This document shows positions 1 to 64,000 of a DNA stretch of 64,000 nucleotides, one piece after another. Source of the stretch: an uncultured Flavobacteriales bacterium (lineage in GTDB: Bacteria > Bacteroidota > Bacteroidia > Flavobacteriales_D > Crocinitomicaceae); the NCBI GenBank assembly GCA_903945495.1, contig CAJAVU010000055.1:1-64000 (forward strand), read 5' to 3'. The first letter of the stretch is position 1. Every line of letters begins with the position of its first letter. The notes beneath the pieces were generated by a model that had not been told where the DNA came from, did no database searches, and saw only the letters and a program-made list of their open reading frames with translations. The position numbers and the translations under genes are program-made.

Positions 1-416
1 CACATAATCAATTCGAAATCTTTTTTCAAAGCGTATGTTTGATTTAATTTTATGCGTCCATAAGGCGGACGAAACAAACGACTATCAATTATTTTTTGAG
101 CTGAATACACGGAAGATAAATATTCTTCCTTACTGTGTGCTGTCCCTTTTTTGTGATCCATTGAATGATTGCCAATGGCGTGACCTTCCTTTTTAATCCG
201 TTCAATAATTTCAGGATACTTCAGCACATTTTCACCAACACAAAAGAATGTGGATTTTATATCTAATTCTGCTAACAAATCGAGTACCCAAGGCGTAATA
301 AGTGGATTTGGGCCATCATCAAATGTCAGATAAACAGCATTTATTGAACGCGAAAAACCCCACGTTTTATTCGGAAATAGGATTCTGAAAAAACGTGGGG
401 TTTTAAAAAGTTTCAT
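1..416 (-). CDS. Polysaccharide deacetylase (NodB/CE4 type), partial
   Basis: Only the N-terminal 138 residues are present; the gene runs off the left edge. From an ATG at 416 the protein shows TFDDGPNP at residues 31-38, NHSMDH at 83-88 and RPPYG at 116-120. These are motifs 1-3 of the NodB homology domain (carbohydrate esterase family 4), with the catalytic/metal Asp pair and the two metal-binding His. Such enzymes deacetylate N-acetylated sugars of peptidoglycan or exopolysaccharide; the substrate cannot be told here. No clear signal peptide is seen. The start lies 7 bases after the stop of the GT117-type gene, so the two are probably co-transcribed. A perfect inverted repeat occupies codons 5-21. 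Confidence 0.88.
   Translation of the reverse strand, partial: MKLFKTPRFFRILFPNKTWGFSRSINAVYLTFDDGPNPLITPWVLDLLAELDIKSTFFCVGENVLKYPEIIERIKKEGHAIGNHSMDHKKGTAHSKEEYLSSVYSAQKIIDSRLFRPPYGRIKLNQTYALKKDFELIM
354..404 (-). terminator. Terminator-like perfect hairpin inside the start of the deacetylase gene
   Basis: AAAACCCCACGTTTT and its exact complement form a 15-bp inverted repeat around a 21-nt loop. On the minus strand the GC core is followed by five T. It lies 20 bases past the GT117-type stop codon, a normal terminator position, yet it is inside the next reading frame. It may end part of the upstream transcripts or act as an attenuator for the deacetylase. Confidence 0.5.
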
Positions 417-423
417 ATATTTT

Positions 424-3400
424 TTACTCTTTTACGGAGTCAGCAATTGGTGCAATCTGTTGTAATTGTTCGATTGACATTGGTTGACCTGCAGCCGGTT
501 TTGGTGCCGGTGCGCCTTTCAAATAACCATAATAAACACCCATTGCCTTCGTATAATCTTGCAATTCAAAAAGATAAGAAGCATACTTACCTGGAGAAGC
601 TCCTCTTCTTGTGCTTTCACCATTGTCATTTGCTAATTCCTCTAACGAATTGAACATACTTGGTAACACAGATTTATACAACGCAGTGATTTTCGCTTGT
701 GTTCGTTTCGCCAAAGGTCCGTTGATGTTACCTGTAACTGGATTATTCGCTGCTTCATTTAAAACAAAATAGGCATCCATTGCAGCATACAAGTCAGACG
801 TATTTGAATTACTCAAAGCGATTGCTGCATTACTCAATTCATAATATTTAATGATTGACTCTAATTGATCTGCAACAATTTGTCCTAATTTCTCTGCTGA
901 TTTCTTGTCACCCGCACGGTACAATAAGCTCACATAATCGTGTAATATACCATCATTGTACGAAGGGAAACTAACACCTTCAAGCATGTATTCTTTGCGA
1001 CCGTCTTGTGAAGGCTCACCATAATCGATAACAACATCAGCAGGCATTACTTCCAACGAACGATTGATAAGTTTTTTCGCTTTGTCTTTGTACGTTGCAA
1101 TACGCTCATCAACACCTTTCAATGATGCTTCTAACTGATTTGCTTGAGCCGCTTGACCATTTTGACGCAACATTTTAATGTTCATCTCTTTTTGGTCACG
1201 AATTTGATCTTCGCGATCGGCACGCATTAAATAATCATCTGCTAACGACGCGAAATGCAATCTATATTGAGAAGTGTGACGACGTGTGTAGTAATCCGTT
1301 AATACGTCTGGATTACTCATTAAACCGTAGTTGTAATTCTTCATCAAGTTTTCATACATCTCATCGGCATAACGATTATCCATTTCATTTAATGGACTTA
1401 ATTCGAAGACCATTCCATTTTGTTTCACGTACCCTTTTTTATAGAGTGCAATTGACACATCTGATCCTCCAGGACTAGAGAAATAAATTCCTCGTTTCCA
1501 ATCGTTATTTGCAAGTATATCCAACATCATTACTTGCTCACGGATAATTCCTCGTTTGTCAAAGTCAAAACGAACCTCATCCAAGCATTGTGCTTTTTGA
1601 GCTTTAGAAATAACGCCGGATTTGACTGCATTCTCTTTATTCACTTTCAACACAAATCCTTGAGAAGGGAACATACGCATTTCGCGGTTGTTATACATAA
1701 TCAAGTTTTTGTCATCACGAACGAACGCCATTGCTTCTTTCAAATCAGTTGAATTCCAAGAATTTTCAAAATCCATCAAGGCTTTTTGGAATGCTTGAGC
1801 TTGTCCTTCATCCAATTTCACAAGACCACTTTGCATAGCCGAAAGAATTTCAAATGATGCACGGTATTTCTTGTAAATCGTTTCATTGATATTTGCACCA
1901 GAATTAGTTGTTAAATCTGTTTTCAATTCTTCAATTCTAGCTTGTACATTTGGTTGTTCAGCAGAAATTCCACCAGCGATAGAAATCATTTGAAGGTTGA
2001 ACGTTTCAACTGCTTGAATTGCTGGCGCACGATTGTGTTTTGTACGCATTTGAATAACGTCTTTCAAAATTTCTTCGTTCACATTCAAATAGAACAATTC
2101 GAACAAATTAGAGAATAATACTTGATCCGTTTTACCAGCTCCCATCAATGTTTGATCTTCGCGGAACTTAATTGGTAATGGATCTGATTCATATGCACGC
2201 ATTTTCATTTGCTCCGTGTACCAGTCTGTTTGCATCAATGAAAGGTTACAAACACGAACATCCGTGCGTTTTCCTTCAACTTCTTGCATGTACCACAATG
2301 GGAATGTATCATTGTCACCATTTGTAAACAGAATTCCATTGTTTTCACATGAGTTCAAATAGTTCAAGGCTAAATCATCTGCCGAAGTTTTTAAACTACG
2401 ATCGTGATCATCCCACCCTTGAACTCCCATGATAACAGGAATCGCTAATCCAAGAAGCGATGCGACCATTGCACCTTGAGATTCTTTTTTCAGAACTTTC
2501 TTCAATCCCATCATTAAGGCTAGAGATCCGCCACCTATACCAGCTATAATCAACCACATGATTGAATTAGGCATTGAGGCTTCACTTCCCATATCAAAGA
2601 TGGCAAATAACACCAATCCTCCACCGGCAACAATTCCTACATTCTTTAAATCTTTCTGTTTAAATCGAACGAAAGCGTCATATAAAGCATATACACCAAC
2701 TCCAATCCACATTGCGAAGAAATAGAATGAACCTGCGTATGCGTAATCACGTTCACGTGGTTCGAATGGTTTTTGATTTAAGTAAACTACAATTGCTAAA
2801 CCTGTAAACAAAAAGGCTAACAATACAACAAATGCATCTTTTGGTGCTCTATAAAAATGGAAGAACAAACCGATAATTCCCAAAATCAATGGCAACAAGA
2901 AGAATGTGTTGTGTGAAGGGTTTTCGCTTGTAAAATAAGGCGCTGCTTCATTCTGATTCCCTAGTCGTGCATTATCAATTGCACTAAATCCAGAAATCCA
3001 GTTTCCACGCATTTTGTCTCCATGCCCTTGAATGTCATTTTGACGACCAGCGAAGTTCCACATGAAATAACGGAAATACATCCAATTTACTTGGTAACGT
3101 CCGAAATAGGTTATGTTTTCTCCAAACGTTGGAAGACGATTCCCATCTTTACCAATGTCCGTTCCTGCCCCGTCATTTGGATCATAACCTGACCAGTTTT
3201 TGTACCCATCGATACGCTGTTGATCTTGATCCCAGTACATACGTGGAAAGAAAACTGCTTGTTCATAAGCTGCAACTGCATTGATTCGATCTTCAGCATT
3301 GGATTCAAAATATTTTTCCTCAACGGAACCACCATTTTTAGCTGCAAAATCTTTCGCTGCTTTTTCTGATTTATATGCTTTAATATCTACATCTCCTTTA

Positions 3401-4728
3401 CTTACAACAAAACGGCGTAAATAAAATGGTGAACGTGAACCCCAACCTGATGGGTCAGCAGTTGCAACCCAATTTCCATCACCATCAAACTGACCTCCTA
3501 ATTCTTTCGAGTTCCATTGTGGCCCAAAGAAAATAGGCGCTGAACCATATTGCTCACGCTTCAAATAGGATGTTAAGGTTACTAAATTTTCAGGGTCATT
3601 CTCATCCAAAGGTGTATTTGCATTTGAACGAATAACAATAACAGCAAACGAACCATAACCGATCAGCAAGAAAATCAATCCCATTGTAGCATTGTAAACA
3701 ATCGAATTTCCTCTTTTTCTTGCAAAACGAATTAACCAAACACATACGATTACCAATACTGCAAAGAAGAATACCGCACCAGCGTAGAAAGGCAAACCTA
3801 AGGTATTGACAAATGCAACTTCAAATGTACTTGCCAATGAAATCGAACCTGGAATAACTGCTTCTTGAATGAAGCCAAGAGCAATAACACTCATTAATCC
3901 AACAGCAATAAACTCAGCAATTTTATTTTCCTTCTTTAAATAAACGTAAAACAAATAAATAATTAACATTCCTAAAATACCTGGAATTATTAAAATTAAG
4001 TTTGTGAATAATGCATACACATTGATCAAAACAAAGCAGAAAGCAAAAAATCCAGTAAAAAACTTAATATTTATCTTTCCATAACGATAATAAATCATGT
4101 AACTAATTGCTGGAACTACAAGGATACCCAAAAGGTGGACCCCAATAGCCAAACCAAGCATGAACATGATTAACAACAACCAACGATTTGGCGCATATTC
4201 CTCAGACAACGTTCCATTTTGAACATGACGCATTTCATCGTCCCAACGTAAAATAGCCCAGAAAATAACTGCAGTAAACAACGAAGACATCGCGTAAACC
4301 TCACCTTCAACAGCAGAAAACCAGAAAGACTCAGAGAACGTGTACGCCAAGGCACCAACGAATGAAGCACCAAAAATCGCAATTGAATCGCCTGTAGAAA
4401 GAACTTCTTTACTTTTAAAAGCAATCTTTTTCAACAACAAACTCATTGACCAGAACATGAACATTACTGTTAACGAACTTGAAATTGCAGAAAGTCTATT
4501 GATCCAAACAGCAACGTCTTCAGGATTCGCGAAGAAAGAGAACAATCTTCCTAAGACCATGAACAATGGTGCACCTGGAGGGTGACCAACTTCTAATTTG
4601 TAGGCTGCTGTGATGTACTCACCACAATCCCACAAACTCACTGTGTCTTCAATTGTGATAAAAAATACTATTGTAGCGATTAGGAATACTAACCACCCTA
4701 AGTAAACATTTAACTTTTTGTAATTCAT
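424..4728 (-). CDS. GT117/DUF2723 (TMEM260-like) multi-pass membrane protein, putative protein O-mannosyltransferase
   Basis: The 1434-residue protein starts with a membrane helix (about 9-26) followed by a conserved loop with D34-x-x-E37 and HPPGAP at 49-54, typical of DUF2723 proteins. Many further membrane helices fill the N-terminal half, and the C-terminal 600 residues are soluble and helical. DUF2723 corresponds to CAZy family GT117 and is related to human TMEM260, an O-mannosyltransferase of GT-C type. The acidic pair in the first periplasmic loop fits a GT-C active site. By analogy it would glycosylate exported proteins using a lipid-linked sugar, but donor and target are unknown. A TATTTTTG element at 4776-4783 (minus strand) could be its -7 box. 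The nearest gene downstream is a polysaccharide deacetylase. Confidence 0.82.
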   Translation of the reverse strand: MNYKKLNVYLGWLVFLIATIVFFITIEDTVSLWDCGEYITAAYKLEVGHPPGAPLFMVLGRLFSFFANPEDVAVWINRLSAISSSLTVMFMFWSMSLLLKKIAFKSKEVLSTGDSIAIFGASFVGALAYTFSESFWFSAVEGEVYAMSSLFTAVIFWAILRWDDEMRHVQNGTLSEEYAPNRWLLLIMFMLGLAIGVHLLGILVVPAISYMIYYRYGKINIKFFTGFFAFCFVLINVYALFTNLILIIPGILGMLIIYLFYVYLKKENKIAEFIAVGLMSVIALGFIQEAVIPGSISLASTFEVAFVNTLGLPFYAGAVFFFAVLVIVCVWLIRFARKRGNSIVYNATMGLIFLLIGYGSFAVIVIRSNANTPLDENDPENLVTLTSYLKREQYGSAPIFFGPQWNSKELGGQFDGDGNWVATADPSGWGSRSPFYLRRFVVSKGDVDIKAYKSEKAAKDFAAKNGGSVEEKYFESNAEDRINAVAAYEQAVFFPRMYWDQDQQRIDGYKNWSGYDPNDGAGTDIGKDGNRLPTFGENITYFGRYQVNWMYFRYFMWNFAGRQNDIQGHGDKMRGNWISGFSAIDNARLGNQNEAAPYFTSENPSHNTFFLLPLILGIIGLFFHFYRAPKDAFVVLLAFLFTGLAIVVYLNQKPFEPRERDYAYAGSFYFFAMWIGVGVYALYDAFVRFKQKDLKNVGIVAGGGLVLFAIFDMGSEASMPNSIMWLIIAGIGGGSLALMMGLKKVLKKESQGAMVASLLGLAIPVIMGVQGWDDHDRSLKTSADDLALNYLNSCENNGILFTNGDNDTFPLWYMQEVEGKRTDVRVCNLSLMQTDWYTEQMKMRAYESDPLPIKFREDQTLMGAGKTDQVLFSNLFELFYLNVNEEILKDVIQMRTKHNRAPAIQAVETFNLQMISIAGGISAEQPNVQARIEELKTDLTTNSGANINETIYKKYRASFEILSAMQSGLVKLDEGQAQAFQKALMDFENSWNSTDLKEAMAFVRDDKNLIMYNNREMRMFPSQGFVLKVNKENAVKSGVISKAQKAQCLDEVRFDFDKRGIIREQVMMLDILANNDWKRGIYFSSPGGSDVSIALYKKGYVKQNGMVFELSPLNEMDNRYADEMYENLMKNYNYGLMSNPDVLTDYYTRRHTSQYRLHFASLADDYLMRADREDQIRDQKEMNIKMLRQNGQAAQANQLEASLKGVDERIATYKDKAKKLINRSLEVMPADVVIDYGEPSQDGRKEYMLEGVSFPSYNDGILHDYVSLLYRAGDKKSAEKLGQIVADQLESIIKYYELSNAAIALSNSNTSDLYAAMDAYFVLNEAANNPVTGNINGPLAKRTQAKITALYKSVLPSMFNSLEELANDNGESTRRGASPGKYASYLFELQDYTKAMGVYYGYLKGAPAPKPAAGQPMSIEQLQQIAPIADSVKE

Positions 4729-4908
4729 GTGTTTTCTTTTAGTCTAACTATAGGCCTTCAGAGGCAAATCAATCCCAAAAATAAATTGACCGACGCGAAT
4801 TTAAAAATATATCACTAGGATTCAGCCTTTAAAAAGTGAAAAAATGCCAAAAATCTTCAATTGACTTTTTCAACCAAAAAATTAATTTACTTTTTTTTGA
4901 TTATTTTT

Positions 4909-4938
4909 TTTGAAAATTAATTTTTGTTGCTAGCTTTG
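4909..4938 (+). promoter_or_regulatory. Bacteroidota-type promoter of tRNA-Gln
   Basis: TTTG at 4909-4912 and TAGCTTTG at 4931-4938 are separated by 18 bases and match the Bacteroidota -33/-7 pattern. The mature tRNA begins about 30 bases downstream. Confidence 0.7.
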
Positions 4939-4969
4939 CACTCCCAACAAAAAAGAACAGTTGTGAAAC

Positions 4970-5042
4970 TGTCCTATGGTGTAACTGGCAACACGTCGGT
5001 TTTTGGTACCGAAGAGTCTAGGTTCGAGCCCTAGTGGGACAA
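4970..5042 (+). tRNA. tRNA-Gln (anticodon TTG)
   Basis: A 73-nt cloverleaf is visible. The acceptor arms TGTCCTA (4970-4976) and TGGGACA (5035-5041) pair, with discriminator A at 5042. The anticodon stem TCGGT/ACCGA encloses the loop TTTTGGT, giving anticodon TTG at 5003-5005. The T arm contains GGTTCGAGCC. The 3' CCA is not encoded. It is a single gene with its own promoter and terminator. Confidence 0.95.
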
Positions 5043-5044
5043 CG

Positions 5045-5077
5045 AAAAAGCTTCATCTTAGGATGGAGCTTTTTTTA
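5045..5077 (+). terminator. Rho-independent terminator after tRNA-Gln
   Basis: AAAAAGCTTCATC pairs with GGATGGAGCTTTTT across a short loop and is followed by a run of T. The flanking A run means it could also serve transcription arriving on the minus strand. Confidence 0.8.
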
Positions 5078-5096
5078 TTTGATAAAGCCTTGAAAA

Positions 5097-6206
5097 TTAG
5101 CGTAAAAAATCAATCATTCCCTCAAAAAAAGGACTCTCTAAATAGATAAATTGGCTGTGAATTTTCCCCAATGATGTTCCATCCACAAATATAAAAGTTG
5201 ATCCAACAAAGTGTTCTTTCGTATATTTTTCAAATTTATCTAACGTATGTTTGTGATTGCAACCCAAGGTAGTGGCGCCATACGCTGCTGCACCGGGCCC
5301 AAATAACTCAAAATGATTATCCTTCTTTTTCAAAGCAAAATCTTTCTCGTTATACAACAACCAAATTCTCACATTGTCTTGCGCTTGAATAGAATAATTT
5401 CGACGTTGAAAATTAACCCAACTTTCAATTCCAGTAGTTGCCGGAGCAATTAAACAAACATTCACACGCCCTTGAGAAAGGCAAGGAATTCCATTTCCCT
5501 TCAAATCATACAAACACGACTGAAGTACTTTTGCGGCCAAACTGTGTCCAACGAAATTGATTTGAGCATACGTAACTGTGTTCAATAATCTTTTCAAACT
5601 CTCCCCGATGGTATCTGCACGATGATACGCTCGTTCAAAACCTTCAAACATTTCACGATTCTTTTCACCATCCATCGAATAACAGCAATTATACGAAGCA
5701 TCCCAGTAAATCTTCAATGTTGGATGCACAACTCCTAGTCCTGAGTTTAATTTATCTTCTAAATTGGCAAAAGCATCGATTGATGTTACATCGTTTTCGT
5801 TCGCAAAAAATGGTTTCCGATACCCATGCACTAAAACATTTAAGGTGTTTGATGCTGTTTTCAAGGATTCAATTTTTCGAATCGTTTGTGCTAATAAGGT
5901 ATCTTCAAGCTGCTGTATTGAACGATCATCTGCAGTATCTACAGGGCAATTGTGCTTTTTTGTAATGGCCAAAAAAACGGATGAATGCTCCTTGTACCAC
6001 ACATGCAAACGCGCCTTACTTTGAATCAAACTTTCATTCGGAATAAAATAATCTGGATAAATTGACCCATCCTGATCCAAAAAGACCGCATCGACGTTCA
6101 TTTCAAACGAACGCTCCCCGTAAAGAACATTATCTTGCGCGAAAACGGTTGCATGTATGAAACAACTATTAAATGCCAGTAGGACAATCAAGCCTCGATT
6201 AATCAT
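5097..6206 (-). CDS. Secreted alpha/beta-hydrolase-like protein (DUF900-like), function unknown
   Basis: The 369-residue protein has an N-terminal signal peptide ending near VFAQ (about residue 24). It contains an HG oxyanion-type motif (LVHGYRKPF, about 125-133) and a nucleophile elbow GHSLA at 220-224 with Ser222. A late His in NHKHTLDKF may complete a triad. This layout resembles the DUF900 branch of alpha/beta hydrolases, whose substrates are unknown. Its start overlaps the stop of the upstream DUF6498-like gene by 8 bases, so the two form a coupled pair. It is read toward the tRNA-Gln terminator. Confidence 0.6.
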   Translation of the reverse strand: MINRGLIVLLAFNSCFIHATVFAQDNVLYGERSFEMNVDAVFLDQDGSIYPDYFIPNESLIQSKARLHVWYKEHSSVFLAITKKHNCPVDTADDRSIQQLEDTLLAQTIRKIESLKTASNTLNVLVHGYRKPFFANENDVTSIDAFANLEDKLNSGLGVVHPTLKIYWDASYNCCYSMDGEKNREMFEGFERAYHRADTIGESLKRLLNTVTYAQINFVGHSLAAKVLQSCLYDLKGNGIPCLSQGRVNVCLIAPATTGIESWVNFQRRNYSIQAQDNVRIWLLYNEKDFALKKKDNHFELFGPGAAAYGATTLGCNHKHTLDKFEKYTKEHFVGSTFIFVDGTSLGKIHSQFIYLESPFFEGMIDFLR

Positions 6207-6858
6207 AATTTTCGCTTTCTTTCATTTTCTTAACGTGGAATTTATCCGCAATCAAATCACCAACTGTTTTTACAAGAACAAATACGCACGCAAAAGCAAT
6301 TACACCCGAGTGACTCCCTAGTTTTTCACCAAAAAATTGGCTCGCAAATACACCCAAAACAATCACAATATGAATCACAAAAATTCGTCGATCAAATAAG
6401 GGATGAAAATCTGACGGGTCTGTAATTTTACGTTGATTTTTGATGAAATAGTAATAAATCAACTCGATACATTTAATCACAAAAAACACAATTAGGGTAA
6501 ATCTAAAAGTTGGCTGTAAAAGCATCAAATACATCACGAAATTCACACCTTCTTGTTTGTCAGATATTTGTAAGCCTACAAACACAATCATGAAAATCAT
6601 GTAAAACGATAGTATCAGTGCACTTACAAATAAAAAACGCACCGCTTTGCCTACAAACGGTCCTTTTTCCGGACTATTTTTAGCAAACATAATGCGTATC
6701 GCATTCAAAAAACTCAATCCTAGGGTTTCCAACCAAAACGCATACAAAAGTGCAAACACACTCCAATCGTAATAGATAACACCAAGCAAGGGAACTATAT
6801 TCATTACGACTTGTAACATTTTACTATTCCCAAGTGGAATAACCGTTATGTTTTCCAT
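6199..6858 (-). CDS. DUF6498-like membrane protein
   Basis: The 219-residue protein has five or six hydrophobic helices. It opens with a segment reading NIVPLLGVIYYDWSVF followed by FWLETLG, the pattern of the DUF6498 family (an N-terminal 'PLxGV...W...xWLE' signature). No catalytic motif is visible and the function of the family is unknown. It is the first gene of a two-gene unit with the hydrolase-like protein and is divergent from thiL across about 90 bases. Confidence 0.55.
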   Translation of the reverse strand: MENITVIPLGNSKMLQVVMNIVPLLGVIYYDWSVFALLYAFWLETLGLSFLNAIRIMFAKNSPEKGPFVGKAVRFLFVSALILSFYMIFMIVFVGLQISDKQEGVNFVMYLMLLQPTFRFTLIVFFVIKCIELIYYYFIKNQRKITDPSDFHPLFDRRIFVIHIVIVLGVFASQFFGEKLGSHSGVIAFACVFVLVKTVGDLIADKFHVKKMKESENYD

Positions 6859-6925
6859 AATACAATTCTACAAAATAGAACACAATGAAGCATACAAATA
6901 GGCAAAAATGTTTCAATTCTTTAGC

Positions 6926-6933
6926 TACCTTTG
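6926..6933 (+). promoter_or_regulatory. -7 promoter element of thiL
   Basis: TACCTTTG is an exact TAnnTTTG box. It lies 15 bases before the thiL ATG, which implies a very short leader. The upstream -33 element is weak (TTTC). Confidence 0.6.
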
Positions 6934-6948
6934 TGGCAAAATTGAAAC

Positions 6949-7983
6949 ATGAGCGAAAACAAAACAAACATCAGCGAATTAGGAGAATTTGGACTTATTG
7001 ACCATTTAACTTCAAAATTTGAATTGAAAAACCGCAATTCATTGCTTGGTGTTGGTGATGACGCTGCTGTGATTGACCTATCGGAAGAAGAAGCAATGCT
7101 GGTTTCAACTGACTTGTTGGTGGAAGGCATACATTTCAATTTGATGTATATGCCACTTAAACACTTGGGATATAAAGCTGTAGCAGTCAATGTTTCAGAT
7201 ATTTGCGCAATGAATGGAACGGCAGAACAAATCACTGTTTCGTTGGCGGTTTCAAGTCGTTTTCCTTTAGAAGCTTTAGAAGAATTGTATGAAGGAATTC
7301 ACCTAGCGTGTGCGTTTTACAATGTTGATTTAATCGGAGGAGACACAACGTCATCTGTATCTGGCTTAGCTATCAATATTACAGTAATGGGACGCGCAAA
7401 GAAAAGTGAAATCACGTATCGTTCTGGCGCGAAAGAATTCGATTTATTAGTAGTTACGGGTGATTTGGGCGCTGCTTATATGGGCTTGCAAGTCTTAGAA
7501 CGTGAAAAAGAAGTGTTTAAAGCAAATCCTTCTATTCAACCTGACTTGGATGGCCACGATTATATTATTGAACGCCAATTGAAGCCAGAAGCGCGTAAAG
7601 ACATCATCGGTTTCTTGAAGGAATTAGATGTTGTTCCAACTTCGATGATTGACATTTCTGACGGTTTAGCTTCGGAAATATTACATATTTGTAAATCAAG
7701 TAAAGTTGGTTGTCATGTGTACGATGAAAAAATTCCAATTGATGCAAAAACATCGATGACGGCAATTGATTTCAATTTAGATCCTGGAACCTGTGCGTTG
7801 AACGGTGGTGAAGATTATGAATTGTTGTTCACCATTAAACAAGATGATTTTGACAAAATCAAAGGAAATCCTCACATGACGGTAATTGGACATATTACCA
7901 ATGAGCAAGATGGTGTATATTTTATCGATAAAAACGGATCTGCAATTACGTTAAGAGCCCAAGGTTGGAATCACTTTGATTAA
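6949..7983 (+). CDS. thiL: Thiamine-monophosphate kinase
   Basis: ThiL phosphorylates thiamine monophosphate to thiamine pyrophosphate with ATP in the cytoplasm, the last step of cofactor synthesis. The 344-residue length is normal. Family motifs are VGDDAAVI (35-42), STDLLVEGIHF (53-63), GYKAVAVNVSD (74-84), the GGDTTSS stretch (about 122-128) and IDISDGL in the C-terminal half. These supply the Asp residues that bind Mg-ATP in the PurM/ThiL fold. It is monocistronic, starts just after a good promoter, and converges with the next gene so that the two stop codons overlap by 4 bases. Confidence 0.93.
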   Translation: MSENKTNISELGEFGLIDHLTSKFELKNRNSLLGVGDDAAVIDLSEEEAMLVSTDLLVEGIHFNLMYMPLKHLGYKAVAVNVSDICAMNGTAEQITVSLAVSSRFPLEALEELYEGIHLACAFYNVDLIGGDTTSSVSGLAINITVMGRAKKSEITYRSGAKEFDLLVVTGDLGAAYMGLQVLEREKEVFKANPSIQPDLDGHDYIIERQLKPEARKDIIGFLKELDVVPTSMIDISDGLASEILHICKSSKVGCHVYDEKIPIDAKTSMTAIDFNLDPGTCALNGGEDYELLFTIKQDDFDKIKGNPHMTVIGHITNEQDGVYFIDKNGSAITLRAQGWNHFD

Positions 7984-9545
7984 TTTGCGTGTTTCAAGCG
8001 CGACATTTCTTTACGTTTTATCAAATCAACAAATGCTTGTTTTTTAAATTTTGATTCTGCCCATGATCTGAAATCAAAATATTCAAGTGCCACACCTTCA
8101 AATGCATCGTCTTTGATAGCTGAAAGCTCTTTGAACAATTCTTCCCATAGCACTTCAGCATCAAGTTCATTTGAACATTTTATGCGCTTAGAAACGAACT
8201 GAAGGAAAACTTTTTCAAACGAATACAAGCGATTTCTCGACTTTAAGAAGCGTTGCGTATTTTTTAAGGCATACGGCAATAACTGTTCGTGCTTCATATC
8301 TAAATGGATTAACAAATCCAACAAATGACTAAACGATAAAATATCTTCACTTTCATCCAAATTCGAATCATTTAAGATACTATTGATCATTTTTAATGCA
8401 CCTGAAAAATTACCCAATCCCAATTGAACAGTTGCCATTTTGAACACAATAAACGCCTTTCTAACGGATGAAATTTTATCACCAAATTTTATCAAACCAT
8501 TTTCAATGACTGGAAAAAGCAGCTCGGCTTTTTTAAAATCTCCATTATTCGTTAGCAAACTCAATTCAATAGAATATGTGCTTGCAAATAATTTAATGTC
8601 CATATCCTCATTCATAACCGAAGCAAACTTCGAGGGAATAGATTTGAGAACAAGCAACAATCGTTTAGACTCATTGATTAAACCAAGCTTTTCTGAAACG
8701 TAAATGCCATTCGTCAAAAGCGAAAAGTAGGTGTTCAAATTTTGCTCAATTGCTACATCGTTCTTTTCAAAATTTTCCAAGTTCAATTTTATATGTGAGA
8801 AGCTATTCAAAAGGTTACCTATTGAAAAGTAATACGCACTTAAAATATGGTGGTATAAATAATAATTGTCAAAAACTTCTTCAGAAACAATTAAATTTTG
8901 CGGTAATTGAGCAATAATAGCATCAAACGCCTCACTTTCTTCTTGATTCCTTGCTTTACCTTTTCGCGATAAATGAACGAATAAATCACTTTTAACCTTC
9001 CAAAGCAAATTGTAACAATTCACATTTTCAACTATTGCAGCATCTGTTTTCTCAATTGCCTCAAAATCCTCATGGGAATAATTTGAATAGGCATTATTCT
9101 CAACTAGTCGTTTGTTTTTACGGGAGATTTCAGCAAGTAAGGTGAAGCGATTGTGTTTTTCAGCAAGTTTCTCCGCGCTTTTTAATACGCGTGAACATTG
9201 ATCGTACAAAGACTTATTAAAAAGGATATCTGCACTGTGCATCATTTTAAAGAGTTGTGCATCGACAGAATTTGTGGCATGAAAAGCATCGAGGGCGTTT
9301 AAGACATGATCATACAAGCGTTTTTTCGTTATTGAAAACCGATGTAGAAAAGGTTCATTTTTAAATTCAATGAAGATTGCATCTTCATCATACTTCGTTT
9401 GCTTATCTATAAAATCAAACAATTTAACATAGTTATTTTCGTCACCAATTGTATGACGTGAAGACAGGAGTTTAAAATACCTTTTTTCTGATTTAGAAAG
9501 CGATTTTATCAGCTCAAAAAGCGCTTCTTTTACCTTGGTAGACAT
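7980..9545 (-). CDS. Conserved helical protein, function unknown
   Basis: The 521-residue protein has no signal peptide or membrane segment and is rich in amphipathic helices of the kind seen in TPR-like solenoids. Its N terminus (ELIKSLSKSEKRYFKLL) recalls a conserved Bacteroidota family of unknown function. No catalytic motif is visible. Its stop codon overlaps that of the convergent thiL gene by 4 bases, so no terminator separates them. Confidence 0.55.
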   Translation of the reverse strand: MSTKVKEALFELIKSLSKSEKRYFKLLSSRHTIGDENNYVKLFDFIDKQTKYDEDAIFIEFKNEPFLHRFSITKKRLYDHVLNALDAFHATNSVDAQLFKMMHSADILFNKSLYDQCSRVLKSAEKLAEKHNRFTLLAEISRKNKRLVENNAYSNYSHEDFEAIEKTDAAIVENVNCYNLLWKVKSDLFVHLSRKGKARNQEESEAFDAIIAQLPQNLIVSEEVFDNYYLYHHILSAYYFSIGNLLNSFSHIKLNLENFEKNDVAIEQNLNTYFSLLTNGIYVSEKLGLINESKRLLLVLKSIPSKFASVMNEDMDIKLFASTYSIELSLLTNNGDFKKAELLFPVIENGLIKFGDKISSVRKAFIVFKMATVQLGLGNFSGALKMINSILNDSNLDESEDILSFSHLLDLLIHLDMKHEQLLPYALKNTQRFLKSRNRLYSFEKVFLQFVSKRIKCSNELDAEVLWEELFKELSAIKDDAFEGVALEYFDFRSWAESKFKKQAFVDLIKRKEMSRLKHAN

Positions 9546-9657
9546 GTATAAATAGTTTAATGTAGATTAGTTTAAAACTAAGATATCAAAAGGATTCTAT
9601 AAGAAATTAACAATTATTTGAAGTGTATAAATAATTGAGTAAAGTGTAAAGTTTAGG

Positions 9658-9686
9658 CAAAAAAAAAGTCCCGCTATTGCGGGACT
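9658..9686 (-). terminator. Terminator of the small lipoprotein gene
   Basis: An AGTCCCGC/GCGGGACT stem with a 4-base loop is followed on the minus strand by a run of T. It lies 20 bases after the lipoprotein stop. The same stem recurs at 17400. Confidence 0.85.
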
Positions 9687-9706
9687 AACAATGTGTATTA
9701 ATTGAA

Positions 9707-9958
9707 TTAATGTTTTCTTCTTGAATTTTCGTCCTTGTCACTATTTGGATCTGTAATCGCTCCATCAGTAGTAGTAATAACACCACCATCTCCAGAAGTT
9801 TCATCTGTTGAAGAAGCAGCACCTGAACCTGCAGATTTCCATTCTGGTAAAGCCGTTGTTTCACCCGTTCCAGATGAATTAGGCTTGATGTTTTGTTTAG
9901 AACAAGACACAGTAAACAACCCTGCTCCAACCAACGCTATGTAAATAACTTTTTTCAT
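9707..9958 (-). CDS. Small lipoprotein, function unknown
   Basis: The 83-residue product has a signal sequence with lipobox VSCS (Cys at about residue 19). A low-complexity Ser/Gly/Thr/Asp-rich mature part and a short basic tail (SRRKH) follow. It is predicted to be a lipid-anchored envelope protein. It stands alone between a convergent-side helical protein gene and the propeller sensor kinase, with its own terminator. Overlapping frames in this area have no such signals. Confidence 0.65.
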   Translation of the reverse strand: MKKVIYIALVGAGLFTVSCSKQNIKPNSSGTGETTALPEWKSAGSGAASSTDETSGDGGVITTTDGAITDPNSDKDENSRRKH

Positions 9959-9996
9959 CTCTGTACCTTTAGTCTAACAAACTTATGACATTAAAA

Positions 9997-12984
9997 CTAA
10001 TTATCCAAATTTTCTATCTGAAATTTGAGTGTAACACGTGTTCCATTGATTAAACTGTCATTTTTTGCTATTTGAACGGGCCCAATTAACTCGAAATTTC
10101 GATTTGAAAGTTTTTTCAGCAATTCAATTCGTTTGGTTGTAATTTCCATTCCTTGAGATCGATGATCTCCATCATAATTCGATTTACTTTGAATACTGTT
10201 GTCAATTCCCACACCATTGTCTTCAATATCAATTGTAAGCATATCTCCTTTCAAAGAAATGTGCACAGTGATTAATCCTTTTTTCGATTCATCGGGTAAA
10301 ATTCCGTGAATAATACTGTTCTCAATAAACGGTTGCAGCATCATTGCTGGGATAATAACAGACTCTGCATCAATTGATTCGTCACAAACAATTTTATAAT
10401 CAAAACGATCTTTGAATCGCATAGCTTCCAGCGACATGTATAATTCTAATCGTTCCAATTCTTGGCTGAGTGGAACCAAATTTCCATCATCAGAGGAATC
10501 CAAATTTTTACGAATCAACTTCGCGAAATTCGTTAAAAACTTATTGGCTGCCAATCGATCTTGGGTATTGATAAAATACTGAATTGAATTCAAGGAATTA
10601 AAGATAAAATGGCGATTCATACTCGCATTGAGCGATTTTTGTTCCAATGCCAATAAACGTGATTTGAATTCCAATTTCTCTTTATCGTTTTTCTCGCGTT
10701 CACGTTTCAATCGGAATTTGAAAATTCGCAACACGATAATCCCGAGCAGTATAATTATCAAACCAATAAACCACCATGTTTTATAAAACGCTTGTTTAAT
10801 GGTGAAGGCAAATTTAATTTCTTTCGAAATTGCACCCCTCGAATCAATACAGCGTGCATGCAGCACATATGTCCCTGCCGATAAACCGCTAAACGTAATT
10901 GTTGTATTAGAGTTGATTGGTGACCAACCTTCATCTTGACCCTCTAAGAAAAATTGAAACTTCATGCCAGGATAATTGGCTAAAGAAATCCCATCCATCT
11001 CAAAAGTTAGATTGTTCTTGGTGTAGGGCAATCTCAGATTTATTGGCCAACCATTAGACGATAAACCATCGGAATACTTACTAAAATCAATTGATTGATA
11101 GTTGATCAAGATATTCTTCATAACTAAATCTGGGGAAGAAAATCGATCACCGTTTTCATCCGAACGAAAACAAACAAGTCCGGAAGCTGTACCAAACCAC
11201 AATTGACCTTTTCGATCAAAAAAGCTTGAGTTCATGTTTGTTTCAAGATTTACAACCCCTTCAGCAATTCCATAATTGACAATTTTCTTTTTCGATTTTT
11301 CTAAATCTGACAGAACAAACAAGCCATTGAGTGTTCCTACAACTAATGTTCCGTTTTTAAAATTCAAAAAGGAAACAATATTTGAGGAAGGCGTGCTTGA
11401 TAAACTAAATTGAACAAATTTATTTTTTTCAAAATAGAACAAGCCTTCTTCAGTTCCAATCCACAACTTACCTAAATGATCTTTTTCTAAAGAGAAAATA
11501 GGTTTATCAAAGTTTCCAACTGGTTCCAATCGATTCCCTTCAATTTTAAACAAACCACGATCTGATGCACAATAAATCGTTCCATTTACTTCACAAAAAT
11601 CACGAATTGTTGCCAACTCATTCATTTTTAACATCTTCATTCGCCCATTGGTATAGAGCGAAACACCATCGCTTCCTCCTATATAAAACCGGGAACTTGA
11701 AACCCGATGCAAAGCAGTAATTTTATCACCCGGCAACCCATCTTCGGTATAAAACACCTTAGCAACCTTATAGTTTTTTATCGCAACAAGTCCTGAACCA
11801 GTTCCAAACCAATTGAAACCGTCAACATTTAACATTGCTGACCAGACCGTGCTATTATTGTCTAAATTTATTTGTAAAACCGTTTTATCCTTTTTTTGGA
11901 CCATCAAACCTTTATCATAGGTTCCAATCCAATAATTCCCATTAAAATCTTGGTCGATTGAAAGAATTAAATCTGAACTCAATCCGGTGGATTCATTGTA
12001 ATAAACAAATTGCTCTCCCGGAAATCTTAATAAACCTTTTCCTTCACTTCCTAACCAAACGTCACCATGCTGATCTTCAAAAACCGAACGAATGCTTTCT
12101 ATTGGAAGACCATTCATATGGTTCAGATGTAGATTTATTTTTCCTTCTTTCAAGCGGAATACACCATCACTTGAGGTTACCCACAAAGATCCGTTTCGAT
12201 CAACCATACAACCTCTCAAAGTGAGTAAAGTATCGATCCCAGCAATACGTTTTAATGATTGATTGGAGATAGAATATTGAAGAAGTCCTTCCTTAAACGT
12301 TGTGATGAAAAAACTATTGTTATGCTTGGTTATTCCTGAAACATTGTAAAGGTCTAGTTTTTTAACCCGTTGAAATGATTTCAAATCACTTGTTTTTATC
12401 AGACCTCCACGTGTTCCTAGGTACAATGTATTATTATCTACATACAAATCACGAATTCGCAAATCGTCTTCGTTCGTGATGGTTAAATTGGTTGACTTAG
12501 CACTTCCAACACTTAGCGAATTTTTCCCTGCAGAAGATATTGGAACTAGTTTATTGGTAACCAATTCAAACAAACCACCTCCGTTTGTTGAAACAATGAT
12601 TTTTCCTTTGAATTTTACTATTTCGGAAACAGAAGTTGTTTTATTCTCTTTCCCTAAACCCCATTTTACAATTTTTCCATTTCCAATTTTCGAAATACCG
12701 CCTTCATGTCCAACCCAAATTGCATTTTCAATTAAAGCTAAAAATGTAATCCGATTATTCAACAATCCATTTTCAGTAGAAATTGTATGAAAATCCTTTC
12801 CATTAAATTTTGCTAAACCTCCCAGCGTACCAACCCATAAATAACCTTCTTTATCTTGGGCTATAGAAGAAACTTGAGACTGAGGAAGTCCCTGAGAAGT
12901 ATTGTAAGACAAAAAGGAATACCGTTGAGCGTTTAAACCCAATGACGTAACAAAACAAAAAAGAAAGAATAGTAAATGTCTCAT
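9997..12984 (-). CDS. Propeller-type sensor histidine kinase (Reg_prop, Y_Y_Y, LytS-type kinase)
   Basis: The 995-residue protein has a signal peptide and then repeated segments of the type GYLWVGTLGGLAKF, GDVWLGSEGKGLLRF and GKLWIGTEEGLFYF. These are two-component regulator propeller blades covering about 20-620. A Y_Y_Y-like Ig domain (about 640-725), one membrane helix (about 735-755) and a LytS-type kinase domain with NRHFIFNSLNSIQ (His near 790) follow. An HATPase domain with DNGVGID ends the protein. The periplasmic propellers probably bind a ligand and control autophosphorylation. The gene starts on the base after the regulator gene ends, so the pair is one operon. Confidence 0.9.
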   Translation of the reverse strand: MRHLLFFLFCFVTSLGLNAQRYSFLSYNTSQGLPQSQVSSIAQDKEGYLWVGTLGGLAKFNGKDFHTISTENGLLNNRITFLALIENAIWVGHEGGISKIGNGKIVKWGLGKENKTTSVSEIVKFKGKIIVSTNGGGLFELVTNKLVPISSAGKNSLSVGSAKSTNLTITNEDDLRIRDLYVDNNTLYLGTRGGLIKTSDLKSFQRVKKLDLYNVSGITKHNNSFFITTFKEGLLQYSISNQSLKRIAGIDTLLTLRGCMVDRNGSLWVTSSDGVFRLKEGKINLHLNHMNGLPIESIRSVFEDQHGDVWLGSEGKGLLRFPGEQFVYYNESTGLSSDLILSIDQDFNGNYWIGTYDKGLMVQKKDKTVLQINLDNNSTVWSAMLNVDGFNWFGTGSGLVAIKNYKVAKVFYTEDGLPGDKITALHRVSSSRFYIGGSDGVSLYTNGRMKMLKMNELATIRDFCEVNGTIYCASDRGLFKIEGNRLEPVGNFDKPIFSLEKDHLGKLWIGTEEGLFYFEKNKFVQFSLSSTPSSNIVSFLNFKNGTLVVGTLNGLFVLSDLEKSKKKIVNYGIAEGVVNLETNMNSSFFDRKGQLWFGTASGLVCFRSDENGDRFSSPDLVMKNILINYQSIDFSKYSDGLSSNGWPINLRLPYTKNNLTFEMDGISLANYPGMKFQFFLEGQDEGWSPINSNTTITFSGLSAGTYVLHARCIDSRGAISKEIKFAFTIKQAFYKTWWFIGLIIILLGIIVLRIFKFRLKREREKNDKEKLEFKSRLLALEQKSLNASMNRHFIFNSLNSIQYFINTQDRLAANKFLTNFAKLIRKNLDSSDDGNLVPLSQELERLELYMSLEAMRFKDRFDYKIVCDESIDAESVIIPAMMLQPFIENSIIHGILPDESKKGLITVHISLKGDMLTIDIEDNGVGIDNSIQSKSNYDGDHRSQGMEITTKRIELLKKLSNRNFELIGPVQIAKNDSLINGTRVTLKFQIENLDN

Positions 12985-13761
12985 TTAAGCATCTTTGAGC
13001 ATTTTCACAAACTCTGCAACACGGTTTCGTGCTACAGGAATGCGTAAACCATTTTTCAACACGGCGAAATGTCCATCTTCATTAATGTATTCTGATAAAA
13101 GTTCTAAATTGATAATATGTGACTTATGAACTCTGAAAAATTTCACAGGATCCAAAATCATTTCATATGTTTTCAAGGTACGCGTATCCAAGTAGCGCGT
13201 CCCATCTTTGAAATAAATTGTGGTGCAGTTTCCGCTCGCCTCAAGATGCGAAATAGTATCGTCTTCAACTATTTTCAATCCTTTGGTATGCGAAATCGCA
13301 ATTCGATTGTTTGGCTTATTTCTCAACAAGGTATCTGACAAATTGCGAAGCGAATTGAAATACGTATTGAAATTTTGAGGTTCGTTCGTAAAAATCTGCT
13401 TGGTCTCTTTCAATTTCTCCACTGCAGTTTGTAATTCTTCGATATCAATTGGTTTCAATAAATAATATACAGCACTTGCATTGAACGCTTTGATCGCATA
13501 ATCTTTAAAGGCTGTCACGAACACAACCAAAAAATCTTTCTCTTCTAGTTCGTCCAATAACTCAAACCCTTCAGCACCTGATGGCATACGAATATCTAAA
13601 AAGACAACATCCGGTTTTGATGATTCAATAATTGCTTTCGCTTGACTTTTGCGTGACGCTTCACCGATCACTTCGATATCTGGACAATATTCTTCCAGTA
13701 ACATAACAAGGTTTTTTCTTGCAAATTCCTCGTCATCAACAACAATTGCTCTTAACTTCAT
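12985..13761 (-). CDS. LytTR-family response regulator
   Basis: The start is taken at the ATG at 13761 (MKLRAIVVDDEE), because the nine residues of the longer frame lack family similarity. It has a receiver domain with acidic pocket D9/D10, phospho-acceptor Asp56 in FLDIRMPS and KP in YLLKPI. A C-terminal LytTR DNA-binding domain (about 155-258) contains FFRVHKSHIINL. It is the partner of the propeller kinase encoded immediately downstream. The 250-base region upstream has a TATATTCG-like box on the minus strand. Confidence 0.9.
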   Translation of the reverse strand: MKLRAIVVDDEEFARKNLVMLLEEYCPDIEVIGEASRKSQAKAIIESSKPDVVFLDIRMPSGAEGFELLDELEEKDFLVVFVTAFKDYAIKAFNASAVYYLLKPIDIEELQTAVEKLKETKQIFTNEPQNFNTYFNSLRNLSDTLLRNKPNNRIAISHTKGLKIVEDDTISHLEASGNCTTIYFKDGTRYLDTRTLKTYEMILDPVKFFRVHKSHIINLELLSEYINEDGHFAVLKNGLRIPVARNRVAEFVKMLKDA

Positions 13762-14069
13762 ATGTAGTGTTTTTTGTCTGCAATGCACGCAAGGCAGGTA
13801 GTTTTTCGTTCAGTTGAATTATCTTATAATAAGCAAATTGAACCGAATTATGTTTTAGCACAAGTAGTATTTTCAACTACTTATTTCGAATATACATTAT
13901 TATCCGAAAGTAACTTCCACATTTCGCGAGTTTAAAGATACAAATTGCTCACTTAACATTCAAATTACACCCGTTTAATAAATTGGAAATACACTTTGCA
14001 TTTTATTGAATAACGAAAAGAAATCTTGCTTTACATTAGCAGTAGTTGATTGAACTAAAATTCTTGCTT

Positions 14070-14132
14070 ATGATTAAAATAGTACTTTCTACCCGCCAGT
14101 TTAGCTGGATTTTTAATGATAACGGAAACTAA
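14070..14132 (+). other. Possible 20-codon ORF in an orphan plus-strand transcript
   Basis: ATG at 14070 opens a 20-codon frame (MIKIVLSTRQFSWIFNDNGN) whose stop codon lies in the loop of the following terminator. The neighbouring genes are all on the minus strand, so the plus-strand terminator needs some transcript here. No consensus promoter was found, and the frame may be chance. The rest of 13762-14145 holds only an AAGTAG/CTACTT hairpin near 13865 and no gene. Confidence 0.25.
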
Positions 14133-14147
14133 GGTTTCCGTTTTTTT
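14121..14147 (+). terminator. Plus-strand terminator without a known gene
   Basis: AACGGAAAC/GTTTCCGTT is a 9-bp stem with loop TAAG, followed by seven T on the plus strand. On the minus strand the base run after the stem is poor in T, so it does not look like the terminator of the minus-strand hydrolase. Confidence 0.7.
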
Positions 14148-14913
14148 ATGCCAATAATTTTCGTAAAGCTTGGTAAGCTGCTTTCGGACTTTCTACATGT
14201 GACATGTGCCCGACATCTTCTAATACCAGTAATTGATTGGAATGATTCACCAAATCTTCTTGCATTATTTCACAAGAAATGAGCGGATCATTTTTCCCTT
14301 GAACGACAAAAATATCGCTTGGAAAATTATTCAATAAATGAAATGTGTTTGTTCGCTCTCGCATCGCTAAAGCGGCATACGCAATTGCTTGTCCCTCCAT
14401 GTGTTTTGCTTCTTCAATCAACTTTCGTACAACGGCCTCCTCTTTATCAAAACGGTAAAACAAGCCTGGAATCGCCTCTTGAATAAATAGATTTTTGGCT
14501 TTCAATGCTAAATCTGCAACACGCACGCGGTCGCGCTTTTTTAACTCAGAATCCTCTTTAAAAGTTGAATTTAGCAAAACGACTTTTTGGCAATTATCAT
14601 CCGATTCTTTTAAAATCATTGCAACGTAACCGCCCATTGAGTGACCAACAACATGATAGATTTGAATCCCTAAAAATTGGATAAGCTTTTGCACTTCTGC
14701 AGCCATGAAGTTTAATGATGGTGTTTCATTTGCATCCCAAAGTTCAGATTTCCCATGTCCTGGAAGATCAATCAAAATACATTGAAATGGAAATTCATTT
14801 TCTTCAATGAACTGCCACATGGCAATAGATTCCATGAAACCGTGTAAAAAAACAACAGGATGTCCGTTTCCAAACACCCTGTAATTCATCAATTCATTTT
14901 GCATCTTATGCAT
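14146..14913 (-). CDS. Alpha/beta hydrolase
   Basis: The 255-residue cytoplasmic protein has the standard fold marks. These are FLHGF (22-26, oxyanion region), DLPGHGKS (49-56), nucleophile GHSMGG (90-95, Ser92), an Asp in GKNDPLI and His in DVGHMSHVE near the C terminus. It resembles the MhpC/BioH-like esterase group; the substrate is unknown. It overlaps the end of pepP by 8 bases, so it is translated from the same message. Confidence 0.82.
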   Translation of the reverse strand: MHKMQNELMNYRVFGNGHPVVFLHGFMESIAMWQFIEENEFPFQCILIDLPGHGKSELWDANETPSLNFMAAEVQKLIQFLGIQIYHVVGHSMGGYVAMILKESDDNCQKVVLLNSTFKEDSELKKRDRVRVADLALKAKNLFIQEAIPGLFYRFDKEEAVVRKLIEEAKHMEGQAIAYAALAMRERTNTFHLLNNFPSDIFVVQGKNDPLISCEIMQEDLVNHSNQLLVLEDVGHMSHVESPKAAYQALRKLLA

Positions 14914-16198
14914 TCATTAAATCTTCAATTTCTTCTGCTTCTAAAGGAATATCTTTCATTAGGTTGAAAGGAGCGCCTGAAGATTGAACAACTAAGTCAT
15001 CTTCCAAACGAATTCCCAATCCTTCTTCTGGAATATAAATTCCAGGTTCACATGTGAAGACCATTCCCGCTTGAATTGGTTCATGCCAAATTCCAACATC
15101 GTGTGTATCCAATCCCAAGAAATGAGAGGTTCCATGCATGAAGTATTTTTTATACGCTGGCCAATCTGGATTTTGGTTTTTAATATCTGTTTGATCAATT
15201 AAACCAAGGCTTACTAATTGTCCTTCCATGATGCGACCAACTTCTTTGTGGTATTCAGCCATGATTGTTCCAGGAACCAACAATTTCTCAGCTTCTTTTT
15301 TAACGTGAAGAACCGCATCGTACACTTGGCGCTGACGATCTGTAAATCGACCACTAACAGGAATACATCGTGTTAAATCCGACGAATAATTCGCGTATTC
15401 AGCTCCGACGTCTAATAAAATAACATCACCCTCTTTACATTGTTGGTTGTTTTCGATGTAATGCAATACACACGCATTTTTTCCTGATGCTATAATCGGT
15501 GTGTAGGCGAAACCGTTTGAACGATTGCGTAAAAACTCATGCGCCAATTCAGCTTCGATTTCATATTCCCAGACACCAGGTTTCACAAAACCAAGAACAC
15601 GGCGAACACCTGCTTCTGTAATTTTACAAGCACGTTGCATTAAATCCAATTCAATTTGATCTTTCACAGAACGAATGCGGTGCATAATTGGCGCACTTTT
15701 ACGCACTTGATGTGCAGGAAAATCAACTTTTACTTGCTTAATGAAACGATCCTCACGTGTTTCTACTTCCGTGTTAGCACGTAAATGTTCGTTGGTATTT
15801 AAATAAACCGCACTTGCCTCTGCCATCATTTGTTTAAAAATCACAGGAAATTGATTTAACCAATAAACCGTTTTGATTCCAGAAACTTCGAATGCTTGTT
15901 CTTTGTTCAATTTTTCACCTTCCCAAACAGCAATTAAATCGCTCGTTTCTTTCAAAAACAACACTTCACGGTGATTTTCATTTTTTGCATCTGGAAATAA
16001 CACCAAAATGCTTTCTTCTTGATCTACGCCAGATAAAAACAAAATATCACGGTGCTGAGCAAACGGCAACGTACTATCTGCACTTACAGGATAAATATCA
16101 TTTGAATTAAACACTGCCAAGGCATTTGCCACCATTTGAGCAGTGAAATTTTTACGGTTCTTTATATACAGTTGTTTATCAATTCGATCGTATTTCAT
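14906..16198 (-). CDS. pepP: Xaa-Pro aminopeptidase (aminopeptidase P)
   Basis: The 430-residue enzyme removes the N-terminal residue from peptides with proline at position 2. It has the aminopeptidase P N-terminal domain (about 1-170) and the pita-bread M24B domain. The di-metal ligands are visible in LLDVGAEYANYSSDLTR (two Asp), HGTSHFLGLDTHDVG (His), CEPGIYIP (Glu) and GIRLEDD (Glu). It is cytoplasmic, of normal length, and forms a two-gene operon with the downstream hydrolase. Confidence 0.93.
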   Translation of the reverse strand: MKYDRIDKQLYIKNRKNFTAQMVANALAVFNSNDIYPVSADSTLPFAQHRDILFLSGVDQEESILVLFPDAKNENHREVLFLKETSDLIAVWEGEKLNKEQAFEVSGIKTVYWLNQFPVIFKQMMAEASAVYLNTNEHLRANTEVETREDRFIKQVKVDFPAHQVRKSAPIMHRIRSVKDQIELDLMQRACKITEAGVRRVLGFVKPGVWEYEIEAELAHEFLRNRSNGFAYTPIIASGKNACVLHYIENNQQCKEGDVILLDVGAEYANYSSDLTRCIPVSGRFTDRQRQVYDAVLHVKKEAEKLLVPGTIMAEYHKEVGRIMEGQLVSLGLIDQTDIKNQNPDWPAYKKYFMHGTSHFLGLDTHDVGIWHEPIQAGMVFTCEPGIYIPEEGLGIRLEDDLVVQSSGAPFNLMKDIPLEAEEIEDLMNA

Positions 16199-16262
16199 GA
16201 CAATAATATTAGATGCTGAAATTACAATTTTTAGCGGAGAATGTGATTTTTTGAATAAAAAA

Positions 16263-16291
16263 AGTAGAACGTAAGTAGTTTACGTTCTACT
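16263..16291. promoter_or_regulatory. 12-bp perfect inverted repeat, operator or minus-strand terminator
   Basis: AGTAGAACGTAA and its exact complement surround a 5-base spacer between the divergent pepP and the 104-residue gene. The core ACGTAA-N5-TTACGT recurs upstream of the methyltransferase at 44462. On the minus strand the stem is followed by seven T, so a terminator role is also possible, although no minus-strand gene lies upstream. Confidence 0.45.
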
Positions 16292-16329
16292 ACACAATCT
16301 TTGTATCATCAAATTTAAAAAACGGACAA

Positions 16330-16644
16330 ATGGCAACTTCAATTTTAAACATCAAAGAAATCACATTATTGACTTCTACAAATGAGATTACGTTAATTGC
16401 GTATATGCAACGTGATAATTTGAGTTATGAAACAGCGATTGGATTAAGTTCAACGCAATTAAATTTGATCATCAATCAACTTCAGAAAATAAATCCTGAT
16501 TTTGAAGTAGCTGATTTATTCATGGAAGAGCAGGTTGACTATCAAACATCAATGTACAGTTTATTGGGCAAAAAGCTTGAAAACACGATGATTCCAATGG
16601 ATTGTTTTGATGTTAATTACGAATTAAAGCAAATTCGAGCATAG
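16330..16644 (+). CDS. Hypothetical protein (104 aa)
   Basis: A small cytoplasmic protein without signal peptide, membrane segment or recognised motif. It is moderately acidic and predicted to be helical in its middle (STQLNLIINQLQKI), ending with a YELKQIRA tail. It has a clear ATG 39 bases after a long inverted repeat and stands alone, divergent from pepP. I do not recognise the family. Confidence 0.6.
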   Translation: MATSILNIKEITLLTSTNEITLIAYMQRDNLSYETAIGLSSTQLNLIINQLQKINPDFEVADLFMEEQVDYQTSMYSLLGKKLENTMIPMDCFDVNYELKQIRA

Positions 16645-16757
16645 TAAAAGTGTGATAATATTCTGTTCAGGCAACCTAATTTATTTTTTTTCGTATATTC
16701 GTTGTAACATTTTGTAGCATAAGTTTGTTTAAGACTACTACACAGCATTTTGAAACT

Positions 16758-17390
16758 ATGAAAAAAATTAAATTTACCATTGTTGCATTCGTGGCATTAT
16801 CGTTAGGATTGAATTCTTGTATTGAACATGAAGTGATTCCTGCACCAGTGCCGATGGTTGATCTAACATGCCATTTCCAAGGAACAATTAACGGAACAGA
16901 TGTTGAGTTAACAGAAAACGTGGTTGGATATTATTGCAATACATCTAAAGCTAAAATCTTATTACCACCTCCAAGTTTATCGAGTGCTGTATATTACTCA
17001 GAAATTCTTTCTGCTCAAACACCACTTTCTATTAAAGTAGGTTTAGGAAGCGTTATGTGGGATATGTCTGCTGCTTCAGACCCAACATTATCATTGTTTA
17101 ATGCTTTTCATACAACGAATACAACTCCTGTTTTCTCAAATGGAGGTGCTTCAGGTTTTGAAGTAACGTATAAAGATGCTACTGGAACTTCATGGGTTTC
17201 TAAACAAAATTCAACAAATTTCCAAGACGTAACGTTTTCTGCAATTTCGCAAGAATCTGACACAGCTGGAGATTACTCAAAGTTTACATGTAATTTTGAA
17301 TGTTATGTTTACCATACTAACCCGGTAACCTTAGTTGAAGATTCAATTCGAATCCAAGCTGCTGAATATAAAGGTTGGTTCAAACGTTAA
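16758..17390 (+). CDS. Lipoprotein, function unknown
   Basis: The start is placed at ATG 16758, because from there the product begins with a classic lipoprotein signal and lipobox LNSC (Cys21); the longer frame would start at TTG. The 210-residue mature part is Ser/Thr-rich with likely beta strands and no known domain. It would be anchored in the outer membrane or periplasm. A strong terminator directly follows the stop, so it is monocistronic. Confidence 0.7.
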   Translation: MKKIKFTIVAFVALSLGLNSCIEHEVIPAPVPMVDLTCHFQGTINGTDVELTENVVGYYCNTSKAKILLPPPSLSSAVYYSEILSAQTPLSIKVGLGSVMWDMSAASDPTLSLFNAFHTTNTTPVFSNGGASGFEVTYKDATGTSWVSKQNSTNFQDVTFSAISQESDTAGDYSKFTCNFECYVYHTNPVTLVEDSIRIQAAEYKGWFKR

Positions 17391-17399
17391 GATAGTATT

Positions 17400-17425
17400 A
17401 GTCCCGCAATTGCGGGACTTTTTTA
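17400..17425 (+). terminator. Terminator of the lipoprotein gene
   Basis: An AGTCCCGC/GCGGGACT stem with loop AATT is followed by six T. The stem is the same 8 bp as the terminator at 9658-9686. Confidence 0.88.
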
Positions 17426-17442
17426 TTTCCCATAACTACGCA

Positions 17443-18138
17443 ATGAGTCATGCAATCAAGATAGCGATAATTGGAGATTATAATTTTACGTATAACTCTC
17501 ATCAAGCAACAAATCTTGCTATCGACCATTCTGGTAGATTCTTAGAAATTGACATCAGTTACTATTGGATCAAAATTACGGAGGCTGCTCAATACAAAAC
17601 CCAACAATTTGAACAATTTGACGGTATTTGGATTGCACCGGGCCCTTTCAACAACATTTTCTTTCTCAACGGAATTATCCGAACAATTAGCTCGTTGTCA
17701 ATTCCTGTTTTAATGACAGGCGAGAGCATTAAAAGTTTAATAGAGGTATTGATCAACTCCTACCAATTGAATCCCAATGGAGAGAAATTAATTTCGGACA
17801 ATTTAGTGGACGGAAATACATTTGAGCGTTTACACATATATCCGCACTCAAAAGAGTTTATTCAATTGTACGAAAATCATAGCAACGTCGAATTAACGTC
17901 TTCACGCTACAGTTTATATCCTCAACTCATCCAAGGCTTGACCAATGAAATTATTGATATTGAAGCCTACAATCAATTTGAGGAACCAGAAGTGTTAAGC
18001 TTAAAAAGTCATCCTTTTTTCGTTTCATGTGGTTATTGTCCACAAATTTCATCGACGCGCGAAATTCCTCACCCCTTAATTTACACCTTCATTAAAGCGG
18101 CTCAATCCATTGCTGCAATGGGCAAAGATATAGCTTAA
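17443..18138 (+). CDS. CTP synthase C-terminal region-related protein (class I amidotransferase fold)
   Basis: I start this gene at ATG 17443 (MSHAIKIAIIGDY), since the longer frame runs back through the terminator and the preceding gene. The 231-residue product matches stand-alone proteins related to the C-terminal amidotransferase half of CTP synthase. It has IAIIGDYNFTYNSHQA at the start, DGIWIAPGPFNN in the middle and HPFFVSCGYCPQ...HPLIYTF at the end. A typical nucleophile elbow Cys is not obvious (TGESIKS occupies that place), so it may lack glutaminase activity. Its stop overlaps that of the convergent rnhA gene. Confidence 0.7.
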   Translation: MSHAIKIAIIGDYNFTYNSHQATNLAIDHSGRFLEIDISYYWIKITEAAQYKTQQFEQFDGIWIAPGPFNNIFFLNGIIRTISSLSIPVLMTGESIKSLIEVLINSYQLNPNGEKLISDNLVDGNTFERLHIYPHSKEFIQLYENHSNVELTSSRYSLYPQLIQGLTNEIIDIEAYNQFEEPEVLSLKSHPFFVSCGYCPQISSTREIPHPLIYTFIKAAQSIAAMGKDIA

Positions 18139-18608
18139 AGAAGTTTTTCTTGTTCTTGATTCGCCTCGAATACCGTGTCTATCAAATGAGGCGGGTTCTC
18201 AGCTGCAGTAACAGCCAACAAATCACAGCGTTCGTTTTCAGGATGTCCAGCATGACCTTTCACCCAATGAAATTTGAGGTTAAATTTCGGATGAAGTGCT
18301 AAATAGCGCAACCACAAATCAGCATTCTTTTTACCCTTAAACCCTTTTGCCTTCCAACCAAAAACCCATCCTTTGTCGATGGCATCTATTACATATTTAG
18401 AATCCGAATATACGTCAACCGGAATTTTATTCGTTTTTAAACTTTCTAAAGCAACAATCAAGGCCATCAACTCCATTCGGTTGTTTGTCGTCATGCGAAA
18501 CCCTTGCGCCATCTCTTTGACTTGATCCTTGTATTTCAAGACTATTCCATAACCACCTGGACCAGGATTTCCTTTGGCAGAACCATCTGTGTATATTCTT
18601 ACTTTCAA
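18135..18608 (-). CDS. rnhA: Ribonuclease HI
   Basis: RNase HI cleaves the RNA strand of RNA-DNA hybrids. At 157 residues it has normal length. The four acidic catalytic residues are visible as D8 (YTDGSAKGNPGPGG), E46 (NNRMEL), D69 (VYSDSKYV) and D129 (ENERCDLLA). The flexible His loop KGHAGHPENE lies at 118-126. It converges on the CTP-synthase-like gene with overlapping stops. The region upstream of its start (18609-18985) contains AT-rich sequence only. Confidence 0.95.
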   Translation of the reverse strand: MKVRIYTDGSAKGNPGPGGYGIVLKYKDQVKEMAQGFRMTTNNRMELMALIVALESLKTNKIPVDVYSDSKYVIDAIDKGWVFGWKAKGFKGKKNADLWLRYLALHPKFNLKFHWVKGHAGHPENERCDLLAVTAAENPPHLIDTVFEANQEQEKLL

Positions 18609-18985
18609 TTTGGATGCTTTTCAACGAAGTTAAGCATATAAAAAGGAAATCCAAACATACTCATATAAGCCATCTTACTTCAAGAATACCAGCACTTTAG
18701 GATTTAATTTAAAAATACCCAAAAATTACTCACTTATTAAAAGTGAATTGCAAATAGCTAATAATAAATAACTTATGATTCATTCGTTTATCGAAGGTTT
18801 TAATTTATTTGTCGAATAATTCTTTTTGAATTTACATTTAGGATTCCAAGAATAAAAAGTGCCTCTTTTCTATGAATTTCATTTTTTTACCTACGAATGA
18901 AGAAATTAAGACAATGACTATCAAATAATGCAATACTATGCAAGCAGAGTATGTCTGACGTTTCAAAGATTCACATTTTTTTGGT

Positions 18986-19016
18986 TTTGCAACAATTTAG
19001 AACTCGTCTAAATTTG
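18986..19016 (+). promoter_or_regulatory. Promoter overlapped by a metal-repressor-like palindrome (small RNA candidate)
   Basis: TTTG (18986-18989) and TAAATTTG (19009-19016) have a 19-base spacer, a full match to the Bacteroidota promoter. The palindrome ATTTAGA-N5-TCTAAAT at 18995-19013 sits between and over the two boxes, as a repressor site would. A closely similar palindrome lies before the FecA-like receptor at 56626-56644. Confidence 0.7.
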
Positions 19017-19021
19017 TATCA

Positions 19022-19127
19022 TAAATAAGTCGAAAATATTATATCAATATATATAGAAGTCTTTTTCAGTGAATAGTGGTTAGGTTAGGTTAGAAAAACA
19101 GTTCGGTTCTCGAACTGTTTTTTTTTT
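19022..19127 (+). ncRNA. Candidate small RNA, possibly metal-regulated
   Basis: A perfect promoter and a strong terminator bracket about 105 bases that hold no credible reading frame. The predicted RNA has an AT-rich 5' half, a GGTTA triple repeat at about 19079-19093 that would be single-stranded, and the terminator stem. It lies on the plus strand between rnhA and metH, both on the minus strand. The transcription start is estimated from promoter spacing only. The remaining 18609-18985 spacer shows nothing else. Confidence 0.6.
19095..19127. terminator. Bidirectional terminator between the small RNA and metH
   Basis: AAAACAGTTCG pairs with CGAACTGTTTT around loop GTTCT, with ten T on the plus strand and five T on the minus strand. 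It can end both the plus-strand small transcript and metH, whose stop is 22 bases away. Confidence 0.88.
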
Positions 19128-19148
19128 GCCTATTAAATTCTATTCACA

Positions 19149-21827
19149 TCAGTGTTTTACACTTGACAACCAGCGATCCATCTCATCAAATGACAGACCT
19201 TTTCGCTGTGACAAATCCTTGATTTGCTCTTCTGTAATTTTACCTAAACCAAAGTATTTAGCTTGTGGATGCGCAAAATACCAACCAGAAACTGCTGCCG
19301 TTGGATACATAGCTAAGCTTTCTGTTAATGTCACACCACTCAATTCTGTTGCATTCAAGATTCTAAACAAATCAATTTTCTCTGTATGATCTGGACAAGC
19401 CGGATAGCCAGGTGCTGGACGAATTCCACGATACGATTCTTTAATCAATTCATCATTGGATAAAGTTTCATCAGCTGCGTAGCCCCAAAGGTCTTTTCGC
19501 ACAATTTCGTGCATCTTTTCTGCAAACGCTTCTGCCAATCGATCGGCCAATGCTTTTAATAGAATTGAATGATAATCATCGTGATCTTTTTCAAATCGTT
19601 CGATGTGCTCTTCAATTCCATGTCCCGTCGTCACAACAAATCCACCAACATAATCGTTGATTCCAGATGCTTTTGGCGCAATGAAATCGGCTAATGCAAT
19701 ATTCGGTTGACCATCTGCCTTTTTTGTTTGTTGACGCAATGAATGCTGAACAGACAAAACAGTTGTGCGTGTCTCATCCGTATAAATTTCAATATCATCT
19801 CCAACAGCATTTGCCCGGAACAATCCAACAACTGCGCGAGCCTCCAACCATTTTTCATCAATGATTTGCTGCAACATTGTTTGTGCATCTGCATACAATT
19901 TCGTCGCTTCCACACCAACAACCTCATCTTTCAGGATAGCGGGAAATTTCCCGTGTAATTCCCATGTTTGAAAGAATGGTGTCCAGTCGATGTAATCTAC
20001 CAATTGTTGCATTGGAAAATCTACAAATTGTTTCACACCAAGTTCCAACGGAACTGCACAATCTTCTTGTTTAAAGTCAATTTTCAGTGCATTCTTACGC
20101 GCTTCTTCAACTGTCAGCAACTGTTTTGCTCCGCGATGTTTCTCGTGATGCTCACGAACGCGTGTATACTCTTCTTTTAAGTCAGACACAAACAACTCTT
20201 TCTTTGGTCCAAGCATACTTTCAACAACAGTTACAGCTCTTGAAGCATCCAAGACATGAATCGTTTGACCTTTCGTATAATGTTGATCTATTTTAACAGC
20301 CGTATGAACCTTCGAAGTCGTTGCTCCACCAATCAATAACGGAATCGATAAATTGGCACGTTCCATTTCTTTGGCAACGGTTACCATTTCATCCAATGAA
20401 GGCGTAATCAAGCCACTTAAGCCAATTACATCTACCTTTTCATCAATCGCTGTTTGAATAATTTTTTCGAATGGAACCATTACACCCATGTCAATCACTT
20501 CGTAGTTATTACAACCCAATACAACGCCAACAATATTTTTACCTATATCGTGCACATCGCCTTTCACGGTCGCCATCAATACTTTTCCAGACGAAGAGCG
20601 AACGCCATCTTTTTCAGCTTCAATGAACGGAAGTAAATAAGCAACAGCTTTTTTCATTACACGAGCTGATTTCACTACCTGTGGCAAGAACATTTTTCCA
20701 CTTCCGAACAAATCACCAACGATGTTCATTCCATCCATCAAAGGACCTTCAATAACTTCAATTGGTCGTGTGAATTGCTGTCTGCATTCTTCCACATCTT
20801 CATCAATGAATTCCACAATTCCTTTCACCAAGGCATGTGATAAACGCTGATTTACAGGGACATTTCTCCAGGATAAATCGACTTCTCGTTTTTTACCATC
20901 ACCTTTAACCGTTTCAGCATATTCTAGCAGGCGTTCCGTTGCATCATCACGACGATTCAACAAAACATCCTCCACGTACACCAATAGTTCTGGATTAATA
21001 TCTGAATACACTTCAAGCATCGTTGGATTCACGATTCCCATGTCCATTCCATTCTGAATCGCATGGTACAAGAAAGCTGCATGCATTGCTTCACGCACCT
21101 TGTCATTTCCACGGAACGAGAACGAAACATTGGAAACTCCACCGCTTACGTGTGCGCCTGGTAAATTTTCACGGATCCATTTTGTTGCTCGGAAGAAATC
21201 CAATGCATTGTTATTGTGTTCTTCCATTCCCGTTGCAACAGGGAAAATATTTGGGTCGAAAATGATGTCGTCTTCAGCAAAACCAACTTGATTCACCAAA
21301 ACATCATACGAGCGTTTACAAATTTCAATTCGACGTTCGTAGCTATCTGCTTGACCGTCTTCATCAAATGCCATTACGATAACAGCTGCACCGAAACGTT
21401 TAATTTTTGTGGCTTGTGCAATAAAATTCGCTTCACCTTCTTTCAAGGAAATTGAATTCACGACTCCTTTTCCTTGAATACATTTTAATCCAGCTTCAAT
21501 GATTTCCCATTTCGAGCTATCAATCATAATTGGAACACGTGCAATATCAGGTTCAGATGCAATTAAGTTTAGAAATTTCACCATCGCCTCTTTTCCATCA
21601 ATCATCCCTTCATCCATGTTGATGTCGATGATTTGCGCCCCTCCTTCTACTTGATCTCTTGCAACAGCCAATGCTGCTTCAAAATCTCCTTCTTTGATCA
21701 TGCGCAAAAAGGCACGTGAACCAGTTACGTTTGTTCGCTCACCAACATTCACAAAATTGCTTTGCGGCGTAACGATTAAAGGTTCAAGTCCTGATAATTT
21801 TAAGCTTGCTTTATTTTCTTCTGACAT
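19149..21827 (-). CDS. metH: Methionine synthase, folate/cobalamin/activation half
   Basis: This 892-residue protein carries the last three modules of cobalamin-dependent methionine synthase. The pterin-binding domain (about 15-290) has [12 protein letters not shown]. The B12 cap and binding domains have [12 protein letters not shown] (axial His near residue 424) and [13 protein letters not shown]. The AdoMet-binding reactivation domain (about 560-892) contains [14 protein letters not shown]. The first module, which activates homocysteine, is in the separate gene just upstream. Split MetH is usual in Bacteroidota. The gap of 55 bases and the shared SAM riboswitch indicate one operon. It transfers methyl from methyltetrahydrofolate via B12 to homocysteine. 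Confidence 0.95.
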
Positions 21828-21882
21828 TGTATTTCGTGTAATTCCGTTCTTTACTTGTAAATCAACTTTTCAGTACTAGATT

Positions 21883-22878
21883 TTACAGTTGTTTCACAGC
21901 TCTTGGCTTGTAATCCTTCGCCATGTCTGCAATTGCTTTAATGTGATCTGGTGTCGTTCCGCAACAACCTCCAATGATGTTCACCAATCCTTCATCCAAG
22001 AACTCTTTGATTTGAACCGCCATTAATTCTGGTGTTTCATCGTACTTTCCGAATTCGTTTGGAAGACCAGCATTTGGATGCGCGCTCACACCAAATGGTG
22101 CTTTTTGATCCAACACTTGTAAGTAAGGACGCATCATTGAAGCACCCAAGGCACAATTCAATCCTATCGTCAATAAAGGCATGTGCGAAACTGAAATCAA
22201 AAATGCTTCTGTTGTTTGTCCTGTCAATGTTCTTCCACTTTGGTCGGTAATTGTACCAGAAACCATGATTGGTAACTTCGTATTACGTTCGTTGTACACC
22301 TCATCAATCGCAAACAAAGCAGCTTTTGCATTCAAGGTATCAAATACTGTTTCAACTAACAATAAATCAACTCCACCATCCATCAAGGCATTCACTTGTT
22401 CTTTGTAGGCATTTACCAATTCATCAAAGGTAATTCCACGGAAACCAGGATCATTTACATCAGGTGAAATCGAAGCTGTTCGATTTGTTGGACCGATTGA
22501 ACCTGCTACGAATCGCGGTTTATCAGGATTCAATGCAGTAAATTCATCTGCTACTTCTTTCGCGATTTTAGCCGATTGAAAATTAATATCGTATACATAT
22601 TTCTCTAAACCGTAATCCGCTTGAGCAATCCAAGTTCCAGAAAAAGTATTGGTTTCAGCGATATCTGCGCCCGCTTCGAAATATTTACGGTGAATATCTT
22701 TGATGATTTCAGGACGTGTTAACGACAATAAATCGTTATTTCCTTTCAAGGGCTTATCATGGTTTTCAAACCACCCTTTACGGAAATCTTCTTCCTCTAA
22801 TTTGTGACGTTGAATCATCGTTCCCATTGCGCCATCTAGCACGAGAATACGATCTTTTAAAATTGTTTCTATTGACAT
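21883..22878 (-). CDS. metH: Methionine synthase, homocysteine-binding half
   Basis: The start is taken at ATG 22878 ([20 protein letters not shown]), and the ten extra residues of the longer frame are hydrophobic noise. The 331-residue protein is the homocysteine S-methyltransferase barrel: [10 protein letters not shown] near the start, a Cys in GLNCALGA, and the zinc-binding [12 protein letters not shown] near the C terminus. It supplies zinc-activated homocysteine to the B12 half encoded next. The pair is the only methionine-synthesis unit in the window and is read behind a SAM-I riboswitch. Confidence 0.95.
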
Positions 22879-22930
22879 CATAGTATAAATACAATAAACT
22901 ATGAACAAAGAGAAGTACGAATGTACACCA

Positions 22931-23035
22931 ACTTATCTTTTCAGCCCTTCGACTGATTGGATTTGGCACCTATTCCGAGTATCGGAGGTTGCCAAGGTTT
23001 CACAGGGCCTAATCCCTCCACCTTTCTTCATAAGT
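22931..23035 (-). promoter_or_regulatory. SAM-I (S-box) riboswitch controlling metH
   Basis: Read on the minus strand, the leader matches the S-box core: ACTTAT opening P1, GGTGGAGGGA, GGCCCTGTGAAACC, TGGCAACC, a variable P3 arm, GGTGCCAAATCC, and GATAAGT closing P1. S-adenosylmethionine binding is expected to switch off the metH pair. No terminator hairpin with a T run lies between aptamer and start codon (53 bases), so control may act on translation or by another means. Confidence 0.92.
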
Positions 23036-23054
23036 TTATTTAAATGAACTGCGA

Positions 23055-23085
23055 CAAAATTACTTCGAATTTTAGACAAAGCAAA
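23055..23085 (-). promoter_or_regulatory. Promoter of the riboswitch-metH operon
   Basis: On the minus strand TTTG (23085-23082) and TAATTTTG (23062-23055) are 19 bases apart. Transcription should start near 23048, a dozen bases before the aptamer. Confidence 0.75.
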
Positions 23086-23138
23086 GTTTTCATTCATTCA
23101 TTTATTTTTTTCGTAACTTTCCCTTGTAAATACTACTC

Positions 23139-24761
23139 ATGAAGCATATAATTATTCTTTTAAGCATACTTTTTATTAGCGTTTTCAACTACGCGCAAGT
23201 GAATTTGACTTCATCGAATTTACCGATAGTTGTAATCACACAACCAAGCGGACAAACCATTAATGATGTCACGCGCATTGTCTGTGACATGGGAATAATC
23301 TATAATGGTGTTGGTGCGACTAACTTAATTAATAATCCGTACAACAATTACAATGGAAAAGTTGAGATAGAAGTTCGCGGATCTACCTCTCAACAGTATC
23401 CTAAGAAAAATTATGGCTTTGAAACGCAAGATGCCTTGGGTGCGAATAACAATGTTTCTCTCTTAGGTTTACCGATTGAAAACGATTGGATTTTGTATGG
23501 CCCTTATCCTGACAAAACGCTTTTACGCGATGTTTTGACCTACGATTTATCAAAGAAATTCGGTCATTATGCATCAAATTGGAAACATTGTGAATTGATT
23601 ATCGATGGTGAATACATGGGCGTTTATATCTTAATGGAACGCATCAAACGTGATAATAATCGCGTTGACATTGCAAATGTAGACCCAGATGATTTAGCTG
23701 GTGATTCATTAACAGGCGGATATATTGTTAAGGTTGACAAATTAACTGGTGAAGTCGGTTATTCGTGGACGTCAAATTATAACACTGAAGTTGTTTTTCA
23801 ATTTCATGATCCGGAATACGATCAATTGAATCCGATTCAATCGAGTTACATGGAGAATTTTATAGGTGAATTCGAAGATGCCGTTTGGGGACCTCAATTC
23901 GATGATCCAATTGTTGGTTATTCAGCTTACATTGAAAAAACATCGTTTTATGACTTCTTCATTTTGCAAGAATTAGGTAGAACAGTTGATGGCTATCGTT
24001 CGAGTTCCTTCATGCACAAAGACAAAACTAGTGGCGCTTGGAATGGAAAACTGGTTGCAGGACCGATGTGGGATTTTAACCTTTCCTACGGAAATGCTGA
24101 TTACTGTGATGCCGATTTAACAACAGGCTGGCAATACAACTTTGATGAAATTTGTGACTTCACCTCTGCGATTCCATTTTGGTGGGAAAAATTATTGTCT
24201 TCACCAAGCTATCGCAATGGTTTGCGCTGTCGTTGGGAAGAATTGCGAACAGGGCCTTTACACACCGATTCAGTAAACTATTTTATTGATTCAATGGCGA
24301 CTTATTTAACCGATGCACGCATTCGTAATTTCACAAAATGGCCAATCATTGGTCAATATGTGAATTGGAATGCATTCGTTGGTGCAACCTATGAAGAAGA
24401 TTTATCTTTCTTGAAACAATACATTGAGACGCGTTCACTTTGGATGGATGCTAACATTCCGGGAATCTGTGATTTAGCGGTTGAAGAACAAGCATTCGTT
24501 CCACAGTATTGCAAGGCTTGGCCAAATCCAATGAGCGATGTTGGGTATATCGGTTTCACCTTATTCAAAAATGATGCGATTCAATTAGAACTTTATGATT
24601 TAACTGGCCGTGTTGTACTCACTGAAGATTTCGGAAAGTTAATTGCTGGTGAACATGCAGCTGAAATTTCAACAAGTCAACTTCTTCCTGGGAATTACAT
24701 TTACACGTTAAAAGGTGAAACGGAAACATTGTTCACTGGTAAAATCATCATCAAGAAATGA
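23139..24761 (+). CDS. CotH-kinase-family secreted protein with T9SS sorting domain
   Basis: The 540-residue protein has a signal peptide (to about residue 20) and then a CotH domain. Recognisable parts are VEIEVRGSTSQQYPKKNY, LPIENDWILYGPYPDKTLLRD, GVYILMERIKRD and GGYIVKVDK. GPMWDFNLSYGN probably carries the DFN-type metal-binding residue. The last 75 residues (KAWPNPMSDVGYI to GKIIIKK) form a type A sorting domain. CotH of Bacillus phosphorylates spore-coat proteins, and whether this one is a kinase is unknown. Its stop overlaps the dgkA start (ATGA). Confidence 0.87.
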   Translation: MKHIIILLSILFISVFNYAQVNLTSSNLPIVVITQPSGQTINDVTRIVCDMGIIYNGVGATNLINNPYNNYNGKVEIEVRGSTSQQYPKKNYGFETQDALGANNNVSLLGLPIENDWILYGPYPDKTLLRDVLTYDLSKKFGHYASNWKHCELIIDGEYMGVYILMERIKRDNNRVDIANVDPDDLAGDSLTGGYIVKVDKLTGEVGYSWTSNYNTEVVFQFHDPEYDQLNPIQSSYMENFIGEFEDAVWGPQFDDPIVGYSAYIEKTSFYDFFILQELGRTVDGYRSSSFMHKDKTSGAWNGKLVAGPMWDFNLSYGNADYCDADLTTGWQYNFDEICDFTSAIPFWWEKLLSSPSYRNGLRCRWEELRTGPLHTDSVNYFIDSMATYLTDARIRNFTKWPIIGQYVNWNAFVGATYEEDLSFLKQYIETRSLWMDANIPGICDLAVEEQAFVPQYCKAWPNPMSDVGYIGFTLFKNDAIQLELYDLTGRVVLTEDFGKLIAGEHAAEISTSQLLPGNYIYTLKGETETLFTGKIIIKK

Positions 24762-25117
24762 TCAAGTTTTTAAAAGGATTTGGATATGCCTTCTCTGGTC
24801 TCTGGCAAATGCTATTGCATGAACGCAATTTCAAAGTGCATATTCTAGCGCTGTTTGTTGTCATTTCTGCTGGATTTTATTTCCATATCACTTCATCGGA
24901 ATGGCTCATTGTACTATTAATTTCCGCACTCGTTTTGGCATTGGAAGCAATAAACACGGCGATTGAAAAACTGTGTGATTTATATACAACAGAAACACAT
25001 CCTCAAATAAAACGTATCAAAGACATTGCAGCAGGAGCTGTTCTTATTTCAGCTATATTTGCCTTTATCATTGCAATCGTCATCTTTAAAAAATACATTC
25101 TAATATTGATCTCATGA
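24758..25117 (+). CDS. dgkA: Diacylglycerol/undecaprenol kinase family protein
   Basis: This 119-residue inner-membrane protein has three hydrophobic helices and the family signature ALEAINTAIEKLCD (about 66-79), whose Glu and Asn residues bind Mg-ATP and lipid. The C-terminal KDIAAGAVL stretch also fits. The family phosphorylates diacylglycerol or undecaprenol, recycling the carrier for cell-wall synthesis. It is coupled to both neighbours through ATGA overlaps and lies between two T9SS cargo genes, an unusual setting. Confidence 0.88.
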   Translation: MIKFLKGFGYAFSGLWQMLLHERNFKVHILALFVVISAGFYFHITSSEWLIVLLISALVLALEAINTAIEKLCDLYTTETHPQIKRIKDIAAGAVLISAIFAFIIAIVIFKKYILILIS

Positions 25118-26220
25118 AACTACTATTTACCTTCCTATTATTTTCTGGAATTACGCTTGCGCAACAAACTATCAATGGTTCTATTACGCATGGCGGTTTA
25201 ACGCGTACGTATATTTTATATGTTCCTGCAAGTTATTCAGCTGGTACATCCGTTCCTTTAGTCTTAAATTTTCATGGCTATACGAGCAATTCAAATGAAC
25301 AAATGTTGTACGCAGACTTTCGTCCAATTGCTGACACTGCCAATTTCATCCTTGTTCATCCGATGGGAACATTGGATGGTTCAAATCAACCATATTGGAA
25401 TTCTGGTTGGGGAGGAAGTGTAGATGATATTGGATTTACTAGCGCATTAATCGACTCATTATCGGCTGATTACTCCATCAATCCAAACAGGATTTATAGC
25501 ACTGGAATGTCAAACGGTGGTTTTATGAGTTACACTTTAGCGTGTGAATTAAGTGATCGTATCGCGGCAATTGCGTCTGTAACAGGAACAATGAATGTCA
25601 ACCAATCTTTAACGTGCAGTGCACAACATGCTATGCCTGTCATGGAAATTCATGGAACAGCTGATGCAACAGTACCCTACAATGGAAATGCAGCAATGGC
25701 TTCAATAGCGACTGCCATGAACTATTGGGTTAATTTCAACAATTGCACATCGACACCAACCGTTACACCCGTAACGAATTCATCAACGACAGATGGTTGT
25801 ACGGCAGAACATTCTGTTTGGTCGAATGGAGACAATGGTGTTGAAGTGGAACATTACAAAATCATTGGTGGTGGTCACACGTGGCCTGGTGCACCAATTG
25901 CAATTGGCGTAACGAATTATGACATCAATGCATCAAAATTAATTTGGATCTTTTTCTCGAAATACGATTTGAATGGAGCAATTGGTCCTGTTGGAGTGAA
26001 TGAACTTGCACAAAATAAACTTTCTGTTCATCCGAATCCAAGTAGTGATTTTATTACGCTTGAAGGAGTTGAAGACTTAACTGCTGTCGAACTTACTTCG
26101 CTGAATGGTCAGAAGATCAACTGTTCGGTTGAAAACCAGCAAATCGATATTCGTTCGTTGGACAAAGGCGTTTATTTTATTTCGATTGACGGAACTGTGG
26201 TTCGTTTTGTGAAGATGTAA
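25114..26220 (+). CDS. Secreted PHB-depolymerase/feruloyl-esterase-like hydrolase with T9SS sorting domain
   Basis: The 368-residue protein begins with a signal peptide (ITLAQQ cleavage region, about residue 17). The esterase domain shows LNFHGYTSN (HG, oxyanion), STGMSNGGFMSY (Ser133 nucleophile), HGTADATVPY (Asp) and GGGHTWPGA (His). This is the LpqC/PHB depolymerase family. A type A sorting domain (about 295-368, SVHPNPSSDFI to GTVVRFVKM) indicates export by T9SS. It is the third gene of the coupled cotH-dgkA-esterase set. The natural ester substrate is not evident. Confidence 0.87.
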   Translation: MKLLFTFLLFSGITLAQQTINGSITHGGLTRTYILYVPASYSAGTSVPLVLNFHGYTSNSNEQMLYADFRPIADTANFILVHPMGTLDGSNQPYWNSGWGGSVDDIGFTSALIDSLSADYSINPNRIYSTGMSNGGFMSYTLACELSDRIAAIASVTGTMNVNQSLTCSAQHAMPVMEIHGTADATVPYNGNAAMASIATAMNYWVNFNNCTSTPTVTPVTNSSTTDGCTAEHSVWSNGDNGVEVEHYKIIGGGHTWPGAPIAIGVTNYDINASKLIWIFFSKYDLNGAIGPVGVNELAQNKLSVHPNPSSDFITLEGVEDLTAVELTSLNGQKINCSVENQQIDIRSLDKGVYFISIDGTVVRFVKM

Positions 26221-26245
26221 GCATAGATATTAAACCAACTTTTCG

Positions 26246-27268
26246 ATGAAAAACAAATATGCACTCATTTCAATCCATGCACTTGTGTGGATTCTTGTGC
26301 TCTTTGTACCGTTGGTTTCTGTTTATCAAATGCTCGATTCTTTTTTGCCAAAATCGAGTATTGAGCCATTCATCCCAGTCATTCTTTTGAGTTTAATGCT
26401 GATATCACTCTTCTACATTAACTATTTACTATTAATACCAAAGCTATTTCACACGAAGAAATACCTGTTCTATGCCATTGCACTTGTCAGCCTGATTGCA
26501 GCTGCAGTTTTGTTTTCAAGAGTCGTTTTGTATTACATTAACTTTGGACCTGATAGCTTGCGCTTGTATAATCCAATTTTAACAAAGGTTGTTCCCATTG
26601 CACGATTAAATGCATTTTTAATGCTTCTTTTCGTATTGGTTGGTTCAATTTTGCTTTCTATTCACAACCGCTTAAAAGAGATAGAACAGGAAAAAATAAG
26701 TGCACAACTAGCGTCTTTGCAATCCCAAATTAATCCTCACTTTCTTTTCAATACCTTGAATAATATTTACGCTACAGCGATTGATTCTTCGCCACAAACA
26801 GCTGAAATGATTGGTAAATTATCGCAAATGATGCGGTATACAATGAAGGAAACACAAAAAGACCTTGTTAATCTAAAAGATGAAATTGATTACGTTGATT
26901 GCTTCATTGAGTTGCAAAGGTTACGACTGGATTCGAATGTACAGTTAACGTTCGAACATGAAGGGAATTTTTCTGACTTTCAAATTGCTCCAATGTTGTT
27001 GATACCTTTCGTTGAAAACGCATTTAAACATGGTGTAAATTCAGAGGAAAATTCGCTTATAAACGTCGAGGCTAGAATCAATACAAACCATTTCGTATTT
27101 AACGTTCAAAACAATAAGGTTCAAAAACAATTGGATATCTACGAACACAGTGGAATTGGTATTTCGAATACAAAAAAAAGATTGGAATTACTTTACGGAA
27201 ACAGACAAACCTTAACGATTCTTGAAACCGAACTCGATTTTAAGGTTAAATTAACCATCGATCTATAA
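26246..27268 (+). CDS. LytS-type sensor histidine kinase
   Basis: The 340-residue protein has four membrane helices in the first 145 residues and a short linker. A His_kinase domain follows with QINPHFLFNTLNNIY (His near 167), then an ATPase domain with N-box PFVENAFKHG and G-box GIGISNTKKRL. There is no separate ligand domain, so sensing must use the membrane part. The stop overlaps the start of the LytTR regulator gene by one base (TAATG). An RND efflux operon follows the pair. Confidence 0.92.
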   Translation: MKNKYALISIHALVWILVLFVPLVSVYQMLDSFLPKSSIEPFIPVILLSLMLISLFYINYLLLIPKLFHTKKYLFYAIALVSLIAAAVLFSRVVLYYINFGPDSLRLYNPILTKVVPIARLNAFLMLLFVLVGSILLSIHNRLKEIEQEKISAQLASLQSQINPHFLFNTLNNIYATAIDSSPQTAEMIGKLSQMMRYTMKETQKDLVNLKDEIDYVDCFIELQRLRLDSNVQLTFEHEGNFSDFQIAPMLLIPFVENAFKHGVNSEENSLINVEARINTNHFVFNVQNNKVQKQLDIYEHSGIGISNTKKRLELLYGNRQTLTILETELDFKVKLTIDL

Positions 27269-27960
27269 TGATACACGCAATTGCCCTAGACGACGAGCCC
27301 TTGGCTTTAAAAGTAATTGAATCATTTTGCGCTTCAAATGAACGAATCGTTCTTGTCAAAACATTTACCAAACCTTCCGAAGCGCGCGAATTTTTAGCCA
27401 CAAATGAAGTTCACTTAATCTTTTGCGATATACAGATGCCTTCAATCACTGGCATCAATTTCATACGTGAATTAACAGCAAAACCAATGATTATCTTCAC
27501 AACTGCATTTAGTGAATATGCAGCGGTAAGTTATGAGTTAAATGCCATCGACTATTTATTAAAGCCAATCAACAAAGATCGATTCGACCAAGCCATTTCC
27601 AAAGCCAATGATTATTATCTGCATCTTCAATCAAAAGAAGATTCTGGTCAACAATTTCTGTTTGTTCGAGCCGAATATAGTTTAGTAAAAATAGCACTTT
27701 CGGAAATTCTTTATTTTGAAACGATGGATGATTATATAAAGATTCATCTGAAAGATAAAAAACCAATTCTAACGTTGTTGAGCATGAAAAAAATGCTGGA
27801 ACGATTAACAAAAAATCAATTTGTACGTGTCCATCGATCGTATATTGTTCCGATTGAAAAGATTTCTTCTGTTCGCAGTAAAAGTTTGTTTTTAGGTACA
27901 CAAGAAATTCCGATTGGCGAAAGCTATAAGAAGGATTTTTTTGACAATTACCGCGTTTAA
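27268..27960 (+). CDS. LytTR-family response regulator
   Basis: The 230-residue regulator has a receiver domain with D8/D9, phospho-acceptor Asp54 in IFCDIQMPS, Thr in FTTAFSEYA and Lys in DYLLKPIN. A LytTR DNA-binding domain (about 128-230) includes FVRVHRSYIVPIEKI. It is translationally coupled to the kinase gene. The next operon encodes an efflux pump and is a plausible target, but no LytTR site was identified. Confidence 0.92.
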   Translation: MIHAIALDDEPLALKVIESFCASNERIVLVKTFTKPSEAREFLATNEVHLIFCDIQMPSITGINFIRELTAKPMIIFTTAFSEYAAVSYELNAIDYLLKPINKDRFDQAISKANDYYLHLQSKEDSGQQFLFVRAEYSLVKIALSEILYFETMDDYIKIHLKDKKPILTLLSMKKMLERLTKNQFVRVHRSYIVPIEKISSVRSKSLFLGTQEIPIGESYKKDFFDNYRV

Positions 27961-27970
27961 ACCTCCAAAC

Positions 27971-28006
27971 TCCGATACAATTATCGGAAAACCCGATATC
28001 TTTTTT
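27971..28006 (+). promoter_or_regulatory. Alternative hairpins, attenuator-like, between regulator gene and efflux operon
   Basis: Three complementary segments occur in a row: TCCGATA (27971-27977), TATCGGA (27982-27988) and CCGATA (27993-27998), the last followed by a T run (28001-28006). Segment 2 can pair with 1 (no T run) or with 3 (a terminator). This is the arrangement of an antiterminator/terminator switch. It lies just after the regulator stop and 50 bases before the lipoprotein gene. Confidence 0.5.
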
Positions 28007-28054
28007 CTACATGAAAACTAAGTGGCTCCTTTGTGTTAAACAAATGAATTCACA

Positions 28055-28501
28055 ATGCTAGTTTCAAAAAAAATTAATGTCTTTTTTTTCTTAATAGTGT
28101 TGACGATCACTGCATGTGAAAGTTCGTCAAACAACACAGAAGTAGATGCTGTAAAAGAAAGCACACATCACCATTCTGACGAGGAAATCAACCTGAAAAA
28201 TGGCGAGAAATGGCTTGTAGAGCCAACGATGCTTTCTCTTATCCGCAAAATGGAACGTGAAGTCCTTGATTTTGACCAACAAAGTTTTACCCAACTCGGC
28301 CATCAATTATCGAGTGATGTAGAAGAATTAACATCCAATTGCACGATGACTGGGCAAGCACATGACGAATTACACAAATGGCTTTTACCTTATATCGACT
28401 TAGTGGATAGCTTAACCCAAACCAATGACCAGAAAGAAGCTAGGGCACTTTACCAACAAATCAAACAATCATTTCACACATTTAATCAGTATTTCAAATG
28501 A
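28055..28501 (+). CDS. Lipoprotein with His-rich segment, first gene of the efflux operon
   Basis: The 148-residue product has a lipoprotein signal with lipobox ITAC (Cys about 21). A short His/Asp/Glu stretch (STHHHSDEE) and a helical domain follow, with the conserved-looking motif CTMTGQAHDELHKWL. Clustered His, Cys and Met suggest metal binding, but I cannot name the family. The stop overlaps the cupin start (ATGA). Its place at the head of a TolC/HlyD/RND operon suggests a periplasmic accessory or sensor for the pump substrate. Confidence 0.65.
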   Translation: MLVSKKINVFFFLIVLTITACESSSNNTEVDAVKESTHHHSDEEINLKNGEKWLVEPTMLSLIRKMEREVLDFDQQSFTQLGHQLSSDVEELTSNCTMTGQAHDELHKWLLPYIDLVDSLTQTNDQKEARALYQQIKQSFHTFNQYFK

Positions 28502-28785
28502 ACGTTCAGTCAATTCACCCCAAAGACAAAGCTGTTTCCGCTATTTCAATCTTTAAAAGTGATGCAGGAAATGCAACAGCAATACAATTATTAAAGTTTG
28601 AAACATTAAAAGAACACATCACGAATACACCAGCGTTATTGGTTTGTGTAATGGGAGAAGTAATTTTCGAAAATGAAAAAGGCGATAAATCAACATTAAA
28701 AACAGGTGATTTCATCTGTATCGAAAAAGACATTAAACATTGGCTTCTTGCCGTTCTTGAAAGCCAATTGATTCTCATTAAATAG
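28498..28785 (+). CDS. Small cupin-like protein
   Basis: The 95-residue protein is a single cupin-like barrel. PALLVCVMGEVIFEN and LKTGDFICIEKDIKHWL correspond to the two cupin motifs, although only the His of the second is clear, so a metal site is doubtful. It is cytoplasmic, coupled to the lipoprotein gene by ATGA, and 8 bases before the tolC-like gene. It may be a small-molecule sensor or detoxification partner of the efflux system. Confidence 0.65.
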   Translation: MNVQSIHPKDKAVSAISIFKSDAGNATAIQLLKFETLKEHITNTPALLVCVMGEVIFENEKGDKSTLKTGDFICIEKDIKHWLLAVLESQLILIK

Positions 28786-28793
28786 GAATTCAA

Positions 28794-30125
28794 ATGAAAA
28801 CAAATACCATCAGTTTTTTTGCCTTTTTTGTCTTTCTCATCAGCTATCAATCCGTTTTAAGTCAAGAATGGACGTTAAAACAATGCATTGACACAGCCTT
28901 GGTAAAAAACAAATCGATTCAGCTAAGCAAAAACAACAATGCTATCAGTGAAGAGCGTTGGTTAGAATCAAAAGCGAATTTACTTCCGAAAATTAGTTTT
29001 AACGCAGAATATAAATACTTCACTGATTTGCCTACCCAATTGATGCCTTTATCAACCTTTAATCCAAGTGCACCTGAAGGCCAGTTCAAAGAAGCACAAT
29101 TTGGTGTTCCACATAACATCAATGCGAATTTTCAACTTCTAATGCCCTTGTATAATCGTCAACTGTATGGCGCAATAAAGTCAACAGAAATCGCCAATGA
29201 ACTCAACTTATTGCAAACAACCAAAGTCGAAGAACAATTGAGCTTTGACATTGCAAACTTGTACTATAGTGCTCAAATCATCTATTCCCAACTACAATTT
29301 ATTGATAGTAATTTATTGAATAGTAAGAAAATTCTTTCTAGGGTTCAAAAGCTCCATGAACAATCGTTATCCAAAGGAACGGATGTACAAAAAATTGAAT
29401 TGCAAATTCAACAACTTTCAAGTCAAAGGAACCAATTAGTTGCCAAACATTCACAACTACTCAATGCCCTGAAATTTGCCGTTGGACTTCCACAAGAAAA
29501 TGATCTTCAACTCAATCATACAATTGAATATAAAGCCTCAGTTGAATTGGAACGCAATCCTATTATTGAGTTAAAAATGAATGCCTTGCAGTATGAATTA
29601 CAGAAAAATGAACTACGAACATTAAACCATTCTCGCTTTCTTCCAAGTTTAAATCTTATGGCGAATTACGGAACAATGGGCTTTGGATATGATCAACAGC
29701 CTTCAGACTTTTTGAATTTTTATCCAATTGGATTTGCTGCGGTACAGTTTTCATATCCCATTTTCTCAGGCACGCAAACTCTCCGAAAAATCAATCAAAA
29801 ACAATTTGAGCTTCAAAACTCACAGCTTCAACGGTTAATTCTAGAGGAGCAAAACGAAATGCAAATCCGTAATGCAAACCAGCAACGTTCGAATGCATTA
29901 GAGACAATTGCAACAAGTAACGATCAAATTACATTAGCACAAACAATTTATCAGCAAACTCAACTTCACTATTCTCTTGGAAGTGCAAGTTTGACCGATG
30001 TATTGCTGTCAGACAATGCTTTAAGAGAAGCGCAACAAACACATTTATCAGCAATCATCGACTATCTAAAAGCAACTTTGGAAATAACGAAACTAACTGG
30101 AAATAACCCGCTGTCAAATCAATAA
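28794..30125 (+). CDS. TolC-family outer-membrane efflux protein
   Basis: The 443-residue protein has a signal peptide (to about residue 23). It has the duplicated coiled-coil architecture of outer-membrane efflux proteins, with helical Gln/Asn-rich segments such as LQIQQLSSQRNQLVAKHSQL in both halves and a typical entry segment WTLKQCIDTALVKN. It would form the trimeric tunnel of the tripartite pump. The HlyD-type adaptor gene follows after 4 bases. Confidence 0.9.
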   Translation: MKTNTISFFAFFVFLISYQSVLSQEWTLKQCIDTALVKNKSIQLSKNNNAISEERWLESKANLLPKISFNAEYKYFTDLPTQLMPLSTFNPSAPEGQFKEAQFGVPHNINANFQLLMPLYNRQLYGAIKSTEIANELNLLQTTKVEEQLSFDIANLYYSAQIIYSQLQFIDSNLLNSKKILSRVQKLHEQSLSKGTDVQKIELQIQQLSSQRNQLVAKHSQLLNALKFAVGLPQENDLQLNHTIEYKASVELERNPIIELKMNALQYELQKNELRTLNHSRFLPSLNLMANYGTMGFGYDQQPSDFLNFYPIGFAAVQFSYPIFSGTQTLRKINQKQFELQNSQLQRLILEEQNEMQIRNANQQRSNALETIATSNDQITLAQTIYQQTQLHYSLGSASLTDVLLSDNALREAQQTHLSAIIDYLKATLEITKLTGNNPLSNQ

Positions 30126-30129
30126 CGTC

Positions 30130-31203
30130 ATGAAAAATAAATCATCTAATTTGAAAAAAATCGCATACATTCTTGTACCCGTTTTATTGATCCTACTTGT
30201 GTTCGTTCGATTGAAAAACAACAAAGAAATAAGTCAAAACAAGGTATATCAATTCGATAAAAATCAACCGATCTATGTTTCAAGTAAAACCATACAACTT
30301 GAAGAAACAAGCGGTACACTGTCGTTTCCAGGAACTTTTGAAGCACAAAAAGAGACGAAACTAAGCGCAGAATCGCAAGGAAAAATTAATCAAATGTATG
30401 TTGAGGTTGGCAGCCATGTCAGAAAAGGACAATTGTTAATTCAACTGGATAATGCCTTATTGAAATTACAACTTGAATCAGCTGATGTGCAAATTGAACA
30501 ATTACAAGCTGACGTGAACCGATTTATCATTCTGGCAGATGCCGATGCTATTCAAAAGATTCAATTAGAAAAAGCTCAATTCGCATTAAAAGCAGCGAAA
30601 ATACAACGCTCAACATTAATTGAACAAGTCAACAAAACAAGTATTAAAGCACCTTTCGATGGTATTATCACTGCTAAACTAACCGAAGTTGGAGCGTTTG
30701 CAGCACCTGGAGTACCTTTACTTCAACTTTCTGATATTGCAACACTACGCTTTACGGTGAATGTTTCTGAACGTGATCTTTCTCATTTTGTCGAAAATAA
30801 AGTTTACAATGTAACAGCTGATGTCTTTCCTTCCCTCCCACTATCCGGAAAAGCCATACTGATTGGAAGTAAAGCAACGATGGGAAGAAGTTTTCCAATT
30901 CAATTGGACGTTAAGAACACGGCAACTTTTATTCTAAAATCAGGAATGTTTGGAAAAGCAATGATTCACACAGGTGAAGAAGAAATGGGAATTCTTATTC
31001 CAAGCTCTGCAATCGTTGGAACATCCACTAAACGCCAAGTCTATGTGATAAAAAACGACCGAGCAACTTTACAAACTATTAAAATTGGTCATTATATCAA
31101 CAACAAAGCTGTTATACTATCTGGATTAACAAGTGGTGATCAAATTGTCACGAAAGGATTGCACAATCTTTACAATGGAGCTAAGGTGAAAATTAATAAT
31201 TGA
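30130..31203 (+). CDS. RND efflux periplasmic adaptor (HlyD/MFP family)
   Basis: The 357-residue adaptor has an N-terminal membrane anchor (about 11-25). A lipoyl half-motif GKINQMYVEVGSHVRKGQLL, a short coiled-coil hairpin (about 115-160) and the second lipoyl half IKAPFDGIITAKLTEVGAF follow. Beta-barrel and membrane-proximal domains end with a QIVTKGLHNLYNGAKV tail. It bridges the RND pump and the TolC-like channel. Its genes flank it at 4-base gaps. Confidence 0.92.
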   Translation: MKNKSSNLKKIAYILVPVLLILLVFVRLKNNKEISQNKVYQFDKNQPIYVSSKTIQLEETSGTLSFPGTFEAQKETKLSAESQGKINQMYVEVGSHVRKGQLLIQLDNALLKLQLESADVQIEQLQADVNRFIILADADAIQKIQLEKAQFALKAAKIQRSTLIEQVNKTSIKAPFDGIITAKLTEVGAFAAPGVPLLQLSDIATLRFTVNVSERDLSHFVENKVYNVTADVFPSLPLSGKAILIGSKATMGRSFPIQLDVKNTATFILKSGMFGKAMIHTGEEEMGILIPSSAIVGTSTKRQVYVIKNDRATLQTIKIGHYINNKAVILSGLTSGDQIVTKGLHNLYNGAKVKINN

Positions 31204-31207
31204 ACGT

Positions 31208-34200
31208 ATGAATCTTACAGAAATTTCCATTAAACGACCTTCGCTAATAATTGTATTATTTAGTGTTCTAACTCTTCTTGGTGTCATTGGTTATAAGAAT
31301 TTGAGTTATGAATTAATGCCCGACTTTAATCAGCCTGTTGTCGTAATTAAAACCATTTATCCAGGCGCCGAACCAACAGAAGTAGAATCATCTGTATCGC
31401 GCAAAATTGAAGACGCTTTATCCAATTTAGAAGGCATCGATTATTTGGTAACGAAATCACTTCCAAATGCATCCGTCATAATTGCCAATTTGAAATACGG
31501 GACAAACTTGGACAAAACGATGCAAGATGCACAACGTTTTATCGACAACATTAAAAAAGATTTACCAAAGGACATTCAGAGTCCTGTTATGAGTAAAGTC
31601 TCTCCGAATGATCTTCCAATAATGTCAATTAGTGTTTCTAGCGATTTATCAGCCAGTGAACTTCATACATTGTTAACCAATGAACTCCTTCCTCAAATCC
31701 AACAGATTAAAGGTGTTGCTGAAATAACATTATTGGGCGGTGAAGAACGTGAAATACAAGTCAATGTATTACCTGACAAGTTAAAGCTTTACAAAATTCC
31801 TTTATCGCAAGTGGTAGAAGCCATAAACCGTTCAGGACTCGATATTCCTGCAGGTCAAGTGAAATCAAATGGGGAAAACAATTCTGTCCGATTAATCGGA
31901 AAATACAAAGATTTACAAGGAATTAAAGACGTTCAGGTGGCCATGCCAATTCCAGGAAATCCGGTTTACGTGAAAGATATAGCAGAAGTGAAGGACGGAA
32001 TTAAAGATATCACCTCGGTCAGTCGCTTCAATGGTAAAACAGGAATTGGTTTACTTCTCAAAAAACAAGGTGACGGAAATGCGGTTGATGTTTCAAGTGC
32101 CGTCCGCAAAAAATTCAAAGACATTGAAGAGCAACATCGCTCTGAAAATGTACATTTCACCATTTCAGACGACAGTACAGATAACACAATCGCAGCGGTT
32201 GAAGGAGTTGTCGAAGATTTATTATTAGCCGTGGTATTGGTTTCAATTATCATGCTTTTATTTCTTCGCAGTTATCGTAATTCCCTAATTGTGCTTTTAG
32301 CCATACCAACATCCTTAATTACAGCTTTTGGAGTTATGTGGATGCTGGGATACACACTCAATTTAATGACACTCCTAGCTATGTCTTTGGTGATTGGGAT
32401 ACTTGTGGACGATGCGACAGTTGTACTAGAGAATATTCAAAAACACCTTGACAGAAACAAAGACAAACGCACCGCAGCAATGGACGGTCGAATGGAAATA
32501 GGTTTTTCAGCGTTATCAATTACACTGGTTGATATCGTTGTATTTGTGCCAATCCTATTCTTGCAAGTGTTTGTTGCAGATATGCTCAAACAATTCTCAG
32601 TTGTAGTAATCACTTCGACTTTAAGCAGTCTTTTGGTCAGCTTTACATTGACACCTTGGCTGGCGTCACGATTAGGCAAAAAAGAAGATTTACAAGCAAC
32701 CAACTTATTCAATCGTTTTCTTCTTTGGTTTGAACACATGCTCGATCGTTTTATCGAATGGTATGGAAAACAATTGCAATGGGTGTTGAAGCATAAACTC
32801 ATCTTCACAGGAATTGTTTTAGGCTTGTTTGTTCTGACGGGCGTTATGCTAAAACAAGGGATTATTGGAAAGGAACTAATGACGACTGGAGACCAAGGCA
32901 AATTTAGACTTACACTCGAATTTGATAAAAACTTCACAGTAGAAGAAAACAATCGCATTTCGGAGAAAATTGAATCATATATTTTAAAAAAATCAGAAAT
33001 AAAAACACTTTTCAGCAATGTAGGAGGACCAAGTACAGGAATTGGAAGTCTTGGAATGGGTTCACCAAATATTTCAGAATACACCATCCAATTAAAGCCA
33101 AAAGAGCAACGGGGAAACCTTTCCACGGAAACGTACATGCGAGAGTTAAGAGAGGAATTGAAAACCAAATTTCCAGGTATTAATTATTCAATGGCAGCGC
33201 TTGGTTTAATTCCTAAAACTGCTCCGATTGAAATCACACTAAGTGGAAGTAGTGAAGAAACGGTAATGAGACAAGCGAAAGAACTTCAAGCGGTTATTGA
33301 ACTCATTCCAGGTGCTGATAATGTGCGTTTATCTGTGCAAGAAGGAAGTCCTGAGTTTCAACTGATACCCGATAAAAATAAAATGCAACGACTTGGATTA
33401 ACAACCGCATTTTTAGGGTTAAATACACGAGCAGCATTTGCTGGAAATGATGATGCTTCTCTCACCGAGAATGGAATTGAATATCCAGTTCACATTCGCT
33501 TAGATGCATTTAACCGAAGAAACATTAGTGATGTTGAACAGTTAACTATTTTGAACCCGATGGGCATTCCCATTCAAGTCAAAGAATTTGCTGTTGTTTC
33601 TCAAGACAAATCGCCTTCCTTGCTCGAACGAAAAGATAGACAACCTGCAGTCACATTAACCGCGGATGCGTTAGGCAGACCTTCTGGTACAGTTGCCGAC
33701 GATGTATTGGCATATTTGGACAAAAATCCCTTACCTAAGAACATTCAAATTTCCTGGGGAAGTGATATAAAACGACAACAAGATAGTTTTGGAGCTTTGG
33801 GATCTGTTTTATTGATTTCATTGATTTTAATTTATCTAATCATGGTTGCTCTGTATGATAGTTTTATCTACCCATTTGTCGTACTCTTTGCAATTCCGTT
33901 AGCGATAATTGGTGCTTTTCTTGCCTTGAATTTATCCCTCAATAACATCAGCTTGTTTGCCATGTTAGGATTAATCATGCTCATGGGACTTGTTGTGAAA
34001 AATGCTATTCTGATTGTTGACTTTACAAATCAATTAAAAGCAGACGGAATGCACTACAAAGAAGCATTACTGAAAGCTGGAAAAGAACGTATGCGTCCAA
34101 TTTTAATGACAACACTTGCAATGGTTATCGGAATGTTGCCAATCGCACTTGCATCAGGCACAGCTAGTGAATGGAAAAATGGTTTGGCCTGGGTAATTAT

Positions 34201-34309
34201 TGGTGGATTATTATCATCTCTAATTCTTACCGTATATTTGGTACCAATGATCTACGATACCGTGGACGGAATTAAAGAACGCTATCTGAAAAGAAAACAA
34301 CAAAAGTGA
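31208..34309 (+). CDS. RND efflux permease (AcrB-like, HAE group)
   Basis: The 1033-residue proton-driven pump has the expected twelve membrane helices and two large periplasmic loops. TM4 carries the proton-relay pair in ILVDDATVVLENI (about residue 400), and the second half has LMGLVVKNAILIVDF. The double Asp and absence of the heavy-metal DFG pattern point to the hydrophobe/amphiphile group, not to CzcA/CusA. Substrate is unknown. The stop codon overlaps the GTG start of the following EI24-like gene. Confidence 0.94.
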   Translation: MNLTEISIKRPSLIIVLFSVLTLLGVIGYKNLSYELMPDFNQPVVVIKTIYPGAEPTEVESSVSRKIEDALSNLEGIDYLVTKSLPNASVIIANLKYGTNLDKTMQDAQRFIDNIKKDLPKDIQSPVMSKVSPNDLPIMSISVSSDLSASELHTLLTNELLPQIQQIKGVAEITLLGGEEREIQVNVLPDKLKLYKIPLSQVVEAINRSGLDIPAGQVKSNGENNSVRLIGKYKDLQGIKDVQVAMPIPGNPVYVKDIAEVKDGIKDITSVSRFNGKTGIGLLLKKQGDGNAVDVSSAVRKKFKDIEEQHRSENVHFTISDDSTDNTIAAVEGVVEDLLLAVVLVSIIMLLFLRSYRNSLIVLLAIPTSLITAFGVMWMLGYTLNLMTLLAMSLVIGILVDDATVVLENIQKHLDRNKDKRTAAMDGRMEIGFSALSITLVDIVVFVPILFLQVFVADMLKQFSVVVITSTLSSLLVSFTLTPWLASRLGKKEDLQATNLFNRFLLWFEHMLDRFIEWYGKQLQWVLKHKLIFTGIVLGLFVLTGVMLKQGIIGKELMTTGDQGKFRLTLEFDKNFTVEENNRISEKIESYILKKSEIKTLFSNVGGPSTGIGSLGMGSPNISEYTIQLKPKEQRGNLSTETYMRELREELKTKFPGINYSMAALGLIPKTAPIEITLSGSSEETVMRQAKELQAVIELIPGADNVRLSVQEGSPEFQLIPDKNKMQRLGLTTAFLGLNTRAAFAGNDDASLTENGIEYPVHIRLDAFNRRNISDVEQLTILNPMGIPIQVKEFAVVSQDKSPSLLERKDRQPAVTLTADALGRPSGTVADDVLAYLDKNPLPKNIQISWGSDIKRQQDSFGALGSVLLISLILIYLIMVALYDSFIYPFVVLFAIPLAIIGAFLALNLSLNNISLFAMLGLIMLMGLVVKNAILIVDFTNQLKADGMHYKEALLKAGKERMRPILMTTLAMVIGMLPIALASGTASEWKNGLAWVIIGGLLSSLILTVYLVPMIYDTVDGIKERYLKRKQQK

Positions 34310-35100
34310 TTGGCAAACGAATAATATCTCGCTTTATTAACTATGAGCAAACCGTAATGGAATGTTTGCCTATTTTTTTTGATGCGCATAAATTCATCAT
34401 TCACAATAAGTTTAGAAGATATCTTCTTATTTCGGGACTTGTATTTCTAATCTTCTTTTCGCTGATTATTCAAGGTGCATTGTATGGTGTAAATGCAATT
34501 CAAGAACCAATTTCGAATTGGGCTTTACCCTATTTAGATCAATTTTTAACCTTTAAAAAGGAAGAAATTGAAAAAGGATTATCTGCAGTTTTTTGGTTAA
34601 TTAAGAAAGCGATTGAAAGCAACAAAGATGCTATTTTCAGTGTCATCTTTATGATTATTGGGACACCTTTCTTCTCATTTATCAGCTCGAAAACCGAAGA
34701 AATAGTTACTGGAACGAAATATACGTTTCAGTTAAGAACCTTTCTAAAGGAGATAAAACGTGGAGTCGTTTTGTCGATTCGAAATTCATTTAAACAATTT
34801 GGATTAATCATCGTGATTTCTCTAATTGCATTGATTCCTATCGTTGGAATTATTGCGCCACTGCTCACCTTTATCGTTCAAGCTTATTTCAATGGTTTGT
34901 TGATGACTGATTACACGCTCGAGCGTCAAGATTATTCTGTTGCTGAGAGTCAAGCCTACTACAAACAACACAAGCCAGAATTGTTTTCAATTGGACTTGG
35001 ATTTATGTTCCTGTTATTAATTCCGGTGATAGGTTGGTTTTTAGCACCAACATATGCCTTGGTTGCGGCATACTTGAATTTCGAAAAGCGAAAAAATTAA
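34306..35100 (+). CDS. EI24 domain-containing membrane protein (CysZ-like)
   Basis: The 264-residue protein starts with GTG inside the stop of the RND gene (GTGA), so it is coupled to the pump. It has four or more membrane helices in the EI24/CysZ pattern, with the typical segment FIISSK-like (FSFISSKTEEIVTG) and LIVISLIALIPIVGIIAPLL. CysZ proteins transport sulfate, but many Bacteroidota members have no known substrate. It is the last of six genes starting at 28055. Confidence 0.82.
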   Translation: MIGKRIISRFINYEQTVMECLPIFFDAHKFIIHNKFRRYLLISGLVFLIFFSLIIQGALYGVNAIQEPISNWALPYLDQFLTFKKEEIEKGLSAVFWLIKKAIESNKDAIFSVIFMIIGTPFFSFISSKTEEIVTGTKYTFQLRTFLKEIKRGVVLSIRNSFKQFGLIIVISLIALIPIVGIIAPLLTFIVQAYFNGLLMTDYTLERQDYSVAESQAYYKQHKPELFSIGLGFMFLLLIPVIGWFLAPTYALVAAYLNFEKRKN

Positions 35101-35122
35101 GATAATGCATGGACAAATCGCT

Positions 35123-35171
35123 GTAGGGACAGGTCGCGACCTGTCCCTACTGCACGCGACCTGTCCGTACG
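35123..35171. repeat. Palindromic intergenic repeat, copy 1
   Basis: A 28-bp perfect palindrome with half GTAGGGACAGGTCG occupies 35123-35150. A degenerate extra half (GCGACCTGTCCGTAC) follows at 35156-35170. Related copies lie at 37273-37332 and 40269-40372. It fills the space between the EI24-like and DoxX-like genes, which converge, and may form a hairpin in both transcripts. Confidence 0.9.
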
Positions 35172-35178
35172 ATATCAA

Positions 35179-35556
35179 TTATTTATTCCCTTTAATCAAT
35201 CGTTGCGTTAATTCTGGGAAACGTAAAATTGCTGTTAAACAAATTACCACTTCGAAACCGATAACTGTTCCGAGCGGTTGGTGACCGAAAACGTGTGACG
35301 AAATTGCTCCACCGAAATAAGCTACCAACAAAACGGTTCCAACAATTCCTGTGCGTGGAATAACGAACAAAATCACTGAAAGTAATTCAACGATTCCGAT
35401 CATACGAAACGTAGATGGCTCCACTCCTGCTTTTCCAGCTTGTTCAACAACCATTTCATGTAATGAGATTTTCATAAATGCACTCATAATCAATGCTGCG
35501 GCAATTAAGCCTGTTAAAACCCATCCTGTAATTTTAATTCCTTTTGAAGTTTTCAT
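35179..35556 (-). CDS. DoxX-like membrane protein
   Basis: The 125-residue protein has four membrane helices in DoxX-like spacing, with ITGWVLTGLIAAALIMSAFMK at the start and VAYFGGAISSHVFG in the third helix. The function of the family is poorly defined; some members are linked to redox stress. It is divergent from an HxlR regulator gene across about 110 bases, the usual arrangement for a regulator and its target. Confidence 0.83.
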   Translation of the reverse strand: MKTSKGIKITGWVLTGLIAAALIMSAFMKISLHEMVVEQAGKAGVEPSTFRMIGIVELLSVILFVIPRTGIVGTVLLVAYFGGAISSHVFGHQPLGTVIGFEVVICLTAILRFPELTQRLIKGNK

Positions 35557-35589
35557 GTGTGTGTTAATTTTTGTTTTGTATTGAATTAT

Positions 35590-35623
35590 TTTGGCAAAAA
35601 TACGTTAAGTCGGTATATATTTG
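35590..35623 (+). promoter_or_regulatory. Promoter/operator region of the HxlR gene
   Basis: TTTG (35590-35593) and TATATTTG (35616-35623) form a TAnnTTTG-type promoter with a 22-base spacer. The adjoining GTAACTACTTAC (35623-35634) is a GTAA-N4-TTAC palindrome that could be the HxlR operator. It sits between the divergent hxlR-type and doxX-like genes. Confidence 0.5.
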
Positions 35624-35664
35624 TAACTACTTACACAAAGAATACCAGTTACATTTAGGATACC

Positions 35665-36012
35665 ATGGAGGTTGTACAAAACGAACAAACGTGCAAGAAA
35701 GCACATTTAGCCATTCAAGACACTTTGGATGTTGTCGGTGGAAAATGGAAATTGATTTTGATCTCCATCCTACGCAATGGCCCTTTTCGTTTCAAAGAAC
35801 TTTCGCGCGAAGCTGGAATAACACCGCGTATTCTTTCCAAAGAATTGAAAGAGCTAGAAATGAATGGACTAGTTACTCGCACCGTTTGTGATACGCGACC
35901 AATTACCGTTGAATATGCCTTAACGGATTACAGTGAATCGTTATCGGAAGTGATCATGGCCATGCACAAATGGGGAACAGAACACCGCGAACGCATTAAG
36001 AAAGAATGGTGA
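35665..36012 (+). CDS. HxlR-family transcriptional regulator
   Basis: The 115-residue winged-helix protein shows the family core DVVGGKWKLILISIL, RFKELSREAGITPRILSKELKELE and the wing LVTRTVCDTRPITVEYALT. The N-terminal Cys in EQTCKKA could be redox- or quinone-sensing, as known for several HxlR proteins. It faces the DoxX-like gene and probably controls it. Confidence 0.92.
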   Translation: MEVVQNEQTCKKAHLAIQDTLDVVGGKWKLILISILRNGPFRFKELSREAGITPRILSKELKELEMNGLVTRTVCDTRPITVEYALTDYSESLSEVIMAMHKWGTEHRERIKKEW

Positions 36013-36018
36013 ATAGAT

Positions 36019-36084
36019 GTAATTCGTAATTCTCTGCCTGGCTCAGCCTCCAGCGCAGACAGGGTAATTCGTAATTCGTAATTT
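36019..36084. repeat. GTAATTC heptanucleotide satellite with GC-rich insert
   Basis: Two copies of GTAATTC (36019-36032), a 31-base GC-rich imperfect palindrome, then two copies plus GTAATTT (36064-36084). The following 36085-36286 holds GC-richer sequence without a supported gene. Confidence 0.85.
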
Positions 36085-36286
36085 TTTAAGATAAAATGTA
36101 CCAAAACGTTTTTTCTTGCGTTAAAGGGAAAACATCAAGAGTTTCTGGAGTAAAATCTGGAATGCCAACCGATCTGACAAGGCGCGGTGGAAAAGAGATG
36201 TGAGGCAGGGGCCTAAAAATAACTGTACACTTCCCCCCTTATCTTTTCTTGGTGTGTAATTGTTTAACCATTTAAATTTTTACACG

Positions 36287-36643
36287 ATGAAAAAAGTTTT
36301 AATCGCAGTTGCCATCTTTTTGGGTGCAAACTGCAACGCACAATTGGGCGCAATCACCACCAAACTCAAAGACCCAATTTACTACAATCAATGGTACACG
36401 ATCAAAGGAAAGGCATTCAAAAATTGCCTATTCTTTTACGATACGGATGAACGCATCGATGAAGTCTTGTATGATCTATTAAAAACCTATGATTACGACT
36501 ATTTAGAAGCTGAAAAGGATGAAAACGGAAGTTTGTTTTGGACCATTGACACTGATAATGGTTTCAACGCAAAAGTAGTTCGAATTGATTCGGATTTACC
36601 CGATGAAGCATTTATTAAAATTGAAGTATTCCAAAATAACTAA
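36287..36643 (+). CDS. Small secreted protein, function unknown
   Basis: The ATG at 36287 is chosen since the product then begins with a signal peptide (MKKVLIAVAIFLGANCNAQ, cut near residue 19). The 118-residue protein is acidic and rich in Asp, Tyr and Phe, with no recognised domain. It would be periplasmic or exported. A 36662 gene follows closely and may be in the same transcript. Confidence 0.6.
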   Translation: MKKVLIAVAIFLGANCNAQLGAITTKLKDPIYYNQWYTIKGKAFKNCLFFYDTDERIDEVLYDLLKTYDYDYLEAEKDENGSLFWTIDTDNGFNAKVVRIDSDLPDEAFIKIEVFQNN

Positions 36644-36661
36644 CCTTTTAACAATGTATCT

Positions 36662-37258
36662 ATGAAAAAATCAACAGCACCAAGAGATCTCGCTGGAATG
36701 ACAAACCACGAATTGGTAAATCTATACAACCAATACATGGGAGAAGAGGTCATGCATCTATCCATTGCGAAACTTTTATGGCACATTGTCAATGTATTGA
36801 AAAATCGAGGCGTAAACTGTGACGCTATCACGCTTGGAACAGTCATTCACTATGGCAAACAATTTCACAGTATTCTTCACAGAACTAAAATCTATTTAAG
36901 TATGAACATCCAAGAAAAAAGCAACATTCGCATTCATTTCAAAAATGACAAAGCACCGCTAACAATCGAAGTAAAAGTCGTTCAAACAAGCGAAGCAAAC
37001 ATAACGCTTTCCAACCTCATCGGTGAATTGCCTCTATTAGTGATATTAGATCACACCCATTTGCAGACGCACTTTGATGCAACGGGCATTCAAGGCCAAG
37101 TCTTCATTGGCTTCAACGATGAAGGCAAATTTGAATCGCTCAACATTCTTAATTCGGTTGAAGTTGGTCGTTTCGCCATTCTTTCACAAGCGCGAACAGC
37201 CTTTGTAGTGCCTTTTGGCTGGGAGAACCAAAAGATTGATTATTGGGATTTTGAATAA
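36662..37258 (+). CDS. Hypothetical protein (198 aa)
   Basis: A cytoplasmic-looking protein with a helical N-terminal third (TNHELVNLYNQYMGEEVMHL) and a beta-rich C-terminal part with aromatic tail (QKIDYWDFE). It has no signal peptide, membrane helix or motif I recognise. It follows the small secreted protein by 18 bases and ends just before a palindromic repeat. Confidence 0.55.
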   Translation: MKKSTAPRDLAGMTNHELVNLYNQYMGEEVMHLSIAKLLWHIVNVLKNRGVNCDAITLGTVIHYGKQFHSILHRTKIYLSMNIQEKSNIRIHFKNDKAPLTIEVKVVQTSEANITLSNLIGELPLLVILDHTHLQTHFDATGIQGQVFIGFNDEGKFESLNILNSVEVGRFAILSQARTAFVVPFGWENQKIDYWDFE

Positions 37259-37272
37259 GTAAATTACGTTCT

Positions 37273-37332
37273 TAGGGACAGGTCGCCTGCATTGCGATTC
37301 GGGCGAGTAGGGACAGGTCGCGACCTGTCCCT
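37273..37332. repeat. Palindromic intergenic repeat, copy 2
   Basis: A half copy (TAGGGACAGGTCGC, 37273-37286), the spacer segment GCATTGCGATTCG and a 24-bp perfect palindrome centred at 37320/37321 share sequence with the copies at 35123 and 40269. It separates a plus-strand and a minus-strand gene that converge. Confidence 0.9.
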
Positions 37333-37342
37333 GCCATTCGAT

Positions 37343-39223
37343 TTATTTAACAACTTTCACTGTCTCTTTTTGTTCACCATTCATGAATATTGTTAGGAAA
37401 TAAACTCCTTTTGGCAAATCGGAAAGAATCAAAGAGTTCGTAGTGCCTTCCATCTTATACTCACGAAGCACACGGTTTAAATCATCTAGCAAAACGACCG
37501 TTCGTTCGTGAGTTGATATGGCTTCAGGAATATAAACATTCAACACATCGGTAAACGGATTCGGGAATACCAGCACTTGATCACTCGTATGTTGATTCAC
37601 TTGAACATATTTTAAATCTGTTAACGTGATCTTTCCATCAATATCTACTTCTTTTATTCTGTAATAAAAGTGGTCCTTCGTTACAAATGCATTTTCATCG
37701 ATGTATTGATAATTCAATTCAGATTGACTTTCACCTGCTGCAGTAAGCGTTCCGACTGAATAAAATTCCATTCCATCCTCAGAACGTTCAACACTGAAAT
37801 AATCACTGTTCACCTCTGAAGCTGTTGTCCATTTTAAGACAGCACTTCGTTCAAAAGGTTCTGCTGTAAACGAAGAAAATAAAACACCCAACGGGATTAA
37901 TTGAATGACTCCGGAATTATTTGGTTCGGGAGATGTTCCTGCAAACGTTGTACATGGTACAATAGAATTATTGCAACCAGGATTACCATTTAGTGTCGTT
38001 GCCGTATAATTGGTCGTTGGTGCACTTGCCAAATAAACAATTGCTCCTTGACCTCCAGCGCCTCCAGCACCATGAACATTTGAGCTTCCGACATTTCCGC
38101 CATTTCCGCCATTCGATGTGATTGTTAACGGACAGGCCGCTGAACTCGAAAAGGTATTGACCTGCAAAATAATTGTTCCAGCCGCACCACCACCACCACT
38201 CCCATCGTTTCCAGAGTTTGTTGAAGTTTGACCGTTTGCAGAAATTGAAATTGGCGTTGCACAGGTAGCAGGCGTAACCAATTGATTTGCTTTTATAAAC
38301 ACAATTCCACCACCGTTTCCTCCGTTCGTTGCAACATTGTTGTTCATTTGACCACCACCACCACCGCCACCCATAAAAATGCGGTTCATTGTATAAAAAG
38401 GCATGAGTGATTGTCCACCAAATCCGTGACCGGTATTCGCAACTGAACATTGCCAACCTATTCCACCTAAACCACCAGTCCCAATGTTTCCACCGCCACC
38501 GCCACCAGCATTATGAGTTAGACCACCGCCGCCGCCGTTTGCCATTTTCGCACGGGCATTATTGAATGCTGTATTCGTGTTTTTATGAATTCCTTCTCCT
38601 TTAGAACCGTAACCGGTAGAAGCGGTAATAAAAACAGAATTCAAACATCCTGCACCATCATTAGTTGAGCGCGCTCCGCCTCTGAAACCTGCAAAATTAG
38701 CGTTAACCGAATGATTGAGGTTTAACGTTCCTACTACTTCAAAAGCAACAATACCTCCAACGTTTCCATTCCATGGCAAGGCAGAAATGGCTGATGTTGT
38801 TGTATAATTCGGTGAACCTAGTAATTTAAATGAAACAATCTGAACGCTGCTATTAGCCGTAAACGTAAACGGTAGTGTTGGAGCGTTTGTAAAGGTAAAG
38901 GTTGTTGGTGCCCCAGCCGCTTCAGTGTGCGTAGCAATCGTCATGATTTGATAGTTGCCTGCCGAACCAATCGTGGCTATTGTTCCAAAGGTGTTTGCGT
39001 TCGTCGTATTCGTTCCAATAACATTGTCTTGCATTTGAATCAGCAACACCTTTTCACCATCCTCAAAGGTATCAGCAGCTTCGTTCACATTGCTCACAGT
39101 GATAGTTGTCCCAGTTAACGAATTTACCTTCGCATAACAATTAATGACTTGAGCAGAAATAAAAGTTGGGGCATAGAAGAAAACAATGCAAAAAAGTGCA
39201 TGTATGCGAATGAAATTTCTCAT
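37343..39223 (-). CDS. Glycine-rich secreted protein with T9SS type A sorting domain
   Basis: The start at 39223 (MRNFIRIHALFC) gives a proper signal peptide; the upstream Met would put charged residues before it. The 626-residue protein has an N-terminal beta-rich domain and a glycine-rich block (about 190-400) with runs such as GGGGGGQMNNN and GGGGAAGTI. A fibronectin-like segment with AVLKWTTASEVNSDYFSVE and a C-terminal sorting domain (about 550-626, VFPNPFTDVLNVY to EQKETVKVVK) follow. It is probably a surface or matrix protein. The glycine-rich part generates long Trp-rich shadow frames on this strand. Confidence 0.82.
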   Translation of the reverse strand: MRNFIRIHALFCIVFFYAPTFISAQVINCYAKVNSLTGTTITVSNVNEAADTFEDGEKVLLIQMQDNVIGTNTTNANTFGTIATIGSAGNYQIMTIATHTEAAGAPTTFTFTNAPTLPFTFTANSSVQIVSFKLLGSPNYTTTSAISALPWNGNVGGIVAFEVVGTLNLNHSVNANFAGFRGGARSTNDGAGCLNSVFITASTGYGSKGEGIHKNTNTAFNNARAKMANGGGGGLTHNAGGGGGGNIGTGGLGGIGWQCSVANTGHGFGGQSLMPFYTMNRIFMGGGGGGGQMNNNVATNGGNGGGIVFIKANQLVTPATCATPISISANGQTSTNSGNDGSGGGGAAGTIILQVNTFSSSAACPLTITSNGGNGGNVGSSNVHGAGGAGGQGAIVYLASAPTTNYTATTLNGNPGCNNSIVPCTTFAGTSPEPNNSGVIQLIPLGVLFSSFTAEPFERSAVLKWTTASEVNSDYFSVERSEDGMEFYSVGTLTAAGESQSELNYQYIDENAFVTKDHFYYRIKEVDIDGKITLTDLKYVQVNQHTSDQVLVFPNPFTDVLNVYIPEAISTHERTVVLLDDLNRVLREYKMEGTTNSLILSDLPKGVYFLTIFMNGEQKETVKVVK

Positions 39224-39494
39224 CAACGTTTTATTTAAAAAATGTCTGAACATTGACGGGTGCGCAATAGCAAAAAATTTGCCGCTTCCTTTCGAATGCC
39301 ATAAACCTTATATTCTACTGTATGTTTGAAACATCTCTTGAATTGTGCGACTCCCAAATTGGGACAACTTAAAACAATTCAATTGAGAAATAGCTATCCT
39401 TGCACGTCAATTAACGCGATCAACGCGTAATTTTTTTTTCGCAACCAGTAAGAAAAGTGATTATACTATATCAACAGCGTAGAACAAAAATCCT

Positions 39495-40184
39495 TTATGG
39501 AACCACATTCACTTGAACATTCAATGGTCTGAAACGCGTTCTAATTACACCACCTTCTGAAGTTCCTTGAATCGACGTTGTTTCATTCACGCGGTCAACG
39601 TATAAAGTTGAACTTCCTTCCGCTAAATTGGTCATTTGATTCACTCCCATAACAATGTTGTTTGCACCAGCGCCAGATGCGAAGAAAATAGCATCTTGAC
39701 CCCATGTCCAACTACCAACAAATAAGTTTACACGTTCCGATGCTGTCAATGGATTACCAATCCAAGCATACGTGTTGGCAACCGATTTATCGATTGTTGT
39801 AAATCCTGCAGGATGAGCCATTGTATCCATTACTGGAGGAGTGTTTGTATAAACTGTGTTTTCGGTATTTGTATAGGCAAATGTTCCAGTTGTGATTTTC
39901 CCTGCAAATTCCTTCGCATGTCCGCTGTAAACAGCACTGTATGGTAAAATTTCTCCGTTAAATGTAACGCCAGCTGGTGTTGTAGCTTCTAATAAAGTAC
40001 CTGTTGGTCCTCCAAAACGCAAACGCGCAATTGCTACTGTTTTATCACTGTTGGCATTGTAGAATAATTCGTACTCTGTGTAGATTTTATCTTGGTTCAC
40101 ATCTGCAGAATTTTCTTTGTCACACGAAGTTAACATGATTAAGAATGAAAAAACACTCATTAATCCAATCATCATTTTATTCAT
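39495..40184 (-). CDS. Lipoprotein, function unknown
   Basis: The 229-residue product has a lipoprotein signal with lipobox MLTSC (Cys21). The mature domain is beta-rich, Thr/Asn-rich and without known motif. It is predicted on the cell envelope. The 240-base spacer to the Gly-rich protein gene shows no other gene. Confidence 0.68.
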   Translation of the reverse strand: MNKMMIGLMSVFSFLIMLTSCDKENSADVNQDKIYTEYELFYNANSDKTVAIARLRFGGPTGTLLEATTPAGVTFNGEILPYSAVYSGHAKEFAGKITTGTFAYTNTENTVYTNTPPVMDTMAHPAGFTTIDKSVANTYAWIGNPLTASERVNLFVGSWTWGQDAIFFASGAGANNIVMGVNQMTNLAEGSSTLYVDRVNETTSIQGTSEGGVIRTRFRPLNVQVNVVP

Positions 40185-40268
40185 AGTAGTAGTTTAATTT
40201 TGGGTAAAAGTAAACCATTCAAGTAAAATGACCAAAAAAATACGACGTAGTGATAGCATTGGTTGGTG

Positions 40269-40372
40269 AGACAGGGGCTCGCAATGCGATTCGCTCGCAG
40301 GAGCATGTCGCGTGTAGTACGGACAGGTCGTGTGTAGTACGGACAGGTCGCGACCTGTCCCTACACGCGACC
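40269..40372. repeat. Palindromic intergenic repeat, copy 3, with tandem 20-mers
   Basis: The block contains a GCAATGCGATTCG segment shared with copy 2, then CGTGTAGTACGGACAGGTCG repeated twice with one change. A 20-bp perfect palindrome centred at 40350/40351 and a tail CTACACGCGACC follow. The tail encodes the end and stop of the GNAT gene. Confidence 0.9.
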
Positions 40373-40879
40373 AAGGTCCAATCGCATCAAAAAATCATTC
40401 TGAATATCTTTTCCTAAAAAAAATGGATGTTCGCCAAACTTTTGGAAGCCGTTGCGCTCATAAAAACGAATCGCACCAGGATTGTGTTCCCAGACGCCTA
40501 ACCATAAATAGTGGACATTTTGTTCTTTTGCTAGCTGCTTAGCGTGATTTAACAAGCTTTGTCCGATTGCTTGACCTTGAGCAGAAGTAAGTACATAAAT
40601 GCGTTCGAGTTCCAAAGAAGGATTTGGGATTCCTTCTTCGCTTGTTTCTCCCAGGTTCAATTTCATGTAGGCGGCCGTTTCACCATTTACTTCAGCGAAA
40701 TAAAAGTGCAGAAAGGGATTCGACAATTCTTCAGTCAACAGTTCAATAGAGAACATGCTCGACAAATACAGTTCCATATCCTCACTCGAATTCACCGCGC
40801 CAAAGGCATCCACAAAGGTTTTCACACTGATGCGCTGCAGTTCTGCCACATCTTGAACAGTTAGTTTCCGAATCGTCAT
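40361..40879 (-). CDS. GNAT-family N-acetyltransferase
   Basis: The 172-residue enzyme has the acetyl-CoA-binding signature LTSAQGQAIGQSLLNHA (Q/R-x-x-G-x-A/G pattern, motif A) and FYERNGFQKFGEHPFFLG (motif B). An aromatic-rich N-terminal part with FYFAEVNGETAAYMKL precedes these. The substrate is unknown. Its last codons and the TAG stop lie within a palindromic repeat, so the C terminus (GRV) may be a repeat-derived replacement. Confidence 0.87.
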   Translation of the reverse strand: MTIRKLTVQDVAELQRISVKTFVDAFGAVNSSEDMELYLSSMFSIELLTEELSNPFLHFYFAEVNGETAAYMKLNLGETSEEGIPNPSLELERIYVLTSAQGQAIGQSLLNHAKQLAKEQNVHYLWLGVWEHNPGAIRFYERNGFQKFGEHPFFLGKDIQNDFLMRLDLGRV

Positions 40880-40903
40880 GTTACAAAGATAATTTTTCTA
40901 GAT

Positions 40904-41041
40904 GTTAGAGATAGAAGTCAGATGTTAGTCCGCCGCGGCGGATAGAAGTTAGAGTTGTTCTATATTCTTTCATCCTGTTACATTTTTTCTATCTTCGTTC
41001 TAACTTCTAGCTCTATATTCTATCATCTAACTCTATATTCT
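40904..41041. repeat. Inverted heptanucleotide satellite between divergent genes
   Basis: The left arm consists of degenerate units such as GATGTTA, GAGATAGAAG and GAAGTTAGAG. The right arm has the complementary type (TTCTAAC, TTCTAGC, TCTATAT, TCTATCA). A 14-bp palindrome TCCGCCGCGGCGGA (40929-40942) interrupts the left arm. The array fills the spacer between the GNAT and Nudix genes, where their promoters must lie. Confidence 0.85.
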
Positions 41042-41043
41042 AA

Positions 41044-41436
41044 ATGAAAACAATCGAAGTAGTAGCAGCCATCATCATCCACGAGGGAAGGATCTTGTGC
41101 GTGCAGCGCGGACCAGCGAAATACGACTACATTTCTGGTAAATGGGAATTTCCAGGAGGAAAAGTAGAAGAAGGGGAAACGAAAAAAGCGGCCATTGTGC
41201 GCGAGATCAAGGAAGAATTGCACATGGACATCACGGTCGATACCTTCTTCACCACAGTGCAACACTCCTACCCCGATTTTCACCTCACCATGCACAGTTT
41301 CCTATGTTCCTGCGCCACCAACGACCTCACGCTCACCGAGCACACCGACTTCAAATGGTTGAGCAAACATGAATTGACAGCGTTGGATTGGGCTGGAGCG
41401 GATGAGGAGATTGTGGGGAGGGTTGTTGAAAGTTGA
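41044..41436 (+). CDS. Nudix hydrolase (MutT-like)
   Basis: The 130-residue enzyme has a full Nudix box, GGKVEEGETKKAAIVREIKEELHMDI in outline, with G39, E45, R53, E54, E57 and E58 as the Mg-binding core. The N-terminal strand EVVAAIIIHEGRILCVQRG and the C-terminal FKWLSKHELTALDWAGAD match MutT/8-oxo-dGTP diphosphatase types. It probably cleans oxidised or methylated nucleotides. Its start lies directly after the satellite array. Confidence 0.9.
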   Translation: MKTIEVVAAIIIHEGRILCVQRGPAKYDYISGKWEFPGGKVEEGETKKAAIVREIKEELHMDITVDTFFTTVQHSYPDFHLTMHSFLCSCATNDLTLTEHTDFKWLSKHELTALDWAGADEEIVGRVVES

Positions 41437-41468
41437 CACTTGTTGTTCATTAACTTTAATAAGTAAAG

Positions 41469-42911
41469 ATGGAAAATCTTAAATATGATATTAAATCAGC
41501 AACGTCTATTATTAATTATGCCAAACAGTTATATAATAAAACTTTGCGTGAAGCATGTGAATCCGAAATTAATAATCATAATTATCAAGGAAAAGGGAAT
41601 TTCGGTCAAATTGTAGAAAAGTATTATTTCGGTTATGAGCCAAATTCTATTTCCGAGGCAGATTTTCCTGAAGCCGGATTAGAATTAAAAACAAGTCCAT
41701 TAATTGAATTAAAAAATGGACAAATTCAATCTAAAGAAAGACTGGTTTTAAATATCATTGACTATATGTCTATTCACCAAGAAGAATTTGAAGAAAGTTC
41801 TTTTTGGAAGAAAAACAAACACCTGCTTTTAATATTCTATTTATATCAGAAAGGCATAAACATTCTTGACTTAGAAATTAGTCTTATTGATGATTGGGAA
41901 TTTCCAAACGAGGATTTTGAAATAATTAAAAATGACTGGCTGCTCATTCAACAAAAAGTACGCGAAGGTAATGCACATGAACTATCTGAGGGAGATACTT
42001 TTTATTTAGGTGCAAGTACAAAGGGAAGCACTGCTGCTAAATCATTTCGCAATCAGCCTAATAACGAACTTCAGGCAAAGCAAAGAGCATTTTCTTTAAA
42101 ACAAGGTTATGTGAACTATATAATCATGCAAATGGCAGAAAGAAATAAAAATCATTCTAACATTTTACAAGAAGAATTTGAAAAATATGGAAAAAAACAA
42201 ATTAAGCCTTTCAAAATAAAACAGAACCCCATTGAAAAACTAATTCAGTCGAAATTTGAAGGTAATATTGGAAAATCAATAGTTGAACTGCTAGAAAAGT
42301 ACAACATAAAAATTAAAGATATAAATGCTAAGCACTTGTATGCATTAATAGTGAAAGCAATACTAGGAGTTAGTTCAGATGAAGAGTTGGAACAATTTAA
42401 AAAAGCAGAAATACAAGTAAAAACAATTAGAATAAAGTCTACGAATGTGATTGAACAATCTATTTCGTTTCCATCATTTAAATTCGAAAAGATTTACAAT
42501 GAGGATTGGAATAATTCAGAATTTAAAGAACGAATTGAAAAGAAATTCCTATTCGTTTTCTTTAAACAAATTGGCAATGAATATTTCCTTGAAAAGTATA
42601 AGTTTTGGAACATGCCTTTTAATGATAGAAATGAATGTAGGAAAGTTTGGTTAGAAACAAAAAAAGTTATCCAAACAGGAAAAATTATTAGTGAAGTCAA
42701 AGTTCAAAAAAATGGTAAAGAAATTAGAAAAAACAATTTTCCAAATATAAAGGACAGCGATGTAGCTCATGTTCGACCTCACGGCAAAAACTCATTTGAC
42801 ACTTACCCTTTACCTGTAGCAGAATTTACAACAAAAGAAAAAGAGTATACAAAACAAGGTTTTTGGTTAAATCATGATTATGTATTAAAGAAAATTTATT
42901 TAGATGAATAA
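41469..42911 (+). CDS. Sau3AI-like type II restriction endonuclease (MutH fold)
   Basis: The 480-residue protein has a MutH/Sau3AI catalytic domain at the N terminus. GNFGQIVEKYYFG precedes D65 in SEADFPEAG, and E72-L-K74 follows in LELKTSP. The spacing equals the Asp-Glu-Lys triad of MutH. A second similar but likely non-catalytic domain occupies the C-terminal half, as in Sau3AI. These enzymes cut GATC, so GATC is the expected but unproved target. It is more AT-rich than its neighbours and converges with a C5-methyltransferase gene, a typical mobile restriction-modification arrangement. Confidence 0.85.
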   Translation: MENLKYDIKSATSIINYAKQLYNKTLREACESEINNHNYQGKGNFGQIVEKYYFGYEPNSISEADFPEAGLELKTSPLIELKNGQIQSKERLVLNIIDYMSIHQEEFEESSFWKKNKHLLLIFYLYQKGINILDLEISLIDDWEFPNEDFEIIKNDWLLIQQKVREGNAHELSEGDTFYLGASTKGSTAAKSFRNQPNNELQAKQRAFSLKQGYVNYIIMQMAERNKNHSNILQEEFEKYGKKQIKPFKIKQNPIEKLIQSKFEGNIGKSIVELLEKYNIKIKDINAKHLYALIVKAILGVSSDEELEQFKKAEIQVKTIRIKSTNVIEQSISFPSFKFEKIYNEDWNNSEFKERIEKKFLFVFFKQIGNEYFLEKYKFWNMPFNDRNECRKVWLETKKVIQTGKIISEVKVQKNGKEIRKNNFPNIKDSDVAHVRPHGKNSFDTYPLPVAEFTTKEKEYTKQGFWLNHDYVLKKIYLDE

Positions 42912-43006
42912 TAGGGTTTCAAAAATTGTACTTTCAACTCTATTTTGAATGTTCTATTAAATCAGATTTATCATTTGGTGATAAACGGAAATGGTGTGAA
43001 AGCAAA

Positions 43007-44425
43007 TTATTTCACCCTTCTATTTAACTCCAATCCAACCTTTTCAATGATCCCCACAACCAAAGCATTCCCCATAAAGAAGGCACGTTTTGCATCAGGG
43101 ATTTTCACTTCTGCTTCACCAGCTTTACCTTTTTCTGTATGACCTGTTGGGAACATATTTAAGCGCTCCAATTCTTCAGGAACCAAGCGTCGATAAACAT
43201 TTGGTTGAAGTTCAATTAAGTGCTTGAATCGAGAAGCTCCTGGACCTCCTTCACTGGTAATGATTGTGCGAGAAGGTAATTCAAGACTATCCGTTAAATT
43301 CATAGGTCCTTCTTTGTAATAGAAAACTCCTTTTGAAGAAGTGCGTTCTTCAGCTTTCTTACCTTTTAAGTAAACCCATTTATGCAATTCCGTTGTCAAT
43401 TGAACAACATTTCCTTTTCGATCTAAACGTTCATCCACAGGGAAACCATCTAAAAAGATACGTTCAAGCGGTTGCTTAAGTGGTTTGTTTCCATCCACAA
43501 TGAACGAACTTGGAACATCTTTTTCATCAATTAGCACATCACGTAACACGCGGTATTCTGCACTGTATTTTTTGTACTCTTCGACACTGATTCCAGCATC
43601 ATAACTGCACATTTTTACAAGGCCATCTTTCATGATGCCAGCGTCAAAGAATTTTCCTTCACCAAATTTCTTTGTGATTTCAGCAGGTGATTGATTCAAT
43701 TCAAATTCAACAATTCCGCCTTTTTGAATAATTGGAAAAGCACTTGCCATCAAACCATTCGTCAACATCCATTCTTTGGCATCTTTGACTTTAATAGCTG
43801 ATTTAGAATGATATGCCAAAATATAAACTCGTCTTCTTCTTTGTGGCATTCCATAATCGGCAGCATTGATTACGCGCCATTCAACAGTATAACCCAAATC
43901 GCGCATTGTTGCAAGCATGATTGCGAAATCACGTCCTCGATCATTCGTTGGCGTTTTAAGTAATCGGTCAACATTTTCAAGAAACACATACTTTGGTTTT
44001 TTCACCTCAAGTATCTTGTGAATATTCCACCACAAAACTCCTTTTTTTCCTTCTAAGCCTTTTGTATTGACACCGGCAACAGAATAATCTTGGCAAGGGA
44101 AACCACCAACCAATAAATCATGGTCTGGAATATTTTCACTAACTTCTTTCGAAGTCATTTCAGGAGCAACTTTCTTGGAAATATCTTCTGGAAAATGAAC
44201 ACTTCCATCAGTATCTGGCCATCGCAAATGATAAACACTATTCGCTTCTTGCAATTTACCCTCACGTTTCGAACTTGGCTCCCATTGATTACTCCAAACC
44301 ACTTGATAATTCGAATCAAGCTTTTTCTTGTAATTGGAAGATGCGCTTTTTCCTTTCCACCCTTCTAATCCCAAGCGAAATCCACCAACACCAGCAAACA
44401 ATTCTACGACACGTAATTTTTCCAT
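43007..44425 (-). CDS. DNA (cytosine-5-)-methyltransferase
   Basis: The 472-residue enzyme has motif I VELFAGVGGFRLGLEG (8-22), the catalytic Cys111 in GGFPCQDYSV (motif IV), ENVDRLL at 150-156 (motif VI) and QRRRRVYI at 195-202 (motif VIII). A long target-recognition region (about 230-400) precedes the C-terminal motifs. It should methylate the recognition site of the convergent Sau3AI-like enzyme; Sau3AI systems modify GATC at cytosine. The adjacent intergenic region has the ACGTAA-N5-TTACGT palindrome. Confidence 0.93.
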   Translation of the reverse strand: MEKLRVVELFAGVGGFRLGLEGWKGKSASSNYKKKLDSNYQVVWSNQWEPSSKREGKLQEANSVYHLRWPDTDGSVHFPEDISKKVAPEMTSKEVSENIPDHDLLVGGFPCQDYSVAGVNTKGLEGKKGVLWWNIHKILEVKKPKYVFLENVDRLLKTPTNDRGRDFAIMLATMRDLGYTVEWRVINAADYGMPQRRRRVYILAYHSKSAIKVKDAKEWMLTNGLMASAFPIIQKGGIVEFELNQSPAEITKKFGEGKFFDAGIMKDGLVKMCSYDAGISVEEYKKYSAEYRVLRDVLIDEKDVPSSFIVDGNKPLKQPLERIFLDGFPVDERLDRKGNVVQLTTELHKWVYLKGKKAEERTSSKGVFYYKEGPMNLTDSLELPSRTIITSEGGPGASRFKHLIELQPNVYRRLVPEELERLNMFPTGHTEKGKAGEAEVKIPDAKRAFFMGNALVVGIIEKVGLELNRRVK

Positions 44426-44461
44426 TTTTTTCTTCTTGCGGGTAAAAATAAGAAATCAAGC

Positions 44462-44478
44462 ACGTAAGTTTTTTACGT
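44462..44478. promoter_or_regulatory. Palindrome upstream of the methyltransferase gene
   Basis: ACGTAA-GTTTT-TTACGT lies 36 bases before the methyltransferase ATG, near a TATTTTTA box on the minus strand. The same hexamer pair with 5-base spacing forms the core of the inverted repeat at 16263-16291. Confidence 0.4.
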
Positions 44479-44530
44479 TTTGCTATGAGATATTAACAGA
44501 GTTATTAATCATGAAAAATAATAGCATTTG

Positions 44531-44971
44531 TTAAACACTAAATAAATCATTAAAGCTATTGATTTCACCAATTATTGAAATCGCCAACGCTTTAGATTTT
44601 TCTTCAGATAAATTTTGCATTTTTGATTCTAGATGGCTCTTTATGTCGATTAATTGGTGTATCAGCTTTTTCTGATCTGACCTTAATTCGGATGCCTGTT
44701 CAAATTTGGAAGCACTGATACTTGAATGAATATTCATTCGTAATGCGATTATTTGGGATTTGATTTCCAATACAACTGTATATTGATTTAATAAATTATC
44801 ATAACCGCTTTCAATTTCATCTTGTTGTTGGCAGATGTGCATGTTAGCTATAAATTCATCTTTGTTTGAGCTTTTGGCATAACAGTCGGGCGCATAGTCA
44901 AGTACGAATTCATTTTCAAAAAACGTTAATGCATACTGCTTCATGCTTGGATAATCAAATTTTTCGTTCAT
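44531..44971 (-). CDS. Hypothetical coiled-coil protein
   Basis: The start is taken at ATG 44971 (MNEKFDYPSMKQYAL), giving 146 residues. The C-terminal two thirds are helical with heptad-like hydrophobic spacing (IKSQIIALRMNI, LRSDQKKLIHQLIDIKSHL), suggesting a coiled coil. There is no signal peptide or known domain. It lies upstream of and on the same strand as the methyltransferase gene, but the 105-base gap makes co-transcription uncertain. Confidence 0.5.
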   Translation of the reverse strand: MNEKFDYPSMKQYALTFFENEFVLDYAPDCYAKSSNKDEFIANMHICQQQDEIESGYDNLLNQYTVVLEIKSQIIALRMNIHSSISASKFEQASELRSDQKKLIHQLIDIKSHLESKMQNLSEEKSKALAISIIGEINSFNDLFSV

Positions 44972-45227
44972 CTTTCTATGTGTTTGAAAAAAGTAAATCA
45001 ATGACGCTGTAAAATGGTTTCAATAATTTCATTTCCCCTACCCCTAAAACTTCATTACATCCATTAGGAACAATTCCCACTGGTGGCCGAAGCTTCAGAT
45101 TCAAAGTTAAAAAATAAGGTGAGAATTGAAAAAAATATTCCATTTGGCTTATAATTCATCTCGGCACATGATTTAATGCCTGTGTTAATTCCCAAAAGTA
45201 TTTGTACTACAAAAAGAACGCGCCGGT

Positions 45228-45479
45228 AAGTTTCTGGAAGCATTTGGAAAAGTTCTAGAAGAAGGCGGACAACTGCAAGAAGGAAACGGAACTTTGCTAG
45301 AAGAAGTCGGACAAGTGCTAAAAGAAAACGGAAGGTTGCTAGAACGCAACGGAAAAGTGAAAGAACTCGACGGACAATTACTAGAACAAAGCGGACAAGT
45401 GTCAGAAGCATTCAGAATTTTGCTAGAAGCTCTCGGAATTCATCTAGAAGGCTTTGGAAATGTGTTAGAAGAGACCGGA
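45228..45479 (+). repeat. Twelve tandem 21-bp units encoding degenerate heptapeptides
   Basis: Read in one plus-strand frame the units give KFLEAFG, KVLEEGG, QLQEGNG, TLLEEVG, QVLKENG, RLLERNG, KVKELDG, QLLEQSG, QVSEAFR, ILLEALG, IHLEGFG and NVLEETG, then IKN and a stop at 45489. No ATG opens this frame; the in-frame stop upstream is at 45186. Two other frames are also open across much of the array, including one on the minus strand with an ATG. It could be a decayed gene or a non-coding minisatellite. The flanks (45002-45227 and 45490-45620) show no gene. Confidence 0.8.
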
Positions 45480-45623
45480 ATAAAAAATTGATGACGTGTT
45501 CAATGGGTTGGAAGAAATTTGCAGCCCTCTAAAATCGGGATATTCAGGCCCTTTAACAAACGTTAACAACTAGTTTTCAGTAGTTTGGCACGAGATTTAT
45601 AGTGTAAAAAACAATAGAAACCC

Positions 45624-45678
45624 GTTCGATTTACGATGGTAGCCGTTGAGGCCTCACGGCAAGAGTAGAAGATCGAAC
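45624..45678 (+). promoter_or_regulatory. Structured 5' leader before the 226-residue gene
   Basis: GTTCGAT (45624-45630) pairs exactly with ATCGAAC (45672-45678) and encloses GCCGT/ACGGC (45642-45660) around a GAGGCCTC core. The structure ends 16 bases before the start codon and could control translation. Confidence 0.5.
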
Positions 45679-45694
45679 ACAACACTTAGAAATC

Positions 45695-46375
45695 ATGAGA
45701 AAAAAAATCGAAAATCGACTAAACATGTATCAGTCAGTGATTAAAGTCTGCAACGATCATGTCAGCGTTTGGGAAGGAATCCCTGGATTCGTCGACGCAT
45801 TTACAGCTTTCAAAAACACATACGAAACGGTTGGTGTGACAGCACAACAACAAGCAAGTAAAACAGTAGGTGTTTCTGCAGGAAAGTATAGCAAGCTAAA
45901 CACATTGATCGATAGCATCATTGTTGTGCATGGAACCTTAAAACTCCATGGAAAAGTGATCAATGATCCTTCGTTGATTGCAAGAAACAAGGTAAACGCG
46001 TCAATGTTGAAATCTATGTCAATGCAACAGTTGCTGATTCACTTGGACACGCTTGTTGCCGACATTAGCAACTTTGGAACCTCTTTGGGTGTTTATGGTA
46101 TCGATGAAGGAACCTTAGATTCAGCTCTAGGAACAATTGATGAAGCACGCAACGTGATGAACAGTCCGCGCAACGCAATCATCGAACGTAAATTTCAAAC
46201 GCAACGATTGGATCAATACGTCAAAGAAATGGATGATTTATTGAAGTTTACCCTTGACACTTTGGTTCGCGTTCACAAAAAAAGCAACCCAGCATTCTTT
46301 GATTTATATTGGAATGCGCGCGTCATCATCGATTCAGGGGTAAAAAAATCAAACACTCCAAAAGAACCCGATTAG
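45695..46375 (+). CDS. Hypothetical helical protein (226 aa)
   Basis: The protein has no signal peptide or membrane helix and appears largely helical, with long amphipathic stretches (KVNASMLKSMSMQQLLIHLDTL). It resembles uncharacterised Bacteroidota proteins that open with a segment like MYQSVIKVCNDHVSVW. I do not recognise a function. It has a structured leader and a strong terminator, so it forms a single-gene unit. Confidence 0.6.
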   Translation: MRKKIENRLNMYQSVIKVCNDHVSVWEGIPGFVDAFTAFKNTYETVGVTAQQQASKTVGVSAGKYSKLNTLIDSIIVVHGTLKLHGKVINDPSLIARNKVNASMLKSMSMQQLLIHLDTLVADISNFGTSLGVYGIDEGTLDSALGTIDEARNVMNSPRNAIIERKFQTQRLDQYVKEMDDLLKFTLDTLVRVHKKSNPAFFDLYWNARVIIDSGVKKSNTPKEPD

Positions 46376-46394
46376 TAAAAAAGTCTTTTAGACA

Positions 46395-46428
46395 AAAGGC
46401 CTTCCGTTAAAGCGGAGGGCTTTTTTTT
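46395..46428 (+). terminator. Rho-independent terminator after the 226-residue gene
   Basis: GCCTTCCG pairs with CGGAGGGC over loop TTAAAG, with A-rich upstream and eight T downstream. Confidence 0.88.
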
Positions 46429-46542
46429 GACCTCTAACTTCCCCAATAACACTTGTTTAGTCAAACAAAACAACCATTCCTTCATTTGATTCGTCCTAGT
46501 AAGACAATTTAATTTAACTTTCCAACCACGACGAACTGACAA

Positions 46543-49500
46543 TTGATGACACACGCGTTAAAGACTACATATATTCACTTCATACTGCTCATCTCCTTTT
46601 TTCTAATCGGTAAGCAAAGTCTAGCGCAATTCAATGTCGATTTCAGTGCCAGTCCAACGACTATCTGCGCTGGGCAAGCGGTTCAATTTACGGATCAAAG
46701 TACTTCTCCAACAGCAATTGTTTCATGGGTGTGGGATTTTGGTGATGGAAATTCGAGTACGCTGCAAAATCCTTCACATGTTTATGCTTCGGCTGGAACG
46801 TACACAGTTATTTTAACAGCCAACAATGGTTCGGGTTCCCAAGATGAAGTGAAAACTGGATATATTTTGGTGAATCCATTGCCACAACCTACCTTTTCGG
46901 TTTCAACGCCTCCGTGTAATTTACCAGCGAGCGTAACTGTTTCGAATGTGCAACCGAATGCTGGTGGATACACCTATCAATGGAATTTTGGAAACGGACA
47001 AAACGCAACGGGACTGAATCCTCCTGCGGCCAATTATAACGCTGAAGGTACATTTCCAATCGTACTAACGGTAACGAATACCGCAACAGGCTGCAGCAGT
47101 CAAGTTACACAAAACGTATCCATTTACAATTACACGGCTGAATTCACATCAAGTGTAACAACCGCTTGTGCTGGATATCCTGTCACATTTACAAATACTT
47201 CTTCGCCCGGAACAAACGCGAATGCATGGACTTTTGGCAACGGACAAACATCAAACGGAACGAGTCCTTCGGTAGTTTACTCTACAGCTGGAACGTATAC
47301 GGTAACGTTAACGAGTCAAAACACAACGATTGGCTGTTCTGATGTTGTGACGCATACCATTACAGTTGTGAATGCGCAGTTACCAAGTATTACACCTTCC
47401 GTAACATTTGGCTGCAACCCACTGAGTGTGAATTTTTCAAACGCCAATCCTTTTAATGGAACGTATAACTGGACGTTTGGAAATGGACAGACCTACACTG
47501 GTCAAAATCCACCTACTCAGACCTATTCAATGGCCGAATTTAATGAACCACCATACCCGGAAAGTCAATCGTTCACTGTTTCTTTATTGACAATAGATCA
47601 AAACGGCTGTGCTGCCTACCAGAATTTGACCAATCTGATAACGATTTACAATATCTTCCCTGCAATGACTGTAGATGTAGAGGAAGGATGCGAAGATTTA
47701 ATTAGCACCTTTACCAACCAATCATCTTCTCCAATTCCTAATTTCCCAATCAATAGCTGGCAATGGAATTTTGGTAATGGTCAAACCTATTCAGGACAAA
47801 CACCTCCACCTCAAACCTACAGCGAGGGAGAATACAACGTTTCTTTGACCGTTTCAACGGCGATGGGTTGTACAACAACGTTGGACAGTATTACTATGAT
47901 TGAAGTTGGAATTCCTCCGAATGTCTTGTTTACGGTGGATCCAGACACGATTTGCGCCCGCACATCAGCTGATTTTACGAATTTAAGTACAATTAGTATT
48001 CCTGCCGATCCAGCTGATATTACCTATGCTTGGACCATTGGTTCGCAAGGTCCTTATCCCAATTTTGAGCCAGATAATGTGCAAATTACCGACACCGGTT
48101 CTTTAGATATTACCTTGATAGTTTCGTTTAGAGGCTGTAAAGATACCTTAATACTGTACGATGAGTTGTTTGTAAATGCCCCGCTCGTGCAATTCGGAAA
48201 TCAAGGCGTGTTTTGTAATCCAAGCTTACCCGTGGAGGTAGCCTTTAACGAAACATCCATTTTGGGTCAACCGGGAGACAGCGTTGAAGTATTCTGGGAT
48301 TTAGGTGATGGAACAACTTTGTATTACAACAATTCAACAGCATGGCTAAACAACAATCAAACCTTGCTGCATTCTTATACGGATTATGGTAATTACATGA
48401 TCGAACAAAAAATCCATAGTTTCACAACGGGTTGTACCGATTCGTTGAGCTCACAATTGATTCTCAACTATTTTACAGCCGATTTAACCTTCCTCGAAGA
48501 TTCAGTGTGTCTCGGAAATGCTGTAGAATATTCTTGGTCGAACGTATCCATTGAACAATTTCCTGTTTTTAATTACGGCTATGTTGCCGATGGTGATTCT
48601 ATTTTAGGAACTCCAACAGATCCAGTAACGAATCCTGATAATTGTATCATCAATTCAATTGGAGAACACACCATAACAGTCAACTTAGTCAATGCAGTTG
48701 GTTGTCCAGCAAGCGACACAGACACCTTTTTTGTCATGCCGCTACCCATTGCAACAATTGGTTCAATCCAGCAAGAAGATTGCTCACCTTTAACGGTTAC
48801 TTTTTCTGATGCTAGCACGAGCGTGAGTGGAATTCCTATTGCAGGCTATAACTGGCAATTAAATGGAAATGCTCCCGGAACAGGAAATGGATTACCAACG
48901 TTCACAACTGCCATTCCGACGAATGGGAATTATACAACGACATTGACGGTTATGGATGATTTGGGCTGCATGAATTCGACCACGATTACAACACCTTTTT
49001 TACAACCTGAAGCGATTTTCACTCTTCCAGCCGTTCTGTGTAACAATGATACGTTAAATAGTTTGAATGTATCAACGAACTATGTGCAAAGTGAATGGTA
49101 TTGGAACAATCAATTAATATCGACGAATCAAGATGCCAACTTTTTAATCCAACACCCAGACAACAACGTGGTAACTTCGTACAATGATAGTATAACGCTC
49201 ATTGTGTTCGATGCAATCGGTTGTTCAGATACATTAACGCTTCCTTTCATCGTTTCGGCACCCAACGCTGATTTCACCTACAATCTAACTGGATCGAATG
49301 TTGATCAATTTGGTAATTTCACGTGTCCTTCTGTATTTTCAGCATTTACTGATCAATCGGAATCCGTTGGAGCAATTGTCGACTGGGATTGGAGTTTTGG
49401 TGATGGAAAATTCTCAAGCTTACAAAATCCAAGCAATACTTACGTTTTTTCGGGAACCTATTCTTCTTCACTTACAATAACGGACGAGTATGGCTGTCAA

Positions 49501-50328
49501 GATTCGATTGAATATTCAGATTTTTTATCCATCGACGGACCATCAGGCGAATTTAGTGTTGAACCGGCTTATACCTTTTGTGATCCAAATTACTTGTACG
49601 AAGTGGCGAGTACAGATAATGTGGCAAACATTGTATGGTTTACAGGCGACGGAAATAATTTTCAGAACAATCTTGGAGGTGAATACATCTATGGCGCTGC
49701 TGGAACGTATTATCCGTATGTTGAAATTACGGATGCTAACAATTGTTTGGTGACGTATTATTTGGATACCATCACTGTTCAATACGGCGATTTAAATGCT
49801 GCTTTCGACGCAAGTCCTTTGGAGTTGAATTGGGGTGAACCTTTGGTCATTGACAATCAATCCACGGGAGGAATTGGCGGCATCGTGACGTACAATTGGA
49901 CCTTCGGAAGCGAAAACTTCAACAATTCATCCTCTCAATTTGGTTATTTATTCAATGAAACAGGCGAACTAGACGTGCTCTTGATTACCACAGATTCATT
50001 GGGTTGTATTGATTCAGCGTGGATTTCAGTCTTCGTGACGGACAATCTTCAATTCCCTAACGTTTTCTCTCCGAATGGGGATGATGCAAACGACGTCTTT
50101 CGCATCAAGGACAATGCCTATGGCGAATATGATGTTTTCATCTACAATCGTTGGGGAAATAAAATGAGTGAAGCCCACATTATCGACGACGATTATTTGT
50201 GGGACGGTAAAAACCAAAGCGGCGAACTAGCCTCAGAAGGCGTTTATTTCTATGTCGTAAAAGGAACCCTCAGAGATGGTCAACCCAAAGAAGACCAAGG
50301 CTTTTTCCATTTGGTGCTGGATCATTAG
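46543..50328 (+). CDS. Large PKD-repeat surface protein with T9SS type B sorting domain
   Basis: The 1261-residue protein has a signal peptide (to about residue 29) and repeated PKD domains marked by SWVWDFGDGNSST, YQWNFGNGQ, NSWQWNFGNGQTY and VDWDWSFGDGKFSS. The C-terminal 90 residues (FPNVFSPNGDDANDVF to HLVLDH) are the gliding-motility-associated C-terminal domain, a type B signal for T9SS export and anchoring. Such proteins act as adhesins or scaffold for other enzymes. It is the first of three secreted proteins in a row on the plus strand. Confidence 0.9.
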   Translation: MMTHALKTTYIHFILLISFFLIGKQSLAQFNVDFSASPTTICAGQAVQFTDQSTSPTAIVSWVWDFGDGNSSTLQNPSHVYASAGTYTVILTANNGSGSQDEVKTGYILVNPLPQPTFSVSTPPCNLPASVTVSNVQPNAGGYTYQWNFGNGQNATGLNPPAANYNAEGTFPIVLTVTNTATGCSSQVTQNVSIYNYTAEFTSSVTTACAGYPVTFTNTSSPGTNANAWTFGNGQTSNGTSPSVVYSTAGTYTVTLTSQNTTIGCSDVVTHTITVVNAQLPSITPSVTFGCNPLSVNFSNANPFNGTYNWTFGNGQTYTGQNPPTQTYSMAEFNEPPYPESQSFTVSLLTIDQNGCAAYQNLTNLITIYNIFPAMTVDVEEGCEDLISTFTNQSSSPIPNFPINSWQWNFGNGQTYSGQTPPPQTYSEGEYNVSLTVSTAMGCTTTLDSITMIEVGIPPNVLFTVDPDTICARTSADFTNLSTISIPADPADITYAWTIGSQGPYPNFEPDNVQITDTGSLDITLIVSFRGCKDTLILYDELFVNAPLVQFGNQGVFCNPSLPVEVAFNETSILGQPGDSVEVFWDLGDGTTLYYNNSTAWLNNNQTLLHSYTDYGNYMIEQKIHSFTTGCTDSLSSQLILNYFTADLTFLEDSVCLGNAVEYSWSNVSIEQFPVFNYGYVADGDSILGTPTDPVTNPDNCIINSIGEHTITVNLVNAVGCPASDTDTFFVMPLPIATIGSIQQEDCSPLTVTFSDASTSVSGIPIAGYNWQLNGNAPGTGNGLPTFTTAIPTNGNYTTTLTVMDDLGCMNSTTITTPFLQPEAIFTLPAVLCNNDTLNSLNVSTNYVQSEWYWNNQLISTNQDANFLIQHPDNNVVTSYNDSITLIVFDAIGCSDTLTLPFIVSAPNADFTYNLTGSNVDQFGNFTCPSVFSAFTDQSESVGAIVDWDWSFGDGKFSSLQNPSNTYVFSGTYSSSLTITDEYGCQDSIEYSDFLSIDGPSGEFSVEPAYTFCDPNYLYEVASTDNVANIVWFTGDGNNFQNNLGGEYIYGAAGTYYPYVEITDANNCLVTYYLDTITVQYGDLNAAFDASPLELNWGEPLVIDNQSTGGIGGIVTYNWTFGSENFNNSSSQFGYLFNETGELDVLLITTDSLGCIDSAWISVFVTDNLQFPNVFSPNGDDANDVFRIKDNAYGEYDVFIYNRWGNKMSEAHIIDDDYLWDGKNQSGELASEGVYFYVVKGTLRDGQPKEDQGFFHLVLDH

Positions 50329-50461
50329 AAAATCAAAGGTATAATCATGGTTCAAGAACTAGGCTTTCTAAATTAGAATTGGGATCCATGACATTTATAA
50401 CTTATTGAATTACTGATTACTATAAAAGTCATAACATATTAACACAAATTTGTTATTTTTT

Positions 50462-50491
50462 TTTGGCGGTATTGTTTTTTTCATATATTTG
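50462..50491 (+). promoter_or_regulatory. Promoter of the 50531 gene
   Basis: TTTG (50462-50465) and TATATTTG (50484-50491) are 18 bases apart, a full match to the Bacteroidota consensus. The start codon lies 39 bases downstream. Confidence 0.72.
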
Positions 50492-50530
50492 CTCAGGAGT
50501 TCAGCCCAAATCATTAACAACCACTACACT

Positions 50531-51835
50531 ATGTTTAGACACTACGTAGCAATGCTACTACTGCTGGCAGCAATGCCTTTATTTGGGCAAATAACTGTAT
50601 TCAATGGAGCAAATATCACCATCACAACAGGTGCACTTGTCCATTGCAATGGAGGAGTTAAAATCACTAATAGTGCGAATTTAACGAACAATGGAACATT
50701 AAATGTTACCAAGAATAGTTCTTTAGCGTTAGCTGGAAATTTTGAGAATTCAAGCTCATCTGTTGTAAACGGAAATGGTATTTATACCATTGAACAGGAT
50801 TGGGTAAACAGTGCAACGTTTCAAGCTCAAGGGAGTGAGGTTATACTGAACGGGAATACCGAACAACTCATCACAAGTACAAATGGAACAATTACCGAAT
50901 TCAATGATTTAACGTTGACAGGAGCAGGAACTGGTATCAATCAGCGCAAATCGCTAGTTGGTGTCAACAGTCGTACTTCTGTAAATGGAATCTTAAATTT
51001 AAATGACCGCGAATTGTATACGGGCACTCAATCGTTTGAAGTATTAAACGTTGTACCAACTGCTGTTTTACAATCAGCTACATTCGGTTCAGAAGGATTT
51101 GTAAGTAGTTTGGATCCAGGCTATTTAGTTCGTCATACCAATCAAACAACATCCTATCTTTTTCCTGTTGGGTCAAGTGATGGCGTTTACCGTTATCGTC
51201 CAATTGAATTAACACCTAATTCCGCAAACAATTCCACTTACAATGTGCGTTTCAATAATTATTCGGCAGATGCAGATGGTTATTTTTTAGCACAACATGC
51301 TGCTGATATTGATGCGGCGAATGATTTATTCTATCACTCAATTGTGCGTAGTTCAGGTTCGGCAAATGTTGACATTCGGACGCATTATCTTGCATCAGAC
51401 GATGGTGAATGGATCAGTCAAGCACATTGGTATGCAAACAATGCACAATGGGAAGATGTAACAACTACTTCTAATGGTAGCGCTGGTAATTTTGCCTATA
51501 ATGAAAAAGCAAATTGGAACTTCCCTACCAGTAATCCGTCATATGTATTAATTAATACTGCAAATGAATTAATTATTCCAAACGTATTTACTCCCAATGA
51601 AGATGGTGCTAACGATGACTTTTTCATCATCTCAAAAGGACTAACTGACTATAATTTAGTAATCGTCAATCGCTGGGGAAATCCTGTGTTTGAAACGACC
51701 GATCCAACTGCTGTTTGGGATGGAACCTCAGGCGGAAATCCTTGTAATGAAGGAACTTATTTTTACATCTTAAAAGCTAAATCTAGCGGGAAAGACAAAG
51801 TGATGCAAGGGCATATTACCTTACATAGAAATTAA
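50531..51835 (+). CDS. Secreted protein with T9SS type B sorting domain
   Basis: ATG 50531 is chosen because the promoter lies inside the longer frame and because the product then begins with a signal peptide (MFRHYVAMLLLLAAMPLFGQ). The 434-residue protein has an N-terminal beta-rich stretch of short repeats (ITNSANLTNNGTLNVT), suggesting a beta-helix, and a type B domain at the end (IPNVFTPNEDGANDDF to HITLHRN). It is followed by the collagen-like gene after 27 bases. Confidence 0.85.
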   Translation: MFRHYVAMLLLLAAMPLFGQITVFNGANITITTGALVHCNGGVKITNSANLTNNGTLNVTKNSSLALAGNFENSSSSVVNGNGIYTIEQDWVNSATFQAQGSEVILNGNTEQLITSTNGTITEFNDLTLTGAGTGINQRKSLVGVNSRTSVNGILNLNDRELYTGTQSFEVLNVVPTAVLQSATFGSEGFVSSLDPGYLVRHTNQTTSYLFPVGSSDGVYRYRPIELTPNSANNSTYNVRFNNYSADADGYFLAQHAADIDAANDLFYHSIVRSSGSANVDIRTHYLASDDGEWISQAHWYANNAQWEDVTTTSNGSAGNFAYNEKANWNFPTSNPSYVLINTANELIIPNVFTPNEDGANDDFFIISKGLTDYNLVIVNRWGNPVFETTDPTAVWDGTSGGNPCNEGTYFYILKAKSSGKDKVMQGHITLHRN

Positions 51836-51862
51836 TCAAGTAGTTTATCAAATAATCTAGTT

Positions 51863-53977
51863 ATGAAGTTAAAAATTAACGTATTACTAATTTTGTTGCT
51901 TACTGGAACATTTTACAGTTTCGCACAAAACAATATGGGTATTGGTACAAATACTCCAGATCCTTCAGCTTTGGTGGATATGCAAGCGACAGACAAAGGT
52001 ATGCTAGTGCCACGTATGACAACAGCGCAACGAACTGCTATAGTGAGTCCAGCGAATGCACTTTTAGTGTATGACACGGACGTACAATGTTTTTATTATT
52101 TTAAAACAGCAACTGGTTGGACAAACTTATGTACAGGAATTGTTGGACCTGCTGGACCTGCTGGACCTGCTGGACCGCAAGGTGCAATGGGATTAACTGG
52201 ACCTGCTGGTGCAACGGGAGCACAAGGACCAATTGGTTTAACAGGTGCAACTGGACCTGCAGGACCTGCAGGTGCAAATGGAATTGATGGTGTAACTGGG
52301 CCTCAAGGAATTCAAGGGCCTGTTGGTCCACAAGGACCGCAAGGAGCATCGATTTTAGGTGCGGCTGGTGCTGATGGAGCTACTGGGCCTCAAGGACCAA
52401 TCGGATTAACTGGTGCTACTGGACCGGCTGGTGCAGACGGTGCTACTGGACCACAAGGACCGATTGGATTAAGTGGACCTGCTGGAACAAATGGAATTGA
52501 CGGAGCAGTTGGACCTCAAGGACCAATCGGATTAACTGGTGCTACTGGGCCTGCGGGTGCAGACGGTGCTACTGGACCTCAAGGACCAATCGGATTAACT
52601 GGTGCAACTGGACCGGCTGGTGCAGACGGTGCTACTGGACCACAAGGACCGATTGGATTAACTGGACCTGCTGGAACAAATGGAATTGACGGAGCAGTTG
52701 GTGCAACAGGACCACAAGGACCGATTGGTTTAACCGGACCTGCTGGAGCTGACGGAGCAACTGGACCGCAAGGACCGATTGGTTTGACAGGTGCGACTGG
52801 AGCTACGGGTGCTACGGGTGCTACTGGACCAACAGGATTAACTGGTGCGACTGGACCACAAGGACCGATTGGGTTAACCGGACCTGCTGGAGCTGACGGA
52901 GCAACTGGACCTGCGGGTGCAACTGGAGCTACTGGAGCAGTTGGACCACAAGGACCAATTGGGTTGACAGGTGCGACTGGAGCTACGGGTGCTACTGGAC
53001 CACAAGGACCGATTGGGTTAACTGGTCCAACAGGAGCTACTGGTGCAACTGGACCAACAGGGCCTACTTGGACATTAACTACTCCAACGGTTAATCCTAC
53101 AGGAACGTTAACAATCAATGCAACTGCAGGATCATTGGCTCCTGTTACCACTTTAGGACAATATTGGATTGCTTCACCAAACGCAGCAGGTACAAATGCA
53201 TTAACAGCAACAGGCTATTTGGGAACATCTACAAATCAACACATGGATTTGGTATCAAATAACTTAGTTCGTGGTCGTTTGTCGAATCTTGGAGAATTTT
53301 TCATTGGTACAACGAATACGGTTTTAACAGGGGATTTAATGAATGGTGTGTCAAATGCAGCCTTTCCATGGGCTGTGAATGGATACAGTGCATTTAACGG
53401 TTCTGGTGTTTATGGATCGGTAACCTCAGGAGGAACTATTTTTGCTGGTGTGCAAGGGGAATATTATGGGACAAATACTGCCGGTGCAGGTGTTAGAGGA
53501 ATTGCTGGTGCAGGAACTAACAATGGTGTAAACGGTTCAAACGCAGCGCCGACTTCTGGTTGGGGTGGTTTATTTCAAGGTGATTTAGGTTACACTGGAT
53601 TTTTCGGAATTGCTTCAGACCGACGTGTAAAACAAAATATTCAAACAATTCCAAATGCACTAGATATTATAAAGAGCTTAAGAGGAACAACCTACGAACA
53701 TAATTTGAGTGCATATCCAGACTTAGGATTGAAAACAGGCATTAACTACGGATTCATTGCACAAGAAGTAGAGGAAGTACTACCCAATCTTGTCCGCGAG
53801 AAAAACATTCCTCACATAGAAAGCACAGTGCGTGGATCGAAAGAAACAGTAGATTCAGAACAACTAAAGACTGTTAGTTATATTGAGATTGTTCCAATTT
53901 TAGTTGAGGCAATTAAAGAACAACAAGAATTAATTGATGAAATGAAAAAAGAAATTGAATTGCTGAAACAAAAGTAA
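51863..53977 (+). CDS. Collagen-like protein with Peptidase_S74 intramolecular chaperone tail
   Basis: The 704-residue protein has a signal peptide and a short globular domain ([31 protein letters not shown]). It then has a Gly-X-Y collagen region (about 94-405) with repeats of [20 protein letters not shown]. The C-terminal domain ([26 protein letters not shown]) is the S74 tail chaperone found in phage tail spikes and bacterial fibres, which trimerises and may cleave itself. It lacks a T9SS sorting domain. Trimerisation by S74 fits a collagen stem. It follows a type B protein by 27 bases. Confidence 0.88.
52142..53070 (+). repeat. Long nearly identical coding repeats in the collagen region
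   Basis: DNA blocks of 45-120 bases recur with few changes in the Gly-X-Y part of the gene. The blocks keep the frame open on both strands, giving a false 190-residue antisense frame. Such repeats favour recombination and copy-number change. Confidence 0.85.
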
Positions 53978-53995
53978 TTTTAGTCTGATAATTAG

Positions 53996-54028
53996 AAAAG
54001 CCGCATTCGAATTGAGTGCGGCTTTTTT
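53996..54028. terminator. Terminator after the collagen-like gene
   Basis: AAAAGCCGCA pairs with TGCGGCTTTT, followed by extra T. It also sits beyond the stop of the convergent TonB-dependent receptor gene and could serve both directions. Confidence 0.85.
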
Positions 54029-54071
54029 CTTATCTAAATATGCGTATTGATAATCTATGTGTGAATGAATC

Positions 54072-54106
54072 AAGTCTCGACTCTCGATTCTCGGTTCTCG
54101 ATTCTC
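54072..54106. repeat. Five tandem heptanucleotides after the receptor gene
   Basis: AAGTCTC, GACTCTC, GATTCTC, GGTTCTC and GATTCTC follow each other directly before the receptor stop at 54108. It is the third 7-bp satellite of the window. Confidence 0.85.
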
Positions 54107-54107
54107 C

Positions 54108-56558
54108 TTAAAACATTCTCGCGCGCAATCCAACTTGGAATGCTCTTGGCATTCCTGGACGCACACCTGCTGGACGAGCAGAAACGATATAGACTTCGTT
54201 TGTTAAGTTTGTTCCGCTGGCGAATAAACTGATGTTGCGACTTGCTTGATATGAAACACTTGCGTCGAACACTGCCACTTGTGGAATCAAATCAATACCA
54301 GTTACTTTGTCGTTTCCTGCCACAGCGCGCATTTCAGAAGTGTATTTAAATCCTGCGTTTAGCATCCATTTGTGGTATTCGAATGATAAACCAAGGTTCA
54401 ATTGGTGTTGTGCTAAATACGGTAAGCGATCGCCTTTTGAAACCGTTCCCCAATCTTCGAAGGTGCTCACGAAATCTGTAAGGAAACGCGCATCAGAATA
54501 GGTGTATGAAACTGTGAACGGCAAACGAAATTCTTTCTTCAACTGTTTTGCAATGTCATAACAAACAAAAACTTCCAAACCTTGTGCAAATGATTTTCCG
54601 CCGTTGAACAAATCACCTGTTCCAGCACCACCGCTAGCTGCTAAATCCGATCCCAATAAATTACTGTAAGCATTGTAGAACGCAACAATTTGTCCTTTCA
54701 ACACATTCGAAGCGTATTTCACACCTCCTTCATAGTTTACACTTTCTTCTGCTTTCGTTTCTGGTTTTGCGGATGGTGGAGAAAATCCTTTGTGAACGCC
54801 GACAAATCCCGTCAATTTTTCAGTGAAGGTATAATCGAACGCCGCTCCTGGAATCCAAACAGAAACCGTATTTTCACTGCGCACTAAGTTTGTTCCCACA
54901 CGTTCTGGATCATTTTTACCGTAATCTTTTTCAGACATGTAAATGGATTCGTTGCGAACACCCGCTGTTAAACTCATGCGTTTGTATGCCACCTTGTATT
55001 GAATGTACGACGCCAAGGCAGAAGCAAATGCAATTCGATTACTTTCACGTCCCAATTCACCAGCTGCAGTTTGCATCATGTTTCCGCCCAACATTTGGTA
55101 TTTATCCTCATTCTGAAAACGATCCATTCCATCTTGGTGGTAGCGAAGTCCTAAATCTATGTTGTGTGCGAAACCTTTAGTTTTGAACTCAGCATTCAAG
55201 ACTGTTTGCGCTCCGTGTCCGAAGTACGCACGATTGTTTCCTTTTACGAACAAGGCATCTGCATTGTCACTTGTTTCACCGCGTAAAATTGCCATGTGAG
55301 AAGCATACGCAACTGGATCACGCAAAATATCTGCAATTCCTTTCTTCACGCCGGCACTGTCTTTTACTGCATCCAATTTATACCAGTTACGCGAAAAGTC
55401 ATTGCGGTAAATCACGGTCGTAATGTCCAACCATTTTGCTGCTTTGATTGTATGTGTAGCACTCAATTGTGTTTGTTGCACCGTCATTTGATCTTTCTGT
55501 GAAGCAGCGTAACGAGAATATGGGTTCGCATTGAAATCATCCAAACTCAAACCTAAATACGTATCATTTGACACTTCTTTGTTAAGGCCTGCTTTAAAAG
55601 TGATTGATTGTTGGATGCGCGCTGTTTTCTTTGTTGAGAAACGCAATTTCGCCAAGTAATCATATTTATTAAATCCAGTTGAAGCACCATTTTCCAAGGT
55701 TTTGAAACCATCTGACCCATAATGAAATGCTTCTACTGAATAAGCAATTTGTCCATGATTGTTTCCAACGTACGCATGTAGGTTTCGCCCAAAATAACTC
55801 CCACCAACAGCACTCACTTTCGCTAAAAACTGCGAAGGCAATTGTGTTGAAATAAGGTTGATGGCTCCACCAGTTGTGTACGGACCATATTTAATTTGCG
55901 AACTTCCTTTTAAGATTTCAACTGCTTGCATGCGTCCAACCGTTGGGAAATAATATGCAGCAGATGCAGAATATGGAGCTGGCGCACTTAACACACCATC
56001 TTCCATTACCGTAATTTTCGTTGAACGTTCTACTCCTGCTCCGCGTAAACCAATGTTTGGACGTAAACCAAAACCATCTTCCTCTTGTAAATTCACACCC
56101 GGAATACTTTTCAATATGCGGTTGATGTCGGTGTAATTGAATTTTTGTAGTTCTTTCGGTGAAATGTAATAGGCAGAACCCGGTAAGTTTTTCAATCCTT
56201 GTTCACCGCCTGTTAGTGAAGTTCCTTTTACGGTTACATCTGGCAAAAGGTGTTGCTCAGCTAAAACAACATCAACTGTTAATTCAGACAATGGTTTTAA
56301 TTCGATCTCCATTGAATATTGCATGAAACCGTTTCCTGAAAAATAGATATGATATTTTCCCTCTGCCACATTGTCAAATGCAAAACTCCCAAGCTCATCT
56401 GTAATTTCAATCAATTTTAATTCATGAATCTCCACCTTCACATCTTTCAACGGAAAATTGGAACCTTCGCTTTTCACTGTTCCTGTCAGTTTACTCGATT
56501 GAGAGAACACGACAAAATTCAATCCGACGAACAATCCAAGTAGAACAACTGATTTCAT
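54108..56558 (-). CDS. FecA-like TonB-dependent receptor
   Basis: The 816-residue outer-membrane protein has a signal peptide and a carboxypeptidase-regulatory-like domain (about 25-110, GTVKSEGSNFPLKDVKVEI). The plug (SIPGVNLQEEDGFGLRPNIGLRG, here in outline; about 118-235) and a beta-barrel ending in FQVGLRARMF follow. FecA-type receptors import ferric citrate or ferric siderophores with TonB energy. A palindrome with iron-box appearance lies at its promoter. The substrate is not proved. Confidence 0.9.
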   Translation of the reverse strand: MKSVVLLGLFVGLNFVVFSQSSKLTGTVKSEGSNFPLKDVKVEIHELKLIEITDELGSFAFDNVAEGKYHIYFSGNGFMQYSMEIELKPLSELTVDVVLAEQHLLPDVTVKGTSLTGGEQGLKNLPGSAYYISPKELQKFNYTDINRILKSIPGVNLQEEDGFGLRPNIGLRGAGVERSTKITVMEDGVLSAPAPYSASAAYYFPTVGRMQAVEILKGSSQIKYGPYTTGGAINLISTQLPSQFLAKVSAVGGSYFGRNLHAYVGNNHGQIAYSVEAFHYGSDGFKTLENGASTGFNKYDYLAKLRFSTKKTARIQQSITFKAGLNKEVSNDTYLGLSLDDFNANPYSRYAASQKDQMTVQQTQLSATHTIKAAKWLDITTVIYRNDFSRNWYKLDAVKDSAGVKKGIADILRDPVAYASHMAILRGETSDNADALFVKGNNRAYFGHGAQTVLNAEFKTKGFAHNIDLGLRYHQDGMDRFQNEDKYQMLGGNMMQTAAGELGRESNRIAFASALASYIQYKVAYKRMSLTAGVRNESIYMSEKDYGKNDPERVGTNLVRSENTVSVWIPGAAFDYTFTEKLTGFVGVHKGFSPPSAKPETKAEESVNYEGGVKYASNVLKGQIVAFYNAYSNLLGSDLAASGGAGTGDLFNGGKSFAQGLEVFVCYDIAKQLKKEFRLPFTVSYTYSDARFLTDFVSTFEDWGTVSKGDRLPYLAQHQLNLGLSFEYHKWMLNAGFKYTSEMRAVAGNDKVTGIDLIPQVAVFDASVSYQASRNISLFASGTNLTNEVYIVSARPAGVRPGMPRAFQVGLRARMF

Positions 56559-56625
56559 GACATTTAATTTTAGAGTGCAAAATTGCCACGATTTCGGAGT
56601 TGACGCAATACCACAAAAAAGGTAT

Positions 56626-56644
56626 AATTAGAATGAGTCTAAAT
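56626..56644 (-). promoter_or_regulatory. Metal-repressor-like palindrome before the FecA-like receptor
   Basis: Read on the minus strand this is ATTTAGA-CTCAT-TCTAATT, one mismatch from the perfect palindrome ATTTAGA-N5-TCTAAAT at the small RNA promoter (18995-19013). A TATACC/TTTTTTG stretch follows as a possible -7 region. Iron-dependent repression by a Fur- or DtxR-type protein is the likely role. Confidence 0.55.
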
Positions 56645-56736
56645 AAAGGAAGGTGGAAATTTTGTTAAAAAACATAAAACATGGCATTAACTAGAACAAA
56701 TCTAAATAACCATTGTTTTTCAATAAAAACTTAATT

Positions 56737-58146
56737 ATGTTCCGAATAGCAGTTATTATCGCTTTTGCCATTATTTCATGTAACGTGAATTCTCAAACAT
56801 CCGTTGCTGGTGGAATCTATCAAAATACAACCTGGACCTTAGCGAATAGTCCGTATATCGTAACGGGCTCAATTGTAGTTTTTCCGGGAAATACATTGAC
56901 GATTGAACCAGGAGTTGAAATCAAAATTGACAATCAAACGAACACCACAATTTACATTGAAACGCGTGGAACGCTGAATTGTATTGGTACAGATTTGCAA
57001 CCCATTACTATCCATGCGATGTATGACACATTGAACACTGTTGGTTGGCAAGGTTTTGTTTGTACGAGTTCTCAAGGCGGTATATTGAATGCAGATCGCT
57101 TCCATATTTCGAATGCGTATAAACCGTTTGGCTATGAAACGGCTTTGACGAATTATCAATACACGAATTGCGTTTTTAGTCATTGCTTTGAAGCCATAAC
57201 AGTGGCCAATGCAGTGAATTTGCAGAATTGCCAGTTTATTGATAACGAAGTGGGTGTTTATGGTTGGTCTTACTTTACGATTGACAATTGCCTATTTAAA
57301 GACAATACAACCTCAATTTATGCCTACACCACTGCGATTCAGGTAACAAATAGCAATTTTATTGACAACCAAATTGGAATATCTTTCGCGTCTTATGTTT
57401 TTGATTCGATGACGATTGCAGATTGCCAATTCACGAATAACGAACTTGCAATTGGTTATCCAAACAACGGAACAATTCAAAATTGCCAGTTCAGCGACAA
57501 TACAACTGCTATTCAATTGACATCGGATTGTGAGATTTTTAATAATCAATTTAGCAATAACGATTTGGCGTTAGAAGTATCTGTTAACGCAGATGTTCAC
57601 GACAATCAAATCAATAATAATGTTGGAGGATTGCTTATTTCGAGTGTTTCACTTGCTCAAGATAGTCCGCTGATTTACAACAATGAAATCTGTAGCAATA
57701 GTAACTACAATGTAAACAACAACACGAACATGAATTATTCGCTTTTGAGTAACTGTTTTTGCGGTTTAGATTCTGCCACAATCGAACAATACTTGATTGA
57801 TGGATACGATGACATTACGAAAGGACTCATCAACTATTCCATGTATGATTCAACGTGTACGTCGGTGTTGGGAACAGTTTCAAAATTCCAAGATCAGAGT
57901 GCTGGTCTTTCAAATGCACTAACTTCCATAGATTCATATACAAATCCAGTAACCGATTACTTGACTATTTTTCAAGAAACGGCTATCGAACAACTTCGTA
58001 TTTACACTGCAAATGGACAATTAATTATTGCAGACCCAATAAGTACAAATGTGTTTGATCTTCAGTTTCTAACTCCTGGAATGTACTTCGTTCAAGGAGT
58101 TCAAGAAAACGCACTTACATCAACAATTAAAATTATAAAACAATGA
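56737..58146 (+). CDS. Right-handed beta-helix surface protein with T9SS sorting domain (paralog 1)
   Basis: The start at ATG 56737 gives a signal peptide (MFRIAVIIAFAIISCNVNSQ); the longer frame would start at TTG. The 469-residue protein shares its opening block with the next gene (SGGIYQNTTWTLA-like, SPYIVTGSIVVFPG, TLTIEPG) and has beta-helix repeats of the NCxFxxN kind (QNCQFIDNEVGVYG, NCLFKDNTTSIYAY). A type A sorting domain ends the protein. It probably sits on the cell surface as a sugar-binding or lyase-like helix. It is coupled to its paralog by ATGA. Confidence 0.85.
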   Translation: MFRIAVIIAFAIISCNVNSQTSVAGGIYQNTTWTLANSPYIVTGSIVVFPGNTLTIEPGVEIKIDNQTNTTIYIETRGTLNCIGTDLQPITIHAMYDTLNTVGWQGFVCTSSQGGILNADRFHISNAYKPFGYETALTNYQYTNCVFSHCFEAITVANAVNLQNCQFIDNEVGVYGWSYFTIDNCLFKDNTTSIYAYTTAIQVTNSNFIDNQIGISFASYVFDSMTIADCQFTNNELAIGYPNNGTIQNCQFSDNTTAIQLTSDCEIFNNQFSNNDLALEVSVNADVHDNQINNNVGGLLISSVSLAQDSPLIYNNEICSNSNYNVNNNTNMNYSLLSNCFCGLDSATIEQYLIDGYDDITKGLINYSMYDSTCTSVLGTVSKFQDQSAGLSNALTSIDSYTNPVTDYLTIFQETAIEQLRIYTANGQLIIADPISTNVFDLQFLTPGMYFVQGVQENALTSTIKIIKQ

Positions 58147-59543
58147 AAAAATTAATTGTATTCTTCTTTTTATTGGCTGCCGGAACGTCATTTTCTCAAA
58201 CAAACGTTTCTGGTGGAATTTATCAAAACACGACATGGACTCTTGCTGGAAGTCCATACATTGTAACAGGTTCTATTGTTGTCTTCCCTGGAAAAACATT
58301 GACGATTGAGCCAGGATGTGAAGTTCGCTTCAATGCCGATTACACCTTCAATACAGGGAACTTTATTTATTTAGAAATTAGAGGAACATTGATTGCGTTG
58401 GGAACGGATGCCAACAAAATTAAATTCACGAGTAGCGATACGACTGATGGATTCTATAACTGGCAAGGAATCAGCATCCGAGGAAGTCAAGGTGGTAATT
58501 GCCAATTGGACAGAATTGAATTGCACAATTCGTGGTATGGTATCTTCAATGATATCGTTGAACCAGGAGTTACTTACAATTTCACCAATTGTCGCTTCAA
58601 AAACAACAGTTATGCCCTTCAGTTTAATGCAAACATGAATTACACGAATTGCATTTTTGAAAAAAACAGCGTTGGGCAGGCTGCACAAATAAACTATGGT
58701 TCAATGGCAGCAACTAATTGCCAATTCCTAAATAACTTTTGTTCAGTTACTTGGTCGAATTACATCAATTTAAATAATTGTGTATTTAGCGGGAATACAA
58801 ATAACATTATCGGTTGTCCAGGAAGTGTACAAAACTGTAGTTTCATCAATAATGCCTTTGGTTTTGCAGAGTCTTCCAATTTACAAATCTCAAATTGTCT
58901 ATTTGATGGAAATGATGTTGGTATTGATGAAAGCGGTTCTTCCACAATCTCAAATTCGATTTTTACTAATAATACTATTGCCGTTAAACTAGGTGAGAAT
59001 TCTTTATTAACGAACAATACAATTACCGAAAATGGAATAGGTGTACAAATGCGTGGTTCAAATCCAAGTTCAGCGCAAATTGTAGATAATCAATTGTGTA
59101 ACAATGTGAATTATAACCTTGAGAATCTAACAGATAAGAACTTTCAAGTTAATACAAATTGTTTTTGTTCTTCCGATTCAACAACAATTGAAAACGGAAT
59201 TTATGACGGTTATGATGATATTACACGTGGTTTAGTGAATTACGCGATCTATGATGATTCATGTTCGACCATTCTAAGCTATGTTACCAAAGTTGTTTTA
59301 CCAAATGAGACGGCAGGCCTGACAGAACAACAAACGACTTGGAAGGTTTGGCAAGTGAATGATGAATTGCACGTCTTCGTTGAAAATGAAACGCAATTGC
59401 AACTTTTCAGCACTTCAGGAAGTATCTTCCTAGATCAATCAATTCTACCTGGCGAAAACACTTTGAAAGTAGATTTTCCTGTTGGCATCTACATTCTTGC
59501 TGATCAGAATGGCAATCGCTATAAGTTCTTTTTCGACAAGTAA
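58143..59543 (+). CDS. Right-handed beta-helix surface protein (paralog 2)
   Basis: The 466-residue protein starts with a signal peptide ending at TSFSQ (residue 19). Its first 60 residues nearly repeat those of paralog 1, and its beta-helix has the same rung pattern (TNCRFKNNSYALQF, NNCVFSGNTNNIIG). The ending (VWQVNDELHVFVEN to RYKFFFDK) looks like a degenerate type A sorting domain. The two genes are a tandem duplication, translated from one message. Confidence 0.85.
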   Translation: MKKLIVFFFLLAAGTSFSQTNVSGGIYQNTTWTLAGSPYIVTGSIVVFPGKTLTIEPGCEVRFNADYTFNTGNFIYLEIRGTLIALGTDANKIKFTSSDTTDGFYNWQGISIRGSQGGNCQLDRIELHNSWYGIFNDIVEPGVTYNFTNCRFKNNSYALQFNANMNYTNCIFEKNSVGQAAQINYGSMAATNCQFLNNFCSVTWSNYINLNNCVFSGNTNNIIGCPGSVQNCSFINNAFGFAESSNLQISNCLFDGNDVGIDESGSSTISNSIFTNNTIAVKLGENSLLTNNTITENGIGVQMRGSNPSSAQIVDNQLCNNVNYNLENLTDKNFQVNTNCFCSSDSTTIENGIYDGYDDITRGLVNYAIYDDSCSTILSYVTKVVLPNETAGLTEQQTTWKVWQVNDELHVFVENETQLQLFSTSGSIFLDQSILPGENTLKVDFPVGIYILADQNGNRYKFFFDK

Positions 59544-59556
59544 TAGCTAAAAAAAC

Positions 59557-59826
59557 CTAATGTGATTCTGTCATATTGGCGGTTTCTATAAAAGACAAAA
59601 CCCTGAGACATTGATACATCTTAGGGGACTTCTAATCTAAACAGCCATAAGTGGATCGTCTTAAATATTTTTCAACACTTACAGTCTGTACTGGACCGAG
59701 CTTACGTATAAATTTGTATTGTTTTTCAATTAGTTAGCAGTTGTGAAAATGGGCTTGTTCGCCACATTGTTCACCTATAATCAATTGGTATTTGCGTGAA
59801 TATAAAGAACGAGTTCTGAAGCAAAG
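59557..59826 (-). repeat. GIY-YIG leader module, copy 1, ending after five codons
   Basis: Read on the minus strand it runs from the CTTTGCTTCAGAACTCGTTC edge (59826) through a CGGTC...GACTG hairpin and a CCCCTAAG...CAGGG hairpin to ATATGACAGAATCACATTAG. This encodes MTESH and then a stop at 59557. The order and sequences match copies 2 and 3, but the nuclease body is missing. The rest of the spacer (59827-60147) is AT-rich with the next promoter. Confidence 0.8.
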
Positions 59827-60009
59827 GTACTCCTTTGGCATAAAAAAGGACCTAAACTTAATATAAACCAAGATGCATTTAATGGTAATTAAAAAAAAAG
59901 ACAAAAAATGTAAAGGAGTGAAGAGTTTCCTTTTTATTTAAATAAATCATGACTTTCCAAAATTTCATGGATTAATTGATTGAATATTTCATTAAAAAAA
60001 TCAAAACGG

Positions 60010-60039
60010 TTGTAAAAATCTTTTAAACGTCTATATTCG
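60010..60039 (+). promoter_or_regulatory. Likely promoter of the PAS-LuxR gene
   Basis: TTG (60010-60012) and TATATTCG (60032-60039) are separated by 19 bases. The -7 box has one mismatch to TAnnTTTG. The start codon is 109 bases downstream. Confidence 0.5.
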
Positions 60040-60147
60040 TTCAATTTAAGGAATACAGCTTAAGGAAAAAGAGAATTATCTCAAATAAAAAAAACAATAT
60101 TTATAGATGGAAGCACCTGCATGATTCTGTAAAACACTAAAAAACCT

Positions 60148-60927
60148 ATGGGATCATACAACGAACTAGTCGAAATATGGGGTAATATCATTTCACCTAA
60201 AAGCGAAAGGGCCCCTACGGATATTTCTATCTATCTAAATCAATTACAAGATTTTTTTCATGTAGGTCCGTTTTATTTTTATGTTTTCGATACAACGAAT
60301 ACAACTTTCGAATACATAAGTGAAAATATGCAATCTCTTTTAGGGTATGACCCTAAGGTATTGACGGTTGCTGAATTCATCGATAAGATTCATCCAGAGG
60401 ATTTAAATTTTTTCATACAATGTGAAAACTCAACCGTAGAATTTATAAAAACCATTACACCTCAACAATTACTAAATTATAAAATAAGCTATGATTACAG
60501 AGTTCGCATGGCAAATGGTGGATTTATACGAATTCTTCAACAAGTAGTGACTATTGATATGGATCTGGAAACGGGAATGATTTTCAAAACTTTAGGAGTT
60601 CACACAGATATTTCACATATCAAATCTGTTGACTTTGGTACTGAACATTCAATTCTTTCATTCATCGGCATGAAAGGTGAAAAATCCTACATCAAAAAAA
60701 TAGATAAAAACCTTGTGATAAAGGACGATTTAAGTCAATTGTTTACCGAACGTCAAAAACAAATCATAGCTTGTCTCATGAATGGAATGAATAGTAAAGA
60801 AATTGCTGAAAAACTATTTATCAGCAGACACACTGTTGATACACATAGAAGAAGTATCCTTCAGATACTTGATGTGACTAATACTCATAAAATGATTTTA
60901 TTGCTTTCAAAAACTGGTTGGATATAA
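60148..60927 (+). CDS. PAS domain LuxR-family transcriptional regulator
   Basis: The 259-residue cytoplasmic regulator has a PAS domain (about 42-160) with FEYISENMQSLLGYDP, IHPEDLNFF and YRVRMANGGFIRILQQ, of the PAS_3 type. The LuxR-type HTH (about 195-255) reads LFTERQKQIIACLMNGMNSKEIAEKLFISRHTVDTHRR in outline. No kinase is nearby, so it probably senses a ligand through the PAS domain directly. Its target is unknown. Confidence 0.9.
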   Translation: MGSYNELVEIWGNIISPKSERAPTDISIYLNQLQDFFHVGPFYFYVFDTTNTTFEYISENMQSLLGYDPKVLTVAEFIDKIHPEDLNFFIQCENSTVEFIKTITPQQLLNYKISYDYRVRMANGGFIRILQQVVTIDMDLETGMIFKTLGVHTDISHIKSVDFGTEHSILSFIGMKGEKSYIKKIDKNLVIKDDLSQLFTERQKQIIACLMNGMNSKEIAEKLFISRHTVDTHRRSILQILDVTNTHKMILLLSKTGWI

Positions 60928-61043
60928 AGGCTAATCTTAAAATACTCAATAATGAGTAGTTAATAGTTGATAAGAATAAATAAATTTGGTTTGTCTTACA
61001 GCATTTTATGTTCGTTAGATTGTTGAATAAAACACTAATAACC

Positions 61044-62225
61044 ATGAAATTAATAAGTACAGTTCTACTTTTACTAACTTTTCAGATAGTATATAGTCAA
61101 CAAGTCGCATTGTCAAATCTAACTGATTTAACCAATTTGATAAATTCAAAAGCTTTACAAGTTGATAGTAGTTTAAAATCCAAAGGTTTCGTGAATACTG
61201 AAGTTAACGGTTTAACCTTTCTATATACAAAGAAGACTGAACAATTTATTTTTCAATCTAGTCCCAAAGAATTTGTATACGTCTTTGAAGACAAAGCCGC
61301 CTATTTAAAAATTAGCTCGCAAGTAGTTGAAAATAATCATTTACTAACTTCATCTGATACAATTGTTTTTAATAAAAAAAAATATTCAGCGTCTACATTT
61401 CAATCGACTTTTGGCACTGCTTCTTTATGGACAGATTATAATACGGTTAAAAAAACAACAAGTTACTTTATCAAATTAACTCAATTTGAGGTTACTGAAT
61501 CAGTTCAACACGAAAAGGTTGAACAAATATCCCAAACGTCTTCCCAAACCAAAATATTAGATAAATCAAAACTAATTGAAACGCAATCCAATAATAAACA
61601 AGTAGTTAAGTCACCTTTGAAAGATTCCACAAATCAACAAAAAAAGGTGAATAACGATATTAACAACACAATTCCAATAAAGAAAATAAAATTAACAGGA
61701 GGAATTGGTTTTTACGGATATGTAAACACACCTGGACCTGGGTGGAATGGAAATATTTACGATAAACCAGAGGGCCTAGTAGCCTACAATCTTGGAGCTG
61801 AAATCAGTAAGACAGATAAAATGAAGCAGGTGGGCAAATTCTACACGAACACTAGTTTGGATTTAAATTTAACTACATTTCTTGGGATGCAACGCTATTA
61901 TGTAGATGGAGTTACAGCAAGTTATCAAACAATCTATTTGTCAAAAAATTTCTTGACTTTGGGGCTTACTTCGGAAATAAGAAAAAAAAGAGAATCATTT
62001 TTAATGAGCTTTTGCCCAGGATTAAACTTGACATCAGGTAAAATTGAAGGGGTTGGAAGAAAGAGCTTTTTAACAGGAACCATTCAAATGGGAGAATATT
62101 ACCAACACAATTTCAGATCAAAAAAGAAAAGTAAAGAAACATTCTCTATGAGATGTGGTTTTGAACAATTTTTCTCTTTGAAAGGTGGTTATATTGGTCA
62201 ATTTGCGATTACAATTGTAATATAA
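61044..62225 (+). CDS. Outer-membrane/secreted protein, function unknown
   Basis: ATG 61044 is preferred because a signal peptide then starts the protein (MKLISTVLLLLTFQIVYSQ). The 393-residue product has a globular N-terminal domain, a Gln/Ser/Lys-rich linker (about 155-215) and a beta-rich C-terminal part with alternating hydrophobic strands ending in a hydrophobic residue. This suggests an outer-membrane barrel. I do not recognise the family. A lipoprotein gene follows after 11 bases. Confidence 0.6.
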   Translation: MKLISTVLLLLTFQIVYSQQVALSNLTDLTNLINSKALQVDSSLKSKGFVNTEVNGLTFLYTKKTEQFIFQSSPKEFVYVFEDKAAYLKISSQVVENNHLLTSSDTIVFNKKKYSASTFQSTFGTASLWTDYNTVKKTTSYFIKLTQFEVTESVQHEKVEQISQTSSQTKILDKSKLIETQSNNKQVVKSPLKDSTNQQKKVNNDINNTIPIKKIKLTGGIGFYGYVNTPGPGWNGNIYDKPEGLVAYNLGAEISKTDKMKQVGKFYTNTSLDLNLTTFLGMQRYYVDGVTASYQTIYLSKNFLTLGLTSEIRKKRESFLMSFCPGLNLTSGKIEGVGRKSFLTGTIQMGEYYQHNFRSKKKSKETFSMRCGFEQFFSLKGGYIGQFAITIVI

Positions 62226-62236
62226 AAAATAAAAAG

Positions 62237-62653
62237 ATGAGAATTACATTTTTAATATTTATAGTTTTCTTAGTGGGTTGTAACAAATCAAGTTTAGACG
62301 ACTTTGAAATTATTGAAGAAAAATTCAACACCAATAACACAAGCGGAGCTTGCCCTATTGGTGCATGGAAAAACACAACTGCCTGCGGAGGTGCTATTAC
62401 TCAAAATTTTGTTCTAAAATCTGATGGTACAGGTTGGGCTGACAATCCTGATTGCAACGGCATTTGTGATCCCCTTGTATGGCCTTTTACGTATGTGGTA
62501 TCAGGCAACACATGTTTTTTGTATTATGAAATTGCCCCAGATGTAAATTGTGGAGGAACATATTACCCTGTAAATCAGCCAAATGATGCAAGTTTTACAT
62601 TTAGCTGTGAAGGAAATTCCTTAGTCACGTCTTTTGGAACGTTCACTAAGTGA
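62237..62653 (+). CDS. Small lipoprotein with Cys-rich domain
   Basis: The 138-residue product has lipobox LVGC (Cys15). The mature domain is small and contains six further Cys (CPIG, TACGG, DCNGICDP, CFLYY, NCGG, SCEG) that could form disulfides. The order of GAWKNTTACGG, ... and SDGTGWADN suggests a lipocalin-like sheet, but this is uncertain. It is probably co-transcribed with the upstream 61044 gene. Confidence 0.6.
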   Translation: MRITFLIFIVFLVGCNKSSLDDFEIIEEKFNTNNTSGACPIGAWKNTTACGGAITQNFVLKSDGTGWADNPDCNGICDPLVWPFTYVVSGNTCFLYYEIAPDVNCGGTYYPVNQPNDASFTFSCEGNSLVTSFGTFTK

Positions 62654-62740
62654 TCTGCAACTACGGTAACTAATTTTGACATCACCTAATTGAGCATACC
62701 GTGCATGAAACGAGCAATTGTTAGACATTTAAATAAACAT

Positions 62741-62941
62741 ATGAAAAAATTTGCATCTTGATTGTTCATTATATTATTGAATATATCTAATTTGTACGCT
62801 CAAGACGGTGATCAATTTATTCATCTAGCATTTGGAAATCTACAATCCTCTGCTAACCGTGTCGCTTGGATGCTCGACTTTGGAAAAATAGGCTTTGATA
62901 GTAGTAGTAATTGCACATACGTTGCGGGTAAGGATAGTTAA
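62741..62941 (+). pseudogene. Broken small secreted-protein gene
   Basis: From ATG 62741 the frame reads MKKFAS, a TGA stop (62759-62761), and then continues LFIILLNISNLYAQDGDQF and on to TAA at 62939-62941. The sequence across the stop is a normal signal peptide, so the TGA most likely disables a small secreted protein. No ATG after the stop would restore the signal. Its end overlaps the decayed GIY-YIG frame on the other strand. Confidence 0.6.
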
Positions 62942-63141
62942 TTTCTTTCTAAAATAACAGCTTCAGATCGTATTTTCTTATCTGACAAAAGATCATTAAC
63001 CAAATAAAGATAAGGTTTTTTAGACAACACTTTTCCTGTGTTATGCATTGAAATTCGAGATTCAAAGTTTGAAGTTTGACCAATGCAATACTTGTCAAAC
63101 TTTTCCGAATAATTAATACAAACGTAATTCGATTCTGTTAT
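62938..63141 (-). pseudogene. Decayed GIY-YIG nuclease gene
   Basis: The minus-strand frame of 67 codons starts with ATA where the intact copy has ATG. It contains YVCINYSEKFDKYCIGQTS and RISMHNTGK, which align with the GIY-YIG core, and ends early at AVILERN. The usual lysine-rich C-terminal helix is absent. The start change and truncation indicate loss of function, though another start is conceivable. Confidence 0.65.
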
Positions 63142-63310
63142 ATCGGCGGTTTCTATAAAAGCAAAAACCCTAAGGATTTTAGCTTCGCTGCTGCCTTTGG
63201 CGGTGATACTCCTTAGGGTTTTCTAATTCCACAGCCATATGGACTTTTCTTTAATGCTTTTAATCCCCAAGAAACTTGGGGACGGTCTGGACTTGACCAG
63301 ATACCTTATT
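63125..63310 (-). repeat. GIY-YIG leader module, copy 2
   Basis: The leader contains a GGTC...GACC hairpin and a 13-bp stem AAAACCCTAAGGA/TCCTTAGGGTTTT. About 120 bases are identical to copy 3, from the ATTAAAGAAAAGTCCATATG stretch to the CCTTAGGG stem. It abuts the end of the intact nuclease gene and precedes the decayed frame. Confidence 0.85.
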
Positions 63311-63330
63311 TGTTTGGGAATTTTTGGTGT

Positions 63331-63606
63331 TTAGTGAAATTTCAAAACGCAATTTTTCGGAAGATTGATTAAATCTATTATCTGCAGTTTCGAATATTTT
63401 TTCAAAACCTTTTCTCTTTTTAACGCTGAGGATTTGTCATTCAACTCTTCAACATAGATCAAATTCCAAGGACAATAATTACTTGTATAAGGACTTTTTC
63501 CTTCGTTATGCTGTATTAAACGTTGAGTTGGATTCATTGAATAACCACGATAATATTTATCATGTTGTTCACTATAGATTGTATAAACATAATGTGAATC
63601 TGTCAT
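63331..63606 (-). CDS. GIY-YIG nuclease family protein
   Basis: The 91-residue protein (start at ATG 63606, MTDSHYVYTI; five more residues are possible from 63621) has the GIY-YIG core YVYTIYSEQHDKYYRGYS. The second half of the motif is YRG where YIG is usual, and then RLIQHNEGKSPYT and ALKREKVLKKYSKLQ follow. This is the small single-domain UvrC-like endonuclease family common in Bacteroidota, whose role is unknown. A structured leader lies directly upstream, and its 5' end is shared with two damaged copies. Confidence 0.85.
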   Translation of the reverse strand: MTDSHYVYTIYSEQHDKYYRGYSMNPTQRLIQHNEGKSPYTSNYCPWNLIYVEELNDKSSALKREKVLKKYSKLQIIDLINLPKNCVLKFH

Positions 63607-63879
63607 ATCGGTGATTACCATAAAAGCAAAAACCCTAAGGATTTTAGCTTCGCTGCTGCCTTTGGCGGTGATACTCCTTAGGGTTTTCTAATTCCACAGC
63701 CATATGGACTTTTCTTTAATGCTTTTAACAGTTGCGGTCTGGACGGGACCGATTGTGCAATGCTTTTCTAATTGGTATTCAGTATTTTACGACGTGATGT
63801 TTTTGTTTGTTCTCCCGTTTGTTCTCTTGAAAACTGGAGTTAATTGCATCACTATGAAAGAACGAGTTATGAAGTAAAG
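63597..63879 (-). repeat. GIY-YIG leader module, copy 3 (in front of the intact gene)
   Basis: On the minus strand it begins with CTTTACTTCATAACTCGTTC (63879), continues through CGGTC-CCGTCCA-GACCG (63736-63752) and a long AAAACCCTAAGGA/TCCTTAGGGTTTT stem, and ends in the first codons of the nuclease gene. Copy 1 shares both edges. The final bases of the window (63960-64000) resemble the middle of the module and may start a fourth copy. Confidence 0.85.
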
Positions 63880-64000
63880 ATAATAAATCGAAGTATTTGA
63901 AACTAAATTTAATGGGAAATCTTTAGAAACATAGGTGTTTTAATCCTGAAATCAGGACTGTTATAAAAGACTAAAACCTGATAAATTTCGATTGGGCACA

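Follow-up and report, generated by a model that had tools for sequence, protein, structure and literature searches.

A candidate FopS-like small RNA of Crocinitomicaceae, with a conserved GGUUA-containing core and, in one lineage, a putative metal operator

Introduction

A short intergenic region on a contig of an uncultured Flavobacteriales bacterium (Crocinitomicaceae) raises the question of whether it encodes a metal-responsive small RNA (sRNA) designed like RyhB, as a preliminary description of the sequence had proposed, or an RNA of another kind. Iron-repressed sRNAs are known in RyhB and in analogues such as IsrR. Riboregulation in Bacteroidota is known mainly from Bacteroides. The phylum has been reported to lack classical sRNA chaperones (PMC11697453). 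The FopS/GibS sRNAs of Bacteroides are multicopy; each has a sigma-A-type promoter and a single-stranded 5' part that leads into a terminator. They bind RbpB, an RRM protein, and the translation of SusC is repressed by FopS (PMC11697453).

Results

Anatomy of the locus

The locus lies in a window of 64,000 nucleotides (the whole stretch of DNA analysed). Its neighbours are two minus-strand genes, rnhA and the C-terminal portion of metH, which is split here. Its elements are the following.

18986..19016, plus strand: Bacteroidota-type promoter, TTTG-N19-TAAATTTG, found by pattern search (TTTG at 18986-18989, a 19-nt spacer, TAAATTTG at 19009-19016); upstream TAnnTTTG conserved
18995..19013, no strand: putative metal operator, palindrome ATTTAGA-ACTCG-TCTAAAT, between and over the promoter boxes
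near 19022, plus strand: predicted transcription start
19022..19053, plus strand: A/T-rich 5' leader of the candidate RNA, little conserved beyond the closest relatives
19054..19093, plus strand: conserved unpaired core with 3' end CTTTTTCAGTGAATAGTGGTTAGGTTAGGTTAG, from the alignment and matches of model R1
19078..19093, plus strand: triple GGTTA repeat, common to the paralogues; possible seed, or binding site for an RRM protein
19094..19127, plus strand: intrinsic terminator, stem CAGTTCG/CGAACTG and T-run, from the fold; a terminator is at the same place in orthologues

The promoter, the perfect 7-5-7 palindrome placed over it, the ORF-free stretch and the strong terminator of the preliminary description were all recovered. 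The palindrome is exact and extends to 8-5-8; no ORF of note covers the core, the longest sense frame being 5 codons; and the terminator stem (19098-19117) is followed directly by the T-run (19118-19127), with 19022-19130 folding at -21 kcal/mol (z -2.4). The bare promoter pattern is not rare in the window (8 occurrences vs 5.5 expected). The extended box TAnnTTTG precedes the core in 28 of 37 orthologues, as against an occurrence in 4.4% of random 90-nt stretches. An E. coli-type sigma-70 scan gave matches near the site that are on the minus strand, and the region has fewer matches than its shuffles. Promoter, conserved core and terminator together argue for the small RNA gene that had been claimed.

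Several neighbouring features were recorded in passing. The two metH genes encode 341 and 892 aa; the window holds two SAM-type riboswitches (SAM and SAM-I/IV), one at 22930-23036 (minus strand) upstream of the 341-aa half and the other at 36127-36230 (plus strand). Positions 51863-53977 encode a 704-aa protein with long collagen-like repeats.

Conservation of the core and of its position

The core sequence of 35 bases, GTCTTTTTCAGTGAATAGTGGTTAGGTTAGGTTAG, is nearly invariant in 46 aligned family sequences. Homologues of the locus were found in 20 of 26 congeners and in many other genomes of the family; some congeners lack the RNA. Within the genus the RNA and metH converge, with 55-90 nt separating the RNA from the end of metH, and rnhA mostly stands on the other side. 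Leader and terminator sequences vary among the orthologues, and only the presence of a terminator at the same place is kept. The consensus structure that RNAalifold drew from the MAFFT alignment was dismissed as an artefact of misaligned terminators, and the covariance model R1 acts mainly through the core.

The preliminary description had suggested a covariance search for homologues and asked about conservation outside the terminator. Run on 349 genomes of the order, R1 gave strong matches (E < 1e-6) in about 60, which belong without exception to the locus's own family, Crocinitomicaceae, and represent nine genera; the part conserved beyond the terminator is the core. Matches in other families of the order are weak, and the named records with matches are Crocinitomicaceae, Fluviicola sp. 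and Taishania pollutisoli. Judged from these sequences, the locus is conserved far more than chance would allow.

A multicopy family

The motif GGTT(T)AGGTTA is present at about twenty places of this genome. Those within genes are mostly Gly-Leu-Gly codons or antisense to coding sequence, and six are intergenic units, each followed by a terminator: the 18986-19127 locus itself (contig C55), two on C70 and one each on C106, C95 and C11. The complete Fluviicola-type genome G086 has nine intergenic places, about eight of which count as units: six pass a strict terminator test, and two more have a hairpin with a short T-run; many carry a TAnnTTTG-like box just upstream, and the predicted transcripts are of about 70 nt. 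Elsewhere the copies stand two or three in tandem in some genomes and are dispersed, several per genome, in others. Outside the family, the Bacteroidota genomes G423 and G450 have intergenic motif matches with no terminator, and a Bacteroides-type genome (G657) has two with one.

From sequence comparison, the larger finding is thus a multicopy sRNA family of Crocinitomicaceae that resembles FopS. No such family is described in the literature searched, and likewise no Rfam family exists for it. A tRNA- or tmRNA-like origin of one paralogue (E) was considered and rejected. An odd relative of the core is the intergenic stretch L193, 1480-1760 (minus strand) of G000:C65, which holds GAATAGTGGTTA twice and AGTGGTCAGGTTAGG once, with no evident terminator. 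A partial core, TTTTTCAGTGAATAGTGGTTAGGTTA, followed by a hairpin was observed at 1238-1259 of L170, a viral contig of 8.8 kb from IMG/VR whose genes are phage-like. Phages may help to spread the family; a search of phage records for the core returned none.

Possible kinship with FopS, and RRM proteins

No family exceeded its cut-off in the Rfam scan of the locus. The best match was FopS (RF04319), at full length (1-71), with 25.3 bits against a gathering cut-off of 56 and an E-value of 0.068 over all 4227 Rfam families. The FopS model gave no match on 20 other loci; it finds Bacteroides-type genomes only, plus weak matches in two others. A search of 208 kb with an HMM built from the 5' part of FopS gave nothing significant. 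Among several comparisons made, local alignment of the locus beat about 952 of 1000 shuffles with the FopS consensus and 996 of 1000 with a diverged Bacteroides FopS-like copy; a stretch of 16 bases, AGGTTTAGGTTAAAAA, is identical between that copy and a paralogue from this genome. Sequence kinship with FopS is suggestive only.

The likeness extends to organization. Both groups are multicopy, with a sigma-A-type promoter and a short single-stranded 5' part directly before the terminator; this part carries TTTTTCA and TTAG..AGGTTA, and RRM proteins are encoded in the same genomes. Unlike FopS/GibS, the Crocinitomicaceae RNA belongs to another order of Bacteroidota, differs in spacing and core (GTGAATAGTGGTTAGGTTAGG) and carries a putative metal operator at the present locus, and its core gave no SusC/TonB target signal in a comparison of duplex energies. 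As to the proteins, each of the 26 congeners encodes at least one RRM protein and nearly all encode two, and the two of this genome score just under the NCBIfam Rbp_regulator cut-off.

In this genome and its nearest relative (G007), the motif TTTAGGTTAG stands immediately before the start codon of a 136-aa RRM gene, and TTAGG lies within 60 nt upstream of 8 of 21 short-RRM loci vs 0 of 18 long-RRM loci, a count overstated by the relatedness of the loci. At L309, 1412-1474, the intercistronic region before the short RRM gene contains GTGAGTAAACTCAC, which forms a small hairpin, followed by TTTAGGTTAG up to the start codon. The RRM protein may therefore bind the motif and control its own gene. 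CsrB titrates CsrA, and these observations bring up an analogous reading, in which the UAG/GGUUA repeats would bind the short RRM protein and draw it away from its mRNAs, the RRM gene perhaps autoregulating through the same motif. As in the CsrB/RsmY sponges, a short motif is repeated in unpaired RNA, and there are several copies per genome, with repeats inside each; unlike them, the protein is an RRM protein and not CsrA, and the motif at the locus lies outside hairpin loops. In many congeners, however, the motif is missing before the RRM gene, and many have other short motifs there, for example AACCACT; the core, with its 20 or more fixed bases, also exceeds what a simple repeat would need. 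We consider titration as the function of the RNA possible, if on the unlikely side. A pairing of the core's AGTGGTT with the AACCACT before some RRM genes was also considered and dropped, as G009 and G014 have an AGTAGTT core yet keep AACCAC.

Candidate mRNA targets

The GGTTA repeat had been suggested as a seed. It does lie in the conserved part of the RNA, which is in keeping with the suggestion, but the starts of TonB receptors show no excess complementarity to the core: for the 24 TonB/SusC-type starts, duplex energies were no better than with shuffled cores, 207 of 300 of which did as well, in a weak test that ignores accessibility and covers one gene class. Anti-core matches across the genome are mainly other repeat units or coding sequence.

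The palindrome as a putative metal operator

The palindrome at 18995-19013 is the sole exact TTTAGAN5TCTAAA of the window, and exact W-flanked sites number three in the 3.64-Mb genome, this one included. An exact motif stands upstream of feoAB, and an exact and a 1-mismatch motif form a pair upstream of a TonB receptor gene on contig C59. Within the window, two further sites precede the gene at 54108-56558 (minus strand), whose product scores as a siderophore-type TonB receptor.

56627..56643, no strand: palindrome motif with 1 mismatch
56690-56706, no strand: weaker palindrome site with 2 mismatches

These account for the near match that had been noticed before a FecA-like receptor. The other 22 of the 24 TonB receptors of the genome have no motif within 200 bp. 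The genome encodes a DtxR/MntR-family regulator with a FeoA domain. With the same motif before feoAB and two TonB receptors, the proposed reading of the palindrome as a metal operator is plausible, and for this lineage a metal response is a well-supported hypothesis. The GGTTA repeat was rejected as a DtxR half-site in DNA, since its units are direct repeats within the transcript and recur before terminators.

The operator is found here and in one close relative, G007, and is absent from all other orthologues checked; none of the paralogues in this genome has it. Compared with G007, the upstream flank has diverged at 26.9% of its positions, while the palindrome (0 of 19 positions) and the core with terminator (0 of 71) are unchanged, which suggests that operator and RNA are selected together. 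In a separate genus (g5), this arrangement of promoter and operator precedes a predicted outer-membrane protein in five genomes (L416, L417, L418, L419 and L421), and in G028 a similar palindrome, TTTAGACTCGTCTAAA, precedes a TonB receptor. The g5 protein (ILTREDSLSAGL...) is uncharacterised, and the one tested has no Pfam or NCBIfam match.

On this evidence, a RyhB-type iron-sparing RNA can be weighed, that is, an iron-repressed RNA whose GGUUA core would pair with the mRNAs of iron proteins and shut them off in iron shortage. A promoter overlapped by an operator common to the iron-uptake genes feoAB and two TonB receptors is indeed what a RyhB-type RNA would have, and the conserved unpaired core could serve for pairing. 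The operator, however, is restricted to two species, whereas the RNA is family-wide, multicopy and mostly operator-free; the closest anti-core matches are other copies of the repeat or mostly coding sequence; and the Rfam scan showed no homology to RNAs of this type. The RyhB design initially proposed is therefore not upheld as the identity of the RNA, and we regard it as unlikely. Since the operator occurs in one lineage and the RNA throughout the family, iron control would be a local add-on and not the defining role of the family.

The palindrome could also be a chance resemblance at a promoter that metal does not control. The motif is common once mismatches are allowed (71 in the window vs 76 expected), a reversed control pattern is at least equally frequent genome-wide, and the other orthologues lack the operator. 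Sites with up to 2 mismatches, however, number about 206 per 3.64 Mb, or about 0.3% per 50-bp promoter, and exact sites are far rarer, so that a chance match at the 18986 promoter is unlikely. The match is exact and at the exact promoter position, the motif recurs at feoAB and TonB receptors, and it stayed unchanged beside a diverged flank and appears in the same layout in g5; we therefore judge coincidence improbable.

The kept distance from the metH end could suggest that the locus is no separate RNA gene but belongs to metH, as a 3' element or as a terminator acting in both directions. This is highly improbable, as the conserved part is the unpaired core and not the hairpin, and as the RNA has its own promoter and the same core occurs at many other places with promoters of their own.

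Discussion

The reading that we favour, and consider probable, is that the locus encodes a trans-acting sRNA resembling FopS, to which an RRM protein probably binds; this sRNA is one member of a family and in this genome has come under an iron-type repressor. The candidate RNA would be about 103 nt long, from 19022 to about 19125, and its functional part would be the unpaired core, whose GGUUA repeats immediately precede the terminator. By analogy with the FopS RNAs of Bacteroides, this fixed motif may pair with mRNAs, be held by an RRM-domain protein, or both. The sequences themselves show the anatomy of the locus, its conservation, the family, the operator motif held in common with uptake genes and the RRM proteins encoded; we infer that the locus is transcribed, repressed by metal, bound by an RRM protein and active on mRNAs: when metal is plentiful, an iron-type repressor (DtxR/MntR-like or Fur) would sit on the promoter in this species and its closest relative; in iron shortage the RNA would rise together with feoAB and the two TonB receptors, and its GGUUA core would then most likely pair with mRNAs, aided by an RRM protein, or titrate an RRM protein, or do both.

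Another conserved sRNA of Flavobacteriales, Rfp18 of Flavobacterium psychrophilum, is strongly folded, has its pairing region in the third stem-loop and is conserved in its own genus (PMC9723704). Unlike Rfp18, the present RNA has an unpaired core and a family that spans several genera, a distinction drawn from the description of Rfp18 only.

A broader reading would be a Bacteroidota class of multicopy sRNAs with GGUUA repeats just ahead of the terminator, with FopS as one branch and one copy captured by iron control here; the RRM proteins that bind these RNAs would themselves be autoregulated through the motif. As a whole we hold this to be speculative and rather unlikely; if true, the phylum would gain an iron-responsive RNA. 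From a conserved multicopy family in another order, with a fixed repeat core and with RRM proteins in the same genomes, one could tell whether the FopS/RbpB circuit is ancient in the phylum; one copy, through its operator, can be tested directly as an iron-responsive RNA.

Follow-up and report, generated by a model that had tools for sequence, protein, structure and literature searches.

A decayed tRNA-Asp array in an uncultured Flavobacteriales bacterium and its relation to a family of GIY-YIG nuclease genes at bacterial tRNA genes

The closest known system to the locus described here, and by analogy its best functional precedent, is SegB, a free-standing GIY-YIG homing endonuclease of T-even phages. 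SegB cuts inside tRNA genes at the motif RAWTSGAAC and drives tandem tRNA-segB amplification, in which the shortened 3' end of the nuclease gene is joined to the next tRNA (PMC13096335). We read RAWTSGAAC as the reverse complement of the T-loop sequence GTTCSAWTY. By sequence, the nuclease is closest to the single-domain GIY-YIG proteins of UPF0213 (COG2827) and to SLX1, for which neither a tRNA association nor a hairpin boundary was found described in the open literature searched.

The locus lies in a 64,000-nucleotide stretch, the window, at the start of contig CAJAVU010000055.1 (contig C55). The elements to which we relate it share with SegB a GIY-YIG nuclease gene beside tRNA genes; in one of their clades the junction is the T-loop, where cleavage may occur. 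They differ from SegB in being chromosomal, in encoding single-domain proteins of ~90 amino acids, in lying between an intact and a hairpin-broken tRNA, and in having clade-specific hairpins; they lack the separate DNA-binding region that I-TevI-like and SegB-like enzymes carry beyond the GIY-YIG domain. Of the features of free-standing homing endonuclease genes, the nuclease superfamily, occupied and empty alleles, and purifying selection were all found. As with integrative elements at tRNA 3' ends, insertion would fall inside a tRNA gene, displace the old 3' part and restore the tRNA, but the units are far smaller, have no integrase and use sites also in the anticodon arm and the trailer. 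IS200/IS605-type elements likewise pair a minimal nuclease gene with a terminal hairpin; the units differ from them in being tRNA-specific and in encoding a GIY-YIG instead of a HUH enzyme.

The tandem array in the window

Three minus-strand copies of a structured leader, followed respectively by an intact GIY-YIG ORF, a decayed frame and the truncated frame MTESH*, had been proposed in the initial annotation, and all three were verified in the sequence with these states. Their parts, all on the minus strand, are as follows.

63807–63901, copy 1: promoter-like and spacer region, common to copy 3 and five other species of the genus
63734–63749, copy 1: tRNA-Asp 3' end, final 16 nt (GTCCCGTCCAGACCGC), with the tRNA body absent; 100% match to tRNA-Asp nt 60–75
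63693–63708, copy 1: trailer hairpin TCCA-UAUGGCUG-UGGA; loop invariant and stem covarying in relatives
63628–63687, copy 1: terminator hairpin of the tRNA-Asp trailer, its loop expanded by a 25-nt dispersed repeat (from the sequence)
63331–63621, copy 1: intact GIY-YIG nuclease ORF, 96 amino acids (PF01541, E = 2.4e-14)
63283–63293, copy 2: tRNA-Asp 3' end remnant, 11 nt (from the sequence; compare L021)
63264–63282, copy 2: palindrome TCCCCAAGNNNCTTGGGGA, a pattern unique within the 64-kb window
63155–63261, copy 2: trailer with its terminator, matching copy 1 at all 107 nt (sequence and covariance model)
62941–63147, copy 2: decayed GIY-YIG frame, shortened and without a start codon; 33% identity to the copy 1 product
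59684–59831, copy 3: ~160-nt upstream unit like that of copy 1; 84% identical to G016
59681–59696, copy 3: degenerate tRNA-Asp 3' end (GTCCAGTACAGACTGT; alignment A3)
59585–59660, copy 3: trailer and terminator, upper stem decayed and unpaired (model R1)
59557–59574, copy 3: MTESH* (ATG ACA GAA TCA CAT TAG), remnant of a GIY-YIG start (from the sequence)

Copies 1 (63620–63726) and 2 (63155–63261) are 100% identical over 107 nt, far above chance expectation; identity of the trailers beside so low an identity of the two proteins suggests recombination between trailers. Copy 3 has diverged and is recognized by the motif covariance model R1 with 60.5 bits (E = 3.1e-12). The copy 1 nuclease keeps the invariant Y, Y, R, H, E and K columns of its family, and its true start may be the ATG at 63606 (MTDSHYVYTIYS...). 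The type of palindrome seen in copy 2 recurs in broken tRNA-Asp copies beside the closest related nucleases (L042, L043 and L046).

A possible fourth copy near 63960 proved to be a terminator tail only: the matching stretch in relatives, cttttATAACrGTCCTnATTTC, stands directly 3' of a full trailer copy (L225). The genuine fourth trailer copy, found in a covariance model search, lies just beyond the window at 66199–66274 of the same contig (L259). Contig C55 holds four trailer copies, three of them in the window, with one intact nuclease and no intact tRNA-Asp in the array, and the window is read as a degraded relic, a decayed tandem array of tRNA-Asp-targeting GIY-YIG elements. The intact tRNA-Asp of the genome is on contig C65 (14333–14407; L135), has lost its trailer, and has on its 3' side an ORF for a putative tyrosine recombinase, as though an integrative element had inserted at the 3' end of this tRNA. 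Such an element, distinct from the nuclease units, may be what took the tRNA body away from copy 1.

The upstream unit of copies 1 and 3 is a candidate small RNA gene. This conserved non-coding unit of ~160 nt, composed of a promoter-like start, a GGTGAACAATGnGGCGAACAAGCC core, the tRNA-Asp 3' tail, the trailer and the terminator, is present in six species of the genus (L224–L227, L229), with unrelated genes on either side and no intact tRNA. The terminator loop contains a separate dispersed repeat, the 25-nt caccgccaaaggcagcagcgaagc; as a ~25-nt repeat, CACCGCCgAAGGCAGCAGCGAAGC, it occurs at 63645–63669 of the window and on contigs C17 and C112, and is also frequent in genomes G058 and G051.

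The trailer of tRNA-Asp genes

Nucleotides 5–58 of the leader are present in many genera, mostly directly 3' of tRNA-Asp(GTC) genes, as a search of relatives showed. The repeated leader is accordingly identified from its sequence as a host tRNA-Asp feature, made up of the tRNA 3' end, a trailer hairpin and a terminator. The trailer hairpin has a covarying stem and the invariant loop, and is followed by UUAGAAA and then by the terminator with its GUAUCA loop. Pairing is kept at 52/56 stem positions over 14 distinct stems, versus at most 43 in 2000 shuffles; the trailer is thus a genuine conserved RNA structure. Rfam scans of the leader at gathering and relaxed thresholds gave no family.

A covariance model of the leader, as the initial annotation had advised, was built and matches 53/120 genomes of the order. 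Among the 31 copies that it fetched, at 30 loci, most (19/31) come straight after an intact tRNA-Asp, with no nuclease in 17 of the 19; 6/31 follow a tRNA remnant and 6/31 are orphans. Only 3 of the 31 are followed by a GIY-YIG gene.

The conserved trailer hairpin was recorded on tRNA-Asp genes of the order at loci L014–L018 and L237–L262. In two genera, orphan trailers (L259, the copy just beyond the window; L234; L225:1355–1471; L029:84–200) have a promoter-like sequence of their own (TATCTTTGnAC...CTAAGCAATTAGA), and the tRNA-Asp trailer may occur as an independent small RNA as well.

Nuclease genes embedded in tRNA genes

A search of 120 genomes of the window's bacterial family, with the window protein as query and blind to tRNAs, was pooled with loci already fetched to give 105 unique GIY-YIG ORFs. 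An intact tRNA lies within 300 nt upstream on the same strand in 53/105, where our estimate of the chance expectation, from ~45 tRNA genes in 3 Mb, is ~0.2%. A tRNA 3' remnant lies upstream in 24/105, neither in 23/105, and 5/105 are without upstream sequence. The arrangement recurs across Bacteroidota at more than a dozen tRNA types. In an independent, named collection, the Met clade is represented by 79 loci from Bacteroidota, Ignavibacteria, Chlorobiota and Balneolaceae, and an intact tRNA-Met is directly upstream in 58/75 loci with upstream DNA. Nuclease phylogeny tracks tRNA identity, which changes 33 times on a tree of 120 nucleases versus 85 times with shuffled labels (0 of 200 shuffles).

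The ORFs, mostly of 80–100 amino acids, are covered by the GIY-YIG domain, and the catalytic Y, Y, R and E columns are invariant across the family alignment. A median dN/dS of 0.15 over 83 pairs, including pairs within tandem arrays, indicates purifying selection. The protein of the element matched PF01541 only and no HUH (Y1) transposase; the closest solved structures by sequence are 1ywl (E = 5.4e-15), 1zg2 (E = 1.1e-14) and SLX1 7cq2 (E = 4.2e-9). Viral contigs scanned with the window protein and with the Met-clade alignment contained no relatives, and phage matches to the nuclease are distant. An origin as phage cargo was rejected. No account of GIY-YIG genes behind bacterial tRNA genes was found in open-access papers, the literature covered, and these tRNA-embedded GIY-YIG elements appear to be widespread and, as a group, undescribed.

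In 89/100 nuclease–tRNA pairs, the nuclease has on its other side a further copy of that tRNA, which is incomplete. In 68 of these the broken copy consists of two tRNA blocks with an insert between them, palindromic in 60/68 (p <= 0.05 against shuffles); the palindrome background in the window is 0.22 per kb. The usual order is intact tRNA, terminator, nuclease, broken tRNA, terminator; the reverse, with the broken tRNA before and the intact tRNA after the nuclease, occurs mainly at Pro, Ser, Arg and Leu tRNAs. The nuclease stop codon is often supplied by the tRNA (TAG of the D-loop or U8A9G10) or by the palindrome. Such units, of ~350–450 bp, hold the GIY-YIG ORF alone and no integrase, and tandem arrays run to as many as eight units, each about 365 bp long (L174; also L101 and L175).

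The palindrome of the Met clade mostly lies between tRNA nt 36–38 and 47–50 across the phylum. Its inner pairs covary (pair 5 as C-G, T-A or G-C; pair 6 as C-G or T-A), a pattern that could also come from replication-time correction of imperfect palindromes and is not by itself proof of a selected hairpin. Similar palindromes are dispersed genome-wide, and chance placement at tRNA sites was rejected because this background, about 30 per 4.6 Mb, is far too sparse.

Occupied and empty sites, a comparison also proposed in the initial annotation, were both found at the orthologous folC–tRNA-Val locus, collected from 30 genomes, 28 of them readable and two with contigs ending too early. The nuclease is present in 8/28 (truncated in one) and the site is empty in 20/28. 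In G153, the stretch that follows the broken tRNA aligns with sequence immediately beyond the intact tRNA of the empty G160 (69% over 175 nt, E = 1.5e-13). The G153 terminator that separates tRNA from nuclease matches other occupied genomes well and empty ones weakly or at chance level. This one clean case has the footprint that would be expected had a tRNA 3' part, terminator, nuclease and hairpin been inserted together into the tRNA gene. Host flank after the broken copy was seen in this one occupied/empty pair only, the two terminators being alike in the other arrays.

At the same tRNA-Val, the nucleases of G153, G054 and G120 belong to the Val clade, and their hairpins, of the TCCCGAT..ATCGGGA type, join at nt 46. 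The nuclease of G139 comes from another clade, and its hairpin, TGCTGACC..GTCAGCA (TGCTGAC..GTCAGCA), joins at the T-loop, at ~nt 55. This hairpin type and the T-loop junction are common to Met, Ala and Val tRNA members of the G139 clade. Its exceptions are a Phe member (L059), with a different palindrome near the same point, and a His member, with the junction a few nt further 3'; in its Asp members the break falls in the trailer hairpin just behind tRNA-Asp. A T-loop junction was predicted in writing before further members of this clade were fetched, in searches that yielded only 4 genomes phylum-wide and 26 in the family. The new members bore the prediction out, with the hairpin joined to the T-loop on tRNA-Met, -Val and -Ala. 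In new loci such as L364–L369, L372, L373 and L378, on tRNA-Met or tRNA-Val, the hairpin abuts TTCRANTC or lies at most 1 nt from it; in L374 the stem is imperfect. In the sequences compared, hairpin type and junction position were thus shown to follow the nuclease clade and not the locus.

A proposed element and its alternatives

These observations probably reflect autonomous homing-type elements of ~350–450 bp that enter tRNA genes and restore the tRNA in doing so, the window holding a decayed array of them at tRNA-Asp. We infer both nuclease activity and mobility from comparative sequence data. A complete element would combine the 3' part of a tRNA and a terminator of its own, a single-domain GIY-YIG ORF whose start follows that terminator, and a terminal hairpin marking the junction with the displaced host tRNA; its left end, being identical to tRNA sequence, cannot be located. 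The nuclease would cut, or nick, the tRNA gene at the junction point, and repair from an occupied copy would insert the unit. Since the unit brings along the tRNA sequence 3' of the cut, a working tRNA would be retained, while the host's own tRNA remainder would be pushed downstream and the hairpin would keep that remainder non-functional, perhaps uncuttable. Tandem units would arise by recombination between tRNA or trailer repeats, as in the SegB-driven amplification of phage T6.

Several points count against such insertion and homing. About a fifth of the family's relatives have no tRNA, the palindrome lies at the tRNA 3' end in the window versus nt 51 in its nearest relatives, and the long DNA-binding region that typical homing endonucleases possess is absent from the ORFs; nor would a cut site inside the tRNA explain why the rebuilt tRNA escapes cutting. 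It is possible, if somewhat doubtful, that the elements form an autonomous, transposon-like class undescribed before, with a GIY-YIG nuclease as the only protein and a nuclease-specific hairpin as the end, in which each clade would recognize its hairpin and the matching tRNA point, insert there and rebuild the tRNA.

If homing-type insertion is correct, the tRNA genes of a whole phylum would be routinely parasitized by a tiny nuclease element that can reside in an essential gene because it brings the missing half along. Minimal GIY-YIG proteins of unclear function (UPF0213-like) would thereby be linked to mobility, the scattered broken copies of tRNAs would be accounted for, and compact tRNA-site-specific nucleases with cut sites readable from the junctions would become available. 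The leader itself is an ordinary tRNA trailer, though with a neat conserved hairpin; the nuclease family is the part that is out of the ordinary.

The initial annotation had proposed a selfish or RNA-guided unit with the RNA as its mobile part and the nuclease acting in cis or trans. The selfish, nuclease-bearing unit survives as the tRNA-linked family; a role of the RNA as mobile part or guide does not, the leader being the trailer of tRNA-Asp. The leader is structured and repeated beside nuclease copies, but the same RNA trails intact tRNA-Asp genes without a nuclease, the leaders of relatives at other tRNAs are unrelated to it, and a guide-like variable segment was not seen; OMEGA/IscB-like nucleases, by comparison, have a dedicated guide RNA beside them. 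Guidance or mobility of the RNA is thus extremely improbable and already largely refuted, and the leader as an element-specific RNA was rejected, the trailer belonging to the host tRNA-Asp. The initial annotation had itself foreseen that the leader might be a known RNA gene remnant plus terminator, which is what was found; its accompanying thought, that association with GIY-YIG genes might be absent elsewhere, fails decisively against a nuclease family that is tRNA-associated across the phylum.

Two further explanations dispense with a mobile nuclease. A GIY-YIG gene may have landed behind a tRNA once, with unequal crossing-over then producing tRNA–GIY–tRNA arrays and dispersed palindromes inactivating the spare tRNAs. 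The common tandem arrays, the genome-wide palindromes and the likeness of both terminators in most occupied loci are what it would predict; it is nevertheless unlikely, since a nuclease clade keeps its hairpin type and junction from one tRNA to another, two unrelated nucleases hold the same tRNA-Val within one genus, occupancy is patchy, and random palindrome insertions would be rare and not position-locked. Less probable still is that the repeats are att-site remnants of integrative elements that entered the tRNA-Asp 3' end via a tyrosine integrase, with the GIY-YIG genes as passengers. Copy 1 keeps exactly the 16-nt tRNA 3' end typical for such sites, the intact tRNA-Asp on C65 precedes the putative recombinase, and G146 has trailer copies about 11 kb apart; against this stand the small integrase-free units, their presence at so many tRNA types, and junctions in the anticodon arm or T-loop that are set by nuclease clade. 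An att-site origin may well account for the missing tRNA body of copy 1, leaving the nuclease family unaccounted for. Insertion by homing-type elements is thus the reading that we prefer for the family.

Other features of the window include a long perfect palindrome with a GGACAGGTCGCGACCTGTCC core, found three times within ~5 kb (35123–35150, 37309–37332 and 40341–40360), and two SAM-class riboswitches, at 22930–23036 on the minus strand and 36127–36230 on the plus strand (RF00162 and RF01725).
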